Below are positions 1-64,000 of a stretch of DNA of 64,000 bases, in pieces. The DNA lies in assembly GCF_024112395.2 (NCBI RefSeq), contig NZ_CP078013.2, positions 2,046,001-2,110,000 of the forward strand. The letters run 5' to 3'. Every line of letters begins with the position of its first letter. The stretch's first letter is position 1. This DNA is from Pseudomonas pergaminensis (GTDB lineage: Bacteria > Pseudomonadota > Gammaproteobacteria > Pseudomonadales > Pseudomonadaceae). The notes below the pieces were generated by a model. It ran no database searches. It was given only the letters and a program-made list of their open reading frames with translations, and was not told where the DNA came from. A program made the translations under genes and the position numbers.

Positions 1-140
1 TGAAGAAATTCCAATGGGCCTCCAAGGATGAAATCGGCGAAGTCATGCTGGCGATTCAAGAAGGCGCCAAGCCTGATGCAGCGGCCAAGGATTGGGTCGC
101 CAAGCACCCTGAGCGTGTCGCCGAGTGGACCGGTAAGTAA
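1..140 (+). CDS. C-terminus of a glycine betaine/choline-type ABC transporter substrate-binding protein (partial)
   Basis: An open frame enters from the left edge and stops with TAA at 138-140, giving about 46 residues. The tail reads KKFQWASKDEIGEVMLAI and later AAKDWVAKHPERVAEW, which looks like the C-terminal helices of ProX/ChoX/CbcX-type periplasmic binding proteins, where a Trp-containing segment precedes the end. Such proteins capture quaternary amines for an ABC importer. Only the last part is visible, so the substrate and family are inference; another type of binding protein remains possible. Confidence 0.55.
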   Translation, partial: KKFQWASKDEIGEVMLAIQEGAKPDAAAKDWVAKHPERVAEWTGK

Positions 141-171
141 CCAATAACCGGTAGAAAGTACGCCGCAGACC

Positions 172-268
172 TAATGTGGGGGCGGGCTTGCTCGCGAAAG
201 CAGTGTGTCAGTCGATGCATAAGTTGACTGAACCACTGCATTCGCAAGCAAGCCCGCTCCCACATTTT
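172..268. repeat. REP pair (inverted, GGAGCGGGCTTGC type)
   Basis: Two REP sequences face each other: GGGGGCGGGCTTGCTCGCGA at about 177-196 and its inverted counterpart TTCGCAAGCAAGCCCGCTCC at 241-260, separated by about 45 bases. This is the arrangement of a Pseudomonas REPIN. Transcribed, it would form a long hairpin after the binding-protein gene and could protect or end its mRNA. Apart from this pair I see no gene in 141-424; 300-424 is the probable promoter and leader of yjcH. Confidence 0.85.
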
Positions 269-424
269 TTCGCCTGTATTTCAGGCTGCTGTTTATTTGT
301 TCGCCGCAAAACTTGCGAAGTTGCTATCTCCTTCTACTACTAAGGTCGTCTGGAACCTCTACGGCAGCCGCATACAGTGGATACGTTCCAATAATAAAAA
401 AGCTGTGCTGCGAGGATAAAAACA

Positions 425-736
425 ATGAACGACAGCATTTACCTCTCGATTCAAAACAGCCCGCGTTTCAAGGAGCTGGTGAGAAAAAGGGAAAGGTTCG
501 CCTGGATTCTCTCGGCGATCATGCTAGGGCTTTACTCCGCTTTCATCCTGTTGATTGCCTATGGGCCACAAGTACTGGGGGCCAAGCTCAGCCCCGGTTC
601 GTCGATTACCTGGGGCATTCCCCTGGGCGTCGGGCTGATTGTGTCCGCCTTCATCCTGACCGGCATCTACGTGCGCCGGGCCAATGGCGAGTTTGACGAC
701 CTGAACAATGCGATTCTCAAGGAGGCTGCGCAATGA
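425..736 (+). CDS. yjcH: DUF485 inner-membrane protein YjcH
   Basis: A 103-residue protein of the DUF485 family, the small membrane partner nearly always encoded just before the acetate permease. Two transmembrane segments are visible, at about residues 25-48 and 60-83, with a charged N-terminus and an acidic C-terminal tail. A GAGGAT ribosome site lies about 8 bases before the ATG. The stop overlaps the actP start by four bases (ATGA), so the two are translationally coupled. The biochemical role of YjcH is not established; a function with ActP is inferred from this conserved pairing. Confidence 0.93.
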
Positions 737-2391
737 TCCGGCGTCTACTGGCAGTATTCGGCGCTTCGCTCTTTGCCCCGGCCGTTTGGGCGGCGGACGC
801 ATTGACCGGTGAAGTGCACAAGCAACCCCTGAACGTTTCCGCCATCGTGATGTTCGTCGCGTTCGTCGGCGCCACCCTGTGCATCACCTACTGGGCCTCC
901 AAGCGCAACAAGTCGGCGGCCGACTACTATGCGGCCGGCGGCAAGATCACCGGTTTCCAGAACGGCCTGGCGATTGCCGGTGACTACATGTCGGCGGCGT
1001 CCTTCCTGGGGATTTCCGCGCTGGTCTACACCTCTGGTTATGACGGCCTGATCTACTCGATCGGCTTCCTGGTGGGCTGGCCGATCATTCTGTTCCTGAT
1101 CGCCGAGCGCCTGCGTAACCTGGGCAAGTACACCTTTGCCGACGTGGCGTCCTATCGCTTGGGGCAGACCCAGATTCGCAGCCTCTCGGCCTGTGGCTCG
1201 CTGGTGGTGGTGGCGTTCTACCTGATCGCGCAGATGGTCGGTGCGGGCAAGCTGATTCAGCTGCTGTTCGGCCTGGACTACCACGTTGCGGTGATCCTGG
1301 TCGGTATCTTGATGGTGATGTATGTACTGTTCGGCGGCATGCTGGCGACCACCTGGGTACAGATCATCAAGGCTGTATTGCTGCTGTCCGGTGCCTCGTT
1401 CATGGCACTGATGGTGATGAAGCACGTCAACTTCGACTTCAATACCCTGTTCTCCGAGGCGATCAAGGTTCACCCTAAAGGTGAGGCGATCATGAGCCCC
1501 GGCGGCTTGGTGAAAGACCCGATTTCCGCGTTCTCCCTCGGGCTTGCGCTGATGTTCGGTACGGCTGGCCTGCCACACATCCTGATGCGCTTCTTTACCG
1601 TCAGCGACGCTAAAGAAGCGCGTAAGAGCGTGTTCTATGCCACTGGTTTCATCGGTTACTTCTACATCCTGACCTTCATCATTGGCTTTGGCGCGATCCT
1701 GCTGGTCAGCACCAACCCGGCGTTCAAGGATGCGGCAGGCGCCTTGCTGGGCGGCAACAACATGGCGGCGGTGCACCTGGCCAATGCGGTGGGTGGCAGT
1801 ATCTTCCTGGGCTTCATCTCGGCCGTGGCCTTCGCCACCATCCTCGCGGTGGTTGCCGGCTTGACCCTGGCCGGTGCGTCGGCGGTGTCCCATGACCTGT
1901 ACGCCAGCGTGATCAAGAAAGGCAAGGCCAACGACAAGGATGAGATTCGCGTTTCGAAAATCACCACCGTTGCCTTGGGCGTCCTGGCGATTGGCCTGGG
2001 TATCCTGTTCGAAAGCCAGAACATCGCGTTCATGGTTGGCCTGGCGTTCTCCATTGCCGCCAGCTGTAACTTCCCGGTGCTGCTGCTTTCCATGTACTGG
2101 AAAAACCTCACCACTCGTGGCGCGATGATTGGCGGCTGGCTGGGCTTGATCAGTGCCGTTGGCCTGATGGTGCTGGGCCCGACCATCTGGGTCTCGATCC
2201 TGCACCATGAAAAAGCCATCTTCCCTTATGAGTACCCGGCGCTGTTCTCGATGATCATTGCGTTCGTCGGCATCTGGTTCTTCTCCATTACCGACAAGTC
2301 GGCGGCAGCAGAGAAAGAGCGTGCGCTGTACTTCCCGCAGTTTGTGCGTTCGCAAACTGGCCTGGGGTCGAGTGGGGCGGTTTCTCACTAA
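733..2391 (+). CDS. actP: Cation/acetate symporter ActP
   Basis: A 552-residue sodium:solute symporter family (SSS) protein. It begins with a cleavable-looking hydrophobic segment ending near AVWAAD (residue 22), followed by about 13 membrane spans. The early motif [20 protein letters not shown] and the segment [11 protein letters not shown] are typical of ActP. It imports acetate and other short carboxylates with a cation so that acetyl-CoA synthetase can feed the TCA cycle. It overlaps yjcH by four bases and is followed by a strong intrinsic terminator. Confidence 0.96.
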
Positions 2392-2410
2392 GGTCGTAGC
2401 TGGATAGGAA

Positions 2411-2443
2411 AAAACCCCGGTCGAAAGGCCGGGGTATTTTTTT
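2411..2443 (+). terminator. Intrinsic terminator after actP
   Basis: The hairpin ACCCCGG-TCGAAAG-CCGGGGT is followed by a run of T residues, 20 bases after the actP stop. This is a standard rho-independent terminator for yjcH-actP. Confidence 0.93.
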
Positions 2444-2498
2444 GTCTATAAATTAGGGATTGATCTGACAAAACTGTTTCTCAAATCCTGCACAAATA

Positions 2499-2529
2499 AA
2501 AACGGCCTCCGTTAAGGGAGGCCGTTTTC
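2499..2529 (-). terminator. Intrinsic terminator of gltA
   Basis: The stem AACGGCCTCC/GGGAGGCCGTT with loop GTTAA is followed by T residues when read on the minus strand. It lies about 20 bases beyond the gltA stop. Confidence 0.92.
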
Positions 2530-2547
2530 AGTGCAACTAAGCGATGC

Positions 2548-3837
2548 TTACTTGCGATCTTCCAGCTTGGTGATGTCACGCGACTCGTAGCCGGTGTACA
2601 GCTGGCGTGGGCGGCCAATCTTGTACGGGCTGGAGAGCATTTCTTTCCAGTGGGAGATCCAGCCCACGGTCCGCGCCAGGGCGAAGATCACGGTGAACAT
2701 GCTGGTTGGAATGCCGATCGCCTTGAGGATGATCCCCGAGTAGAAGTCGACGTTCGGGTACAGCGAGCGTTCGATGAAGTACGGGTCGGTCAGGGCGATC
2801 TCTTCCAGGCGCATGGCCAGTTCGAGTTGCGGATCGTTCTTGATGCCCAGTTCCTTCAACACTTCGTCGCAGGTCTGCTTCATGACGGTGGCGCGTGGGT
2901 CGCGGTTCTTGTAGACCCGGTGACCGAAGCCCATCAACTTGAACGGATCGTTCTTGTCCTTGGCCTTGGCGATGAACTTGTCGATGTTCGAGACATCGCC
3001 GATTTCATCGAGCATGGTCAATACGGCTTCGTTCGCACCGCCGTGGGCAGGGCCCCAAAGTGCGGCGATACCGGCGGCGATACAGGCGAACGGGTTGGCA
3101 CCCGAAGAGCCTGCCAGGCGGACGGTAGAGGTGGATGCGTTCTGCTCGTGGTCGGCGTGGAGGATGAAGATCCGGTCCATGGCCTTGGCAAGCGTCGGGC
3201 TGATCGGTTTGATCTCGCACGGCGTGTTGAACATCATGTGCAGGAAGTTTTCCGCGTACGTCAGGTCGTTGCGCGGGTACATCATGGGTTGACCCATGGA
3301 GTACTTGTAAACCATTGCGGCCAGGGTCGGCATCTTGGCAACCAGGCGGATCGCGGAGATTTCGCGATGCTGCGGGTTATTGATGTCGAGGGAGTCGTGA
3401 TAGAAGGCCGACAGGGCGCCGACCACGCCGCACATGACGGCCATCGGGTGGGCGTCGCGACGGAAGCCGTTGAAGAAGGTCTTCAACTGCTCGTGAACCA
3501 TGGTGTGGTTCTTCACGGTGCTGACGAACTGGGCTTTCTGCTCGGCTGTTGGCAGTTCGCCATTTAGCAGCAGGTAGCAGGTTTCCAGGTAGTCCGACTG
3601 TTCGGCGAGTTGCTCGATCGGGTAGCCGCGGTGAAGCAGAATGCCATTGTCACCATCGATATAGGTGATCTTCGACTCGCAAGAGGCGGTCGACATGAAG
3701 CCTGGGTCGAATGTGAAACGGCCCGTGGCCGTCAGGCCCCGTACGTCGATAACATCGGGACCAACGGTGCCGGTTAAAATGGGCAGCTCGACGGGGGCTG
3801 CGCCCTCGATGATCAACTGCGCTTTTTTGTCAGCCAT
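2548..3837 (-). CDS. gltA: Type II citrate synthase GltA
   Basis: A 429-residue hexameric-type citrate synthase that condenses acetyl-CoA with oxaloacetate, the entry step of the TCA cycle. The catalytic triad expected from the E. coli enzyme is in place: His265 in the [10 protein letters not shown] segment, His306 in [13 protein letters not shown] and Asp364 in PNVDFYSG. Length and N-terminal domain match type II (NADH-sensitive) enzymes. A GGAGGC ribosome site sits just upstream of the ATG. It is divergent from sdhC and has its own promoter and terminator. Confidence 0.98.
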
Positions 3838-3895
3838 GTGGCCTCCTATTTATGCTTCAAATCATCAGACAGACCCCCCACGCAGGGCCCGCACC

Positions 3896-3923
3896 ACTAT
3901 ATTGATATAAATCCAGATGTCAA
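3896..3923 (-). promoter_or_regulatory. Sigma70-like promoter of gltA
   Basis: Read on the minus strand: TTGACA (3923-3918), a 16-base spacer, then TATAGT (3901-3896). This predicts a transcript start near 3889 and a leader of about 50 bases. The -35 box is a perfect match and the -10 box is 5 of 6. Confidence 0.8.
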
Positions 3924-4037
3924 TTTGCCTAAAGTCTTGCGCCAGAAGGCTTTAACCGTACTTTTTCCTCGAAATTGCCTGCCATTTACGCCTTTTATTC
4001 CTCCAGCGCAATCCGCTATTAGGGTGAGGAGTGCGCG

Positions 4038-4066
4038 TTGTCATTAGTAACCTAACTGTCTATACT
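4038..4066 (+). promoter_or_regulatory. Sigma70-like promoter of sdhCDAB
   Basis: TTGTCA (4038-4043), a 17-base spacer and TATACT (4061-4066), each close to consensus. The predicted start is near 4073, giving a leader of about 130 bases before sdhC. Together with the gltA promoter it accounts for most of the 364-base gltA-sdhC gap (3838-4201), in which I see no other gene. Confidence 0.8.
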
Positions 4067-4201
4067 CGGCCACCGACCGCCAAGGGCTTTTGGGCTTGCT
4101 TTCATTGGGGGTCGCACTCCCTGGGTGGTGCTTACCTGACCAGTGCACTCCCCAACAACTTTGCCCTGATTGTTAGGGGCTCTTCAGTGTGAAAAAAAGC
4201 C

Positions 4202-4576
4202 GTGAATAGCCAACGACCTGTAAACCTAGACCTAAGGACCATCAAACTCCCCATCACCGGCGTTACGTCGTTCCTGCACCGTGTTTCCGGCATCATCCTG
4301 TTCCTGGGCTTGGGCATCATGCTTTATGCATTGAGCAAATCCCTGGGTTCCGAGGAAGGATACGCCGAGGTGAAGGCATGCTTGACCAGCCCGCTGGCCA
4401 AGTTCGTAGCATGGGGCCTCCTGTCTTCTCTTCTGTATCACCTGGTAGCCGGTGTGCGCCACTTGATCATGGACATGGGCATCGGTGAGACGCTGGAAGG
4501 CGGCCGCCTGGGCTCGAAAATCATCATCGCCATTTCCGTGGTGCTGATCGTTCTGGCAGGAGTTTGGATATGGTAA
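4202..4576 (+). CDS. sdhC: Succinate dehydrogenase cytochrome b556 subunit SdhC
   Basis: A 124-residue membrane anchor of complex II with three transmembrane spans (about residues 26-48, 64-86 and 103-123). It contains SFLHRVSGI near residue 22 and the heme-ligand region SLLYHLVAGVRHLIMD. With SdhD it binds heme b and ubiquinone. A GTG start is used: it is the first start codon after the in-frame TGA at 4190-4192 and gives the N-terminus MNSQRPVNLDL expected for Pseudomonas. The stop overlaps the sdhD start by seven bases. Confidence 0.95.
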   Translation: MNSQRPVNLDLRTIKLPITGVTSFLHRVSGIILFLGLGIMLYALSKSLGSEEGYAEVKACLTSPLAKFVAWGLLSSLLYHLVAGVRHLIMDMGIGETLEGGRLGSKIIIAISVVLIVLAGVWIW

Positions 4577-4938
4577 CCAGCGTTACGAACCTTTCGCGTT
4601 CGGGCCTCTATGACTGGATGGCACAGCGTGTGTCTGCGGTCGTTCTCGCGGCTTATTTCATTTTCCTGATCGGATACCTCGTCGCAAACCCGGGCATCGG
4701 CTATGAGCAATGGCACGGCCTGTTTTCCCACAATGCGATGCGAATCTTCAGTCTGCTGGCCCTTGTTGCCCTGGGCGCACACGCCTGGGTAGGCATGTGG
4801 ACCATCGCGACCGACTACCTGACGCCGATGGCGCTGGGCAAGTCCGCGACTGCAGTACGTTTCCTCTTCCAGGCAGTATGCGGCGTCGCGATGTTCGCTT
4901 ACTTCGTCTGGGGTGTGCAGATTCTTTGGGGTATCTGA
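4570..4938 (+). CDS. sdhD: Succinate dehydrogenase membrane anchor SdhD
   Basis: A 122-residue second anchor of complex II with three hydrophobic spans and a His in the second span (ALGAHAWVGMW), the position of a heme ligand in the E. coli protein. I use the ATG at 4570 (MVTSVTNLSRSGLYDWMAQR). The upstream in-frame TTG at 4564 would add only two residues and lies deeper in sdhC. sdhA follows after three bases, as expected for a coupled operon. Confidence 0.95.
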   Translation: MVTSVTNLSRSGLYDWMAQRVSAVVLAAYFIFLIGYLVANPGIGYEQWHGLFSHNAMRIFSLLALVALGAHAWVGMWTIATDYLTPMALGKSATAVRFLFQAVCGVAMFAYFVWGVQILWGI

Positions 4939-4941
4939 TTC

Positions 4942-6714
4942 ATGGCTAACATTCCAACTATTTCATTCGACGCCATCATTATTGGTGGCGGCGGTGCTGG
5001 CATGCGCGCTGCGCTGCAGCTGGCCCAGGGCGGTCACAAGACTGCCGTGATCACCAAGGTGTTCCCGACCCGTTCCCACACCGTATCGGCCCAGGGTGGC
5101 ATCACCTGCGCCATTGCCTCCGCCGACCCGAACGATGACTGGCGCTGGCACATGTACGATACCGTCAAGGGTTCCGACTACATCGGTGACCAGGACGCTA
5201 TCGAATACATGTGTCAGGAAGGCCCGGCCGCGGTGTTCGAGCTGGACCACATGGGTCTGCCGTTCTCCCGTACCGAGCAAGGCCGTATCTACCAGCGTCC
5301 ATTCGGCGGCCAGTCGAAGGATTACGGTAAAGGCGGGCAGGCTGCCCGTACCTGCGCCGCGTCCGACCGTACCGGTCACGCGCTGCTGCACACCCTTTAT
5401 CAGGGCAACCTGAAAGCCGGTACCACGTTCCTGAACGAGTACTACGCGGTCGACCTGGTGAAGAACGCACAAGGCGAGTTCGTTGGTGTAATCGCCATCT
5501 GCATCGAAACCGGCGAAACCACCTACATCCGCGCCAAGGCTACCGTGCTGGCGACGGGCGGTGCAGGCCGTATCTACGCGTCGACCACCAACGCCCTGAT
5601 CAACACTGGCGACGGCGTTGGCATGGCACTGCGTGCTGGCGTACCGGTGCAAGACATCGAAATGTGGCAGTTCCACCCAACCGGCATTGCCGGCGCCGGT
5701 GTACTGGTTACAGAAGGTTGCCGTGGTGAAGGCGGTTACCTGATCAACAAGCACGGCGAGCGTTTCATGGAGCGTTACGCTCCGAACGCGAAAGACCTTG
5801 CTGGTCGTGACGTTGTGGCTCGTTCGATGGTTAAAGAAATCATCGCCGGCAACGGCTGTGGCCCGAATGGCGACCACGTACTGCTGAAGCTCGATCACCT
5901 CGGCGAAGAAGTCCTGCACAGCCGCCTGCCAGGTATCTGCGAGCTGTCCAAGACCTTTGCCCACGTTGACCCGGTGGTTGCTCCGGTTCCGGTTGTTCCG
6001 ACTTGCCACTACATGATGGGCGGCGTGCCGACCAACATTCATGGCCAGGCGATCACCCAGAACGCCGAAGGCGAGGACGAGATCATCCACGGTCTGTTCG
6101 CTGTAGGCGAAGTGGCGTGCGTATCGGTTCACGGTGCCAACCGCTTGGGCGGCAACTCGCTGCTCGACCTGGTGGTCTTCGGCCGTGCCGCCGGCCTGCA
6201 CCTGGAAAAGGCGCTGACCGACGGCATCGAATACGACGACGCTACCGACGCCAACATCGAGGCCGCCCTAGCGCGCCTGAACGCTCTGAACGAGCGCACT
6301 GATGGCGAAGACGTGGCTACCCTGCGTCGCGAGCTGCAAAGCTGCATGCAGAACTACTTCGGTGTATTCCGTACCGGCGAATACATGCAGAAGGGTATCG
6401 CCCAGCTGGCTGACCTGCGCAAGCGCATCGCCAACGTCAAGATCAACGATAAGAGCCAGGCGTTCAACACCGCTCGTATCGAAGCCCTTGAACTGCAAAA
6501 CCTGCTGGAAGTGGCTGAAGCGACCGCAATCGCCGCCGAGGTTCGTAAGGAATCCCGTGGTGCCCACGCCCGTGAAGACTTTGAAGATCGCGACGACGAA
6601 AACTGGCTGTGCCACACCCTGTACTTCCCGGGTGACAAGCGCGTGACCAAGCGTGCCGTGAACTTCTCGCCGAAGACGGTTCCGACGTTTGAACCGAAGA
6701 TTCGGACTTACTAA
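4942..6714 (+). CDS. sdhA: Succinate dehydrogenase flavoprotein subunit SdhA
   Basis: A 590-residue subunit that oxidises succinate to fumarate on covalently bound FAD. The N-terminal dinucleotide motif [14 protein letters not shown] is followed by [11 protein letters not shown], whose His46 is the expected FAD attachment site. The active-site region includes FHPTGI and later [18 protein letters not shown]. Full length for the family. It lies between sdhD (three bases before) and sdhB. Confidence 0.98.
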
Positions 6715-6725
6715 GGGTGGCTGCC

Positions 6726-7430
6726 ATGTTGAAAGTCAGTGTTTATCGCTACAACCCTGATCAGGACGCTGCGCCGTTCATGCAGGAATTCCAGGTCGAT
6801 ACCGGTGGTAAAGACCTGATGGTGCTGGATGTATTGGCACTGATCAAAGAGCAGGACGAAGGTTTCTCCTATCGTCGCTCTTGCCGTGAAGGTGTGTGCG
6901 GTTCCGACGGCATGAACATCAACGGCAAAAACGGCCTGGCGTGCATCACGCCGCTGTCCGCCGTCGTTAAAGGCAACAAGCTGATCGTTCGTCCTCTGCC
7001 AGGTTTGCCGGTTATCCGTGACCTGGTCGTCGATATGAGCATCTTCTACAAGCAATACGAGAAAGTTAAGCCGTTCCTGCAGAACGATACGCCGGCTCCG
7101 GCCATCGAGCGTCTGCAGTCCCCGGAAGAGCGCGAGAAGCTCGACGGTCTGTACGAGTGCATCCTGTGCGCTTGCTGCTCGACTTCGTGCCCGTCCTTCT
7201 GGTGGAACCCGGACAAGTTCCTGGGCCCAGCTGCCCTGCTGCAAGCGTACCGCTTCCTGGCAGACAGCCGTGATACCAAGACGTCCGAGCGTCTGGCTTC
7301 GCTGGATGACCCGTTCAGCGTATTCCGCTGCCGCGGGATCATGAACTGCGTCAACGTATGTCCCAAAGGCCTGAACCCGACTAAGGCCATTGGTCACATC
7401 CGTAACATGCTGCTGCAGAGCGGCGTGTAA
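6726..7430 (+). CDS. sdhB: Succinate dehydrogenase iron-sulfur subunit SdhB
   Basis: A 234-residue electron-transfer subunit linking FAD to ubiquinone. All three cluster motifs are present: 2Fe-2S (SCREGVCGSDGMNINGKNGL, then AC), 4Fe-4S (CILCACCSTSCPSFWW) and 3Fe-4S (CRGIMNCVNVCPKG). The ATG at 6726 is preferred because AAGGG at about 6713-6717 is correctly spaced and the product starts MLKVSVYRYNPDQD. An in-frame GTG at 6717 would add three residues. Confidence 0.97.
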   Translation: MLKVSVYRYNPDQDAAPFMQEFQVDTGGKDLMVLDVLALIKEQDEGFSYRRSCREGVCGSDGMNINGKNGLACITPLSAVVKGNKLIVRPLPGLPVIRDLVVDMSIFYKQYEKVKPFLQNDTPAPAIERLQSPEEREKLDGLYECILCACCSTSCPSFWWNPDKFLGPAALLQAYRFLADSRDTKTSERLASLDDPFSVFRCRGIMNCVNVCPKGLNPTKAIGHIRNMLLQSGV

Positions 7431-7470
7431 CCGACGTTGTAGTAAAGGCAGGACCGTTGTGCCCGTAAAT

Positions 7471-7506
7471 GCTACGGCGCAGGCTTCAACCGGCGCCGTA
7501 GTTTTA
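7471..7506 (+). terminator. Hairpin with T-tract between sdhB and sucA
   Basis: The perfect 9-bp stem CTACGGCGC (7472-7480) / GCGCCGTAG (7493-7501) is followed by TTTTAACTT. It has the form of an intrinsic terminator and would separate sdhCDAB from sucAB at least partly. The rest of the 262-base gap (7507-7692) holds the sucA leader; I did not find a convincing promoter by eye. Confidence 0.7.
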
Positions 7507-7692
7507 ACTTGAGCAGCGACTTACAAAGCCGCGGCTCTTATTTTGAAGAAATGAGACAAGCAGGGGCATTCGGGTTGGTACCCGAACTATCAGCGTGATC
7601 CTAAGTGGCTTGTTTTGGTCGCTGCACTTGGCCTTTTGCAAGCAAACTCGGTGTTTTCGCCGGTGGTGTCCCCAAATCGAGGGTGACCAAGC

Positions 7693-10524
7693 ATGCAAGA
7701 AAGCGTGATGCAGCGCATGTGGAACAGCGGCTATCTTTCAGGTGGTAACGCTGCCTATGTGGAAGAGCTTTATGAGCTCTACCTGCACGACCCTAACGCT
7801 GTGCCAGAAGAATGGCGCACCAAATTTCAGACGTTGTCTTCAGACGGCAACGCTGCCACCGATGTATCGCATGCAACAATTCGCGATCAGTTTGTGCTGC
7901 TGGCAAAGAACCAGCGCCGCGCCCAACCGGTTTCCGCCGGGAGCGTGAGTAGTGAGCACGAGAAGAAGCAAGTTGAAGTACTGCGACTGATCCAGGCCTA
8001 CCGGATGCGTGGCCACCAGGCGGCCCAGCTTGACCCGCTGGGGCTCTGGAAGCGTCCTGCACCTGCTGACCTGTCGATCAATCATTACGGCTTGACCAAT
8101 GCCGATCTTGATACGACCTTCCGTGCCGGCGACCTGTTCATCGGCAAAGAGGAAGCGAGCCTACGCGAAATTCACGAAGCGTTGCAGCAGACATATTGCC
8201 GCACCATTGGCGCTGAGTTCACGCACATCACCGATTCCGAGCAACGCCACTGGTTCCAGCATCGCCTGGAAGGTGTGCGTGGTCGTCCGGTGCTGTCTGC
8301 CGACGTACGCAGCCACCTGCTCGAGCGCGTAACCGCTGCCGAAGGCCTGGAAAAATACCTGGGCACCAAATACCCGGGCACCAAGCGTTTCGGCCTGGAA
8401 GGCGGCGAAAGCCTGATCCCGATGCTCGACGAGCTGATCCAGCGTTCCGGTTCCTACGGCACCAAGGAAATCGTGATCGGCATGGCCCACCGTGGTCGCT
8501 TGAACGTGTTGGTCAACACCTTCGGCAAGAACCCGCGTGAGCTGTTCGACGAGTTCGAAGGCAAGAAGAAGGTCGAGCTGGGTTCCGGTGACGTTAAATA
8601 CCACCAGGGCTTCTCGTCCAACGTGATGACCACCGGCGGTGAAGTTCACCTGGCCATGGCCTTCAACCCATCCCACCTGGAAATCGTTTCTCCAGTGGTC
8701 GAGGGTTCGGTGCGTGCTCGCCAGGATCGTCGTAATGACACCACGGGTGAGAAGGTCCTGCCGATTTCCATCCACGGCGACGCGGCATTCGCCGGTCAAG
8801 GCGTGGTCCTGGAAACCTTCCAGATGTCGCAGACTCGCGGCTTCAAGACGGGCGGTACCGTTCACATCGTCATCAACAACCAGGTCGGGTTCACCATCAG
8901 CAACCCGCTGGACGCGCGTTCCACCGAGTACGCCACCGACGTTGCCAAGATGATCCAGGCGCCGATCCTCCATGTGAATGGTGATGATCCGGAAGCCGTG
9001 CTGTTCGTGACCCAACTCGCCATCGACTACCGCATGCAGTTCAAGCGTGATGTGGTGATCGACCTGGTCTGCTACCGCCGTCGCGGTCACAACGAAGCCG
9101 ACGAACCAAGCGGCACCCAGCCGTTGATGTACCAGCAGATCACCAAGCAGCGCACCACCCGTGAGCTGTACGCCGAAAGCCTGACCAAGGCCGGCGTGGT
9201 TGACGATGCGCGTGTTCAGGCCAAGGTCGATGAATACCGCAACGCGCTGGACAATGGTCTGCACGTAGTGAAAAGCCTGGTCAAAGAGCCGAACAAAGAG
9301 CTGTTCGTGGACTGGCGTCCGTACCTGGGCCATGCCTGGACTGCGCGTCACGACACTTCGTTCGATCTGAAGACCCTGCAGGAACTGTCCGCCAAGCTGC
9401 TGGAAATTCCAGAAGGCTTCGTGGTGCAGCGCCAGGTTGCGAAGATCTACGAAGACCGTCAGAAGATGCAAGCCGGCGGCCTGCCGATCAACTGGGGTTA
9501 CGCCGAAACCATGGCGTACGCGACCCTGGCGTTCGAAGGCCACCCGATCCGCATGACCGGCCAGGACATCGGCCGCGGTACGTTCTCGCACCGTCATGCC
9601 GTGCTGCACAACCAGAAAGACGCGGGCACCTACATCCCGTTGCAGAACCTGTACGAAGGCCAGCCACGTTTCGACCTGTACGACTCGTTCCTGTCCGAAG
9701 AAGCCGTGCTGGCGTTCGAATACGGTTACTCGACCACCACGCCAAACGCGCTGGTGATCTGGGAAGCCCAGTTCGGCGACTTCGCCAACGGTGCCCAAGT
9801 GGTTATCGACCAGTTCATCACCAGCGGCGAGCACAAGTGGGGCCGCCTGTGCGGTCTGACCATGCTGTTGCCACACGGTTATGAAGGCCAGGGTCCTGAG
9901 CACTCCTCGGCCCGTCTGGAGCGTTACCTGCAGCTGTGCGCCGAGCACAACATCCAGGTGTGCGTGCCGACTACCCCGGCCCAGATCTACCACTTGCTGC
10001 GTCGCCAGGTGATCCGCCCGCTGCGCAAGCCGCTGGTAGTGCTGACGCCGAAGTCGCTGTTGCGTCATAAATTGGCCATCTCGACCCTGGAAGATCTGGC
10101 TGATGGTTCGTTCCAGACCGTTATTCCAGAAATCGACACGCTGGACGCGGCCAAGGTGACTCGCCTGGTCCTGTGCAGCGGCAAGGTCTACTACGACCTG
10201 CTGGAAAAACGCCGTGCCGAAGGCCGCGAAGACATCGCCATCGTGCGTATCGAGCAGCTTTACCCGTTCCCGGAAGACGACCTGATGGAGGCCATCGCGC
10301 CTTACACCAACCTCACTAACGTGGTGTGGTGCCAGGAAGAACCGATGAACCAGGGCGCGTGGTACAGCAGCCAGCATCACCTGCGTCGCAGCATCGGCAA
10401 CCACAACAAGGCCCTGGGCCTGGAATATGCCGGCCGTGATGCTTCCGCTGCACCTGCGTGTGGTTATGCGTCGATGCACGCCGAGCAGCAGGAAAAACTG
10501 CTGCAAGATGCTTTCACTGTTTAA
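7693..10524 (+). CDS. sucA: 2-oxoglutarate dehydrogenase E1 component SucA
   Basis: A 943-residue thiamine-diphosphate enzyme that decarboxylates 2-oxoglutarate and passes succinyl to the lipoyl group of SucB. The TPP-binding region GDAAFAGQGVVLETF to INNQVGFT is intact, as is the early HRGRLNVL motif. The N-terminus (MQESVMQRMWNSGYLSGGNA) is the usual short E2-binding segment. The length is normal. The frame starts 262 bases after sdhB and is followed 44 bases later by sucB. Confidence 0.98.
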   Translation: MQESVMQRMWNSGYLSGGNAAYVEELYELYLHDPNAVPEEWRTKFQTLSSDGNAATDVSHATIRDQFVLLAKNQRRAQPVSAGSVSSEHEKKQVEVLRLIQAYRMRGHQAAQLDPLGLWKRPAPADLSINHYGLTNADLDTTFRAGDLFIGKEEASLREIHEALQQTYCRTIGAEFTHITDSEQRHWFQHRLEGVRGRPVLSADVRSHLLERVTAAEGLEKYLGTKYPGTKRFGLEGGESLIPMLDELIQRSGSYGTKEIVIGMAHRGRLNVLVNTFGKNPRELFDEFEGKKKVELGSGDVKYHQGFSSNVMTTGGEVHLAMAFNPSHLEIVSPVVEGSVRARQDRRNDTTGEKVLPISIHGDAAFAGQGVVLETFQMSQTRGFKTGGTVHIVINNQVGFTISNPLDARSTEYATDVAKMIQAPILHVNGDDPEAVLFVTQLAIDYRMQFKRDVVIDLVCYRRRGHNEADEPSGTQPLMYQQITKQRTTRELYAESLTKAGVVDDARVQAKVDEYRNALDNGLHVVKSLVKEPNKELFVDWRPYLGHAWTARHDTSFDLKTLQELSAKLLEIPEGFVVQRQVAKIYEDRQKMQAGGLPINWGYAETMAYATLAFEGHPIRMTGQDIGRGTFSHRHAVLHNQKDAGTYIPLQNLYEGQPRFDLYDSFLSEEAVLAFEYGYSTTTPNALVIWEAQFGDFANGAQVVIDQFITSGEHKWGRLCGLTMLLPHGYEGQGPEHSSARLERYLQLCAEHNIQVCVPTTPAQIYHLLRRQVIRPLRKPLVVLTPKSLLRHKLAISTLEDLADGSFQTVIPEIDTLDAAKVTRLVLCSGKVYYDLLEKRRAEGREDIAIVRIEQLYPFPEDDLMEAIAPYTNLTNVVWCQEEPMNQGAWYSSQHHLRRSIGNHNKALGLEYAGRDASAAPACGYASMHAEQQEKLLQDAFTV

Positions 10525-10568
10525 CGCCTTCGCGCTGACTGAAACCGAATTTTAAGGACCCACAGATA

Positions 10569-11798
10569 ATGGCTATCGAAATCAAAGCCCCGTCATTCCC
10601 GGAATCGGTTGCCGATGGCACCGTTGCCACCTGGCACAAGAAACCAGGCGACGCCGTAAAGCGTGACGACCTGATCGTCGACATCGAGACCGACAAAGTT
10701 GTGCTGGAAGTGTTGGCCGAAGCTGACGGCGTGCTGGGTGCAATCGTTGCCGAAGAAGGCGCTACCGTTCTGTCGAACGAAGTCCTGGGCTCGATCGAAG
10801 AGGGCAGCGCTGCTGCTGCCGCTCCTGCCGCCGCTGCTGCACCGGCTGCTGCTGCCTCGGCTCCTGCCGCCGCTCCGGCTGCTGGCGCTGAAGACCCGAT
10901 CGCTGCACCGGCTGCCCGTCAGCTGGCTGAAGAGAACGGCATCAACCTGGCGTCCGTCAAAGGCACCGGCAAAGACGGTCGCATCACCAAGGAAGACGTG
11001 GTTGCCGCTGTTGAAGCCAAGAAAAACGCGCCAGCCGCCGCGCCAGCCAAGGCTGCTGCCCCGGCTGCCGCTGCGCCTGTGTTCGCCGCTGGCGACCGCA
11101 CCGAGAAGCGTGTACCGATGACCCGTGTACGTGCCACCGTGGCCAAGCGCCTGGTTGAAGCACAGTCGAACATGGCGATGCTGACCACGTTCAACGAAGT
11201 CGACATGACGGAAGTCATGGCCCTGCGCTCGAAGTACAAGGACCTGTTCGAGAAGTCCCACAACGGCGTGCGCCTGGGCTTCATGTCCTTCTTCGTGAAA
11301 GCGGCCACCGAAGCGCTGAAACGCTTCCCGGCAGTCAACGCTTCCATCGACGGCAACGACATCGTTTACCATGGCTACGCAGACATCGGCGTTGCCGTGT
11401 CCAGCGACCGTGGCCTGGTGGTGCCGGTACTGCGTAACGCCGAACTGATGAGCCTGGCTGAAATCGAAGGCGGCATCGCTACCTTCGGCAAGAAAGCCCG
11501 TGACGGTAAGCTGACCATCGACGAGATGACCGGCGGTACCTTCACCATCACCAACGGTGGTACCTTCGGTTCGATGATGTCGACCCCGATCGTCAACCCG
11601 CCACAAGCTGCGATCTTGGGCATGCACAACATCATCCAGCGTCCGATGGCCATCAACGGCCAAGTCGTGATCCGCCCGATGATGTACCTGGCACTGTCTT
11701 ACGATCACCGCCTGATCGATGGTAAAGAAGCCGTGACTTTCCTGGTGACCATCAAGAACCTGCTGGAAGACCCGGCTCGTCTGCTGCTGGACATCTAA
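10569..11798 (+). CDS. sucB: Dihydrolipoyllysine succinyltransferase E2 component SucB
   Basis: A 409-residue core of the 2-oxoglutarate dehydrogenase complex. The order is lipoyl domain (residues 1-76, lipoylated Lys43 in [11 protein letters not shown]), a first Ala/Pro-rich linker (about 78-105), an E1/E3-binding domain (about 110-145, [15 protein letters not shown]), a second Ala/Pro linker, and the catalytic domain. It ends with [12 protein letters not shown], which carries the His and Asp of the active site. AAGGA lies before the ATG. Confidence 0.98.
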
Positions 11799-13334
<1,536 letters not shown>

Positions 13335-13381
13335 GCGAGATAATAAGAAACCACGGCGGAGTTGCCCGTCGTGAGCCTTGC

Positions 13382-13425
13382 GCGCAAGACTCACCGCGGA
13401 ATATCCGCTGGACGCAGTCTTGCGC
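13382..13425 (+). other. Branched inverted repeat between lpd and sucC
   Basis: The 10-bp arms GCGCAAGACT (13382-13391) and AGTCTTGCGC (13416-13425) are perfectly complementary and enclose a second small hairpin, GCGGA-ATA-TCCGC (13396-13408). There is no T-run, so it is not an ordinary terminator. It could be an mRNA processing or stabilising element separating sucAB-lpd from sucCD. Confidence 0.6.
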
Positions 13426-13538
13426 AGCTTTACGGGCCTTGAGCCCCGCAAGTTGCGCAAGCAGCAGTCACAGGTGGCGCGGCACTCATAATGAGCGCAG
13501 CGCCGAATGCGCAGTACCTAACGAAGACGGTAAAAAGC

Positions 13539-14705
13539 ATGAATCTTCACGAGTATCAGGGTAAGCAGCTGTTCGCTGAATACGGCCTGCCAGTTTCCAA
13601 GGGCTACGCAGTAGACACCCCGGAAGCAGCAGCAGAAGCTTGCGACAAAATCGGCGGCAGCGAGTGGGTTGTCAAAGCCCAGGTCCACGCCGGTGGTCGC
13701 GGTAAAGCGGGCGGCGTTAAGCTGGTTCGCAGCAAAGAAGACGCCAAGGCCTTCGCACAGCAGTGGCTGGGCAAGCGTCTGGTGACTTACCAGACTGATG
13801 CCAATGGCCAGCCAGTCACCAAGATCCTGGTTGAATCGTGCACTGATATCGCTAAAGAGCTGTACCTGGGCGCTGTCGTTGACCGTTCGAGCCGTCGCAT
13901 CGTGTTCATGGCGTCCACCGAAGGTGGCGTGGACATCGAGAAGATCGCTCACGAAACCCCAGAAAAAATTCTGAAAGCCACTATCGATCCACTGGTTGGC
14001 GCTCAGCCATTCCAGGGTCGCGAGCTGGCTTTCCAGTTGGGTCTGGAAGGCAAGCAAGTTGCCCAGTTCGCCAAGATCTTCGTAGGTCTGGCCAAACTGT
14101 TCCAGGATCACGATCTGGCCCTGCTGGAAGTGAACCCGCTGGTGATCAAGGCTGACGGCGATCTGCACTGCCTGGACGCCAAGATCAACATCGACGCCAA
14201 CGCCATGTACCGTCAGCCTAAGCTGAAGACTTTCCACGATCCGTCGCAAGACGATCCGCGCGAAGCGCACGCTGCCAAGTTCGAACTGAACTACGTAGCG
14301 CTGGAAGGTAACATTGGTTGCATGGTCAACGGTGCTGGCCTGGCCATGGGTACCATGGACATCGTCAACCTGCATGGCGGCAAACCAGCCAACTTCCTCG
14401 ACGTGGGCGGTGGTGCTACCAAAGAACGCGTAACCGAAGCCTTCAAGATCATCCTGTCCGACTCCAACGTCGCTGCAGTACTGGTCAACATCTTCGGCGG
14501 CATCGTTCGTTGCGACATGATTGCCGAAGGCATCATCGGTGCAGTGAAAGAAGTTGGCGTTAAAATCCCGGTTGTTGTTCGCCTTGAAGGTAACAACGCT
14601 GAACTGGGCGCTAAAGTACTGGCAGAAAGCGGTTTGAACATCATCGCGGCTACCAGCCTGACCGACGCTGCTCAACAAGTTGTCAAAGCTGCGGAGGGCA
14701 AATAA
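13539..14705 (+). CDS. sucC: Succinate-CoA ligase (ADP-forming) beta subunit SucC
   Basis: A 388-residue ATP-grasp subunit of succinyl-CoA synthetase, which makes nucleoside triphosphate from succinyl-CoA. The start [20 protein letters not shown] at 13539 is the conserved N-terminus; the upstream in-frame ATG at 13491 would add 16 residues not typical of the family. [16 protein letters not shown] and [15 protein letters not shown] mark the C-terminal CoA-ligase half. Its stop shares one base with the sucD start. Confidence 0.98.
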
Positions 14706-15586
14706 TGAGCGTCCTGATCAATAAAGACACCAAAGTTATCTGCCAGGGTATTACCGGTTCGCAAGGTAGTTTCCACACCCAGCAAGCCATCGAATACGGC
14801 ACCAAGATGGTTGGCGGCGTAACACCGGGTAAAGGCGGCACCGAGCACCTGGGCCTGCCAGTGTTCAACACCGTGAAAGACGCTGTAGCTGCCACTGGCG
14901 CCACCGCCAGCGTGATCTACGTTCCAGCTCCTTTCTGCAAGGACTCGATCCTGGAAGCAGCATTCGGCGGCATCAAGCTGATCGTCTGCATCACCGAAGG
15001 CATTCCTACCCTGGACATGCTGGACGCTAAAGTTAAGTGCGACGAGCTGGGCGTAGTCCTGATCGGCCCTAACTGCCCAGGCGTGATCACTCCAGGCGAA
15101 TGCAAGATCGGCATCATGCCAGGTCACATTCACTTGCCAGGTAAAGTCGGTATCGTTTCCCGTTCCGGCACCCTGACCTACGAAGCTGTGAAGCAGACCA
15201 CTGACGCCGGTTTCGGTCAGTCGACTTGCGTCGGCATCGGCGGTGACCCGATCCCAGGTTCGAACTTCATCGACATCCTGAAGCTGTTCCAGGAAGACCC
15301 GAAGACCGAAGCGATCGTAATGATCGGTGAGATCGGCGGTTCGGCTGAAGAAGAAGCGGCTGCCTACATCAAGGCACACGTAACCAAGCCGGTTGTTTCC
15401 TACATCGCTGGTGTGACTGCCCCTGCTGGCAAGCGCATGGGCCATGCTGGCGCAATCATCTCTGGCGGCAAAGGCACTGCAGACGAGAAATTCGCTGCAC
15501 TGCAAGACGCAGGCGTAAAAACCGTGCGTTCGCTGGCAGACATCGGCAAGGCCCTGGCCGAGCTGACCGGTTGGGCTGTCAAGTAA
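14705..15586 (+). CDS. sucD: Succinate-CoA ligase alpha subunit SucD
   Basis: A 293-residue alpha subunit that binds CoA and carries the phosphohistidine. It has the Rossmann-type start [13 protein letters not shown], the segment [16 protein letters not shown], and the phosphorylated-His motif [15 protein letters not shown] near the C-terminus. It overlaps sucC by one base (TAATG), so the two subunits are made together. A hairpin follows about 30 bases downstream. Confidence 0.98.
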
Positions 15587-15614
15587 GCCTCGCGCTTAAC
15601 TGACGCTTCACCCC

Positions 15615-15643
15615 ACAAAGGCCACCTTCGGGTGGCCTTTGTG
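15615..15643 (+). terminator. Probable terminator after sucD
   Basis: A 13-bp stem, CACAAAGGCCACC-TTCG-GGTGGCCTTTGTG. The T-run lies within and just after the stem rather than as a long tail, but position and stability suit the end of the suc operon. Confidence 0.8.
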
Positions 15644-15670
15644 CGTTCTGGGGTTTAATAAAGATCAAAA

Positions 15671-15762
15671 TGTGAGAGGGGGCTTGCCCCCGATTGCAGT
15701 GGGTCAGTTAACAAATACAGTGACTGACACTCCGCCATCGGGGGCAAGCCCCCTCCCAGATT
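15671..15762. repeat. REP pair of the GGGGGCTTGCCCCCGA type
   Basis: GAGGGGGCTTGCCCCCGA at about 15676-15694 and the inverted TCGGGGGCAAGCCCCCTCC at 15738-15757, about 45 bases apart. This REP class has a different core from the pair at 172-268 and from the arrays at 44.7 and 52.3 kb. The remaining non-coding stretch up to 16003 is the brnQ leader, with a small dyad TTCCCTCATCCATAGGGAA near 15943-15961. Confidence 0.85.
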
Positions 15763-16003
15763 TATCTGCATTGCCAGATTAAGTATGAAAACGCGACATA
15801 GAGATGTCGCTTATCGGACAGTCCGCCCCGCAACAGTGCGTTTGTCAGCCCAATTCTGTACCCTAGCTGCCTCTTTATGCGTCCGCATCCCAAAAGGAAG
15901 CCGCGCGCTAGACCGGTCGGCTCCCATAAGGGCCGGCAGTATTTCCCTCATCCATAGGGAATCCCTCTCTAAATTCCGATTCAGTAGTGTGGTATTTCCT
16001 CAA

Positions 16004-17317
16004 ATGAAAGTGTTGAAAAGCCAGGACATCCTGGCGCTGGGCTTCATGACGTTTGCCCTGTTCGTGGGCGCTGGCAACATCATCTTCCCGCCTATCGTTG
16101 GTTTGCAGTCCGGGCCTCATGTCTGGATGGCAGCGCTGGGCTTCCTGATCACCGCCGTTGGCCTGCCGGTGGTCACCGTGATCGCCCTGGCCAAGGTTGG
16201 CGGCGGCATGGACGCGTTGAGCAGCCCGATCGGCAAGATCGCCGGTGGGCTGCTGGCGGCGGCGGCGTACCTGGCGGTAGGGCCGCTGTTCGCCACCCCG
16301 CGCACCGCGACCGTCTCGTTCGAGGTGGGCCTGGCGCCGCTGACCGGCGAAAGCGCGCTGGCGCTGTTCCTCTACAGCTCGGTGTACTTCCTGGTGGTGT
16401 TCTTCGTTTCCCTGTACCCAGGTCGACTGCTGGACACCGTTGGGCGTTTTTTGGCGCCACTGAAGATCATCGCCCTGGCCATCCTCGGTATCGCCGCGTT
16501 TGCCTTGCCGGCCGGTGATGTGGGCGTTGCCACGCCGGAATACGTGGCTGCACCGTTCTCCCAAGGCTTCATCAATGGCTACCTGACCATGGATACCCTG
16601 GGCGCCCTGGTGTTCGGCATCGTGATCGTCAACGCCATTCGTTCCCGTGGCGTGGAATCCCCGCAGTTGATCACCCGCTACGCGATCATTGCCGGGCTGA
16701 TTGCCGGCGTGGGCCTGGCCCTGGTGTATGTCAGCCTGTTCCGCCTGGGCTCGGGCAGCCATGCCGTGGCGGCCGGTGCCAGCAATGGCGCGGCGGTGCT
16801 GCACGCCTATGTGCAACACACGTTTGGCTCCCTGGGCAGCGGCTTCCTGGCGGTACTGATCTCCCTGGCGTGCCTGGTGACGGCGGTGGGCCTGACCTGC
16901 GCCTGCGCCGAGTACTTCAGCAAAATCCTTCCGCTGTCCTACAAGGCATTGGTGGTGATCCTCGCGCTGTTCTCGCTGTTTGTGTCGAACCTGGGCCTGA
17001 CCAAGCTGATTGCGTTCTCGATCCCGGTGCTCACCGCGATCTACCCGCCGTGCATCGTGCTGGTGGCGCTGAGCTTCTGCAAAGACTTCTGGCAGGAGCA
17101 GGGCCGCATCGTTGGCCCGGTAATGCTGGTGTCGTTCATCTTCGGTTGCATCGACGCGCTCAAGGGCGCGGGCCTGGCGGACTGGCTGCCTGCGCAGTTG
17201 GCGCACCTGCCACTGAGCGAGCAGGGCCTGGCGTGGTTGGTGCCATCGGTGATGACACTGGCCGTGGCGTTTGGGGTCGATCGCATGCTTGGTAAGCGCA
17301 GCGAAGCCATCGCTTAA
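16004..17317 (+). CDS. brnQ: Branched-chain amino acid:cation symporter BrnQ (BraB/BraZ-like)
   Basis: A 437-residue LIVCS-family carrier that imports leucine, isoleucine and valine with a cation; about 12 membrane spans. The N-terminus [20 protein letters not shown] and the segment [11 protein letters not shown] are characteristic. I start at 16004: the frame is open 73 codons further up, but that extension is arginine-rich, not membrane-like and unlike the family. A terminator follows directly. Confidence 0.93.
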
Positions 17318-17340
17318 ATAACCGGGTTTACGTTACAAGG

Positions 17341-17377
17341 AAATGCCTCGTATCAATCGATACGGGGCATTTTTTAT
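17341..17377 (+). terminator. Intrinsic terminator after brnQ
   Basis: The stem AATGCCTCGTATC/GATACGGGGCATT with a short AATC loop is followed by TTTTT, 24 bases after the brnQ stop. A solitary degenerate REP-like sequence (GCGCTGGCTTGCCAGCTCC) lies just after it at about 17400-17418. Confidence 0.9.
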
Positions 17378-17462
17378 GCTTATAGAACACGATCCTGTAG
17401 GCGCTGGCTTGCCAGCTCCAAGAATAGATTGTGTTCACCCAACCAACGTTGATAGGACCCGC

Positions 17463-18200
17463 ATGTCGTTCGTCGAAACCAATCAGATCCACCTGCTTGC
17501 CGCGCTCTGGTTCGTCCTGTGCTGGGGCGGCTACACCCGTTATGCCACCTGGAAGGCCCGGGATACCGCGTGCCTGGCCAGTGTGCTGCACCTGTATCGC
17601 GAAGACTGGATGCGCCGGATGCTGCTGCGCGATAACCGTATCGCCGACGCCAGTGTGATCGGCAACCTGGAGCGCAATGCCTCATTCTTTGCCTCCAGCA
17701 CCCTGATCATCCTGGCCGGTATTCTTACCGTGCTGGGTGCCTCGGAGCGTGCGGTGTCGTTGCTGGCAGATATCCCCATGGTGCAACAGGCTTCCCAGGG
17801 CATGTCGGAGATCAAGCTGCTGTGTTTGGCGTTGGTGTTTGTCTATGCGTTCTTCACGTTCAGTTGGTGCATGCGCCAGTACAACTTCGCGGCGGTGCTG
17901 GTGGGCTCGGCGCCGATGATCGGCGAGCGACATGTGTCCGAACAGGAGCGCCGGGCGTTTGCCCTGCGGGCGGCGCGGGTGATTTCCATGGCCGCCAACC
18001 AGTTCAACTTTGGCCTGCGGGCTTATTACTTCGGCATGACCATGCTGGCGTGGTTTGTCAGCCCCTGGTTGTTCATGTTGATGAGCAGTGGGGTGGTGTT
18101 GGTGCTGTACCGTCGGGAGTTTCACTCCGACGTCTTGCAAGTGATGGTGTATACCCAGACGGACACACCGCCACCGGAAGCGGTTAAAGAAGCCGGTTAA
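17463..18200 (+). CDS. DUF599 membrane protein
   Basis: A 245-residue protein matching the DUF599 family in layout: an N-terminal span (about residues 9-25), a YxxRY-like turn (GGYTRYATW), a conserved RxNR-type segment (LLRDNRIADASVIGNLERNA), then three further spans (about 75-97, 117-140 and 195-220). It is probably an inner-membrane protein of unknown function. The ATG at 17463 (MSFVETNQIHLLAALWF) is preferred to upstream starts that run through the brnQ terminator. A bidirectional terminator follows. Confidence 0.82.
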   Translation: MSFVETNQIHLLAALWFVLCWGGYTRYATWKARDTACLASVLHLYREDWMRRMLLRDNRIADASVIGNLERNASFFASSTLIILAGILTVLGASERAVSLLADIPMVQQASQGMSEIKLLCLALVFVYAFFTFSWCMRQYNFAAVLVGSAPMIGERHVSEQERRAFALRAARVISMAANQFNFGLRAYYFGMTMLAWFVSPWLFMLMSSGVVLVLYRREFHSDVLQVMVYTQTDTPPPEAVKEAG

Positions 18201-18231
18201 CTAACCCTTCAAATAAAAAAGCCAGGCAAAG

Positions 18232-18264
18232 AAAAGCCCGCTATCTAAGCGGGCTTTCTTTTTG
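18232..18264. terminator. Bidirectional intrinsic terminator
   Basis: The stem AAAGCCCGCT-ATCTA-AGCGGGCTTT has T-runs on both strands. It lies between the convergent DUF599 gene and the small lipoprotein gene and can serve both. Confidence 0.9.
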
Positions 18265-18290
18265 CAGCGAAGCTATTTCAAACCGCGGTC

Positions 18291-18542
18291 TCAAGAACCG
18301 GTGGCAGGGGTAGCAGGTGCTGCTTCTTTTGCGGCGGCTTCGTTCGATTCAGCCTGAGCTTTGGCAGCATCGGCGTTTTCTTTCGCAGCGTCGTTCACTT
18401 TATCCTGAGCCTTGGCCATATCTTTCTGAGCTTGCTCAGAATGTGCTGCGGCGTCTTGGGCTTTGTCTTCGGATTTCTTATCGCAGGCAGCGAGACCGAG
18501 GGCAGCGGCCAACATCATGGAAATAGCTAAAGTCTTGCGCAT
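18291..18542 (-). CDS. Small Ala/Lys/Glu-rich lipoprotein
   Basis: An 83-residue predicted lipoprotein. Residues 1-20 form a signal with lipobox LAAC (MRKTLAISMMLAAALGLAAC), after which almost everything is Ala, Lys, Asp, Glu and Gln in a heptad-like pattern, so a coiled coil anchored to the outer membrane is likely. Residue 2 after the Cys is Asp-like (CDKK), which in enterobacteria can signal inner-membrane retention; in Pseudomonas the rule differs. AAGGAG lies 9 bases before the ATG at 18542. Function unknown; it resembles small stress-induced lipoproteins in composition only. Confidence 0.85.
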   Translation of the reverse strand: MRKTLAISMMLAAALGLAACDKKSEDKAQDAAAHSEQAQKDMAKAQDKVNDAAKENADAAKAQAESNEAAAKEAAPATPATGS

Positions 18543-18700
18543 GGGGTGTTTCTCCTTATTGAAGATATCTACTGGCCTTTCGAGCATGGCGGTTCGGCAT
18601 TAGTTCCTTTTATTCCATAGATATATAAATCGCTGACTAGCCGGAACTTTTGCCCGCCCCACCCATTCTGCGGATCAACACTAATAAGAGTCTGGAACGA

Positions 18701-19177
18701 ATGACCGAAAACCCCTTGTTAGAGCGTGCGACACGCTTTGTCTCGGCCTTGCGCCATTGCCAAGTGCTGGGTATTACCGCTCATCATGCCAACGCAGACG
18801 GCATCACGCTGATCATGCCCTACGCACCGCATCTGGTCGGCGACCCCCGGACCGGCGTGATCCACGGCGGTGCGCTGACCTCGCTGATGGACACCGCGTG
18901 CGGCATGGCGACCCTGTGCGTTTTACCCGAATTCGAAGTGTGCCCGACCCTGGACCTGCGCGTTGACTACATGCATCCCGCCGCGCCACATAAACCTGTG
19001 TACGGCTTTGCCCAATGCTACCGGGTGACCACCGACGTGATCTTCACCCGTGGCTTTGCCTACCAGGACGATCCGCAGGAACCCATCGCCCATGTGGTGG
19101 GCACATTCATGCGCATGGGCAAGCGCCTCAAGGGCGCGCAAGGACTGGGCAACACGATCAAGGGAGAGCAACCATGA
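18701..19177 (+). CDS. PaaI-family hotdog thioesterase (first of a tandem pair)
   Basis: A 158-residue hotdog-fold protein with the thioesterase signature VIHGGALTSLMDTA; Asp64 is the likely catalytic acid. These enzymes hydrolyse acyl- or aryl-CoA thioesters. The ATG at 18701 starts MTENPLLERATRF. The stop overlaps the next hotdog gene by four bases (ATGA), so the two products may form a hetero-oligomer or act on related thioesters. The substrate cannot be read from the sequence. Confidence 0.85.
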   Translation: MTENPLLERATRFVSALRHCQVLGITAHHANADGITLIMPYAPHLVGDPRTGVIHGGALTSLMDTACGMATLCVLPEFEVCPTLDLRVDYMHPAAPHKPVYGFAQCYRVTTDVIFTRGFAYQDDPQEPIAHVVGTFMRMGKRLKGAQGLGNTIKGEQP

Positions 19178-19626
19178 CGCACCGATTCAAGACTCGCCTG
19201 GAGCAGGCCCACGAGCGCGGCGATTACGAGGCGCTGCTGAGCCTGGTTCCCTACGCCAAGCTGATCGGCATCGAATGCACCCGGCTGGGGGATGAGTTGC
19301 TGTTTCGATTGCCGGCCAACAAGGACAATATTGGTAACCCTATATTGCCGGCTCTCCACGGCGGCGTGATTGCGGGCTTCATGGAGCTGTCCGCTGCATT
19401 GCATCTGCTGGTGTTCACCGGCGCGCCAGGCTTTCCGAAAATCATCGATTTTTCCCTGGATTACCTGCGCGCCGGCCAGTTTCGCGACACTTACGCCAAG
19501 TGCCAGGTGTGGCGCCAGGGCCGACGGGTGGCGAACGTGGCGATTACCGCTTGGCAAAGCACTGCGTCTGAGCCGATCGCCACTGCCCGCGCGCATTTCA
19601 AGATCGAGGAACCAAGCTGCCCTTGA
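19174..19626 (+). CDS. PaaI-family hotdog thioesterase (second of a tandem pair)
   Basis: A 150-residue hotdog protein with LHGGVIAGFMELSA: HGG at 62-64 and Glu71 in the catalytic-acid position, where the upstream paralogue has Asp. The start ATG at 19174 overlaps the previous stop, and AGGGAG lies before it. The 3' end of this gene contains the putative heat-shock promoter of htpG. Confidence 0.85.
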   Translation: MTHRFKTRLEQAHERGDYEALLSLVPYAKLIGIECTRLGDELLFRLPANKDNIGNPILPALHGGVIAGFMELSAALHLLVFTGAPGFPKIIDFSLDYLRAGQFRDTYAKCQVWRQGRRVANVAITAWQSTASEPIATARAHFKIEEPSCP

Positions 19627-19649
19627 AATCCTGGTCTTAGCCCCCAACT
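19622..19649 (+). promoter_or_regulatory. Putative sigma32 (heat-shock) promoter of htpG
   Basis: CTTGAAA (19622-19628), 13 bases, then CCCCAACT (19642-19649). The -35 box matches the sigma32 consensus exactly and the -10 box matches CCCCATNT in most positions. The predicted start is near 19657, about 60 bases before htpG. It fits the known heat-shock control of htpG. Confidence 0.7.
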
Positions 19650-19715
19650 TTGATGACAACCCGCCGCCAACCCTTTAGGGCGCGGCCACTGCCATCCAAT
19701 TGGAGTTTGATGACC

Positions 19716-21620
19716 ATGAGTGTGGAAACTCAAAAGGAAACCCTGGGCTTCCAGACCGAGGTGAAGCAACTGCTGCACCTCATGATCCATTCGCTGTATT
19801 CCAACAAGGAAATCTTCCTTCGCGAATTGATCTCGAACGCCTCTGACGCTGTCGACAAATTACGTTTCGAAGCCCTGTCCAAGCCTGAGTTGCTGGAAGG
19901 TGGCGCCGAACTGAAAATCCGCGTGAGCTTTGACAAGGACGCCAAGACCGTCACGATCGAAGACAACGGTATCGGCATGAGCCGCGAAGATGCGATCACC
20001 CACCTGGGGACCATCGCCAAATCCGGTACTGCCGACTTTATGAAGAACCTGTCGGGCGACCAGAAGAAGGATTCGCACCTGATCGGCCAGTTTGGCGTGG
20101 GCTTCTACTCGGCCTTTATCGTGGCCGACAAGGTTGAAGTATTCAGCCGCCGCGCCGGCCTCGACGCCAGCGAAGGCGTGCACTGGTCGTCCAAAGGCGA
20201 GGGCGAGTTCGAAATCGCCACTATCGACAAGGCCGACCGTGGTACCCGCATCGTCTTGCACCTGAAATCCGGTGAAGACGAATTCGCCGATGGCTGGCGC
20301 CTGCGCAACATCGTCAAGAAGTACTCCGACCACATCGCTTTGCCGATCGAGCTGCCGAAAGAACAAGCGGCCGCCGAAGGCGAAGAGGCACCTGCCCAGG
20401 AATGGGAAGTGGTCAACCGCGCCAGCGCGCTGTGGACCCGTCCGCGTACCGAGATCAAGGACGAGGAATACCAGGAGTTCTACAAGCACATCGGTCACGA
20501 CTACGAAAACCCGCTGAGCTGGAGCCACAACAAGGTCGAAGGCAAGCTGGAATACAGCTCGTTGCTCTACGTACCGGCCCGCGCTCCGTTCGACCTGTAC
20601 CAGCGTGAAGCGCCAAAAGGCCTGAAGCTCTACGTGCAGCGCGTGTTCGTGATGGACCAGGCGGAATCCTTCCTGCCGCTGTACCTGCGCTTCATCAAAG
20701 GCGTGGTCGACTCCAACGACCTGTCGCTGAACGTGTCGCGGGAAATCCTGCAGAAAGACCCGATCATCGACTCCATGAAGTCGGCGCTGACCAAGCGCGT
20801 GCTCGACATGCTGGAAAAACTGGCGAAGAACGAGCCTGAGCAATACAAAGGTTTCTGGAAAAACTTCGGCCAGGTCATGAAAGAAGGCCCGGCGGAAGAT
20901 TTTGCCAACAAGGAAAAAATCGCCGGCCTGCTGCGTTTTGCCTCCACCCAGGGCGACGACGGCGAGCAGGTTGTGTCGCTGGCCGAATACTTGGCGCGCG
21001 CCAAGGAAGGTCAGGACAAGATCTACTACCTCACCGGCGAAACCTACGCACAGGTCAAGAACAGCCCGCACCTGGAAGTCTTCCGCAAGAAAGGCATCGA
21101 AGTGCTGCTGCTGACTGACCGTATCGATGAGTGGCTGATGAGCTACCTCAACGAGTTCGATGGCAAGTCCTTCGTCGACGTGGCCCGTGGTGACCTGGAC
21201 CTGGGTAATCTGGATTCCGAAGAAGAGAAGAAAGAAGCCGAAGAAGTCGCCAAGTCCAAAGAGGGCCTGGTTGAGCGGATCAAGGCGTCCCTGGGCGATG
21301 CGGTCAGCGAAGTGCGGGTTTCCCACCGCCTGACGGATTCCCCGGCGATCCTGGCCATCGGCGAGCAGGACCTGGGCATGCAGATGCGCCAGATCCTCGA
21401 AGCCAGCGGTCAGAAGGTTCCGGATTCCAAGCCGATCTTCGAATTCAACCCGGCTCACCCGCTGATCGAGAAGCTCGATGGCGAGCAGAGCGAAGAGCGT
21501 TTTGGCGACCTGTCGCACATCCTCTTCGACCAGGCGGCCCTGGCCGCTGGTGACAGCCTGAAAGACCCGGCCGCCTATGTGCGCCGCCTTAACAAGTTGT
21601 TGGTAGAGCTGTCGGTCTGA
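19716..21620 (+). CDS. htpG: Molecular chaperone HtpG (Hsp90)
   Basis: A 634-residue bacterial Hsp90. The N-terminal GHKL ATPase domain shows [27 protein letters not shown] and [13 protein letters not shown]; the middle and C-terminal dimerisation domains are complete. It refolds client proteins under heat stress. The ATG at 19716 gives [16 protein letters not shown]; an in-frame ATG at 19710 is nearer the GGAG and would add two residues. A terminator follows. Confidence 0.98.
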
Positions 21621-21630
21621 CCCCGTTGTA

Positions 21631-21657
21631 GAAAAACCCGCTTCGGCGGGTTTTTTC
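21631..21657 (+). terminator. Intrinsic terminator after htpG
   Basis: The stem AAACCCGC-TTCG-GCGGGTTT is followed by TTTCG, 10 bases after the htpG stop. Confidence 0.93.
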
Positions 21658-21686
21658 GTTCTAGTGCACCTCAACTGGAGTAAATG

Positions 21687-22415
21687 ATGAGCCAAGTCAC
21701 TGTACGTTCCGTGGTCTATCAGATTGATGGCCAGTCTTACGAAAGCCGCCTCGCGTTCGATGCCAGCCACACGGGCCCGTTGCCCGGCCTGCTGATGGCG
21801 CCGAACTGGATGGGGGTGAGTGCGGGTGCTGAAGAAATTGCCAAAAGCGTGGCCGGCAAGGGCTACGTGGTACTGATCGCCGACCTGTACGGGCAGACCG
21901 TACGCCCGTCGAATGGCGATGAAGCCGGCGCTGCGATGATGCCGTTGAAGAACGACCGTGCATTGTTGAACAAGCGCATGCAGGCGGCCTTCGAGCAACT
22001 GCAGGGCCAGACCGAGGCAGCGGTTGATACCTCGAAACTGGCGACCTTCGGTTTCTGCTTCGGCGGTTGCTGCTCCCTGGAGCTGGCGCGTACCGGTGCG
22101 CCGGTCAAGGCTGCCATCTCGTTCCACGGCACCCTCGACACGCCAAACCCGGCGGATGCGAAGAACATCAAGGGCTCAGTGCTGGTCCTGCATGGCGCTT
22201 CTGACCCGTTGGTCCCTAAAGAGCAACTGCCGGCGTTCGAAGATGAAATGAACGCGGCCGGCGTGGATTGGCAATTGCTGAGCTACGGCGGCGCGGTGCA
22301 TTCCTTCACCGACCCGCATGCGAATTTGCCGGGCAAGATGATGTACGACGCGAAGACGGCCAAGCGGGCTTTCCAGTCGATGCATAACTTGCTGGATGAA
22401 GTGTTCAAGGGCTGA
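21687..22415 (+). CDS. Dienelactone hydrolase family protein
   Basis: A 242-residue alpha/beta hydrolase of the dienelactone hydrolase family. The nucleophile is the Cys of GFCFGGCC (Cys124), the usual DLH change from Ser to Cys; the His lies in GGAVHSFTDP, and VLHGASDPLVP carries the acid. The family cleaves lactones and small esters; no catechol-pathway genes are nearby, so the substrate is open. ATG occurs at 21684 and 21687; the latter is six bases from GGAG. Confidence 0.87.
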   Translation: MSQVTVRSVVYQIDGQSYESRLAFDASHTGPLPGLLMAPNWMGVSAGAEEIAKSVAGKGYVVLIADLYGQTVRPSNGDEAGAAMMPLKNDRALLNKRMQAAFEQLQGQTEAAVDTSKLATFGFCFGGCCSLELARTGAPVKAAISFHGTLDTPNPADAKNIKGSVLVLHGASDPLVPKEQLPAFEDEMNAAGVDWQLLSYGGAVHSFTDPHANLPGKMMYDAKTAKRAFQSMHNLLDEVFKG

Positions 22416-22437
22416 TTTTTCAGCGCCTGTTTTGGCC

Positions 22438-22514
22438 TCTTCGCGAGCAAGCCCGCTCCCACATTTTGACTTGTGAACACCGTCAAATGTGGGAGCGGGC
22501 TTGCTCGCGAATGC
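22438..22514. repeat. REP pair (near-perfect inverted REPIN)
   Basis: TTCGCGAGCAAGCCCGCTCC at 22440-22459 and GGAGCGGGCTTGCTCGCGAA at 22492-22511 are exact inverted copies, and their flanking ATTT/AAATG also pairs. The element sits exactly between two convergent genes and can form a very stable hairpin in either transcript, perhaps replacing a terminator. Confidence 0.92.
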
Positions 22515-23380
22515 TACCTCACCGGCAACTCAATTCTTTCAGACTCACCCGGCACCGTCGGCCAATCCCCAGCCGCCCACCGCTGCCTGGCCTGTTCGAT
22601 CACCGCCGGATCACTCGCGACAAAATTCCAATTGATCCGCCGAGGCCCATCCAGCGGCGCACCGCCAAACACCACCAGGTGGCAATCGCTTTCGGCAAAC
22701 AGTGTCATCTCCTGACCAGCCGGCAGCACCACCAGGCTGTGCACTTCAAGCGTCTCGCCGTCCAACTGCGCTTCCCCCTCCAGCACATACACCGCGCGTT
22801 CCTCATGCTCATCCGGAATCAGCAGGGTTGTGGCCGTTTGCATCTGCACCTCGGCATACAGCGTGGGCGACAGCACCGGCACCGGCGATTTGAGGCAGAA
22901 CCCATCGCCCGCGATCAGGCGTATCTGCACGCCCAGGTTGTCACTCACCGGCAGGCTGGCTGCCGGGTGATGGCTGTAGTGCCCCGGCCCGGTCTCGTGG
23001 TCCTTGGGGGAGGCCAGCCACACCTGCAACCCGTGCAGGCTGAAACCTTCGGCCCTGACTGCTTCGGGGGTGCGTTCGACGTGAGCGATGGCGCTGCCGG
23101 CGGTCATCCAGCTGACGTCGCCGGCCTGCACCACTTGGTCCGAGCCCAGGCTGTCTTTGTGCTGCAACGCGCCTTCAAACAGGTAGGTGAGGGTCGACAG
23201 CCCGATATGCGGATGTTGGCGGATATTCATGCCGTCACCCGGCGCATAGCGGGTGAGCAACATGTGGTCAAAAAACACAAAAGGCCCGACGCTGCGGCAT
23301 TCCCGCGAAGGCAGCGGGCGCAGGATAGGTTGGCCTTCGACATCTTCGGGGCGAGGGCGGATCACGGTAAGGGTGGTCAT
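22514..23380 (-). CDS. Pirin family protein
   Basis: A 288-residue bicupin of the pirin family. The metal ligands of the N-terminal cupin are present: His56 and His58 in RQHPHIGLSTLTY, His100 and Glu102 in SAIAHVERTPE. Bacterial pirins include quercetinase-like dioxygenases and regulators of metabolic enzymes, so the role here is open. It lies upstream of, and in line with, the OsmC gene on the minus strand but ends at a REPIN. Confidence 0.9.
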   Translation of the reverse strand: MTTLTVIRPRPEDVEGQPILRPLPSRECRSVGPFVFFDHMLLTRYAPGDGMNIRQHPHIGLSTLTYLFEGALQHKDSLGSDQVVQAGDVSWMTAGSAIAHVERTPEAVRAEGFSLHGLQVWLASPKDHETGPGHYSHHPAASLPVSDNLGVQIRLIAGDGFCLKSPVPVLSPTLYAEVQMQTATTLLIPDEHEERAVYVLEGEAQLDGETLEVHSLVVLPAGQEMTLFAESDCHLVVFGGAPLDGPRRINWNFVASDPAVIEQARQRWAAGDWPTVPGESERIELPVR

Positions 23381-23444
23381 GGTGCGTCCCAGTCTGAGCG
23401 GGTTAGATGCTGCTGAGCATAACCCGCTCGACGGGAGGTTGCCG

Positions 23445-23861
23445 CTATTGGCTGAACGCGCCTTCCGACAGTTGGGTGTCGATGCTGATCTCGGCGGTGG
23501 TCATCAGCTTGTGCACCGGGCAGCGATCGGCCACGCGATGCAGTTCATCGCGTTGTTCGTCGGTGAGTACGCCCTTGAGCGTCAGCTTGACGTTGAGTGT
23601 GTATTTGCCCTTTTGTTCTTCGGCGGCATCGTGGGTGACTTCCACGGTCACACCGGTCAACGGGATGTCTTTTTTCTGTGCGTAAAGCTTTACGGTCAGG
23701 GCTTTGCAGGAGGCCAGTGCGGCGTCGAAGTAGTCATGGGGGGAGGGCGCCGAATCATCGCCACCCAGGCTTTTGGGCAGGTCGGTGAACAACTCGTGGT
23801 TGTTGATCGTGACGCTATGGCGGAAGTTGTCCTGGTTCAGGGTATTTACGGTAACTGGCAT
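23445..23861 (-). CDS. OsmC family protein
   Basis: A 138-residue OsmC/Ohr-fold protein. The first conserved Cys lies in ALASCKALTVKLYA and a second in HRVADRCPVHKLM, as in OsmC-type thiol peroxidases that reduce organic hydroperoxides. The spacing suits the YhfA/OsmC-like branch rather than Ohr. The stop is about 65 bases from the pirin start, so the two may be co-transcribed. Confidence 0.88.
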   Translation of the reverse strand: MPVTVNTLNQDNFRHSVTINNHELFTDLPKSLGGDDSAPSPHDYFDAALASCKALTVKLYAQKKDIPLTGVTVEVTHDAAEEQKGKYTLNVKLTLKGVLTDEQRDELHRVADRCPVHKLMTTAEISIDTQLSEGAFSQ

Positions 23862-24002
23862 GGCAAACCATCACAAGATGGCAGGATGAAGGTCATGCAG
23901 TTATAGAGCATGCTGGCACTTCGGTGTTCCGCGTTTTTTGCCGGATGAACCCCGGCAGGGCGCACAAGGTCTACCCGTATCAGCCCTTATCGAGGTTTTA
24001 CC

Positions 24003-25025
24003 GTGCCCTGGACCCGCCTGAGCCTTGCCCTGTTGCTCGCCGCCAGCAGCCTTACCGTGCAGGCCCGCGACTATGCCTACAGCGATGCGCACCTGCATTA
24101 CGTCGATTTTTTCCAGGAAACCGCCGGCATGGACAAGCTGCTCAAGGCGATGGCTGACAACCGCATCGAGCACGTGATGATTTCCGGCATTCCGGTCGCA
24201 AAGAAATGGCACGAAGACGAACCCAAGCGCCCGCGCTACTACGCCGGTGACGATGCCGATGCCTACTGGTACAGCGCCACCGACGTGATCGTGGCCGCAG
24301 CGGTCAACAAACTGCCCCCTGAGCAGCGCCCACGCTTTCATCCGTTTCTGTCCGGCTTCAACCCCAACGACAAGAACTCGGCGGCCCATATCCAGCGCAT
24401 GCTCGACCTCAACCCGGGGCTGTGGCAGGGCATCGGCGAAGTCTTCACCCGCCATGACGACCTCACGGCCATCACCGCCGGCGACACCCCACGCGCCAAT
24501 AACGAAGCCATGACCCGCATTTATCACTTGGCGGCGGAACACGACCTGCCCGTGATGCTGCACTCCAACATCACCTCCAAGCGCGAGCGCAACCCGCTGT
24601 ACCTGGCCGAGGTCGAGCAGCCCCTGCGCAACCATCCCCATACCCGCTTCATTTGGGCCCATGCCGGCACCAGCAAGGAAATCCACCGCCATCAGGTGCA
24701 GATGGACTTTTTGCTGCCGACCTTGAGCCGCCTGCTGGAGACTTACCCCAACCTGTACATCGACCTGTCCTGGAGCATGCTCACGCCGTATTTGCTGGAT
24801 GACGCAGGGCTGCCGCGCCCGGAGTGGGTCAAGCTGGTGGAGCGCTTCCCCGAGCGGTTTATGCTGGGCTCGGACGTTGTAGGGCGGTTCAACAAGCTCG
24901 GTAAGGAAATGCGCCGCTTCGACCCGTTCCTGGATGCCCTGCCGGAGGACGTCGCTCGCAAAGTCGCACGGGACAACTTTTTGGCGATCCTGCCTAAAGC
25001 GCCGAGCGATGGTGTAGCGCGTTGA
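24003..25025 (+). CDS. Exported amidohydrolase-2 family metal-dependent hydrolase
   Basis: A 340-residue protein starting at a GTG with GAGG about 8 bases upstream. A signal peptide (RLSLALLLAASSLTVQARD, residues 5-23) indicates export to the periplasm. The mature part is a TIM-barrel amidohydrolase: YSDAHLHYVDF gives the metal-binding HxH-like motif, VMLHSNI and FIWAHAGTS give later His ligands, and MLGSDVVG the catalytic Asp. The substrate is unknown. It stands alone. Confidence 0.8.
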   Translation: MPWTRLSLALLLAASSLTVQARDYAYSDAHLHYVDFFQETAGMDKLLKAMADNRIEHVMISGIPVAKKWHEDEPKRPRYYAGDDADAYWYSATDVIVAAAVNKLPPEQRPRFHPFLSGFNPNDKNSAAHIQRMLDLNPGLWQGIGEVFTRHDDLTAITAGDTPRANNEAMTRIYHLAAEHDLPVMLHSNITSKRERNPLYLAEVEQPLRNHPHTRFIWAHAGTSKEIHRHQVQMDFLLPTLSRLLETYPNLYIDLSWSMLTPYLLDDAGLPRPEWVKLVERFPERFMLGSDVVGRFNKLGKEMRRFDPFLDALPEDVARKVARDNFLAILPKAPSDGVAR

Positions 25026-25041
25026 TATCGCGTTTTCGTCT

Positions 25042-25068
25042 TACGCAAAACGAGCAATAGGCCGATAC
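25042..25068 (+). promoter_or_regulatory. Possible sigma28 (FliA) promoter of the chemoreceptor gene
   Basis: GCCGATAC at 25061-25068 matches seven of eight bases of the FliA -10 box GCCGATAA. The -35 region (TACGCAAA, 11 bases upstream) is a weak match. Chemoreceptor genes are common FliA targets, and the element lies 52 bases before the start codon. Confidence 0.45.
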
Positions 25069-25120
25069 CTTTCAAGAGCCAGCTGCAAATGGATGCAGCG
25101 CAATTGGAAGGAGCCAAGGC

Positions 25121-26746
25121 ATGAGTATCAGAAGTCTGAATATCGCCCCGCGCGCGGGCTTGGGGTTTGGCCTATTGGCGTTGATGGTATTTGCCCTGGG
25201 CGGCTTTGCCCTGTTGCAGATGGCCAATATGCGCCAGCAATCGGACCAGGTGGAGAACAACTGGCTGCCCAGCGTGATGGCGGTGGGGCAGATGAGTCAG
25301 GACTTGCTGCGTGTTCGGGCGCTGACCTTGCGCCTGCTGGTCAACCGCGATTCCCAGGCGCTGGCGCAGAACGAACAGAAACTGGGCGACCTGAAAAGCG
25401 GCCTGCATCATGCGCAGACCCTCTACGAGGCGCTGATTGTGCTGCCCGAGGAACGCACGCTGTTTGATCGCTTCAAGGCCCAGGAGCAGCAATACCTGCA
25501 ACGCCAGGAGCAGGTCATGGGGTTTTCCAAGGCCAACCAGCTGGAAGACGCGATCAGGGTGGTCAATGGCGAGATGAACCAGATCGCCGACGAAATGGCC
25601 GCGACCCTGCACGAACTGGTCAACCTCAACAAAGCCAACGCCAACCAGGCGGCCAGCCTGGCGCAGAGCGTGTTCAGCCAGTCGCGCAGCTGGGTGGTCG
25701 GCATGATCGTGCTCACGGCGCTGATCACCATCGGCCTGGCGGTGTGGCTGACGCGCAGCATCGTGCTGCCCCTGGCGCAGTCGTTGAAAGTGGCCCAGGG
25801 CGTGGCCAGTGGCGATCTGACGGGCGAGATCAGCGTCAGTGGCAACGACGAGCCGGCGCGCCTGCAGCAGGCGCTCAAGGGCATGCAGGAGAACCTGCGC
25901 GACACCATCCGGCGTATCTCCGAGTCTTCCAACCAGTTGGCGTCAGCCTCGGAAGAACTCAGTTGCGTGACCGAAGACGCCACCCGCGGCTTGCACCAGC
26001 AGAATCAGGAAATCGAGCAGGCCGCCACGGCGGTCAATCAGATGACCTCAGCGGTGGAGGAGGTGGCAAGCAATGCAGTGGCCACGTCCCAGGCGTCACG
26101 CGAGTCCGACCGCATTGCCCAGCACGGGCGCGAGCAGGTGCACCAGACGGTGGTGTCCATCGAGGCGCTGGCCACTGACGTGACAGACAACGTGACGCAG
26201 GTCGAGGACCTGGCGCAAAAGGTCTATGGGATCAGCAAGGTGCTCGACGTGATCCGCTCGATTGCCGAGCAGACCAACCTGCTGGCGCTGAATGCCGCCA
26301 TTGAAGCCGCCCGCGCCGGGGATGCCGGGCGTGGCTTTGCGGTGGTGGCCGATGAAGTGCGCGCCCTGGCCCATCGCACCCAGCAGTCGACCCAGGAAAT
26401 CGAGCAGATGATCAGCGGCATTCAGCAGGGCACCGATCAGGCGGTCAGCTCGATGCAGCAGAGCAATACGCGGGCGCGTTCGACCTTGGATATCGCCAAG
26501 TCGGCGGGCACGGCGCTGGAGGAAATTGCGTCGGCGTTCACCTTGATCAACGAGCGCAACCTGGTAATCGCCAGCGCATCCGAGCAACAGGCGGCGGTGG
26601 CGCGGGAGGTGGATCGCAACTTGATGAACATCCGCGACCTGGCGCATCAGACCTCGACCGGGGCGAATCAGACCAGTGCGGCGAGCCAGGAGTTGTCGCG
26701 CTTGGCGGTGGATTTGAATTCGATGGTGGCGCGGTTTTCGGTGTAG
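25121..26746 (+). CDS. Methyl-accepting chemotaxis protein, four-helix-bundle type
   Basis: A 541-residue chemoreceptor. Transmembrane span 1 is at about residues 13-34; a periplasmic domain of about 155 residues follows, mostly helical and the right size for a 4HB_MCP module; span 2 is at about 190-211. HAMP runs from 212 to 265, and the signalling domain contains the hairpin tip [18 protein letters not shown]. It relays ligand binding to CheA/CheW. The ligand cannot be predicted. AAGGAG lies 9 bases before the ATG. Confidence 0.93.
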
Positions 26747-26765
26747 GGCCGGGTACCGAGTTGGC

Positions 26766-26828
26766 GCTATCGCGGGCAAGCCAGCTCCCACAGGTATTTC
26801 AAATGTGGGAGCTGGCTTGCCTGCGATG
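26766..26828. repeat. REP pair (GGAGCTGGCTTGC type)
   Basis: TCGCGGGCAAGCCAGCTCCC at about 26770-26789 and GGGAGCTGGCTTGCCTGCGA at about 26807-26826 are inverted with a short spacer. This is the same REP class as the tandem arrays at 44.7 and 52.3 kb, here as a simple pair after the chemoreceptor gene. Confidence 0.88.
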
Positions 26829-26857
26829 AAGGCGACTCGGTCTCAAATCCATTACCC

Positions 26858-26891
26858 ACAAAAAAGCCCCGAACCAGTCGGGGCTTTTTCA
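26858..26891. terminator. Bidirectional terminator between the chemoreceptor gene and fabB
   Basis: The stem AAAAAGCCCCGA-ACCAG-TCGGGGCTTTTT has A-runs on one side and T-runs on the other, so it works for both convergent genes. It lies 20 bases from the fabB stop. Confidence 0.92.
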
Positions 26892-26910
26892 TGCAATCAA
26901 GCTACAGGTC

Positions 26911-28131
26911 TTACTGACCCTGCCAGCGTTTCAGCACCAGGGTAGCGTTAGTGCCACCAAAGCCGAAGCTGTTGCTCATCACGGTGTCGATTTTTGCATT
27001 CTCAACGGTCTTGGTCAGGATTGGCATGTCAGCCACCACCGGATCAATCTCGTCGATGTTGGCCGAACCGGCCATGAAGTTGCCTTCCATCATCAGCAGG
27101 CAGTAGATCGCTTCGTGAACGCCAGCGGCGCCCAAGGAGTGACCGGACAGGCTCTTGGTAGAGCTGATGGCCGGAGCCTTGTCGCCGAATACCGCACGCA
27201 CGCCTTCCATTTCCTTGGCGTCGCCGACCGGAGTCGAGGTGCCGTGGGTGTTCAGGTAGTCGATTGTAGTATCCACAGTGGACATGGCCATCTGCATGCA
27301 ACGGATGGCGCCTTCACCGCTTGGGGCAACCATGTCGTAGCCGTCGGAGGTCGCGCCGTAGCCAACGATTTCCGCGTAGATCTTGGCACCACGGGCCAGA
27401 GCGTGTTCCAGCTCCTCGACCACCACCATGCCGCCACCGCCGGCGATGACGAAACCGTCACGCTTGGCGTCGTAGGCGCGGGAGGCCTTTTCCGGGGTTT
27501 CGTTGTACTGGGTGGACAGCGCGCCCATGGCGTCGAACAGGAACGACTGGCTCCAATGCTCTTCTTCACCGCCGCCGGCGAAGACGATGTCCTGCTTGCC
27601 CAGCTGGATCTGCTCGACGGCAGTACCGATGCAGTGAGCACTGGTGGCGCACGCGGAGGAGATCGAGTAGTTCACGCCCTTGATCTGGAACGGCGTGGCC
27701 AGGCAGGCCGAAACGGTGCTGCCCATGGTCCGTGTAACACGGTACGGGCCAACGCGCTTCACGCCTTTTTCGCGCAGGATGTCCAGCGCTTCCATCTGGT
27801 TGAGGGTCGATGCGCCGCCGGAGCCGGCGATCAGGCCGGTGCGTACGTTCGATACCTGGTCTTCGCTCAGACCGGAGTCGGCGATCGCGTCTTTCATCGC
27901 CAGGTAGGCGTAGGCGGCAGCGTGGCCGACGAAGCGATAGATCTTGCGATCGATCAGTTCTTCGAGGGGCAGGTCGATGGAGCCGGAAACCTGGCTACGC
28001 AGACCCATTTCGGCATATTCCGGGTTGAAGCGGATGCCAGGGCGACTTGCACGCAGGTTAGCGGTGACGGTCTCTTTGTCATTGCCCAGGCAAGAAACAA
28101 TGCCCAGACCAGTGATAACGACGCGGCGCAT
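26911..28131 (-). CDS. fabB: Beta-ketoacyl-ACP synthase I FabB
   Basis: A 406-residue condensing enzyme that elongates acyl-ACPs and is needed for unsaturated fatty acids. The catalytic triad is Cys161 ([12 protein letters not shown]), His296 ([12 protein letters not shown]) and His331 ([10 protein letters not shown]), as expected for KAS I. It lies 11 bases downstream of fabA on the same strand, the standard fabAB operon of pseudomonads. Confidence 0.98.
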
Positions 28132-28142
28132 GCGGATAACCC

Positions 28143-28658
28143 TTAAAAGTTGTCAGTGGAAGTGAATACGCCGACCCGAAGGCCTTCGGCAGTATAGATC
28201 TCGCGACCGTCGACGCTCACCGAACCATCGGCGATGGCGAGGTTCAGCTTGCCCTTGAGGACGCGCTTGATCTGAATGTTGTAGGTGACTTTCTTGGCGG
28301 TCGGCAGGACCTGGCCAAAGAACTTCACTTCGCCCGAACCCAGGGCGCGACCGCGACCCGGCAGGCCTTGCCAGCCGAGGAAGAAACCGACCAGTTGCCA
28401 CATGGCGTCAAGGCCCAGGCAACCTGGCATCACAGGGTCGCCTTCGAAATGGCAGGCGAAGAACCACAGGTCCGGGGTGATATCCAGCTCGGCGACCAAT
28501 TCACCTTTGCCGTACTTGCCACCCTCTTCGCTGATATGGGTGATGCGATCCACCATCAGCATGTTCGGGGCGGGCAGTTGCGCGTTACCTGGGCCGAACA
28601 GCTCACCGCGACTGCAGCGCAGCAGGTCTTCCCGAGTAAAGGCGTTTTGTTTGGTCAT
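28143..28658 (-). CDS. fabA: 3-hydroxydecanoyl-ACP dehydratase/isomerase FabA
   Basis: A 171-residue hotdog enzyme that introduces the double bond of unsaturated fatty acids at the C10 stage. The active-site residues His70 ([14 protein letters not shown]) and Asp84 (LGLDAMWQ) match E. coli FabA in identity and number. GGAGCT precedes the ATG. It is first in the fabAB operon, and a palindrome resembling a DesT/FabR-type operator lies about 135-150 bases upstream. Confidence 0.98.
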
Positions 28659-28791
28659 GCGAGCTCCTCAATAATCCCATGCGGCAGGGTAGGGCAAATC
28701 TTCCCGAACCGAATGAAGCGTTCATGCCTCATGTCGGCAGCCTACACATAGACTATTGCGTTGTAGTGAAAGTCACAGCGGCAAGGCACTG

Positions 28792-28809
28792 AATGTACAC
28801 TTGTTCACT
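28792..28809 (-). promoter_or_regulatory. Putative TetR-type operator (DesT/FabR-like) upstream of fabA
   Basis: On the minus strand the sequence is AGTGAACAAGTGTACATT, an interrupted palindrome with six of eight half-site bases matching (AGTGAACA against AATGTACA). P. aeruginosa DesT is known to repress fabAB through a site beginning AGTGAAC. The assignment to DesT is inference from that resemblance and the position. Confidence 0.5.
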
Positions 28810-28907
28810 GAAATTTTAAACCGGGCCTGTTTATGGGCCCGTTCGGGTGCCTAAGACTGCCGCACTTTCGTCTTTCACGCCAGTCGGAGTTGGCTGATGG
28901 CGCGGCG

Positions 28908-30809
28908 CTATTGCACCCAGCGCTGCAGGATTTGCTGCAAATCCGTGCGTTTGAACGGCTTGGCCAGGTAATCGTTCATTCCGGCTGCCAAACAGGCTTC
29001 CCGGTCACCCTGCAAGGCGTTGGCGGTGAGGGCGATGATCGGCAGGTCGGCGCAGCCCGGCAGTTGGCGAATTTGCCGGGTGGCCTCGTAGCCATCAATC
29101 AGCGGCAACCGGCAATCCATCAGGATCACCGTGAAAATCAGGCTCTCGGCGCTGCGGATCGCTTCGGCGCCGTCGGCGGCCAGGCTCACTTCAAAGCCCA
29201 GGCTGCGCAGCATGGCTTCGACCACGGTGCGGTTGACCGGGTTGTCTTCCACCAGCAGGACATGCCGGCCATTGCCGGCGCTGGCCTTGCCGTCGGCATC
29301 GCTGGCAATGGCCGGCACGCTGTGCTGGTCGATGGCCAGGGGGATTTCCAGGGTGAACACCGAACCACGGCCTTCTTCGCTCTGGGCGCGCAGGGTGCCG
29401 CCCATGCGTTCGGCCAGGGTGCGGGCGATGGGCAGGCCCAGGCCGGTGCCGCCGTAACGTCTTGAAATGGAACTGTCGGCCTGCTGGAACGCGTCGAACA
29501 TCAATTCCAGGCGTTCGGTGGAAATCCCGATGCCGCTGTCGCGCACGGTGCAGGTGAACCACACCAGTTCATGGTCGAGGGTCTGCCAGTGCGGCTCGAC
29601 GCTGACGCTGCCGTGTTCGGTGAACTTCAAGGCATTGCCGATCAGGTTCACCAGGATCTGGCGGATCCGCGTCGGGTCACCCTGCACCCGCAAGGCGTCC
29701 ATCCCCGTCGGGATCGACAGCTGCAGCGCCAACCCGCTCTGCTGGGCGCTGTGCTGGAACGCCTGGGCGCAGCTGTTGATCAGGTCCGCGAGGTTGAATG
29801 GAATGTGCTCCAACTCCAGGGCGGCGCGTTCGATCCGCGAGAAGTCGAGAATGTCGTTGATGACCTTGAGCAAATGCTCGGTGGATTCGGAGGCCAGCGC
29901 CGCGTACTCGGTCTGCTCCTCGGTCATCTCGGTGGTTTCCAGCAACTGCAACATGCCCAGCACGCCGTTCATGGGCGTGCGCAACTCATGGCTCATCATC
30001 GCCAGGAAATCCGACTTGGCGTTGTTGGCGCGCTCAGCTTCTTCGCGGGTCTGGATCAACTGGGCCATGGCTTGTTGCTGTTCGCGACTGGCCTGGTTGA
30101 GGCCCTCGGCGAGGTTGTTGATATGCCGCGACAGGTCGCCCAGTTCCGAGTCATCCACGATGGGCAGCGGGGTCTTGTAGTCGCCTTGCTGGATGGCCTT
30201 CACCGCGTGGCCCATGGCGCTGATCGGCTGCGACAGGCTGGCGGCCAGGCGCCTGGCGAGCAGAAAGGTAAACAGCAGGGCGAACAGCGCGAGGATGCCG
30301 GCCTTGAACAGGATCTCTTGCTGGCGCTGGCTGAACGCGTCGTTGGACATGCCGACGATCACCCGGCCCAGGTAGTCCGCGCGCGGCGCCTTGGGTTCGT
30401 TGAGGTTGTCCTGGAAGAAGTCATTGCCCAACTGGATGTGTTGCAGGCGGATCGGCGCCTGGAACACTTTGACCGACAGCGAGCGGTCATGTTTTTCCGA
30501 CGGTTGCTCGACATACACCAGGATGTTCTCGCTGCTGTCCTGGATCTCCAGGAACCGCACGTGGGGCGTGGCCAGCGTGGCGCGCAACAGGCTGTCGAGC
30601 ACATCGTTGTTGCCGGAAATCACCCCGTACTCGGTGGCGGGCGCCAGTTGGTTGGCGATCAGCTGGCCGGTGTGGTCCAGTTCCTGGCGCAGGTCCTGGA
30701 TACGCACGAAGGTGAAGAAGCTGATCAACAGCAACGTCAGCAACAGCGCCGGGCCCAGGGTGATGAGCTGGGTGCGGGTGTTGATGTCCCAACGACGACG
30801 CAAGGTCAT
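28908..30809 (-). CDS. Hybrid sensor histidine kinase/response regulator
   Basis: A 633-residue membrane sensor kinase. Span 1 is at about 13-34, a periplasmic domain runs to about 165, span 2 is at about 168-186, and HAMP follows to about 240. A HisKA domain carries His274 ([15 protein letters not shown]), the ATPase has the N-box around Asn392 ([13 protein letters not shown]) and G-boxes RDSGIGIS and [10 protein letters not shown], and a C-terminal receiver carries Asp565 ([16 protein letters not shown]). It is built like GacS/BarA without the final HPt. Its start overlaps the stop of the upstream binding-protein gene by four bases, so it should read that protein's state. Confidence 0.92.
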
Positions 30810-31735
30810 GGGCGTTTTTCTCCTTCGGCCAATCGGGTGGCGACGCTGGCTTCGTCCACCTGTTCGATCCCCAGTGAGCGGGCGACTTGCGGGTTGCCCA
30901 CGACTTTGAAGCGTTCCGGGTACAGCGAGCGCGGCCAGTTCCCCGGTGGATGGTCGAGCAGGCGGTCGAGCACCGTCAGCCAGTCGGCCTGGTCGCTGTA
31001 GGTGCTGGCCAGGCTGCCGGCGCGCACAAAGCCCGCGTTCGGGCCCACCAGCGGCAGTTGCTGGGCGTAGCTGCTCAGCAACAGGTTCTTCGCGGTCTTG
31101 GGGTTGTACAACTGCGGGTCGTCGAGGCCGAGCAGCACGTCACTGTTGCGAAACAGGGTTTGCAGCGGCCGACTGTCATTAATGTTGCCCCAGAGCTGCG
31201 GCACGATCTCCAGGCCCAGGGGCGTGGCGTGCTGGCGCAGTTCGGGCAGGAGGAATTCACTGTCGGCGCCATAGAGCACGCCGATGCGCCGCGCCTGGGG
31301 CAGGATGCTCGCGATCAGGCGCAGTTGGCGCTCCAGCGGCGGGTCGCTCCACAGCAGGCTGATGCGTGGGTGCTGGGTGCTGCCCAGGCGCTGGTGGGCC
31401 TGCAGCCGGCTGATGCGCAGCACCAGTGTCGGCGGGCCCTGGGTGTCCTGCAAACGCCAGTCGAGGCCCGGCAGGTCGAGCAGGATCAGCCGTGTGTTGG
31501 CCGGCAGGCGGCTGGGGGCCGGCATGTCTTTGAGCGGTGTGAAGGTGACGTGGTCTTCGGGGCGTTGCTGGGCCAGGGCCTGGGTGAAGGCCTGCACGCC
31601 GGCGCCGTCTTCGGCGGCGGTCAGCAGGATATCGGCGCTCCAGGCTGGCGCGCTGAATAGCAGGCACGCGAGCAGCACCGCGCGTCGCCAGCGCCGAGTG
31701 ATAAAAAAGCAGGTCATCCGTGACGAGTCGCCCAT
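30806..31735 (-). CDS. Periplasmic ABC-type substrate-binding-like protein
   Basis: A 309-residue exported protein: a basic N-terminus, hydrophobic core [17 protein letters not shown], then a two-lobed fold in the style of the ABC_sub_bind (PF04392) group. [21 protein letters not shown] and [17 protein letters not shown] are typical strand-turn elements. There is no permease or ATPase gene beside it. It lies one base after the TonB receptor gene and overlaps the hybrid kinase gene, so a sensory accessory role is more likely than transport. An ATG at 31717 is an alternative start. Confidence 0.75.
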
Positions 31736-31736
31736 G

Positions 31737-33857
31737 TCAGAACTCTAACTCCGCGCTGAAGTAGAGCACATGGCGATGGTCATAATTGTTATCGGCCCAG
31801 GTGGTGGGCTGGTTATCCAGGCGTTCCTGCAACATGCCGGCCAGCTCCACGTTGGCTTTGCCCAGGGCAATGCGCTTGGCCACCCGCAGGTCGACCCGTT
31901 CGAAGCGATATTGGTTGAGCGCGTCATCGCCGTAGTAGAACAGCGCGCTGGACCAGCCTCGGCCCCATTCGCGCAACCAACCGGCGGAGCCGCTGTTGCG
32001 CGCGGTCTGCGCTTTGTCCCGCGGGTTGCTGCTGGTGGCGTCGACGTAAGCATAGGTCAGCCGCAGGCGGTCGGCGTTGCTCACGCGCCAGTCGAACTGG
32101 GATTCGGCGCCGGTGAACCGCGAACTGTTGGCGTTGCTGGCAATGTATTGGTTATTGCGCAGCGGCGAGCTGATCATGTCGGTGATCTCGTCATAGAACA
32201 GTTTCACGTCCATGTTCAGCCCGATGTCGGCAAAGAAGCCGTTGTACCCCAGTTCCCGCGATTTCATCATCTCTTTATCGAGGTTGCCCGGGCCCCGGGT
32301 CTTTACGAAGTATTGCCCGGTGGTCTGCCCATAGGCGGGGGAGCTGAGGTTGGTGACGCGGTAGCTCCAGTTGACGTTGTTCTCGAACATGTCCGGTGAG
32401 CGGATCGCTTCGGAGTACACCGCGCGCAGGCCGTGGCGCGGGTTGATCAGGTAGTTGACCGCCACCCGGGGCGTCAGCGAGTTGCCGCTCAGGTGGGTGT
32501 CTTCATACATGGCGCCGCCTTGCAGCAGCCAATGCTCGCTGGCGCGCCACTCCAACTGGCCGAACAGGCGCCAGGTGGTGTCGTCCAACGTGCCGTTGAA
32601 GTAAGTGTCGGAGTCGGCGCGGTCGTAGCGGTAGTTCATGCCGCTGACCAGGCGCAGGCTGTCGGACAGGCTGAGGGTGTCTTGAATCTCCAGGTCGTAG
32701 CGGCTTTCGCGGGTGCTCTGGTCGATGTCGCCGCACACGCTTTGGCTGGCACCGTCGCGCCATTGCTGCAGCACTTGGTTGGCCAGTGCTTGCTCGGCGG
32801 CGCTGCCGGGTGGTGCGCTGCCCTGGCTGTAGGTGTCCATATGCCGGGCGAGCAGTTCGGCGTAGTTGGGGTTCATCTGCCACAGCTGGGTCAACTCGGG
32901 GCTGAACGACACCTTGGCGTCACAGGCCTTCCAGATTTGCCGGCGGTCCCACTGTTGCGCCGAGCCTTGGATATACAGGCTGTGGTCTGGGTTGAAGTCG
33001 AAGTTCCAGCGCAGGGAGCCGGCGTAGTCCTTGGCCGTGACGTCGGAATTGTTGCCGCCTTCGGTAATCCCGGCAAATACCGGGCTGTAGGTATAAGGAC
33101 GCTGGTTGGTGCCTTCCTTTGCATCCAGCTGCAAGTCGATGCTTTGTTGCGTGTTCAGCGTCTGGCTGATCGCCAGGCTGAAGCGGTTCAGACGCCGGCT
33201 GTCACGGCGGTCGGCGCCTGCGGCATCGCTGTCGAAGCCGTCGTCCTGTTGCCCGGAGAGGGACAGGCGCAAGTCACCGGTTTCCCAGCCCGCGCCCTGG
33301 CTGGCATAGAAGTCATTGATGCCGCGTTCGCCGCGCACCACCTTGACCCGCGTGCCGTGGCTGTTGGCCGGTGAGCGCGTAAGAATGTTGACCACTGCCA
33401 TCAAGGCATTGGCGCCATAGCTGACGGTGTTGGGGCCGCGGAACACTTCGATGCGCTCGATATCTTCCATGGCCACCGGAATGTCACTCCAGTCCACAGT
33501 GGCCAGGCCGGCGCGGTACACCGAGCGGCCATCGATCAACACCTGCATGCGCCGCGCATCGCTGGCACTGGTGCCGTGGTAGTTCACTGCTGCCTGGTTG
33601 CCGGTGGTGTAGCCGACCATCATCCCCGGCACCAGGCGCAGCAGCTCACTGATGTCCCGTGCACCGCTGGCCTTTATCAGCTCGCTGTCGATCACGGTCA
33701 TGCTGCCGGGCACGGCGGCGGCCGATTGCTTGAGGCGCGTGGCAGTCAGCACCTGGGGCAGCGGCTGGCTGTCGAGGAACAGGTCGTCGGCCAGCGCCGG
33801 TGCGCTGCACAACAACATCAACCAGAGGGATGAGCGAGGAGGAGGGCCCAAATACAC
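31737..33857 (-). CDS. TonB-dependent outer-membrane receptor
   Basis: A 706-residue protein: signal peptide ending ALADD (about residue 24), a TonB-box-like LPQVLTATRL, a plug domain (about 45-155, GSMTVIDSELI, ELLRLVPGMMVG, RIEVFRGPNTVSYGANA), then a beta barrel ending in the aromatic-terminated strand YFSAELEF. It imports a scarce ligand using TonB energy. It lacks the N-terminal secretin/STN signalling extension, so signal transfer, if any, would pass through the binding-protein and kinase genes that follow. It is first in a tightly packed three-gene operon. Confidence 0.9.
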   Translation of the reverse strand: MYLGPPPRSSLWLMLLCSAPALADDLFLDSQPLPQVLTATRLKQSAAAVPGSMTVIDSELIKASGARDISELLRLVPGMMVGYTTGNQAAVNYHGTSASDARRMQVLIDGRSVYRAGLATVDWSDIPVAMEDIERIEVFRGPNTVSYGANALMAVVNILTRSPANSHGTRVKVVRGERGINDFYASQGAGWETGDLRLSLSGQQDDGFDSDAAGADRRDSRRLNRFSLAISQTLNTQQSIDLQLDAKEGTNQRPYTYSPVFAGITEGGNNSDVTAKDYAGSLRWNFDFNPDHSLYIQGSAQQWDRRQIWKACDAKVSFSPELTQLWQMNPNYAELLARHMDTYSQGSAPPGSAAEQALANQVLQQWRDGASQSVCGDIDQSTRESRYDLEIQDTLSLSDSLRLVSGMNYRYDRADSDTYFNGTLDDTTWRLFGQLEWRASEHWLLQGGAMYEDTHLSGNSLTPRVAVNYLINPRHGLRAVYSEAIRSPDMFENNVNWSYRVTNLSSPAYGQTTGQYFVKTRGPGNLDKEMMKSRELGYNGFFADIGLNMDVKLFYDEITDMISSPLRNNQYIASNANSSRFTGAESQFDWRVSNADRLRLTYAYVDATSSNPRDKAQTARNSGSAGWLREWGRGWSSALFYYGDDALNQYRFERVDLRVAKRIALGKANVELAGMLQERLDNQPTTWADNNYDHRHVLYFSAELEF

Positions 33858-34052
33858 GGCACGGCCTTGATAATTGCGGATAGCCGCCCATGTTAACTGA
33901 GGTGGGGCCTTTTGCCAGTCGCCGGACTTGCAATTACTTCATGTAAACCTGGCATTTTCCGACAAACGCACGAATTGATACGGGGGCTGGCCGCAAGCGG
34001 GTCGGCCCGTATAATGCCGGCATCGCCACTGGTATGGATTAACGGATTGCAT

Positions 34053-35078
34053 ATGACTGAACAGCGCCCTATCGCGGTCCTGGGAGGCGGAAGTTTTGGT
34101 ACCGCCGTGGCAAACCTGCTGGCCGAGAACGGTCACGCTGTGCGCCAGTGGATGCGCGATCCCGAACAGGCCGAGGCCATCCGGGTGCACCGGGAAAATC
34201 CGCGTTACCTCAAAGGCATCAAGATTCATCCGGCCGTCGAGCCTGTTACCGACCTGCTGGAAACACTCACCGCCTGCGACCTGTGCTTCGTCGCGCTGCC
34301 CTCCAGCGCCTTGCGCTCGGTGCTGGCGCCCCACGCCGAACGCCTGGCGGGCAAGCTGCTGGTCAGCCTGACCAAGGGCATCGAAGCGCAAACCTTCAAG
34401 CTGATGAGCGAGATCCTCGAAGAGATCGCGCCCCAGGCGCGCATTGGCGTACTGTCCGGGCCGAATCTGGCGCGGGAAGTCGCCGAGCACGCGCTGACAG
34501 CCACAGTGGTGGCCAGTGAAGACGAGGAACTGTGCGAGCGCGTCCAGGCGGTGCTGCATGGCCGTACCTTCCGGGTCTACGCCAGCAGCGATCGCTTTGG
34601 CGTCGAGCTGGGCGGTGCACTGAAAAACGTCTACGCGATCATCGCCGGCATGGCCGTGGCGCTGGGCATGGGCGAAAACACCAAAAGCATGCTGATCACC
34701 CGTGCCTTGGCCGAGATGACCCGCTTTGCAGTGAACCAGGGCGCCAACCCGATGACGTTCCTGGGGCTGGCCGGCGTCGGCGACCTGATCGTCACCTGCT
34801 CCTCGCCGAAAAGCCGCAACTACCAGGTGGGGTTCGCCCTCGGCCAGGGCTTGAGCCTGGAAGATGCGGTCACGCGCCTGGGCGAAGTGGCCGAAGGCGT
34901 CAACACCCTCAAGGTGCTCAAGGCCAAGGCCCAGGAAGTCGGTGTGTATATGCCGCTGGTCGCCGGGTTGCACGCGATCCTGTTTGAAGGGCGCACCTTG
35001 AACCAAGTCATCGAGTTGCTGATGCGCGCCGAGCCGAAAACCGATGTCGACTTTATTTCCACCAGTGGTTTCAACTGA
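34053..35078 (+). CDS. gpsA: NAD(P)-dependent glycerol-3-phosphate dehydrogenase GpsA
   Basis: A 341-residue cytosolic enzyme that reduces dihydroxyacetone phosphate to sn-glycerol-3-phosphate for phospholipids. It has the nucleotide motif [20 protein letters not shown], the segment [12 protein letters not shown], and the catalytic-Lys region [14 protein letters not shown]. The ATG at 34053 gives [23 protein letters not shown] -10-like box lies at 34010-34015. DUF4389 and sixA genes follow closely. Confidence 0.97.
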
Positions 35079-35088
35079 GGAACGCGTC

Positions 35089-35436
35089 ATGAACGATCCG
35101 AAAGCAGCCCCCAAGTACGAATCCATTGCCTTGCGCATCCTCTGGATGCTGGTGTTCGCCCTGGTGTGGCAGGTGGCGCAGTTCCTGCTCGGTGCACTGG
35201 TGGTGGTGCAGTTGATCTACCGCCTCGTCTACGGCGCGCCGAACCTGGGCCTGATGAACTTCGGCGACAGCCTCAGCCAGTTCCTTGCACAGATCGGCCG
35301 TTTCGGCAGCTTCCACACCGAACAGAAGCCCTGGCCGTTCGCCGACTGGCCCACCCCGCGCGCGCCCGAGGGCGAAACCGCCCACAGCGTGCCGCCCGCG
35401 CCACACCCGGTGCGTGACGAGGAGCCGAAGCTGTGA
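35089..35436 (+). CDS. DUF4389 membrane protein
   Basis: A 115-residue protein with one or two hydrophobic spans (about residues 16-44, ILWMLVFALVWQVAQFLLGA) followed by RLVYGAPNLGLMNFGDSLSQ, as in DUF4389. The C-terminus is proline- and charge-rich and probably disordered. It starts 10 bases after gpsA with GAGGAAC upstream, and its stop overlaps the sixA GTG by four bases. Function unknown. Confidence 0.85.
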   Translation: MNDPKAAPKYESIALRILWMLVFALVWQVAQFLLGALVVVQLIYRLVYGAPNLGLMNFGDSLSQFLAQIGRFGSFHTEQKPWPFADWPTPRAPEGETAHSVPPAPHPVRDEEPKL

Positions 35437-35882
35437 AGCTGTGGATACTGCGCCACGGTGAGGCCGAAGGGCATGCGCGCACCGATGCCGAGCGCAACCT
35501 CACCGAGCATGGCCGCGCCGAAGTGTTGCGCAGTGCTGCGCAACTGATCGGCCAGCCCCTCAGCGCGATCATCGCCAGCCCTTATGTGCGGGCGCAGCAG
35601 ACCGCACACCTGGTGCGTGAGGCGTTGGGTTTTGAGCCGCAGATTCGCACGGTGCCGTGGCTGACACCGGAGGGCAACCCGCAGTTGGTGCTGCAAAACC
35701 TCGACAGCGATGACAACGTGCTGCTGGTCAGCCATCAACCGTTGGTGGGCAGCCTGATCAGCTTCCTGCAGCATGGCCATCAGCGCCAGCCGCAGCCGAT
35801 GCACACCGCCAGCCTGGCGGAACTGGAGGGAGATTTCCCGCTGGCAGGGCTGATGAACCTGGTCAGTGTGAAGAATCCGTAG
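35433..35882 (+). CDS. sixA: Phosphohistidine phosphatase SixA
   Basis: A 149-residue histidine-phosphatase-superfamily protein. The catalytic RHG motif is at the start (MKLWILRHGEAEGHA, His8), with a second Arg/His set at SPYVRAQQTA and LLVSHQPLVG. SixA removes phosphate from HPt and PTS phosphohistidines. The GTG start overlaps the DUF4389 stop (GTGA). The gpsA-DUF4389-sixA order looks like one operon. Confidence 0.92.
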   Translation: MKLWILRHGEAEGHARTDAERNLTEHGRAEVLRSAAQLIGQPLSAIIASPYVRAQQTAHLVREALGFEPQIRTVPWLTPEGNPQLVLQNLDSDDNVLLVSHQPLVGSLISFLQHGHQRQPQPMHTASLAELEGDFPLAGLMNLVSVKNP

Positions 35883-35967
35883 GCGTTATCGCTGCTTTGT
35901 GTGTGCTATATAGTCAACCGAGCAAGTGCTTGGTTGGCTATCATCGGACCACAAAGGAGCGCGTCCC

Positions 35968-37617
35968 ATGCCCGTCGCTTTTCGTTTGCCGTTGCAGGTC
36001 TTCTTCGAACGTGAAGCGCGACATCCGCGCCAAACCTTTCTGGTCCAGCCCGTCGGCGGCGGCCAGGTCCAACGCCTCACCTGGAGCGAGGCCGGCCACC
36101 AGGCCCGCTGCGCCGCGCACTGGCTGTGCGCCCGGGAGTTGCCCCAGGGCTCGCACATTGCCCTGATCTCGAAAAACTGCGCCCACTGGATCATCGCCGA
36201 CCTGGCGATCTGGATGGCCGGGCATGTCTCGGTGCCGCTGTACCCCAACCTCACCGCCGACTCCGTTGCCCATGTGCTCAGCCATTCCGAGGCGGCGCTG
36301 GTGCTTATCGGCAAGCTTGACGACTGGCCAGCCATGGCGCCCGGCGTGCCGTCCGATGTCCCGACCATCAGCTTGCCGTTATGCCCGCCGGGCGCATTCG
36401 ATTTCACCTGGGCCGACCTGCAAGCCAGCTCGCCGATCCAGGACAATCCTCAGCCGGCCGCCGCAGAGCTGGCCACCATCATCTATACCTCCGGCACCAC
36501 CGGCTTGCCCAAAGGCGTGATGCACAGCTTCGGCGCGCTGGGGTTTGCCGCCACCCGTGGCACCGAGTTGTTCGGGTTGGGGGAGGGCGACCGGCTGCTG
36601 TCGTACCTGCCGTTGTGTCACGTGGCAGAACGGATGTTTGTGGAAATGGCGGCGATCTACACCGGGCAGACGGTGTTTTTCGCCGAAAGCCTGGATACCT
36701 TTCTGACTGATCTGCGTAGGGCGCGTCCGACCGCACTGTTTGGTGTGCCGCGCATTTGGACCAAATTCCAGATGGGCGTCTACGCCAGGATCCCGGAAAA
36801 GCGCCTGGACTTCCTGCTGCGCCTGCCCTTTATCGGCAAGCGCGTGGGCCACAAGGTGCTCGCCGGCCTGGGCCTGGATGCGTTGCGCATCGCGCTGTCC
36901 GGCGCGGCGCCGGTGCCCGAGGCGCTGCTGCGCTGGTATCAGCGCCTGGGCCTGGATGTGCTGGAGGTGTATGGCATGACCGAGAGCTGTGGCTACTCCC
37001 ACGTGTGCCGGCCCGGCCAGCAGACCCTCGGCTGGATCGGCCTGCCGTGCCCCGGTGTGGACGTGCGCATCGACCCCTCGGGCGAAGTCCAGGTGCGCAG
37101 CGGCGCGACCATGCTCGGCTATTACAAGGACCCGCAGAAAACCGCCGAGACGATCACCGCCGACGGCTTCCTGCGCACCGGTGACAAGGGCGAGCAGGAT
37201 GCCGATGGCCGGCTGCGCCTGACCGGGCGGCTCAAGGAAATCTTCAAGACCAGCAAAGGCAAATACGTCGCTCCCGCGCCGATTGAAAACCGCCTGGCCG
37301 AACATGCGCGCATCGAGCAGGTGTGCGTGGTGGGCGATGGCCTCACCGCGCCGATTGGGCTGTGCGTGTTATCGGCGGTAAACGAAGACCCGCACGCACT
37401 GCGCAGCAGCCTTGAACGCTGGCTGGAACAGGTCAACCAGGCGCTGGATAAACATGAACGCCTGCGCCAGTTGGTGGTGGTGAAAGACAACTGGGCGGTG
37501 GAAAACGGCTTCCTGACCCCGACGCTGAAGATCAAGCGCAACGTGATCGAATCGACTTACGGTGCACATTTCCAAGCCTGGAGCGAGCGCTCCGAATCCG
37601 TTCTGTGGCAGGATTAG
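35968..37617 (+). CDS. AMP-binding acyl-CoA ligase (long-chain fatty acid-CoA ligase family)
   Basis: A 549-residue adenylate-forming enzyme. The P-loop-like motif IIYTSGTTGLPKGVMH is at 171-186; later signatures are VYGMTESCGYSH, the hinge region FLRTGDKGEQDADGRLRLTGR, and LKEIFKTSKGKYVAP with the catalytic Lys region. It activates a carboxylic acid to acyl-AMP and then acyl-CoA, and its layout is like FadD15/FAA-type ligases. AAAGGAG precedes the ATG at 35968. A thioesterase gene follows 30 bases later, suggesting linked acyl-CoA handling. Confidence 0.9.
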   Translation: MPVAFRLPLQVFFEREARHPRQTFLVQPVGGGQVQRLTWSEAGHQARCAAHWLCARELPQGSHIALISKNCAHWIIADLAIWMAGHVSVPLYPNLTADSVAHVLSHSEAALVLIGKLDDWPAMAPGVPSDVPTISLPLCPPGAFDFTWADLQASSPIQDNPQPAAAELATIIYTSGTTGLPKGVMHSFGALGFAATRGTELFGLGEGDRLLSYLPLCHVAERMFVEMAAIYTGQTVFFAESLDTFLTDLRRARPTALFGVPRIWTKFQMGVYARIPEKRLDFLLRLPFIGKRVGHKVLAGLGLDALRIALSGAAPVPEALLRWYQRLGLDVLEVYGMTESCGYSHVCRPGQQTLGWIGLPCPGVDVRIDPSGEVQVRSGATMLGYYKDPQKTAETITADGFLRTGDKGEQDADGRLRLTGRLKEIFKTSKGKYVAPAPIENRLAEHARIEQVCVVGDGLTAPIGLCVLSAVNEDPHALRSSLERWLEQVNQALDKHERLRQLVVVKDNWAVENGFLTPTLKIKRNVIESTYGAHFQAWSERSESVLWQD

Positions 37618-37647
37618 GCTCATCATAAAACCAAAAAGGACAACGGC

Positions 37648-38091
37648 ATGAGCCTGTGGCGCACTCAACCGAATATCGATCAACTCAACGCGATCCAGAA
37701 AAACACCATCGGTGAACTGCTGGACATTCGCTTTGAAAGCTTTGACGACGACTCCCTGACAGCCAGCATGGTGGTTGATCATCGCACCCATCAGCCCTAC
37801 GGCTTGTTGCATGGCGGTGCGTCGGTGGTGTTGGCCGAAAGCGTGGGTTCCATGGCCGCCTACCTGTGCATCGATGCCAGCAAGTTCTATTGCGTGGGGC
37901 TGGAGGTCAACGCCAACCACCTGCGCGGTGTGCGCAGCGGGCGCGTGACGGCGGTGGCCAAGGCGATCCACATCGGCCGCACCACCCAGGTCTGGGACAT
38001 CCGCCTGACCAGCGATGATGGCAAGGCCAGTTGCGTCTCGCGGCTGACCATGGCCGTGGTGCCACTGGGCGAGAACCCACCGGCGCGATAG
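37648..38091 (+). CDS. Hotdog thioesterase (YdiI/EntH-like)
   Basis: A 147-residue PaaI/YdiI-type hotdog protein with YGLLHGGASVVLAESVGS; Glu64 is in the place of the catalytic Glu63 of E. coli YdiI. Such enzymes hydrolyse aryl- and acyl-CoA esters. AAAAAGGA lies before the ATG. The gene directly follows the acyl-CoA ligase and probably shares its transcript. Confidence 0.9.
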   Translation: MSLWRTQPNIDQLNAIQKNTIGELLDIRFESFDDDSLTASMVVDHRTHQPYGLLHGGASVVLAESVGSMAAYLCIDASKFYCVGLEVNANHLRGVRSGRVTAVAKAIHIGRTTQVWDIRLTSDDGKASCVSRLTMAVVPLGENPPAR

Positions 38092-38188
38092 GCGTGGCAT
38101 GAGTGTCATCATTCCTGGCAGTTACAGTCATTGCTGTGCCGGCCGGGCATGGTGACAATCAATCTCTGTTTTTGTAGATGGATCTGGT

Positions 38189-38992
38189 ATGTCGCAGCAC
38201 GTGTTTTTTGCCCACGCCAATGGCTTCCCCTCGGCCACCTACGGCAAGTTGTTCGCCGCGCTGGCCCCGGAATACGCGGTGGCTCACCTGCCGCAGCACG
38301 GTCACGACCCCCGGTTTCCGGTGGACGATAACTGGCAGAACCTGGTGGACGAGTTGATCCATCACCTGGAGCAGCAACCTGAACCGGTGTGGGGCGTGGG
38401 CCATTCCCTTGGGGGCGTATTGCACCTGCACGCGGCCATGCGCTGCCCGCAGCTGTATCGCGGGGTGGTCATGCTCGATTCGCCGGTGCTGACCCGTGCT
38501 GACCGCTGGGTGATCCGCGCGGCCAAGCGCTTCGGCTTTATCGACCGCCTGACCCCGGCCGGGCGCACCCTGGGACGCCGCGAAGAGTTCAGCGACCTGG
38601 ACGCCGCGCGCAGCTATTTCGCCGGCAAGACCTTGTTCCGTGGCTTTGACCCGGAATGCTTCGACGCTTACCTGCAACACGGCCTGCACCAGGTCGGTGA
38701 CCGCCTGCGCCTGCGTTTCGACCCGTCCACCGAAATCAGCATCTACCGGGGCGTGCCCCACACCAGCCCCGGTCAGGTGCGCCAGTTGAAAGTGCCGCTG
38801 GCGGTGGTGCGCGGCCGGCAGAGCCGGGTGGTGATGCGTCACCACGCCAGCGGCGTCGGGCGCCTGCCCATGGGCGAAATGCTCACCATGCCCGGCGGCC
38901 ACATGTTCCCCCTTGAACGCCCCCAGGACACCGCGGCCTTGATCAAAAACCTGTTTTCCCGCTGGCAAGCCCGCGAGCGCAGTTGCGCATGA
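38189..38992 (+). CDS. Alpha/beta hydrolase (first of a coupled pair)
   Basis: A 267-residue alpha/beta-fold hydrolase with the nucleophile elbow GVGHSLGGVLH (Ser73), oxyanion region FAHANGFPSATY, and a late His in MPGGHMFPLERP. It is cytosolic, with no signal peptide. The stop overlaps the next hydrolase gene by four bases. The substrate is unknown; an ester or thioester fits the neighbouring ligase and thioesterase. Confidence 0.86.
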   Translation: MSQHVFFAHANGFPSATYGKLFAALAPEYAVAHLPQHGHDPRFPVDDNWQNLVDELIHHLEQQPEPVWGVGHSLGGVLHLHAAMRCPQLYRGVVMLDSPVLTRADRWVIRAAKRFGFIDRLTPAGRTLGRREEFSDLDAARSYFAGKTLFRGFDPECFDAYLQHGLHQVGDRLRLRFDPSTEISIYRGVPHTSPGQVRQLKVPLAVVRGRQSRVVMRHHASGVGRLPMGEMLTMPGGHMFPLERPQDTAALIKNLFSRWQARERSCA

Positions 38993-39843
38993 GCACACCG
39001 GTCGAAGAAGTGCGCCTGAGCCTGCCGCATATCGAACTGGCGGCCCATCTGTTCGGTCCCGAGGACGGTTTGCCGGTGATCGCCCTGCATGGCTGGCTGG
39101 ACAACGCCAACAGCTTTGCGCGACTGGCGCCGAAACTCCAAGGCTTGCGCATCGTTGCACTGGACATGGCCGGGCATGGGCATTCGGCGCATCGTCCGAT
39201 GGGTGCCGGTTATGCCTTGTGGGATTACGTCTTCGATGTGCTGCAAGTCGCCGAGCAACTGGGCTGGAAACGTTTTGCATTACTTGGCCACTCCCTCGGC
39301 GCCATTGTGTCGCTGGTGCTGGCCGGTGCGTTGCCGGAGCGCGTGACGCACCTGGGATTGATCGACGGTGTGATCCCACCGACGGCCAGCGGTGAGAACG
39401 CCGCCGAGCGCCTGGGCATGGCGTTGCAGGCGCAATTGAACCTGCAGGACAAGCGCAAGCCGGTCTATAACACCCTGGACCGAGCGGTGGAGGCGCGCAT
39501 GAAAGGCGTGGTGGCGGTCAGCCGTGAAGCCGCAGAACTGCTGGCCCAGCGCGGTTTGATGCCGGTGCCGGGCGGCTACACTTGGCGTTCCGACAGCCGC
39601 TTGACCCTGGCGTCGCCGGTGCGTCTGACCGATGAGCAGGCGATGGCCTTCGTGCGGCGGGTAAGTTGCCCTACGCAGTTGGTGGTGGCCGCCGACGGCA
39701 TGCTGGCGAAACATTCCGAATTGCTTTCTCAGCTACCTTTTACGGTAACCACGCTGCCGGGTGGCCATCATTTACACCTGAATGACGAACCCGGCGCGGT
39801 CCTTGTTGCAGACTGTTTCAATCGGTTCTTCTCCACGCCTTGA
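38989..39843 (+). CDS. Alpha/beta hydrolase (second of a coupled pair)
   Basis: A 284-residue alpha/beta hydrolase: HGWLDNANSF as the oxyanion segment, nucleophile elbow LLGHSLGAIVS (Ser102), and the closing His in LPGGHHLHLND. The ATG at 38989 lies inside the stop of the preceding hydrolase gene (ATGA), so the two enzymes are produced together. It resembles serine-hydrolase-like proteins; the substrate is unknown. Confidence 0.87.
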   Translation: MSTPVEEVRLSLPHIELAAHLFGPEDGLPVIALHGWLDNANSFARLAPKLQGLRIVALDMAGHGHSAHRPMGAGYALWDYVFDVLQVAEQLGWKRFALLGHSLGAIVSLVLAGALPERVTHLGLIDGVIPPTASGENAAERLGMALQAQLNLQDKRKPVYNTLDRAVEARMKGVVAVSREAAELLAQRGLMPVPGGYTWRSDSRLTLASPVRLTDEQAMAFVRRVSCPTQLVVAADGMLAKHSELLSQLPFTVTTLPGGHHLHLNDEPGAVLVADCFNRFFSTP

Positions 39844-39892
39844 CTTGGCGCGGTCAACTGCCGAGGCTGGGCGGATTGAAAGGGAGTCAACC

Positions 39893-39949
39893 ATGAACCA
39901 TCTCAACACCGCTGTGCGCTCCGATGGCCAGGGCACCTTGATCCGATGA
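39893..39949 (+). CDS. Possible 18-codon leader ORF before the DUF4892 gene
   Basis: The frame encodes MNHLNTAVRSDGQGTLIR. AGGGAG lies eight bases before its ATG, a better ribosome site than the DUF4892 start itself has, and its TGA overlaps that start by four bases. This is the pattern of translational coupling. No known peptide family is recognised, and it could equally be a chance frame. Confidence 0.3.
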   Translation: MNHLNTAVRSDGQGTLIR

Positions 39950-40764
39950 GCCTTCGTAAAGGATGTATCCGTGCCCTCGGGCTGTGCTGTTTCAGCCCCC
40001 TGGTGTTCGCCGCCGATGTGCCGGGAAGCCAGGATTTACCGGCAGTGTCCCGTCAGGTCGACTCACAGATCGTCGACTACCGCCCGGCCGAAGAGAAGGA
40101 GCGCATCTACCCTATGGGCGCGATCCGCAAGATCAGCGGCCAACTGCGTTACGAAGGCCAGGCCACCGCCCGTGGGCAAGCCACGGCGATTACCTACGAA
40201 TTGCCCGCCGAACACACCTCCAGTGCAGCCTTTACCGCAACGCGCGAAGCGTTGCAGGCGAAGGGCGCGCAGTTACTGTTCTGGTGCCAGGCCCGCGATT
40301 GCGGCGAAAGCAGCCTGTGGGCCAATGAAGTGTTCGGCAACGCCAAGCTGGTCGGCGCCGACGGCCAGCAGGAATACCTGCTGCTGCGCCTGGCAGCCCC
40401 CCAGGACAATTCCCTGGTGGCGCTGTACGGCATCACCCGCGGCAATCGCCGCGCCTACCTGCATGTGGAGCAACTGGATGCCAACGCGCCGCTGGGTGAC
40501 CTGTTGCCCACGTCGGCCACGCTGTTGCGTGAGTTGAAAAGCACCGGCGAGCTGGACTTCCCCGCGCTCGGCGGCGACCCTGACGACACCTGGCTGACCC
40601 TGATTTCCCGTGGGTTGAACCTCGATACCACCTTGCGCGTCAGCCTTACCGGCCCGAACGCCGAAGCCTGGCGCCAAGCCCTGGTCGACAAAGGTGTGCG
40701 CGCTGCGCGCATGGAAACCGGCGCCGCTGAAACCAAAGGCCTGCACCTGCATCTGATACGCTGA
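39946..40764 (+). CDS. DUF4892 exported protein
   Basis: A 272-residue protein of the DUF4892 family. A signal peptide (LGLCCFSPLVFAAD, cleavage near residue 23) sends it to the periplasm. The first half has a two-strand pattern with IVDYRPAEEKERIYPMGAI and a Cys pair in FWCQARDCGESSLWANEVFG, which may form a disulfide. The role is unknown. It follows the hydrolase pair in the same direction, with an 18-codon ORF between. Confidence 0.8.
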   Translation: MSLRKGCIRALGLCCFSPLVFAADVPGSQDLPAVSRQVDSQIVDYRPAEEKERIYPMGAIRKISGQLRYEGQATARGQATAITYELPAEHTSSAAFTATREALQAKGAQLLFWCQARDCGESSLWANEVFGNAKLVGADGQQEYLLLRLAAPQDNSLVALYGITRGNRRAYLHVEQLDANAPLGDLLPTSATLLRELKSTGELDFPALGGDPDDTWLTLISRGLNLDTTLRVSLTGPNAEAWRQALVDKGVRAARMETGAAETKGLHLHLIR

Positions 40765-40836
40765 TCGTCACAAGGCGAGCGGACCCGCGCCGTTCGCCTA
40801 AGCTCTCTTCCTACAGCCTTCTTCTAGAGATACTCC

Positions 40837-41898
40837 ATGCCCAATAACGATCGCCTACTGGTGCAAATCCTGCTGCTGGTGCTGTTCGGTGCCAGCTTCT
40901 GGGTGATGGCGCCGTTCTGGTCGGCGCTGTTCTGGGGCGCGGTGCTGGCGTTTGCCAGTTGGCCGCTGATGGTCCTGCTCACGCGCTGGCTGGGCGGTCG
41001 CGAATCCTTGGCCGCCGGCATCCTCACGTTGTGCTGGATGTTGCTGGTGGCGCTGCCGCTGGTGTGGCTGGGTTTCAATCTCGCAGACCATGTGCGCGAT
41101 GCGACGGCGTTGATCAAGGATATCCAGGTCGATGGCCTGCCGGAGGCGCCCACCTGGCTTGGCTCGATCCCCTTTGTCGGCGAACGGCTGGTGGCGATGT
41201 GGGACAGCATCGACCAGCAGGGCGCAGCCTTGATGGTCAGCATCAAGCCGTACCTGGGGCAAGTCGGCAATTGGCTGCTGGCGCGCAGTGCGCAGATCGG
41301 CGGTGGAATCCTGGAGCTGACCCTGAGCCTGGTCTTCGTATTCTTTTTCTACCGGGACGGGCCGCGCCTGGCAATGTTCGTCCACCGTCTGCTGGAGCGC
41401 TTGATCGGCGACCGCGCCGGCTACTACATCGAACTGGTGGCGGGGACGGTCCAGCGGGTGGTCAACGGCGTGATCGGCACCGCCGCCGCCCAGGCCGTGC
41501 TGGCGCTGATCGGTTTCCTGATCGCCGGCGTGCCGGGTGCGCTGGTGCTGGGTATCGTCACCTTCCTGCTCAGCCTAATCCCCATGGGCCCGCCGCTGGT
41601 GTGGATCCCGGCCACGGCCTGGCTGGCCTGGAAAGGCGACTACACCTACGCGGTGTTCCTCGGTGTGTGGGGCACGTTCATCATCAGCGGCGTGGACAAC
41701 GTGCTCAAACCCTACCTCATCAGCCGTGGCGGCAACCTGCCGCTGGTGATTGTGCTGCTTGGGGTGTTCGGCGGCTTGATCGCCTTCGGTTTCATCGGCC
41801 TGTTTATCGGCCCGACCCTGCTGGCGGTGGCCTATAGCCTGTTGATGGATTGGAGTGCGACCCAGGCCCAGGTACGCCGAGAAGACAAACCGCTGTGA
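40837..41898 (+). CDS. AI-2E family transporter (PerM/YdiK-like)
   Basis: A 353-residue membrane protein of the AI-2E transporter family (PF01594), with about eight spans and a long soluble loop after the first three. The signature GIVTFLLSLIPMGPPLVWIPA and the segment GVDNVLKPYLISRGGNLP are conserved. Family members export various small molecules or ions (E. coli TqsA, YdiK), so the substrate is not fixed. Confidence 0.92.
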   Translation: MPNNDRLLVQILLLVLFGASFWVMAPFWSALFWGAVLAFASWPLMVLLTRWLGGRESLAAGILTLCWMLLVALPLVWLGFNLADHVRDATALIKDIQVDGLPEAPTWLGSIPFVGERLVAMWDSIDQQGAALMVSIKPYLGQVGNWLLARSAQIGGGILELTLSLVFVFFFYRDGPRLAMFVHRLLERLIGDRAGYYIELVAGTVQRVVNGVIGTAAAQAVLALIGFLIAGVPGALVLGIVTFLLSLIPMGPPLVWIPATAWLAWKGDYTYAVFLGVWGTFIISGVDNVLKPYLISRGGNLPLVIVLLGVFGGLIAFGFIGLFIGPTLLAVAYSLLMDWSATQAQVRREDKPL

Positions 41899-41914
41899 CC
41901 CATGGGAACCGGGG

Positions 41915-42955
41915 TCAGGTCCTGGGCAACCACATCACTGCAGTCAAGCCACCGCCTGGGGTTTCTTCGAGTTCCAGTCGACCGCCGAGGCGCTCCGCGG
42001 CCTCCTTGGAAATCGTCATGCCCAGGCCGACCCCGCCGGAGTTGCGGTTGCGTGAGCCCTCAAGCCGATAGAACGGCTCGAACACCGCCTCGCGCTTGTC
42101 CGCCGCGATGCCGGGGCCGTGGTCGATCACGCGGATGACTAGGGCTTCGCGGCTGTCCGTCAGTTCGATACGCGCCGTGCCGGCATAGCGCAAGGCGTTG
42201 TCGATCAGGTTGTTGAGGCACGAACGCAAGGCCATCGGCTGCACCTGCAGCGGCGCGCAGGTGCCGGCGAATTGCACATCAGAGCCTTGGTCCTGGGCGT
42301 TTTCGCTCATCGACTCCACCAACGCCTGCACGTCCAGCCAATGCCGGGTTTCGCTGGTGCGTTGCTCGTGCAGGTAGCTCAACGTGGCGTCGAGCATGCC
42401 GATCATGTCGTCGAGGTCCTGGCGCATCTGGCCCTGCAGCTTGGTGTCTTCGATCTGTTCCAGGCGCAGCTTGAGGCGTGACAGCGGGGTGCGCAGGTCA
42501 TGGGACACCGCGCCGAGCATGCGCGCACGCTGGCTGACCTGTTCGCGGATACGTCGTTGCATCAGGTTGAAGGTCGACGCTGCCTGCCGTGCCTCCCGTG
42601 GCCCCGACTCGTCGAGAGGTGGGCTGTCGAGGTCCAGGCTCAAGCGCTCGGCGGCTTCACTCAGGCGCTGGATCGGCCGGCTCAGCAGCTTGGCGCCGTA
42701 CCAGGCAGCAATGATCAGCGAGATGAACTGGAACGTCAGCGGCACCACCGGGCCACCGAACCAGGGGCGGCGATGCTCCTTGTGCAGCGGTTTCATGGAT
42801 CCGTCCGGCTGCTCCACGAAGACTTCCCGGGGCGGTGGCGGCGGGGGCGGGCCGTAGTAGCGAAACCAGGAGATTGCCAGCACGTGGGCCAGCACAATGG
42901 CCACCAACAACACGCCAAACAGCCGACCGAACAGCGTGTTGAAGGCGTTGCGCAT
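41915..42955 (-). CDS. Two-component sensor histidine kinase
   Basis: A 346-residue EnvZ-like kinase. Span 1 is at about 10-31, then a short periplasmic loop containing seven prolines in a row (36-42), span 2 at about 72-92, HAMP, HisKA with His152 (GAVSHDLRTPLSR), and the ATPase with NNLIDNALRY and a GVGLGMTIS lid. The short loop argues for sensing in or near the membrane. Its first codon overlaps the stop of the response-regulator gene. Confidence 0.93.
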   Translation of the reverse strand: MRNAFNTLFGRLFGVLLVAIVLAHVLAISWFRYYGPPPPPPPREVFVEQPDGSMKPLHKEHRRPWFGGPVVPLTFQFISLIIAAWYGAKLLSRPIQRLSEAAERLSLDLDSPPLDESGPREARQAASTFNLMQRRIREQVSQRARMLGAVSHDLRTPLSRLKLRLEQIEDTKLQGQMRQDLDDMIGMLDATLSYLHEQRTSETRHWLDVQALVESMSENAQDQGSDVQFAGTCAPLQVQPMALRSCLNNLIDNALRYAGTARIELTDSREALVIRVIDHGPGIAADKREAVFEPFYRLEGSRNRNSGGVGLGMTISKEAAERLGGRLELEETPGGGLTAVMWLPRT

Positions 42956-43719
42956 CAGCCGATATCCCGGGCGTCGAACAGGTAGCCTTCGCCGCGTACG
43001 GTCTTGATCAGTTGCGGCGCCTTGGGGTCATCCCCGAGTTTCTGCCGCAGGCGCGACACCAGCAAGTCAATGCTGCGATCAAAGGCTTCGATCGAGCGGC
43101 CACGGGCGGCATCCAACAATTGCTCGCGGCTCAGCACCCGACGCGGACGCTCGATAAACACCCAGAGCAGGCGGAATTCGGCGTTGGACAGCGGCACCAC
43201 CAGGCCATCGTCGGCCACCAGTTGGCGCAGCACACTATTAAGGCGCCAGTTGTCGAAGCGGATATTGGCGCGCTGTTCGGTGCGGTCATCGCGCACGCGA
43301 CGTAGGATGGTCTGGATGCGTGCCACCAGCTCACGCGGCTCGAAGGGCTTGGACATATAGTCGTCGGCGCCCAGCTCCAGGCCGATGATGCGGTCGGTGG
43401 GTTCACAGCGGGCGGTGAGCATCAGGATCGGGATGTCCGATTCCGCGCGCAGCCAGCGGCACAGCGACAAGCCGTCCTCGCCTGGCAGCATCAGGTCGAG
43501 CACGACCACGTCAAAGGTTTCGGCTTGCATGGCCTGGCGCATGGCGGTGCCGTCGGTGACACCGGTGGCCAGGATGCCGAAGCGGGCGAGGTAGTCGATC
43601 AGCAGTTCGCGGATCGGCACATCATCATCAACGATCAGCGCGCGGGTGTTCCACCGCTTGTCATCGGCGATCACCGCGCCTTTTTGCTCGTCGGTCATGG
43701 AGACGGGAGGGGTATGCAT
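42955..43719 (-). CDS. OmpR-family response regulator
   Basis: A 254-residue regulator with a receiver domain (about 25-140, phospho-acceptor Asp75 in VVVLDLMLPGEDG, conserved Lys in YMSKPFEPREL) and a C-terminal winged helix (about 155-250, ending LIKTVRGEGYLFDARD). It pairs with the kinase gene that follows. Starts at 43719 (MHTPPVS) or 43698 (MTDEQKG) are both possible; neither has a clear ribosome site. Regulated genes are unknown. Confidence 0.92.
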   Translation of the reverse strand: MHTPPVSMTDEQKGAVIADDKRWNTRALIVDDDVPIRELLIDYLARFGILATGVTDGTAMRQAMQAETFDVVVLDLMLPGEDGLSLCRWLRAESDIPILMLTARCEPTDRIIGLELGADDYMSKPFEPRELVARIQTILRRVRDDRTEQRANIRFDNWRLNSVLRQLVADDGLVVPLSNAEFRLLWVFIERPRRVLSREQLLDAARGRSIEAFDRSIDLLVSRLRQKLGDDPKAPQLIKTVRGEGYLFDARDIG

Positions 43720-43979
43720 AATGCGATCATCTGCCCTGTTGTTGCGGTCAGCATAGGCGCCCAGCCCCATGGCTGGAAGTGCTGGTCGGTGGGTCGTGCG
43801 AGCGAGGCTAGCCGTGGGGCGTGTTGGGGGCATGTCGTGAATGTATCAGCTTTGAAATAATTGCCCTTAAATGCCTGCCCGATGGCGGTTGGTCAGTATT
43901 TACCGATCATCGGATCCCGCAACGCCGCCGCTTGCGCTACAATCCGCGCCGATTTCGACTTGCCTGAGAGCCCATTCCA

Positions 43980-44678
43980 ATGTCCGTCTGCCAGACTCCT
44001 ATCATCGTCGCCCTGGATTACCCCACTCGTGACGCCGCACTGAAGCTGGCTGACCAGTTGGACCCGAAGCTGTGTCGGGTCAAGGTCGGCAAGGAACTGT
44101 TCACCAGTTGCGCCGCAGAAATCGTCGGCACCTTGCGTGACAAAGGTTTCGAGGTGTTCCTCGACCTGAAATTCCACGATATCCCGAACACTACTGCCAT
44201 GGCGGTCAAGGCTGCCGCCGAGATGGGCGTGTGGATGGTCAACGTGCATTGCTCCGGTGGCCTGCGCATGATGAGTGCCTGCCGTGAAGTGCTGGAACAG
44301 CGTAGCGGGCCTAAGCCGTTGCTGATCGGTGTGACTGTGCTGACCAGCATGGAGCGTGAGGACCTGGCCGGTATTGGCTTGGACATTGAGCCTCAGGAGC
44401 AGGTGTTGCGCCTGGCAGCGCTGGCACAGAAAGCTGGCCTTGATGGCCTGGTGTGTTCGGCGCTGGAAGCCCAGGCGTTGAAAACTGCGCACCCGTCGCT
44501 GCAACTGGTGACCCCGGGGATTCGTCCGGCGGGCAGTGCCCAGGATGATCAGCGGCGCATTTTGACGCCGCGGCAGGCGTTGGATGCGGGCTCCGATTAC
44601 TTGGTGATCGGCCGGCCGATCAGCCAGGCGGCTGATCCGGCCAAGGCGTTGGCGGCGGTTGTTGCCGAAATCGCCTGA
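43980..44678 (+). CDS. pyrF: Orotidine-5'-phosphate decarboxylase PyrF
   Basis: A 232-residue TIM-barrel enzyme for the last step of UMP synthesis. The catalytic Asp-Lys-Asp network is visible in [13 protein letters not shown] (Asp62, Lys64, Asp67) with Lys38 upstream; [17 protein letters not shown] is the phosphate-binding end. A TACAAT box lies at 43938-43943, about 37 bases before the ATG. A REP array begins soon after the stop. Confidence 0.97.
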
Positions 44679-44741
44679 CCGAGACGTCCTGTTGGAGGCG
44701 GCCTGACCGATGGCCGCTGTCTGACTGAAGCCCCGCGATCC

Positions 44742-45226
44742 AAGTGAGGGAGCGGGCTTGCCAGCGACGGTGGCCTAACTGCCGACCACTCTTCAACTGC
44801 TGCCCTGCGATCCAAATGTGGGAGCTGGCTTGCCTGCGAAGACGGCCCGACAGCCGACCACTCTCCAACTGTCACCCCGCGATCCAAAACTGTGGGAGCT
44901 GGCTTGCCTGCGAAGACGGCCCGACAGCCGACCACTCTCCAACTGTCACCCCGCGATCCAAAACTGTGGGAGCTGGCTTGCCTGCGAAAGCGGCCCGACA
45001 GCCGACCACAATCTAACTATCACCGCGCGATCTAACTGTAGGAGCTGGCTTGCCAGCGATGGCGACCTAACGCCGACCACAATCTAACAGTCACCCCGCA
45101 ATCCAAATGTGGGAGCTGGCTTGCCTGCGAAGACGGCCTGACTGCCGATCACTCTCTAACTGTAGCCCCGCGATCTAAAAATGTGGGAGCTGGCTTGCCT
45201 GCGAAGGCGGCCTGATAGCCGACCGG
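44742..45226. repeat. Tandem array of seven REP units, period 71-74 bp
   Basis: GGAGC(G/T)GGCTTGCC(T/A)GCGA recurs with its GGAGC starting at 44749, 44821, 44895, 44969, 45041, 45112 and 45186. The intervening sequence (GCCGACCAC, CAACTGTCACCCCGCGATC) is also repeated, so whole units were duplicated head to tail. The first unit is the most divergent (GGAGCGGGCTTGCCAGCGA). The short open frames through it are by-products of the period and not genes. Confidence 0.93.
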
Positions 45227-45575
45227 GATGTTGGATCAGACCGAGTACATATCCGTTACTCGGGTAACGGCTGCTAATGGTTCCGCCCTTACGGCGGGTC
45301 ACTTTGGAAAAGAGCCCCAAAGTAACCAAAGGGCTCTTGCCCCAACACTCGGCACCTCGCCTAGGCTCGGTGTGCCCGTAATCCGACAGGTATTTGGGGG
45401 GCCGCCGCCACGCGCCATCCATGGCGCGGGGCGGCTAAACCGGCATCCCTGCCGGTTTACCCCCCCCAAATCCCTGTCGAATTCCGGCCAGCGTGTTTGA
45501 CGGGGCGCCTAAGGTCAAAAGCCAGATCAAAAGCTAGATCAAGATCACGATCAACAGCGGCTCGCTTCGCATCGT
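45227..45575. repeat. Long structured intergenic repeat, copy 1
   Basis: A roughly 350-base element beginning GATGTTGGATC, 41 bases after the last REP core, nearly the same as copy 2 at 52872-53218. Internal hairpins include ACTTTGG/CCAAAGT (45301-45323), GCGCCATCCATGGCGC, and AAACCGGCA-TCCC-TGCCGGTTT. It ends in AGATCA-rich sequence and CGATCAACAGCG. I see no supported gene in it; any open frame crossing it also crosses these hairpins in both copies. Confidence 0.88.
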
Positions 45576-45596
45576 GGTTACGTTGGGGCAGCTTTT

Positions 45597-46604
45597 TCAG
45601 ATAACTTTGAGTACGAGCTTCCCAAAGTTTTCGCCGTTGAATAGCTTCATCAGCGTCTCGGGGAAGGTTTCCAGCCCTTCTACGATGTCTTCTTTGCTCT
45701 TGAGTTTGCCCTGGGCCATCCAGCCGGCCATTTCTTGGCCGGCGGCGGCGAAGTGGGCGGCATGATCCATGACGACAAAGCCCTCCATGCGTGCGCGGTT
45801 GACCAGCAGTGACAGGTAGTTGGCCGGGCCTTTCACGGCTTCCTTGTTGTTGTATTGGCTGATGGCACCGCAAATCACCACGCGGGCTTTTAATGCCAGG
45901 CGGCTGAGCACTGCGTCGAGAATGTCGCCGCCGACGTTATCGAAATACACGTCTACGCCTTTGGGGCACTCGCGCTTGAGTGCGGCGGGTACGTCTTCGC
46001 TTTTGTAGTCGATAGCCGCATCGAAGCCGAGTTCGTCCACCAGGAACTTGCATTTGCCCGCACCGCCGGCAATGCCCACCACGCGGCAGCCTTTGATTTT
46101 GGCGATTTGCCCGGCAATGCTGCCCACGGCACCGGCCGCACCGGAGATCACCACGGTTTCGCCGGCCTTGGGCGCACCGGTGTCCAGTAGGGCGAAGTAA
46201 GCCGTCATGCCGGTCATGCCCAGGGCCGACAGGTAACGGGGCAGCGGGGCCAGTGTCGGGTCAACCTTGTAGAAACCCCGAGGCTCGCCCAGGAAGTAGT
46301 CCTGTACGCCCAAGGCGCCGTTGACGTAGTCGCCGACCGCAAACTTTGGGTTGTTCGAGGCAATCACTTTGCCCACGCCGAGGGCGCGCATTACTTCACC
46401 GATGCCGACCGGCGGGATGTAGGACTTGCCTTCATTCATCCACCCACGCATGGCGGGGTCGAGGGACAGGTATTCATTGCGCACCAGCACCTGGCCGTCC
46501 TGGGGCGTGCCCACGGGCACTTCCTGGTAGGTGAAGGTTTCCCGGGTGGCCGCGCCGACCGGGCGCTTGGCGAGCAGGAATTGGCGATTGGTCTGGGCGG
46601 TCAT
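45597..46604 (-). CDS. NADP-dependent MDR-family oxidoreductase (CurA-like)
   Basis: A 335-residue zinc-independent medium-chain reductase. The N-terminal half has LSLDPAMRGWMNEGKSY and PPVGIGEVMRALGVGKV, characteristic of the leukotriene B4 12-hydroxydehydrogenase/CurA group; the nucleotide motif is ISGAAGAVGSIAGQIAK. The family reduces enone double bonds with NADPH. The ATG at 46604 gives MTAQTNRQFLLAKRPVG; further upstream the frame lacks family sequence. Divergent from the SDR gene. Confidence 0.92.
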   Translation of the reverse strand: MTAQTNRQFLLAKRPVGAATRETFTYQEVPVGTPQDGQVLVRNEYLSLDPAMRGWMNEGKSYIPPVGIGEVMRALGVGKVIASNNPKFAVGDYVNGALGVQDYFLGEPRGFYKVDPTLAPLPRYLSALGMTGMTAYFALLDTGAPKAGETVVISGAAGAVGSIAGQIAKIKGCRVVGIAGGAGKCKFLVDELGFDAAIDYKSEDVPAALKRECPKGVDVYFDNVGGDILDAVLSRLALKARVVICGAISQYNNKEAVKGPANYLSLLVNRARMEGFVVMDHAAHFAAAGQEMAGWMAQGKLKSKEDIVEGLETFPETLMKLFNGENFGKLVLKVI

Positions 46605-46832
46605 GGCAGCGACTCTTCTGGAAATGAACCTGAAGTGATAGACCTTGAACGGTCTGGGAGCAAGGTTCACCGAGGGCGCGAATGCCGCTCGATAGGCACT
46701 GCTGATAGTCGGGCTGTGGCTCTTATCACTGCGATTCATGCAGCCTCAACTGGCCTTCTGATAGTGCTGACGCGCTCGGCGCGGCGTTGGCTAGACTCGA
46801 CCCACAGTTATTTTTCCCACGGGACATCTTCC

Positions 46833-47594
46833 ATGAGCATGACGTTTTCCGGCCAGGTTGCCCTGGTGACTGGCGCCGCCGCCGGTATTGGCCGCGCTAC
46901 CGCGCTGGCGTTCGCCGCCGAAGGCTTGAAGGTAGTGGTTGCCGACCTGGATGCAGCGGGCGGTGAAGGCACCGTCGCCCTTATCCACCAGGCCGGTGGC
47001 GAAGCGCTGTTTGTGCGCTGCAACGTCACGCAGGAAGCCGAAGTACAGCAATTGATGGCCCAGACCCTCGCCGCCTATGGCCGCCTGGACTACGCCTTCA
47101 ATAATGCCGGCATCGAGATTGAGAAAGGCAAGCTGGCTGACGGCAGCCTGGATGAGTTCGACGCGATCATGGGGGTCAACGTCAAGGGCGTGTGGTTGTG
47201 CATGAAGCACCAATTGCCGCTGCTGCTGGCCCAGGGCGGCGGGGCGATCGTCAACACTGCATCGGTCGCGGGGCTGGGCGCGGCGCCTAAGATGAGCATT
47301 TATGCCGCGTCCAAGCATGCCGTGATCGGCCTGACCAAATCGGCGGCCATCGAGTATGCGAAGAAGAAAATCCGCGTCAATGCGGTGTGCCCGGCCGTGA
47401 TCGATACCGATATGTTCCGGCGTGCCTACGAAGCCGACCCACGCAAGGCCGAATTTGCCGCCGCCATGCACCCGGTGGGACGCATTGGCAAGGTCGAGGA
47501 AATCGCCAGCGCGGTGCTGTACCTGTGCAGCGACGGTGCGGCCTTTACCACCGGCCAAGCCTTGGCGGTGGACGGTGGCGCGACGGCTATCTAG
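46833..47594 (+). CDS. Short-chain dehydrogenase/reductase
   Basis: A 253-residue classical SDR: cofactor motif VTGAAAGIGRA (13-23), NNAG (90-93), and catalytic Ser144, Tyr157 and Lys161 (SIYAASKHAV). The Asp at the end of the second strand (VVVADLD) indicates NAD preference. The C-terminus GQALAVDGGATAI is complete. The ATG at 46833 is used; another lies at 46839. The substrate is unknown. Confidence 0.92.
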   Translation: MSMTFSGQVALVTGAAAGIGRATALAFAAEGLKVVVADLDAAGGEGTVALIHQAGGEALFVRCNVTQEAEVQQLMAQTLAAYGRLDYAFNNAGIEIEKGKLADGSLDEFDAIMGVNVKGVWLCMKHQLPLLLAQGGGAIVNTASVAGLGAAPKMSIYAASKHAVIGLTKSAAIEYAKKKIRVNAVCPAVIDTDMFRRAYEADPRKAEFAAAMHPVGRIGKVEEIASAVLYLCSDGAAFTTGQALAVDGGATAI

Positions 47595-47796
47595 GACCTC
47601 GGGTCGCCCTTCATTCGAAAACGGTGTGGGGGGCGTGAGGTATTTCCATAGCTGGCACCGTGCCTTGTCAGATTGTGTATCAGCAGGTAAATAACTCAAT
47701 AAAATCAATACTTTAATAAAACTTGGCGAGCGGCCGGGGTGGGCTTCTGTGCTTAACTGTCCTGGGTTGAATAACAGACAGTGAAGTGAGTGGCGC

Positions 47797-49209
47797 ATGG
47801 ATTTAGGGATCGATCGACAAGCCCTTGTACCGGTGGTGCAGCAAATCATCAGCGCGGTGGCGCAATGGATTCGCACGAGTGGGGCGAGCCCTGGCACACG
47901 CTTACCGTCCGTTCGCCAGGTGGCCCTTGATAACCTGCTCAGCCAGTCCAGCGTGGTCGAGGCGTTTGAACGATTGGTCGCGCAGGGAGTGCTGGTTTCA
48001 AAACAGGGTTCGGGTTTCAGCGTTGCCCAACCGCCGACGTCGCACGAAGGCCAGTGGTACGAAGGGGCCGAGCAAGACTGGGGAGCCTTCGCCGATAACC
48101 CGTTGGGTGAGCTGAAACTGGGCTGCGGCTGGTTGCCGGATACCTGGCGTGAAAGCGATGACATCAGTTACGCGGTCCGCGAAGTGACCCGTACCGACAC
48201 CGCTGGCCTGTTCAACTACAGCACGCCCTTGGGGCTGCCCGCATTGCGCGAGCAATTGCTCAAGCGCCTGGGCCAGGTCCACATCGCTACCCATCTCGAC
48301 CACATCCTCACCACGGCCGGCGCCAGCCATGCCCAGGACCTGCTGATCCGCACATTGCTCAAGGCCGGCGATTGCGTGGTGGTCGAAACGCCGGGGTACG
48401 GCAACCTTTATCGGCAATTGGCGTTCCACGGCGTGCAACTGCTGCAGGTGCCACGCACTCGCGGTGGCCCGGACATCCCGGCGCTGGAAACGCTGTTGCA
48501 GCAGCATCGGCCCAAGTGCCTGTTCATCAACAGCCTGTACCACAACCCCACCGGCTCCAGCCTGAGCCGCACGGTGGCCGAGCGTTTGCTGGAGCTGGCG
48601 CGCCGCGAAGATTTCCTGATCATCGAAGAGGATGTCTTCGGTGACCTGCAGCACGCCAGTTGCACACGGCTTTCGGCGTTGCCCCATGATGACCGGGTGA
48701 TCTACGTATCGAGTTTTTCCAAGACCCTGAGCAGCGCCTTGCGCGTGGGTTACCTGAGTGCCAGCGCGGCGATCATCGGGCAATTGGCCAGCCTCAAGAC
48801 CTTGACCGGCTTCGGTACCTCGCGATTTGCCGAGGCGGTGGTGGCCACGCTGCTGGCCAACGGCACCTACCGCAAGTGGGTGCAGCGTTTGCGCAAGCGC
48901 CTGAATGCGCAAATGGCTGCCACGTTGCAGGTGCTGGAAGACGAGGAGTGGGAGGTGTTCACTGCTCCGGCCGGCGGGATGTTTGTGTGGGCGCGGCCGG
49001 GGTCGGGGGATCGGTCGCGGTTGCAGGCTTGTGCGCGGCGGCTCGGGGTTTTGTTATCACCGGGGGCGCTGTTCAGTCCAACCCATGAGCCCTGCGACTG
49101 GCTGCGCATTAATGTGGCCTATGCGGCGGATCAACGCGCCTTGGCGTTGTTCCGGGCCATGGGCCCCGCCAGATCGACCTCGACCATTCTGAAAACGACG
49201 AGCGTGTAG
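47797..49209 (+). CDS. MocR-type GntR/aminotransferase transcriptional regulator
   Basis: A 470-residue regulator: N-terminal GntR winged helix (about 10-75, GTRLPSVRQVALDNLLSQSS), a linker, then an aminotransferase fold with the PLP lysine Lys309 in YVSSFSKTLSSALRVGY and the HNPTG motif at 249-253. It binds DNA in response to an amino-acid-like effector or PLP. The target may be the adjacent SDR gene, the chemoreceptor gene downstream, or itself. GTGAGTGG is the only weak ribosome site. Confidence 0.88.
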   Translation: MDLGIDRQALVPVVQQIISAVAQWIRTSGASPGTRLPSVRQVALDNLLSQSSVVEAFERLVAQGVLVSKQGSGFSVAQPPTSHEGQWYEGAEQDWGAFADNPLGELKLGCGWLPDTWRESDDISYAVREVTRTDTAGLFNYSTPLGLPALREQLLKRLGQVHIATHLDHILTTAGASHAQDLLIRTLLKAGDCVVVETPGYGNLYRQLAFHGVQLLQVPRTRGGPDIPALETLLQQHRPKCLFINSLYHNPTGSSLSRTVAERLLELARREDFLIIEEDVFGDLQHASCTRLSALPHDDRVIYVSSFSKTLSSALRVGYLSASAAIIGQLASLKTLTGFGTSRFAEAVVATLLANGTYRKWVQRLRKRLNAQMAATLQVLEDEEWEVFTAPAGGMFVWARPGSGDRSRLQACARRLGVLLSPGALFSPTHEPCDWLRINVAYAADQRALALFRAMGPARSTSTILKTTSV

Positions 49210-49323
49210 CTTTTTGCCATTATTGTGGCGCCAACGACTTGTGCTCAGTGCCTTGTGGTTGCGAATCTCGCCTGTGTAAACCGGGCTCGATGGCAATTGC
49301 CATTGCAAGAGGATTCAAGTGCA

Positions 49324-51291
49324 ATGATTTCGGCCGTGCAACGACAATTCGCCAACCTCGGTATGGCAAAAAAACTGGGCTTGGGCTTCACCCTGGTGCT
49401 GCTGTTGACGGCGGTGGTCGCGGCGATCGGCGTGTGGTCCCTGCAAACCGTTGGCCAGCGTTTCGAAGGCCTCAAGGCCATGTCCTCGCTCAACAGCGGC
49501 TTGCTCAAAGTGCGCCTGATCGAGCAGGACTACGCGCTGCATGCCGACCCCAAGGCCGTCGACGCGCTGCATGAAAGTGTCGACGCGTTGGCGGCCCTTG
49601 CCGCGAGCCTCAAGGCCCAGTCGGCGACCAATGTGCCGGTCATGACCGACGTCGAGCAGGCCCTGGCGGCGTACCGCAAGGCGTTCGATGAGTTTGTCGA
49701 ACTGACCCAGACCAAGGACCTGGCGTTGGAAATGGCCAGTTGGTCGGTGTCCAGCGTGGCCAATAACCTCGATGTGCTGCAAGCCGGGCTGGCAGATGAC
49801 GGTGCCTATGGCCTCAAGGAAAGCCAGGGCAAGGAGGGTGCCGAATTCATCGAGCAGGCGGGGCAAGTCAGCCAGGTGTCGCGCCTGATGCTGCAAGCCA
49901 TGAACGAAGCGCGGGTGCGCCTGGACCAGAGCCGCAAGGTGAGCGAGGAAGAAATCGAACAGGGCAAGATCGAGCAGGCCGACCAGGCTTTGGCCCAGGT
50001 CGAGCAACTGAAGACCTCGGTCAAGGACCCCGGCTACCAGACTGTGCTCAACGAAGTGTCCGGGCATATTGCCGCCTTCAGTGAAAAACTCGGTGAGTAC
50101 ACCGGCTTGCTGGCCCAGGAGAAGGTGGTCTACAAACAGCTGCATGACCGGGCGGGTGAGGTAGTCAGCCGGGTCAACCAGGCGTATGACGCTGAAGACC
50201 AGTCCATGCAGGGGCAGTTGAAGAAAAGCGCGATGCTGATCATCGGCTCGTCGGCCCTGGCCTTGCTGGTGGGGTTGATTGCGGCGTGGGTGATTACCCG
50301 GTTGATCGTCGCCCCGCTGCGCAGTGTGATCGCGGTAGCCCAACAGATTGCCGCCGGCGACTTGAGCGGGCGCATGGAGGTCAGCCGTCGCGATGAAATC
50401 GGCCAACTGATGCAGGCCATGCAACAGATGGGCAACGGCCTCAGCCAGATGGTCAGCGGCCTGCAAGCCGGTATCGAGCAACTGGCGAGCTCGGCGCATT
50501 CGCTGTCCAGCGTCACCGAGCAGACCAACGTCGAGGTCAGCAGCCAGAAAGAAGAAACCGAGCAGGTCGCCACGGCGATGAACCAGATGACCGCCACGGT
50601 ACACGACGTGGCACGCAACGCTGAAGAGGCCGCGCAAGCTGCACAGACCGCAGACGACAAAGTCGACAGTGGCCAGCAGGTGGTGCGCCAAAGTCTGCAG
50701 CGCATTGAATTGCTCGCCACCTCCAGCACCAGTGCCAGCGCCAGCATCGAGAGCCTGAGCGTCGAGATCCAGAATATCGGCACGGTGTTGAGTGTGATCA
50801 AGAGCGTGGCCGAACAGACCAACCTGCTGGCCCTCAACGCCGCCATCGAAGCCGCCCGTGCCGGCGAGCAAGGGCGTGGCTTTGCGGTGGTGGCGGATGA
50901 AGTACGGGCCCTGGCCAAGCGTACCCAGCAATCCACCGAAGAAATCGAGCGCCTGATCAGTAGCTTGCGCAGCGCGGCCCAGTCGTCGGTGCAGCAGATC
51001 CAGCAAAGCGGGGAGCTAGTAAAGCTGGCGGTGAGCGACGCCCTGGAAACCGAGAGTGCCCTGGGCAGCATCGCCGTGGCGGTGTCGTTGATCCAGCAGA
51101 TGAACCAGCAGATCGCCGCGGCCGCCGAGGAGCAAAGCTCAGTGGCCGAAGAGATCAACCGCAGTGTCACCAGTATCCGCGCCAGTGCCGATCAGTCGGC
51201 GCTGAGCATGCAGGGCAACGCCGCGTCGAGCATCCAGCTGGCGCAGTTGGGGGCGGAGCTCAAAGGGATGGTGGGGCATTTCCGCCTGTGA
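49324..51291 (+). CDS. Methyl-accepting chemotaxis protein with HBM-type sensor domain
   Basis: A 655-residue chemoreceptor. Span 1 is at about 18-40. The periplasmic part is about 255 residues, all helical, the size and pattern of the helical bimodular (HBM) domain known from P. putida McpS, which binds TCA-cycle intermediates. Span 2 is at about 300-325, then HAMP and a signalling domain with [18 protein letters not shown]. The ATG at 49324 starts [17 protein letters not shown] with AGAGGA upstream. The ligand is inferred only at family level. Confidence 0.9.
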
Positions 51292-51318
51292 TCGCCGCGT
51301 TGGCGCAGCGATCACAGG
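51285..51318. terminator. Perfect hairpin across the chemoreceptor stop codon
   Basis: The 11-bp arms CCTGTGATCGC (51285-51295) and GCGATCACAGG (51308-51318) include the TGA stop at 51289-51291. There is no T-run on either strand, so its efficiency as a terminator is uncertain. It separates two convergent genes. Confidence 0.55.
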
Positions 51319-51327
51319 GAAGGGGGG

Positions 51328-52140
51328 TCAGGCGTTGTTGGCGAGGAAGGTCAGCAGCGCTTCGTTGACGAAGTCCGGATTTTCCCGGGCGCTGATATGG
51401 CCCGCCTCTGGAATCAGGATCAGGCTGCAGCCAATCAGGCCGGCCATTTCCTCGGACTCGGCGGGTGGGCGTGGTTTGTCCTGCTCGCCACACATCACCA
51501 GGGTGGTGTCGGCGTCCAGGCGTGGCAACTGCTCCAGCACAGCCTCGCGACTGAAGATCAAGCGGCCCAGGGGCACGATGCTCTGCAGCAGGCGCTCTTT
51601 GGAGTAGCCCTGCAATTGCCTGCGAAAATCCTGGTACAGCGCTGATTCGCGGTCGATACCCGGGCGGAAAAAGATCGGTGCGACCACGTCCAGCAAGGGC
51701 TCAGGGATGGCACCGGCGTCTTCGATCATCTTGAACAGCGAGAAATAGTACTGGCGCGTGGCTTCGGGCTCGGCGCCCAGGTACGTGTCCATCAGCACCA
51801 GGCTGTTGATGCGCTGCGGCGCCAGCAACGCCAGGCGTGCGCCCCACATGCCTCCGACGGAGAGCCCCACGAGGTTGATCTGGGGGATATCCAGTTGGTC
51901 CAGCAAGGCCAGGGCCTGGCGCGCGAGGTCGTCAAGAGAGCGGGTGTGCGCCGGCAGTGGGCCGGATTCGCCATGGCCCCACAGCTCGGGCACGATCACG
52001 CGGTATTGTTGCGACAGGGCTTCGATCTGCGGCGCCCACATGTCGGCGCCCCATAGGTAGCTTGAGCCCAGCAGGACGACGGGGCCTGAGCCCTGGTCGA
52101 CGTAGTGCAGTGGTTGTCCATCAATGACGGCGACAGGCAT
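51328..52140 (-). CDS. Alpha/beta hydrolase
   Basis: A 270-residue hydrolase: nucleophile elbow LVGLSVGGMWG (Ser94), oxyanion segment LLGSSYLWGADMW, acid in VMCGEQDKPRP, closing His in IPEAGHISARENPDFV. It resembles the BioH/3-oxoadipate enol-lactonase group but has no pathway neighbours. The ATG at 52140 (MPVAVIDGQPLHYVDQG) is preferred; 11 further codons upstream are not family-like. Confidence 0.87.
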   Translation of the reverse strand: MPVAVIDGQPLHYVDQGSGPVVLLGSSYLWGADMWAPQIEALSQQYRVIVPELWGHGESGPLPAHTRSLDDLARQALALLDQLDIPQINLVGLSVGGMWGARLALLAPQRINSLVLMDTYLGAEPEATRQYYFSLFKMIEDAGAIPEPLLDVVAPIFFRPGIDRESALYQDFRRQLQGYSKERLLQSIVPLGRLIFSREAVLEQLPRLDADTTLVMCGEQDKPRPPAESEEMAGLIGCSLILIPEAGHISARENPDFVNEALLTFLANNA

Positions 52141-52295
52141 AGCAGGCCTCTGACTTCGTGGAGTAAGGGGCACTTTTGTACGCTAGTCGGAGGCGGGGGG
52201 ATAGATGCAAAGTGATGGCATATGGCGAACTGGGTTTGCCACAGGGGGCGTCTGGGGATGGTGCTGGACCACAAGCCACAGCTATCTAACTGTCA

Positions 52296-52871
52296 CCCCG
52301 AGATCCAAACTGTAGGAGCTGGCTTGCCTGCGAAGGCGGCCCGACAGCCGACCACAATCTAACTGTCATCCCGCGATTCAAAAATGTGGGAGCTGGCTTG
52401 CCTGCGAAGGCGGCCTGACAGCCGACCACAATCTAACTGTCACCCCGCGATTCAAAAATGTGGGAGCTGGCTTGCCTGCGCAGGCGGCCCGACAGCCGAC
52501 CACAATCTAACTGTCACCCCGCAATCCAAAAATGTGGGAGCTGGCTTGCCAGCGAAGGCGGCCCGACAGCCGACCACAATCTAACTGTCACCCCGCGATT
52601 CAAAAATGTGGGAGCTGGCTTGCCTGCGAAGGCGGCCCGACAGCCGACCACAATCTAACTGTCACCCCGCGATTCAAAAATGTGGGAGCTGGCTTGCCTG
52701 CGAAGGCGGCCTGACAGCCGACCACAATCTAACTGTCATCCCGCGATTTAAAAATGTGGGAGCTGGCTTGCCTGCGAAGGCGGCCCGACAGCCGACCACA
52801 ATCTAACTGTCACCCCACGATCCAAATGTGGGAGCTGGCTTGCCTGCGAAGGCGGCCTGACAGCCGACCTA
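52296..52871. repeat. Tandem array of eight REP units, period 74 bp
   Basis: GGAGCTGGCTTGCC(T/A)GCG recurs with GGAGC at 52315, 52389, 52463, 52537, 52611, 52685, 52759 and 52831; the spacing is 74 seven times except the last (72). Between cores lies a conserved GCCGACCACAATCTAACTGT and CACCCCGCGATTCAAAAATG. Units are more uniform than in the 44.7-kb array, so expansion was recent. Confidence 0.94.
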
Positions 52872-53218
52872 GATGTTGGATCTTACCGGGTACATATCCG
52901 TTATTTAGGTAAGGGCTGCTATGGGTTCCGCCCTTACGGCGGCTCACTTTTGAAAAGCGCAAAAGTAAGCAAAACGCTCTTGCCCCAACACTCGGCACCT
53001 CGCTTAGGCTCGGTGTGCCCGTAATCCGACAGGTATTTGGGGGGCCGCCGCCACGCGCCATCCATGGCGCGGGGCGGCTAAACCGGCATCCCTGCCGGTT
53101 TACCCCCCAAATCCCTGTCGAATTCCGGCCAGCGTGTTTGACGGGGCGCCTAAGATCAAAAGCGAGATCAAGATCAAGATCAAGATCAAGATCACGATCA
53201 ACAGCGACTCGCTTTGCA
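52872..53218. repeat. Long structured intergenic repeat, copy 2
   Basis: It starts GATGTTGGATC, again 41 bases after the last REP core, and aligns with copy 1 throughout, with hairpins ACTTTTG/CAAAAGT (52946-52966), GCGCCATCCATGGCGC, and AAACCGGCA-TCCC-TGCCGGTTT. Near its end AGATCA is repeated five times (53166-53195), more than in copy 1. No supported gene. Confidence 0.88.
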
Positions 53219-53278
53219 TCGTGGTTTGGGGGTGGTGGTTACAGCGTTGTTAGGCACCTATGCACTGAGAGGGCATCA

Positions 53279-54037
53279 TTAGTCGTAAATAACTTTTTTC
53301 TTCCACTCGGCGTCGGCGTCGACCACCTTGAGGCCTTCGGTCAGTTCGTTGACTTCGTCTTCGGCCGGTTTGCTGTTGGTCAGCACGGTGGAGTTGGCGC
53401 GGGCCAGTTGGGCTTCCAGTTGTTGCAGTTGTGCGCTGTAGATCACCGGCTCCGGCTGTTTGCGCAGGTACTGCACGCCACGTTCGAAGGCCAGGCGTGC
53501 CTGACCCGGTTGGCCTTGTTGCAGGGCGTGCTGGCCGAGGTTGTTGAAGAATTCGATGTGCAGCAACACCAGGATATGGCGGATTTCCCTGATCCAGTGC
53601 TTGGCTTCGTTGGCCGGCAGGAAACCGTCCTGGGCCGCGCGGGTGACTTGGCCATGCAGGGCTTCGAGCAGGAAGCGCACGTCCTTGGCCTTGGCTTCGG
53701 TCTGGATCGGCGCGGGTGGGTTGTTCACCGGGATGGATTCACCCTGGGCCACCAGCGTATTCAGCTCGGCAATGCGGGCCTTGATCGGTGCGCTGCCTTT
53801 GTTGAGGTTCAACAGGCGCTGGTTGACGTTGAGTTCCAGGCGAGTCAGTAACAGCTTGAGCGCCGGGGTCATCAACTGGCCGGGGAAGGTCTCGGTGATT
53901 TCACCGCAGCGGCGCAGGCGATCGTTGAGTTCGATCTCGGTGCGCTTCTTTTCCAGCTTGTTGTTTTCCACCACGTGGTTCATGTAGCCAATGGCGATCA
54001 GTATTGCGATCCCGGCTATTACCAGCAGGGTGATCAT
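53279..54037 (-). CDS. Single-span membrane-anchored protein of unknown function
   Basis: A 252-residue protein with an N-terminal span at residues 1-20 (MITLLVIAGIAILIAIGYMN) followed by a charged, helical soluble part. EFFNNLGQHALQQGQPGQARLAF... region near 170-200 reads like a tetratricopeptide-type helix pair. I do not recognise a named family. The ATG at 54037 is preferred because it puts the hydrophobic segment at the N-terminus; the frame continues upstream without membrane character. Confidence 0.75.
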   Translation of the reverse strand: MITLLVIAGIAILIAIGYMNHVVENNKLEKKRTEIELNDRLRRCGEITETFPGQLMTPALKLLLTRLELNVNQRLLNLNKGSAPIKARIAELNTLVAQGESIPVNNPPAPIQTEAKAKDVRFLLEALHGQVTRAAQDGFLPANEAKHWIREIRHILVLLHIEFFNNLGQHALQQGQPGQARLAFERGVQYLRKQPEPVIYSAQLQQLEAQLARANSTVLTNSKPAEDEVNELTEGLKVVDADAEWKKKVIYD

Positions 54038-54317
54038 GAGTGGTGTCACCGGTGTGACCTCTTTATAGGGTTTACAGTGGAGTGTAGTGACTGGGCCATC
54101 CGGCGGATAGGACTGATCGACCAGTTGCCCGGGTACTTTGCTTCTATATAGAAAGGCGTTCCCTGCATGGATGCACATTGCCATCATTTGCTGGAACGAA
54201 CTATAGCGTCTTGTCGGGCGCCAGAATATAGGCGTCAAGGGCCGGACGGGCAGAATGCCCGCCAGGGCCCGGAAAGCAGGGCGAAGTCATTGATTTAAAT
54301 AAATTTATCCTTGGGGG

Positions 54318-54346
54318 TTGACGACCTTTCAATCCATCCATAGAAT
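54318..54346 (+). promoter_or_regulatory. Stable-RNA-type sigma70 promoter of the tRNA cluster
   Basis: TTGACG (54318-54323), 17 bases, TAGAAT (54341-54346), then a GC-rich discriminator GCGCGCCA. That discriminator is typical of stringently controlled tRNA/rRNA promoters. It lies about 60 bases before the first tRNA. The rest of 54038-54408 shows no gene. Confidence 0.8.
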
Positions 54347-54408
54347 GCGCGCCACTTACAGCGTAAAGCACACAGCGAAACGCGGTAGGGAGTGAATGTT
54401 GTACGTGT

Positions 54409-54484
54409 GTCCCCTTCGTCTAGTGGCCTAGGACACCGCCCTTTCACGGCGGTAACAGGGGTTCGAGTCCCCTAGGGGACGCCA
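54409..54484 (+). tRNA. tRNA-Glu (TTC), copy 1
   Basis: Seventy-six bases with acceptor stem GTCCCCT/AGGGGAC, anticodon stem CCGCC/GGCGG around TTC, T-arm GGGGTTCGAGTCCCC, and an encoded CCA. All stems pair. Confidence 0.97.
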
Positions 54485-54488
54485 ATAT

Positions 54489-54564
<76 letters not shown>

Positions 54565-54636
54565 AATTTAAGCAGTATTGCCTTCGGGTGGTACTGAGTG
54601 AAACCAGGGCATAATCTTCGGATTTAATCTCTGGAC

Positions 54637-54663
54637 ACTGAAATACACACCATGTGTTTCAGT
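54637..54663 (+). other. Hairpin between the two tRNA pairs
   Basis: ACTGAAA (54637-54643) pairs with TTTCAGT (54657-54663), and CACA with TGTG inside. It lies just before the second tRNA-Glu and could be an RNase processing structure in a four-tRNA transcript. Confidence 0.5.
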
Positions 54664-54668
54664 TGTGT

Positions 54669-54744
54669 GTCCCCTTCGTCTAGTGGCCTAGGACACCGCC
54701 CTTTCACGGCGGTAACAGGGGTTCGAGTCCCCTAGGGGACGCCA
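54669..54744 (+). tRNA. tRNA-Glu (TTC), copy 2
   Basis: Identical in sequence to the copy at 54409-54484, including the encoded CCA. Confidence 0.97.
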
Positions 54745-54747
54745 TTT

Positions 54748-54823
<76 letters not shown>

Positions 54824-54832
54824 TATTCAATG

Positions 54833-54864
54833 AAAACGCCGATCAGCGATGATCGGCGTTTTTG
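54833..54864 (+). terminator. Intrinsic terminator of the tRNA cluster
   Basis: The stem AACGCCGATCA-GCGA-TGATCGGCGTT is followed by TTT, 10 bases after the last tRNA. Confidence 0.92.
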
Positions 54865-54912
54865 TGTGTGCGTGATTTGTGCGCAAACGCCGCAGGCCTG
54901 CTGCGGCGCCGT

Positions 54913-55704
54913 TCAGTGCGCTGTGAGGGGTTCCTGCCCGGGCATGAAAAAACGCGCAAACAGCTCGGATTGAGACTTGATGTTCAGTTTGTTGTAGAGG
55001 TTGCGACGGTGGACTTTGATGGTCTCTGTCGACAGGTTCAGCTTGCCGGCGATTTCTTTGTTGGAAAAACCGCTCAACAGCAACCTGAGCACATCTTTTT
55101 CCCGCACAGTGATTTGTGCGCCCAATTGCACGATGGCCTCTGACCAAGGCGGCGGCTCGGCCTGGCTTTTTTCTGCATCGCTCTCAAAGCACATGCGTTG
55201 ATGCATCAATGCCATCACCCAGGGCTTGATGATGTCCAGCGTGGTGATCTGCTGCGGGCTGTAGCGCACGTTGCTGCCCAATGAAATGCACAACGTTCTG
55301 TCGGCATCAAGCTGGACGTTGTATTGCACCTCATCCACGCTGACGTACTGGGCAAAATATTGGTGGTAGTACTCGGTGGTCAGGAAGTGCTCCGGCGCAA
55401 TGTCGGACAGGTGAAAAAAACCACTCTGCGGCTGCTCTCGGTTGGCGATGTAAAACGGGTCCAGCAGGTACAGCCCCTTTACATAGCGCTGGGTCAGCGC
55501 GTCCACTTCATCCGCATCGGCGACTTCGGTCATGCTGATGACCCGCACGTGTTGGTCGCTGAAGATCAGCACCACCCAGTTGTCGAGCTGCATGTATTCC
55601 TTTAACACGCGAACCAGCGAGCTCCAGAAGGCCGGGCGGTTGAGCTGCATGATCAGCGTCCCGGCCGACCGATGCCAGGCCAGGTTGTGAAGGTCGAGCG
55701 ACAT
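54913..55704 (-). CDS. LuxR-family transcriptional regulator
   Basis: A 263-residue regulator with a C-terminal LuxR-type helix-turn-helix (about 198-250: ITVREKDVLRLLLSGFSNKE, then STETIKVHRRNLYNKL). The N-terminal 190 residues do not show the acyl-homoserine-lactone pocket residues in the usual order and I do not recognise them. AAAGGGG lies seven bases before the ATG. It is divergent from the solitary binding-protein gene 140 bases away, its most likely target. Confidence 0.88.
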   Translation of the reverse strand: MSLDLHNLAWHRSAGTLIMQLNRPAFWSSLVRVLKEYMQLDNWVVLIFSDQHVRVISMTEVADADEVDALTQRYVKGLYLLDPFYIANREQPQSGFFHLSDIAPEHFLTTEYYHQYFAQYVSVDEVQYNVQLDADRTLCISLGSNVRYSPQQITTLDIIKPWVMALMHQRMCFESDAEKSQAEPPPWSEAIVQLGAQITVREKDVLRLLLSGFSNKEIAGKLNLSTETIKVHRRNLYNKLNIKSQSELFARFFMPGQEPLTAH

Positions 55705-55843
55705 TTACTACCCCTTTAGGGTTAGTGATGCGTTGAACGGGGCTAAGTACTTATAGGTATTTACTAATCGGACGTGCCGAGTATATTCACCCCCCAATGG
55801 ATGAAGGCCATGATGGCCTGTCGTTTTTGACAAGGATAGCTAT

Positions 55844-56947
55844 ATGAGTCAACCCCATTTGCGCGGCATTTTTATGTCTGTGTTGGTCTGCCTATGTGTC
55901 AGTGCGCCGGTTTCGGCGGCCGAATCACGGGTCAACCTGTACAACTGGTTCGGGCTGATCGCGCCGGAAACGCCGAAGGAATTCGAGCAGAAAACCGGTA
56001 CCCGGATGCACTTGGATGCCTTCGACAGCGCCGAGATCATGCAGAGCAAGGTCATGGCCGGACGCACCGGGTATGACGTCGTCGTCGCCACCTCGAATGT
56101 CTTGCCCAGCCTGATCCAGGCCGGCGTGCTTGCACCGTTGGACCGCTCCCAACTGAGTAATTTCTCGCACATCGATCCCGAAATGCTGGCGCTGCTGTCC
56201 GCCAACGATCCGGGTAACCGGTATGCCGTGCCGTATTTGTGGGGCACCACCGGCATTGGTTATGACGTGGACAAGGTCAAGGCCGCCCTGGGCGACGATG
56301 CCCCGGTGGACAGCTGGGACCTGATCTTCAAGGAAGCGAACATCAGCAAGCTCAAGTCGTGTGGCGTGGCGATGCTCGACTCCCCGAGTGAAATCATTTC
56401 GATCGCCTTGCATTACCTCGGGCTGCCGAGCAACAGCCAGAACCCTGAGGACTACCAGAAAGCCCAGGCGTTGTTGCTGAAGATCCGCCCTTACGTGCTC
56501 TATTTCGATTCATCCAGAACGGATGCTGACTTTGCCGACGGCAATATTTGTGTGGTGGTGGGCTGGGCGAGCGGGGCGCTGACGGCGCAGGCCATCAATG
56601 AAAAAAACAAAACCGGCCGCAAGATCGCCTACAGCCTGCCGCGTGAAGGTGGGCTGGTGTGGTCGGAAAACTTCGTGCTGCTCAAGGATGCGCCCCATGC
56701 CCGGCAAGGCCTGGCGTTTATCAACTACATGCTCGACCCGCACGTCATAGCCAAGAGCTCCAACCACACGCTGTACCCCAACGCCAACAAGGATGCCACC
56801 GAGTTGGTCGAGCAGAAGTTGCGCGACAACCCCTGGATCTATCCGTCCAAAGAGACCATCGCCACCTTGGTGCCCCTTGAGCCGCTGCCCTTGAAGTTGG
56901 AGCGGATCCGCACGCGTGTGTGGACCAAGGTGAAGAGTGGGACGTGA
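55844..56947 (+). CDS. PotF/SpuD-like periplasmic substrate-binding protein
   Basis: A 367-residue exported binding protein: signal peptide to about residue 26 (VLVCLCVSAPVSAAES), then VNLYNWFGLIAPETPKEFEQ, the start seen in polyamine-binding PotF/SpuD/SpuE, and YAVPYLWGTTGIGYDVDKV in the hinge region. It is expected to bind a polyamine or related amine. No permease or ATPase gene lies beside it, so it either serves a transporter elsewhere or acts as a sensor. AAGGA lies about 9 bases before the ATG. Confidence 0.88.
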   Translation: MSQPHLRGIFMSVLVCLCVSAPVSAAESRVNLYNWFGLIAPETPKEFEQKTGTRMHLDAFDSAEIMQSKVMAGRTGYDVVVATSNVLPSLIQAGVLAPLDRSQLSNFSHIDPEMLALLSANDPGNRYAVPYLWGTTGIGYDVDKVKAALGDDAPVDSWDLIFKEANISKLKSCGVAMLDSPSEIISIALHYLGLPSNSQNPEDYQKAQALLLKIRPYVLYFDSSRTDADFADGNICVVVGWASGALTAQAINEKNKTGRKIAYSLPREGGLVWSENFVLLKDAPHARQGLAFINYMLDPHVIAKSSNHTLYPNANKDATELVEQKLRDNPWIYPSKETIATLVPLEPLPLKLERIRTRVWTKVKSGT

Positions 56948-57021
56948 TCGAGTGAATGAATAGGCATGTCCAGCGGTTGGCTATGCAGCTGTCGCAGACG
57001 TTCCAGTCAAGGAGATTAATC

Positions 57022-57273
57022 ATGGGCCAAGGCTATTATCAGCGTGACGTGAAGTCGAACGATGACAGTGCGTACAAGGAAATCGAAGAGCAGATCGGCC
57101 ACTGTACGCCCGAACAAGCCTGGGCCATGTATTACGTCTCGGCGGGCATGGTGCGTGAGTACATCACGCGGGCGGTGATGGAGCATATTGGCCGGGGTAA
57201 CCGGGCGTTGTTGCTGGAATTCCCGGAGCTTGCCCGGGCCGAAGAGAAATCCCGCTTCCTGCTGCCGCTTTGA
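57022..57273 (+). CDS. Small orphan protein (83 residues)
   Basis: The product begins MGQGYYQRDVKSNDDSAYKE and is soluble and probably helical; no family recognised. AAGGAG at 57009-57014 is ideally spaced for the ATG at 57022, supporting it as a real gene. It follows the binding-protein gene by 74 bases and may share its transcript. A hairpin terminator follows. Confidence 0.75.
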   Translation: MGQGYYQRDVKSNDDSAYKEIEEQIGHCTPEQAWAMYYVSAGMVREYITRAVMEHIGRGNRALLLEFPELARAEEKSRFLLPL

Positions 57274-57277
57274 CCGA

Positions 57278-57307
57278 ATGCCGATCAGTGATGATCGGCA
57301 TTTTTTT
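57278..57307. terminator. Terminator overlapping the end of the MocR-type gene
   Basis: The stem ATGCCGATCA-GTGA-TGATCGGCAT plus TTTTTT terminates the small orphan gene on the plus strand. The stem also contains the stop and last codons of the minus-strand regulator gene (stop at 57285-57287). Confidence 0.85.
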
Positions 57308-58796
57308 GCGCGTGTGCGTGCGCGTTCGCCGCGTTGGCCAGGCGTAATGTAGCCTCGCGGATCTCGTCCTGGTTGAGTGAGGCGAAGCCCAGGCGCAGCG
57401 CATTTTCTGGCTGGTCCAGCGGCGAAAATTGCCGGCCACTGCGCACGACCAGCCCATGGTCCACGGCGGTTGCCACCATCTGGTCGACGTTTATCTGATC
57501 GTCGAACCGCACCCACAGCGCCAGCCCGCCTTCGGGCTCCCGCACGCTGATCCGCTCACCAAATGCCGCATGCAGGCATGTCTGCAAGGTTTCGCGGCGT
57601 GCACGGTATTCCTTCGATACCCGGCGCAGGTGCTTCTTGAGTTCGCCGTTGTTGATCAGGTCCGCGAGCATCTTCTGCGCCACTGCATCGGCGTCCCCCA
57701 GCATCAATGCAGCGTTGCTGTGCAGGGCTTCAACCACCGGCGCGGGGGCGACCACATAACTGCAGCGAAACGTTGAGCCGAGCGCCTTGGATAACGACCC
57801 GACATAGATCACATGGCGTTGCGAGCGGTCGCTGGCCAAGGGCAGGTAGGGCCGTCCGTTAAAGTGATATTCGTGGTCGTAGTCTTCTTCGATGATGCAG
57901 AAGTCGTGCTGCGCCGCCAATGCCAGCAGCTGTTGCCGCCGTGCTGCGTGCAGGCTCACGGTGGTAGGGAATTGGTGATGCGGCGTCAGATAGATCATCC
58001 GCACGTTATGTTCGCGACACAGGCGGTCGATCTGGTCCGTTCGACAGCCTTCGTCGTCTACGTCCACCGTGACCAGTTGCGCGCCCAGCTTGCGAAAAAT
58101 CTCCCATGCCGGCGGGTAGCTCAGGCGCTCCACCAGTACCACATCGCCTGGCTTGAGCAGCAGGCTGGCGGTCAGGTACAGCGATATCTGGGTGCCTTGG
58201 GTCAGGCAGATATTCTCGGCGCTGACCGTCAGCCCACGGTTATTGCGCAGCATCTCGGCCAGCGCGCAGCGCAGCTCATAGCCGGTGCCTTCACTGCCAT
58301 AGCGCACGGTGTTGGAGGCAAAGCTGTTGCGCAGGGCATTGCGGTAATAGCGATGCAGGACGGCTTGGGGCAGCAAGCGGTGGTCGCTGGTGCCGTTATC
58401 GAAAAACAGCGCCCCCTGCCGATGCTGCAGGGCCGTCACCTGGGCGTTCTGGGTGAAATACGGGGCGTTCGCCTGCGCCAGGATGGGCGGTGCGAAGGAC
58501 TGCTGCGCGCGACTCGGCAATGGCTTGGGCGTCAACTGCGCATTGACGAAGGTCCCGCGACGCGGCTCGCTGACCAGCCAGCCTTTGGTCAGGGCTTCTT
58601 CGTAGGCCAGGATCACGGTCTTGCGGTTGACGTCGAGCAACTGCGCCATTTCCCGCGTGCCGGGCAGCAAGGTGCCGGGCGGCAAACGGCCTTCCACGAT
58701 TGCAGTCACCAGGCCTTCGGCAATCTTGTGGTAGGACGCCTGGCTGCCACTTTCGTCCAGCTTGAGCAGCGGGCGCCATTTTCGCATCTGGACCAT
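57285..58796 (-). CDS. MocR/PdxR-type GntR-aminotransferase regulator
   Basis: A 503-residue regulator: GntR winged helix (about 18-88, LLPGTREMAQLLDVNRKTVI), linker to about 125, and an aminotransferase domain with PLP Lys337 (YVGSLSKALGSTFRCSY) and the TPHHQFPT motif in place of HNPTG, as in PdxR-like MocR proteins. It is divergent, 77 bases apart, from the reductase-M24 fusion gene and is its likely regulator; the gap contains the dyad TCCA-AAAC-TGGA at 58805-58816. EnuR of ectoine catabolism is a related regulator type. Confidence 0.88.
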   Translation of the reverse strand: MVQMRKWRPLLKLDESGSQASYHKIAEGLVTAIVEGRLPPGTLLPGTREMAQLLDVNRKTVILAYEEALTKGWLVSEPRRGTFVNAQLTPKPLPSRAQQSFAPPILAQANAPYFTQNAQVTALQHRQGALFFDNGTSDHRLLPQAVLHRYYRNALRNSFASNTVRYGSEGTGYELRCALAEMLRNNRGLTVSAENICLTQGTQISLYLTASLLLKPGDVVLVERLSYPPAWEIFRKLGAQLVTVDVDDEGCRTDQIDRLCREHNVRMIYLTPHHQFPTTVSLHAARRQQLLALAAQHDFCIIEEDYDHEYHFNGRPYLPLASDRSQRHVIYVGSLSKALGSTFRCSYVVAPAPVVEALHSNAALMLGDADAVAQKMLADLINNGELKKHLRRVSKEYRARRETLQTCLHAAFGERISVREPEGGLALWVRFDDQINVDQMVATAVDHGLVVRSGRQFSPLDQPENALRLGFASLNQDEIREATLRLANAANAHAHAQKNADHH

Positions 58797-58873
58797 CTGA
58801 AGTATCCAAAACTGGAGGTTTTAATGGGCCTATTCTAGCGCAACAATCAAGCCTCACTCACCCCGAGGTTGTT

Positions 58874-60535
58874 ATGAATACACGTCATGTCATCGAACTG
58901 TCCCCCTCGGGGAAAACCTTTGAGGCCGGTGACGAGCTGTTGCTCGATGCGATGCTCGCCAATGGCCTGTCCGTGCCGTTTTCCTGCCGGCGCGGGGCCT
59001 GTGGATCGTGCAAGGTGGTGGTCGCAGAAGGCGAGTACCGGGCCAAGCAGCTGGCGCCAGGTGCCCCCGCGCCGTGCTATCCGTTGGCGGCGAATGAAAT
59101 GCTGTTGTGCCAGAGCCATGCCTGCGGCGACATGCGCCTGGAAATCCCCGGCTGGTCGCTGGACACGCCGGTGCTGATGGTCGAGGCACAGGTCGTGAGC
59201 AAGCGCGCGCTGGCCCCCGACATTGTTGAGCTGGTGGTGATGCCGGATAGGCCATTGGCGGTGCGGACGGGCCAGTACCTCAAGTTCCGACTGGTTGACG
59301 GTGACTCGCGGTGTTTCTCGATCGCCAACCTGCCGGCCGAAGACGATGGGCGCCTGGTCTTCCAGATTCGCCGGGTCAGCGGCGGGCTGTTTTCCGAGGC
59401 CATCCTCGGCGACCTGGAAGCCGGCGATCTGGTGCAACTGGAAGGACCTTTTGGTGCCTGCACCTGGCAGGACACGGACGACAGCCCTGTCGTCCTGTTC
59501 GCCACCGGCACCGGTTATGCGGGCATCAAGCCGATACTGCTGACTGCATTGGCACGCAACATCGAGGTCACGCTGTACTGGGGCGGGGCGCAACCGACGG
59601 ACTTTTATGACCGTGCCTTCCTGGCTGACGCGAGTGCCGAGCATCCGCGATTTTGCTGGCATCCGGTGCTGGCGTCGCAGGGCAGGGTGCAGGAGGTTGC
59701 GTTGAGTCACGGGCATGCCTGGGAGCACGCTCAGGTGTACGCGTGTGGTAACGGCGCAATGATCCGCCAGGCCCGCGAGCAGTGTCTCGACGCAGGTTTG
59801 CCGGCTCACCGGTTTGTCGCCGAGGCCTTTGTGCCGAGTGGGCGCTCCGGCGCGCAAACGCCGTCACCCGCGTTTGACCCGATCTGGGAAAAAGTCGGCC
59901 CGCGCTACTCGTTTGACGGCATGCTGGCGGCCCGTGACCAATCCATCCGCGCCCTGGCGGCGATCGCCAGTCGCCTGAAGGTTGGCATGACCACCGGCGA
60001 AGCCCTCGACATGGCCGCCGAACAACTGCAGGCCATGGGCGCGTCCCACACGTGGCACCCGACGTACATCCGCTTTGGCGACGACACCGTACGCCCACCG
60101 CGCGAAGGCATTGACCGCCAGCGCAGGCTGCGCGCCACCGATATCGTCGTGGTTGACCTGGGCCCGGTGTGGGACGGCTATGAAGGCGACTACGGCGATA
60201 CTTTTGTGTTCGGTGAATCGCCGCTGCACCTGGCATGCAGGACCGCACTGCACGAAGTGTTCGACGAAACTCGCGAAGCCTGGTTGCGCGGCCTCACCGG
60301 TCGCGAACTGTATGACTTTGCCGAACAGAGCGCCGTGGCAAAAGGCTGGAGGCTGGCGCGTAATCTCGCAGGCCATCGCCTTGCGGATTTCCCCCACGCG
60401 TTGTTCGAGAGCAAGGTGCTGGCGGAGCTGGAGATCCCGCCGAGTGAAATGGCCTGGGTCCTGGAAATCCAGCTGTGCCATCCCACGGAACCGGTCGGTG
60501 GTTTTTTCGAGGATATGTTGATGCTGCAGGCCTGA
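58874..60535 (+). CDS. Fusion of 2Fe-2S ferredoxin/FAD-NAD reductase with an M24 metallopeptidase-fold domain
   Basis: A 553-residue protein. Residues 1-90 are a plant-type ferredoxin with Cys38, Cys43, Cys46 and Cys79; about 100-200 is the flavin domain (FSIANLPAEDDGR in place of the usual RxYS); about 205-318 is the NAD domain (FATGTGYAGIKP, YACGNGAMI). Residues 345-553 form an M24 (pita-bread) domain with a plausible full metal set: Asp428 and Asp439, 11 apart as in MetAP, His501, Glu531 and Glu546. One uninterrupted frame, with GAGG five bases before the ATG. M24 proteins include prolidases, creatinase and ectoine hydrolase. Substrate unknown. Confidence 0.87.
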   Translation: MNTRHVIELSPSGKTFEAGDELLLDAMLANGLSVPFSCRRGACGSCKVVVAEGEYRAKQLAPGAPAPCYPLAANEMLLCQSHACGDMRLEIPGWSLDTPVLMVEAQVVSKRALAPDIVELVVMPDRPLAVRTGQYLKFRLVDGDSRCFSIANLPAEDDGRLVFQIRRVSGGLFSEAILGDLEAGDLVQLEGPFGACTWQDTDDSPVVLFATGTGYAGIKPILLTALARNIEVTLYWGGAQPTDFYDRAFLADASAEHPRFCWHPVLASQGRVQEVALSHGHAWEHAQVYACGNGAMIRQAREQCLDAGLPAHRFVAEAFVPSGRSGAQTPSPAFDPIWEKVGPRYSFDGMLAARDQSIRALAAIASRLKVGMTTGEALDMAAEQLQAMGASHTWHPTYIRFGDDTVRPPREGIDRQRRLRATDIVVVDLGPVWDGYEGDYGDTFVFGESPLHLACRTALHEVFDETREAWLRGLTGRELYDFAEQSAVAKGWRLARNLAGHRLADFPHALFESKVLAELEIPPSEMAWVLEIQLCHPTEPVGGFFEDMLMLQA

Positions 60536-60537
60536 AG

Positions 60538-60559
60538 AGCCCGCCGTTGCGGCGGGCTC
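60538..60559. terminator. Hairpin between convergent fusion and dipeptidase genes
   Basis: The stem AGCCCGCCG-TTGC-GGCGGGCT begins just after the fusion gene stop. There is no clear T-run, so termination may be partial. Confidence 0.55.
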
Positions 60560-60580
60560 GCTTGCGTCAGCGCTTGAGGG

Positions 60581-62320
60581 TCAGAGCTTCGGCAACTGGC
60601 CGATACGGCCCATCATCTCGGTGACGATCTGCAGGTCCAGCAGGAACTGGTCGACGGTCTTGAACTCGTTGTCGGTGTGCCCGGTGTACTTCACTTCCGG
60701 ACGCGCCAGGCCGAATTGCACGCCGTTGGGCAGTTCATGCACGGAGGTTGCGCCGGCCGAGGTGCCGAACTTGTGCTCCATACCCAGGTTTTCGGTGGAC
60801 ACTGCGAGCAGGGCCTTGACCCATTCGCCTTCAGGGTTACGGTACATCGGCTCCGCGACCGAGTAGGTGAAGTCCACCTTGACCTTGGATTGCTTGTCCC
60901 AGGCGCTCAGTTTGTCGGCAATCTCGGCCTTGAGTTTCTCCGGCGACTTGCCCTTTGGCACCCGCAGGTTCACCGCCAGCTTGAAGGCTTTGTCATCCAG
61001 GCCGACAAAGGTCAGCGAGGTGGTCAGCGGCCCCATGAACTCATCGGAGAAGCCCACGCCCAACTTGCCGCCCAGGTAATCCAGGCCCCAGTTGTCGGAC
61101 GCATAACGCGCGGCGTCAGTGATGTGGTTGTGCTTGAGGGCGATTTTGCCGTCGACGCTGTGGATCAGCTCCAGCATGCGCGCGACCGGGTTGACCCCAG
61201 ACTCCGGCTCGGACGAGTGAGCGGACACGCCGGTGACCGTCAGCTTGACGTTTTTGCCGTCGACCTTGGCGGCCACTTCAAAATCGCCACCGTTGTTCTT
61301 GGCGTATTCAGTGCCGGCTTTTTGCAGGCTGGCGGCCAATTCGGCTGGCTTGTCGGTGACAAACGTCGCCACCGACGCCGACGGAATCTGGTTGGTGGCC
61401 ATGCCGCCGGTCATCGAGATGATTTCCGCGCCTTTGCCTTCACCCTTGCGACGCGGGAACGTCGCCATCACCGTGCCGTAGCCTTTTTCGGCAATCACCA
61501 CCGGGTAGCCACCGTCCAGTGCCAGGTTGTATTGCGGTGTCGGATTCTTTTCGAAGTAGTAGGGGATCGCGTCGCCGGAAGTTTCTTCGGTGGTGTCCAC
61601 CAGCAGCTTGAAGTTGCGCGCCAGCGGCAGCTTCTCTTCCTTGATCACTTTCATGGCGTACATGGCGACCACGATGCCGTTCTTGTCATCCTCGGTGCCA
61701 CGGCCATACATGCGGTCGCCGATCAGCGTGACTTTGAACGGGTCGAGCTTGGTGCCGTCTTTCAGCACCCAATTCTCCGGCGTCACCGGCACCACATCGG
61801 CGTGGGCGTGGATGCCGACGACTTCATCGCCGCTGCCTTCCAGGGAAATTTCGTACACACGGTTATCAATGTTGCGGAAGTTCAGGTTAAAGGCCTTGGC
61901 CAGGTCCTGGATCTTGCCGGCGATCTTGATGAATTCCGGGTTCTTGTACTGCGGCACACCATCGACGTTAAAGGTCGGGATTTCCACCAGCTCGCGCAGG
62001 GTTTCGGTGGCGGCCTTGCCGTACTTCACTCGGGTGTAGATACCGAGCAGGCGATTGATCTCGTTCTGCTGATCCGCGCTCAAGGTTTTGTTATCAAGAA
62101 ACGCACTGATCGCCGGGCCCACGTCACTGGTCTTGCCCAGGTCGCCCTTGGCCAGGGTGCCGAGGAAACCCCGGAAATCGGTGACGGAGGTTTCGTTGAA
62201 ATGCTTCAGAATCGCTGTGCTTTGGTCTGGAGTGATGTTGGCGAAAGCGGGGCTGGTGATGGCCGAAAGGCTCGCCGCGAACAGGGTGGCAGCGGCCAGT
62301 TGCTTGAGTGGAAAGTGCAT
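60581..62320 (-). CDS. Exported M20-family dipeptidase (PepV-like)
   Basis: A 579-residue metallopeptidase. The signal peptide is residues 1-27 (AAATLFAASLSAITSPAFAN). Metal and catalytic motifs are in order: IHAHADVVPV (His, catalytic Asp), YGRGTEDDKNG (bridging Asp), DTTEETSGDAIPYYF (catalytic Glu and ligand Glu), and a late His in KYTGHTDNEF. The long insertion between them is the PepV-type lid. It probably cleaves dipeptides in the periplasm. The ATG at 62320 is preferred; one at 62332 is possible, with AAGGA too close. Confidence 0.9.
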   Translation of the reverse strand: MHFPLKQLAAATLFAASLSAITSPAFANITPDQSTAILKHFNETSVTDFRGFLGTLAKGDLGKTSDVGPAISAFLDNKTLSADQQNEINRLLGIYTRVKYGKAATETLRELVEIPTFNVDGVPQYKNPEFIKIAGKIQDLAKAFNLNFRNIDNRVYEISLEGSGDEVVGIHAHADVVPVTPENWVLKDGTKLDPFKVTLIGDRMYGRGTEDDKNGIVVAMYAMKVIKEEKLPLARNFKLLVDTTEETSGDAIPYYFEKNPTPQYNLALDGGYPVVIAEKGYGTVMATFPRRKGEGKGAEIISMTGGMATNQIPSASVATFVTDKPAELAASLQKAGTEYAKNNGGDFEVAAKVDGKNVKLTVTGVSAHSSEPESGVNPVARMLELIHSVDGKIALKHNHITDAARYASDNWGLDYLGGKLGVGFSDEFMGPLTTSLTFVGLDDKAFKLAVNLRVPKGKSPEKLKAEIADKLSAWDKQSKVKVDFTYSVAEPMYRNPEGEWVKALLAVSTENLGMEHKFGTSAGATSVHELPNGVQFGLARPEVKYTGHTDNEFKTVDQFLLDLQIVTEMMGRIGQLPKL

Positions 62321-62448
62321 GGAGAGACGCATTCCTTTGCAGGTAGTAAGTGGGAAGTTTCTGATCAAACTGTCAGAAACATTTCCACACACTACCACTG
62401 CGAAGGCGTGGGAGGGGAGATGCGAATGAAGGAAATATCGTACTTCAA

Positions 62449-62483
62449 TAAAAAACGCCGCGTCTTCATGAGCGGCGTTTTTG
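62449..62483. terminator. Terminator of the 62489 lipoprotein gene
   Basis: The stem AACGCCGC/GCGGCGTT with A- and T-runs on its two sides works in both directions. It lies a few bases from the lipoprotein stop on the minus strand. Confidence 0.88.
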
Positions 62484-62488
62484 CAGGG

Positions 62489-62956
62489 TCAGCGAGCAAC
62501 CAGATACAAGGTTTGCTTGAATCTGCCGTCGGGCATGGGTTCGGAATTCATGTGTCCTGTAAAACCTCCATACTTCCCGGTGCTGCCCAGAATGGCTACG
62601 GTGGAAAGGCCTGTTTCGTGCTCTTGTCCGCCTACGACAATGGTACCTACGATATTCCCGGTGGCATCCCTGAATATCAATGTCCACTGACACTGGCTGT
62701 GAGCACCAGGCAGTGTGGTGACGCAGTAGCCGCTGTTGCTGCCGATGTCCTGTCCGCCCTGATCCTGCAACGGTTGGTCATAGACAAACAGGTCGCCTTG
62801 GGAGGGGCCCGGTGCACCTGTATCCACAGGCGTCTTGAGGCCCCGAGTACCATCGGCATAGGTGACCAGCATGACTGTTGGCGAGTTGTTGACGCAGGCG
62901 CTGAGGGAGATAAGCAGAAGCAGTGCGCACAAGGTGCGAAGGGTAGCGGTTTTCAT
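62489..62956 (-). CDS. Lipoprotein, possible allene-oxide-cyclase-like barrel
   Basis: A 155-residue predicted lipoprotein with lipobox LSAC after a hydrophobic run (ALLLLISLSAC, residues 11-21). The mature part is strand-rich: GDLFVYDQPLQDQGGQDIGS, SGYCVTTLPGAHSQCQWTLIF, and VAILGSTGKYGGFTGHM. Gly-rich turns, a two-Cys pair and GTGxYxGxxG-like end resemble the allene oxide cyclase/dirigent barrel. The resemblance is by eye and needs a structure comparison. The ATG at 62956 gives the lipoprotein signal. Confidence 0.7.
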   Translation of the reverse strand: MKTATLRTLCALLLLISLSACVNNSPTVMLVTYADGTRGLKTPVDTGAPGPSQGDLFVYDQPLQDQGGQDIGSNSGYCVTTLPGAHSQCQWTLIFRDATGNIVGTIVVGGQEHETGLSTVAILGSTGKYGGFTGHMNSEPMPDGRFKQTLYLVAR

Positions 62957-63071
62957 GGCTGTGCTCTCGTGTGGGTGGGCTCCGGGCGCAGCACCGCTAA
63001 AGCTGCGTCCGGAGCCTGAAAAGGCTAGCCGCCAATTGCCAGAATTCAAATGTCCGCAAGCCGATTTCGTA

Positions 63072-64000
63072 TCACAAGGTTCCCGGGTGCGGAGCCGCGT
63101 ACTCAGCCGTCACACCCAACGCCTTGGCATACGGCCCATCCCACAACTGCTCATGCAATGCCCCGACACGCTTGGCCATCGCTTCGCTGCGCATCACCAC
63201 TTCCAGATTGCGCGAATTATCCAGATACCCGCCCAGCCAGTTGCTGGTGCCGATCCAGGCAACCTGTCCGTCGATCTCCATGGTCTTGCTGTGGATTACT
63301 CGCGCATACGGGATAAAACCTTGCTTGGCCTCGGGGAGGGTGACGATTTTGATCTGGACGTTAGGCAGCACCGCCAAGCTTTTGAGGTAGGGCAGTTCCA
63401 GCGTGTCGGTATTCCAGTTGGACACCATCAGCTTGATCGACACCCCACGTGCCGCCGCCGCACGGACGGCATTGTCGATCACCGCGTAGTACGGGCGGGT
63501 CTTGTCCGGTCCGTAGGACAGGGGGGCGTAGTCCAGCAGTTGCACGCGCACTTCGTGTTTTGCTTCGCTCAGTAAACGCGGCAGTTCCAGCTGTGAATCG
63601 CCTACGCCCGGTGGGTTGTAGCGTTGCGGGCTAGCGACCAGGTAGTTGCCGGTGCGTGGTGGTTCGTTGCTCATGGCAGGCAGCGGCACCGGTTGGTTGT
63701 CGGTCAAGGCCTGCTGGGCTTTCCAATCCTGCTCGAAGATCGCCTGCACCTGGCTCACCACGGTCGAGTTGGTGATGAGCAGCCCGGTTTCGTGGATGTG
63801 TTCCAGGGAGCGCCAGTCGAAATTCTGGCTGCCGACAAAGGCCTGCTTGCCATCCACCACCAGGTATTTGGCGTGGATGATCCCACCGCTCACGCGCGCG
63901 TAGGGCAACACGCGAAAGGTCAGGTTGGGGATCGCCCGCAGGCGTTCAAGGGTGGAGGCTTCCGACAACTTGATGCCTTTTTCTTCCAGCAAAAAGCGAA
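63072..64000 (-). CDS. Phospholipase D-family protein (5' end beyond the window)
   Basis: At least 309 residues are visible; the frame is open through the right edge (the codon CGC at 63996-63998 precedes it), so the start lies outside. Two HKD motifs are present: HAKYLVVDGKQAFVGSQNFD and HSKTMEIDGQVAWIGTSNW. Two HKD motifs with Asp and Gly-Ser/Thr-x-Asn define phospholipase D/cardiolipin synthase-type phosphotransferases. Active residues are intact. The C-terminal tail ends APHPGTL. Substrate and localisation cannot be judged without the N-terminus. Confidence 0.9.
   Translation of the reverse strand, partial: RFLLEEKGIKLSEASTLERLRAIPNLTFRVLPYARVSGGIIHAKYLVVDGKQAFVGSQNFDWRSLEHIHETGLLITNSTVVSQVQAIFEQDWKAQQALTDNQPVPLPAMSNEPPRTGNYLVASPQRYNPPGVGDSQLELPRLLSEAKHEVRVQLLDYAPLSYGPDKTRPYYAVIDNAVRAAAARGVSIKLMVSNWNTDTLELPYLKSLAVLPNVQIKIVTLPEAKQGFIPYARVIHSKTMEIDGQVAWIGTSNWLGGYLDNSRNLEVVMRSEAMAKRVGALHEQLWDGPYAKALGVTAEYAAPHPGTL

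Follow-up and report, generated by a model that had tools for sequence, protein, structure and literature searches.

Oxygenase reductases with a ferredoxin domain (Fer2) at the N-terminus, such as GcoB and BenC, are separate proteins that serve Rieske, diiron or P450 oxygenases. In M24 metallopeptidases, a residue of the His79 type (E. coli methionine aminopeptidase, MetAP, numbering) has a catalytic role. Proteins of the M24 fold may bind two irons and are not always peptidases; DddP, for example, is an M24-like lyase with binuclear iron (PMC4108388, in part). A ferredoxin reductase and a ferredoxin fused N-terminally to the AlkB hydroxylase make a natural and active protein that is mis-annotated in databases (PMC8918992, in part). 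Characterised MocR-type regulators bind PLP, regulate genes of PLP, GABA and taurine, and commonly lie divergent to the genes under their control (PMC5320631, in part). An earlier reading of the DNA studied here, made from its letters (the sequence-only reading), knew of no characterised pathway that joins NADH-derived electrons and an M24 hydrolase on one chain; in agreement with it, among the matches listed from open-licence PMC texts we found no described system of an NADH reductase and an M24-fold protein, fused or paired.

The window, by which we mean the whole stretch of 64,000 nucleotides of Pseudomonas pergaminensis that was analysed, contains a gene that joins these two parts. The gene at 58874-60535 (+) is a single open frame of 553 codons whose translation has no internal stop, and the locus consists of the following features.

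57285..58796, minus strand: divergent MocR-type regulator with a GntR HTH and an aminotransferase-like (class I/II) domain; conserved partner.
58797..58873, no strand: 77-bp intergenic region with a conserved block CCAAAACTGGAGGTT and a block that is ATGGGCCT here and mostly ATGGTCCT in kin.
58874..60535, plus strand: fusion protein of 553 residues with Fer2 at 8-83, FAD_binding_6 at 108-197, NAD_binding_1 at 209-301 and Peptidase_M24 at 350-549 (Pfam).
58895..59122, plus strand: [2Fe-2S] ferredoxin domain, residues 8-83, with CX4CX2C and Cys79; cysteines invariant in 80 distinct sequences.
59195..59776, plus strand: FAD/NAD-binding reductase core, residues 108-301, from Pfam and invariant motif residues.
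59828..59890, plus strand: linker, residues 319-339, of kept length and poorly conserved sequence; pLDDT below 50 at 318-345.
59921..60520, plus strand: M24 (pita-bread) domain, residues 350-549, with D428, D439, H501, E531, E546 and H508; best fold matches MetAP and prolidase.

Fer2, FAD_binding_6, NAD_binding_1 and Peptidase_M24 all exceeded the Pfam gathering score, in that order; for Peptidase_M24 (PF00557) the score was 69.2 bits against a gathering score of 23. The clean frame and its four domains bear out the sequence-only reading, which had seen a ferredoxin reductase and an M24 domain in one frame. Cys38/43/46/79 as well as Asp428, Asp439, His501, Glu531 and Glu546 lie where that reading had placed them. 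The genome of 6.6 Mb holds one full-length match of the fusion protein, and five further matches cover the reductase part only, at 27-35% identity.

We found the fusion in many other genomes. A scan of species genomes gave at least 79 fusion loci (among the best 80 of 83 matches), and tblastn showed that the full fusion is encoded at no fewer than 82 loci, a set made up of the scan loci, the window's own locus and three loci from a family sample (L001 is the window, and L007 probably represents the same contig as L011). Among the matches listed, identities ranged from 95% to 43%, and the record titles named Pseudomonas, Pantoea, Collimonas, Herbaspirillum, Variovorax, Roseateles, Achromobacter, Comamonas and Paraburkholderia. 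The domain order described in the sequence-only reading therefore recurs across genomes down to 43% identity. A frameshift between two genes, or an assembly artefact, is ruled out by the 80 distinct intact fusion sequences, and since it recurs across many genera, the fusion is neither a chance product nor the result of faulty sequencing. Across all 80, no variation was seen in the four Fe-S cysteines, the five M24 metal ligands, R146, S149, G212-T213-G214 or C291-G292. Mean pairwise identity among the fusions was highest in the M24 domain (0.69), followed by Fer2 (0.65), NAD (0.59) and FAD (0.57). The linker F319-E339 was 20-22 residues long in 75 of the 80 fusions while its sequence drifted. 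The distribution is sporadic, with matches at E 1e-60 in 4 of 198 family-sample genomes, the window's own counted, and the plasmid collection contained no full-length fusion (none of 366 matching records reached 80% query coverage). Pseudomonas sp. K2I15 has a stretch, L088:8001-8480, that matches residues 384-543 only, as well as an intact fusion (L047), as if one site had kept a remnant and another the whole gene. The genes around the L088 stretch were also found beside the P. yamanorum fusion (L043).

The same parts also occur unfused. A search with the M24 domain alone gave matches in 17 of 398 genomes of a phylum sample, three of them fusions by frame length, and in 12 of 300 genomes of the order to which genome G438 belongs. 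At two loci, L140 and L146, a reductase gene and an M24 gene were codirectional with a MocR gene facing away, and with the M24 protein of L146 as a query, matches (among them solo copies) were obtained in 24 of 61 genomes of one family and 3 of 43 of another. When 45 unfused stretches were analysed by tblastn, 17 had MocR, reductase and M24 genes (the split form) and 28 had M24 only (solo M24s); no reductase was found near the M24 gene in any of these 28 stretches, which differ in length (L110 is only 4.5 kb). The 17 split loci are all the full-length matches of at least 60% identity in the two families, the partial match G894 being left out. The reductase gene preceded the M24 gene, with a divergent MocR gene, at all 17, whose M24s form one clade; at L198 the MocR gene lies about 1.6 kb from the reductase gene, not directly adjoining it, and L192 carries an additional, solo copy of M24 at a distance of about 6 kb. 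Over the seven genera of the split loci, only MocR, reductase and M24, together with antisense shadow frames, were common to at least three genera within the stretches.

The split form differs from the fusion in how the reductase is built. The three split reductases tested have the order FAD-NAD-Fer2, whereas the fusion has Fer2-FAD-NAD, and the Fer2 motif is CX5CX2C in 17 of 17 split loci but CX4CX2C in the fusion. Because both the domain order and the ferredoxin type differ, the [2Fe-2S] electron outlet appears to have been kept despite a changed source. A tree of 24 fused, 17 split and 27 solo M24s, built without two truncated solo copies, placed the fused M24s in one clade and the split M24s in another (each 100/99). 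The split clade grouped with four solo M24s (98/96), which implies either two gains of the coupling to a reductase or a single gain followed by loss. The deep part of this tree is unsure, with long branches among the distant solos. A grouping of the reductase cores of both forms had moderate support (82/95, 76% of bootstraps); within it, the split reductases were not resolved as a single clade (51/20). Judging from these comparisons, the coupling of this M24 subfamily to a [2Fe-2S] NADH reductase has either outlasted or come about through changes in domain order, in ferredoxin type and, at the fusion, in regulator lineage. Nothing else speaks as strongly for a joint function of the two parts, and their coupling can be regarded as well supported by sequence comparison.

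The regulator is the only general neighbour of the fusion. By a tblastn check, 81 of 82 fusion loci have a divergent MocR gene no more than 600 bp upstream, the exception being L083. The wider neighbourhood varied by lineage: the next-largest gene families near the fusion were syntenic among close relatives, and the rest were large, common and varied in position. Thus, as to the co-occurring genes that the sequence-only reading had wished to see, the MocR partner is general beside the fusion, and no third enzyme is generally conserved with the module in the gene clusters around the fusion and split loci. The MocR neighbour passed the NCBIfam cut-off for PdxR (344.3 vs 320 bits). Vitamin B6, which this score had brought up as the MocR target, finds no support, as no B6 gene was recognised in the module. 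The gap between the MocR gene and the fusion was 76-81 bp in 55 of 60 loci with a Pseudomonas-type MocR; since this length is kept and the sequence blocks are common to the 16 loci that were aligned, the 77-bp region looks like a candidate shared operator with promoters.

A tree of 6 Pseudomonas-type, 7 Achromobacter-type and 8 split-form MocRs with 25 other MocRs showed two separate lineages beside the fusion. The MocRs of Pseudomonas, Collimonas and Herbaspirillum rhizosphaerae grouped with the split-form MocRs (100/100), and those of Achromobacter, Variovorax, Comamonas and Roseateles noduli sat elsewhere in the tree. The same kind of sensor thus seems to have become attached to the fusion enzyme at least twice. 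A second MocR-type gene (GntR and aminotransferase-like, judged from sequence) lies in the window at 47797-49209 (+), unlinked to the fusion. A gene for a PotF-like putrescine-binding protein adjoins a LuxR-type regulator gene (55844-56947 (+) and 54913-55704 (-), respectively), and these two recur near the fusion at several fluorescens-group loci.

We analysed the metal site of the M24 domain with an aligned profile built from fused and solo M24s. In HMM alignments with M24 chains of solved structure, Asp428, Asp439 and His501 fell on the matching motifs of prolidase and Map1, where the corresponding residues are metal ligands. In the alignment with Map1, His508 met the next His, and the His of the Map1 CHGVP motif had no counterpart. 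Glu531 and Glu546 fall inside the Pfam M24 match, whose end is at position 204 of a profile of 208. It is by homology that the five putative ligands (D, D, H, E, E) would be expected to cluster. The model of the M24 domain alone (pLDDT 82.6, pTM 0.83) had methionine aminopeptidases and prolidases as its best Foldseek matches, and in it residues 499-516, including His501 and His508, were below pLDDT 50. The full-length model (pLDDT 77.7, pTM 0.50) likewise had the loop with His501 below 50; its first part matched oxygenase reductases, and its domain contact is unreliable. The five ligands were also present in the 17 split M24s and in the solo M24s, so that no ligand change divides reductase-coupled from solo M24s; L116, a distant row, is blank at Glu546, the point at which its stretch stops. 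Among the differences nearby is position 436, where 24 of 24 fusions have Y, 16 of 17 split M24s have W and most solos have H or W.

A His79-type histidine was not conserved at positions 403-423 in the fused, split or solo M24s. No single one of these positions holds a His in more than 2 of 24 fusions or 6 of 27 solos, and none of the 17 split M24s has a His at any of them; peptidase activity is therefore not to be assumed. Hydrolysis of prolyl peptides or creatine-like compounds, as a predicted activity, is weakened by the missing conserved residue. The protein also stayed far below the cut-off for type I methionyl aminopeptidase (TIGR00500, 28.6 vs 171.35 bits).

The sequence-only reading had held that the reductase would need an oxygenase partner and that such a partner is absent here. 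Its second half agrees with our results: over about 44-64 kb of the window, the part that was inspected, no oxygenase gene was recognised beside the fusion. The need for a partner allows another reading, in which the lack of a conserved oxygenase makes the M24 domain itself the likely acceptor. Oxygenase neighbours were judged through gene clusters, a partial reading of gene order and a Rieske motif scan of called genes, in which 3 of 83 fusion loci were positive (L042, L079 and L083; the denominator is the 82 others plus L026 or the window, counted by called genes). At the 17 split loci, the scan gave a single match, a 120-residue frame antisense to the M24 gene. The Rieske-motif genes at L042:11934-13109 and L079:13141-14157 lie a few kilobases from the fusions. 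L083:6119-17199, from Paraburkholderia ginsengiterrae, is the only fusion locus without a MocR gene and bears a cluster of aromatic-degradation type with HPPD-like, RidA-like, LigB-type dioxygenase, aspartate-dehydrogenase-like, LigXa-type Rieske oxygenase and Rieske ferredoxin genes. The oxygenase and Rieske ferredoxin are a possible external electron acceptor there, and the lack of MocR makes this locus atypical. Seven related reductases were picked from plasmid hits; of the five that were annotated, three adjoin genes for Rieske or ring-hydroxylating dioxygenases, suggesting that this type of reductase often feeds an oxygen-using enzyme.

A reductase and an M24 protein that are paired in two arrangements without a third conserved enzyme are best fitted by the idea, already raised in the sequence-only reading, that the M24 metal site has been turned to redox chemistry, within which we infer that electrons reach the metal. 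We propose, at about an even chance, a self-contained NADH-driven enzyme under MocR control whose electrons would end at the M24 metal and which would act by redox chemistry on a small amine-type molecule. NADH would reduce FAD, and FAD in turn the [2Fe-2S] cluster, from which single electrons would pass over the short tether to the M24 metal site, probably iron. There the M24 domain would do its redox chemistry, either with oxygen or as a reduction, and the small molecule on which it acts would probably be of amine type. The divergent MocR would control the enzyme, its aminotransferase-like domain being expected to sense the amine via PLP. In other bacteria, the reductase and M24 parts are encoded by separate neighbouring genes. 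Precedents for this reading are the binuclear iron of DddP, the iron dependence of type I MetAPs and the active AlkB fusion. More tentatively, and at somewhat less than an even chance, the pita-bread fold would here have become a terminal acceptor of electrons and so a new class of enzyme, an NADH-dependent metallo-oxygenase (or reductase) whose dinuclear site is rich in carboxylates. It would exist both in self-sufficient, fused form and in two-component form, and would act on amine metabolites or antimetabolites sensed by MocR.

Against the redox reading stands the finding that solo M24s without a nearby reductase are common (28 of 45 unfused stretches) and have the same five ligands, so that the M24 chemistry may be hydrolytic. 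It would be so in a two-step enzyme, the other idea of the sequence-only reading, where the reductase would perform one redox step and the M24 domain would hydrolyse the product, the fusion providing channelling and co-regulation. The intact M24 fold with its five ligands agrees with this, as do the solo M24s of the subfamily that exist without a reductase. A hint of amide or gamma-glutamyl chemistry comes from the gamma-glutamyl-cyclotransferase-like gene directly downstream of the M24 gene in 12 of 45 unfused loci. We consider it unlikely, however, given a reductase that has no recognised substrate domain of its own and is a one-electron [2Fe-2S] carrier in both fused and split versions, no conserved oxygenase to supply the redox step, and a His79-type residue that is not conserved. 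If the reductase fed a separate oxygenase encoded elsewhere, the M24 domain would be an independent hydrolase of the same pathway. Related reductases do sit in Rieske oxygenase operons, the L083 cluster has a LigXa-type Rieske oxygenase with a Rieske ferredoxin, and L042 and L079 have a Rieske-motif gene nearby; yet such genes occur near only 3 of 83 fusion loci in the motif scan, the sole match at the 17 split loci is the antisense frame, and L083 is the lone fusion locus without MocR, all of which makes this arrangement distinctly unlikely.

The electrons could also serve the metal without entering the reaction, the reductase keeping the M24 iron ferrous and the M24 domain being an ordinary Fe(II) hydrolase. 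YfaE is thought to play such an iron-maintenance role for ribonucleotide reductase, and the Fer2 domain weakly matches the YfaE model, below its cut-off (31.5 of 75 bits). Type I MetAPs, moreover, are regarded as iron-dependent (PMC11078913, in part). But genomes G873, G888 and G908 hold a split module together with a solo M24 that has no reductase of its own nearby, which means that the same cells run close kin of the M24 protein without dedicated repair, and we give this explanation little probability. The reading that we prefer remains electron delivery to the M24 site for a redox reaction.

Besides the MocR regulators, the unfused loci give clues to the substrate. In 5 of 17 split loci (L184, L190, L191, L193 and L195) and 7 of 28 solo loci (L110, L111, L112, L139, L143, L199 and L201), the next gene after M24 on its strand is gamma-glutamyl-cyclotransferase/AIG2-like, and PF06094 was confirmed in the three of these genes that were tested. 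No such gene was found among the fusion-locus stretches, nor in the window's own genome in a search run without a positive control. The four solo M24 genes nearest the split clade (L109, L144, L148 and L149) are each beside a divergent DJ-1/PfpI-AraC regulator gene, by position in all four and by domains in the two that were tested; the second-best NCBIfam model for the L109 regulator was the choline-metabolism regulator GbdR, far below cut-off. Taken together, the MocR and DJ-1/AraC regulators and the gamma-glutamyl-cyclotransferase-like genes suggest amines or gamma-glutamyl-type amides as the substrate.

If electrons reach the M24 site, a widespread metallohydrolase fold gains a redox branch, and many genome labels of "M24 family metallopeptidase" need a second look. 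If the M24 domain proves hydrolytic, a conserved pair of NADH reductase and hydrolase beside MocR is a type of pathway that we did not find in open-licence PMC texts. The system is well suited to testing, with a single chain, an NADH readout, a natural two-component version and solo relatives as controls, and the ligand of the adjoining regulator should reveal the class of substrate.

Compared with known systems, the reductase part has the Fer2-FAD-NAD order and the motifs of GcoB (5ogx), carbazole dioxygenase reductase (7c3a), BenC (1krh), T4moF (4wqm, of toluene 4-monooxygenase) and MmoC, which were its best matches in sequence and fold, and it shows the features of that superfamily, namely the four cysteines and the Rx(F/Y)S, GTG and CG motifs. 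Unlike those oxygenase reductases, the Pseudomonas fusion carries the M24 domain behind it on the same chain, and its scores fell below the NCBIfam cut-offs for BenC (102.8/430 bits), MmoC (102.8/500), AntC (89.2/402) and PRK05713 (94.9/338). With the M24 metallopeptidases (methionine aminopeptidase, prolidase, aminopeptidase P), the fusion shares the fold, the five ligands and, in H508, the second conserved His; it differs in lacking a conserved His79-type residue, in being tied to a reductase and in reading GHR..DFPH where Map1 has GHGVGEFFH.

To our knowledge, the M24 fold is not known as an oxygenase. At the metal site of DddP there is an extra Asp, presumably Asp297 in its numbering, and the fusion has Gly430, two residues after the first ligand Asp and invariant in 80 fusions, at a position that would correspond by motif. 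DddP, the DMSP lyase, is likewise M24-like and holds binuclear iron for non-peptidase chemistry (PMC4108388, in part), but has no reductase. The regulator has the same domain layout and divergent arrangement as the MocRs with divergent targets, GabR, PdxR, TauR and EhuR (PMC5320631, in part), and the type of its target enzyme does not appear in the main text of that source, where words beginning with peptidase, aminopeptidase, reductase or oxygenase occur zero times. Also close in design are the AlkB fusions (PMC8918992, in part) and the P450 fusions with reductase and ferredoxin, which, like the fusion described here, carry electron-supply domains on the chain of a catalytic metal domain. Unlike these self-sufficient reductase-oxygenase fusions, it ends in an M24 domain, a fold unrelated to P450, AlkB, Rieske or ferritin-like proteins. 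Both halves belong to known families, and the chemistry of their pairing may be ordinary hydrolysis beside a conventional reductase.
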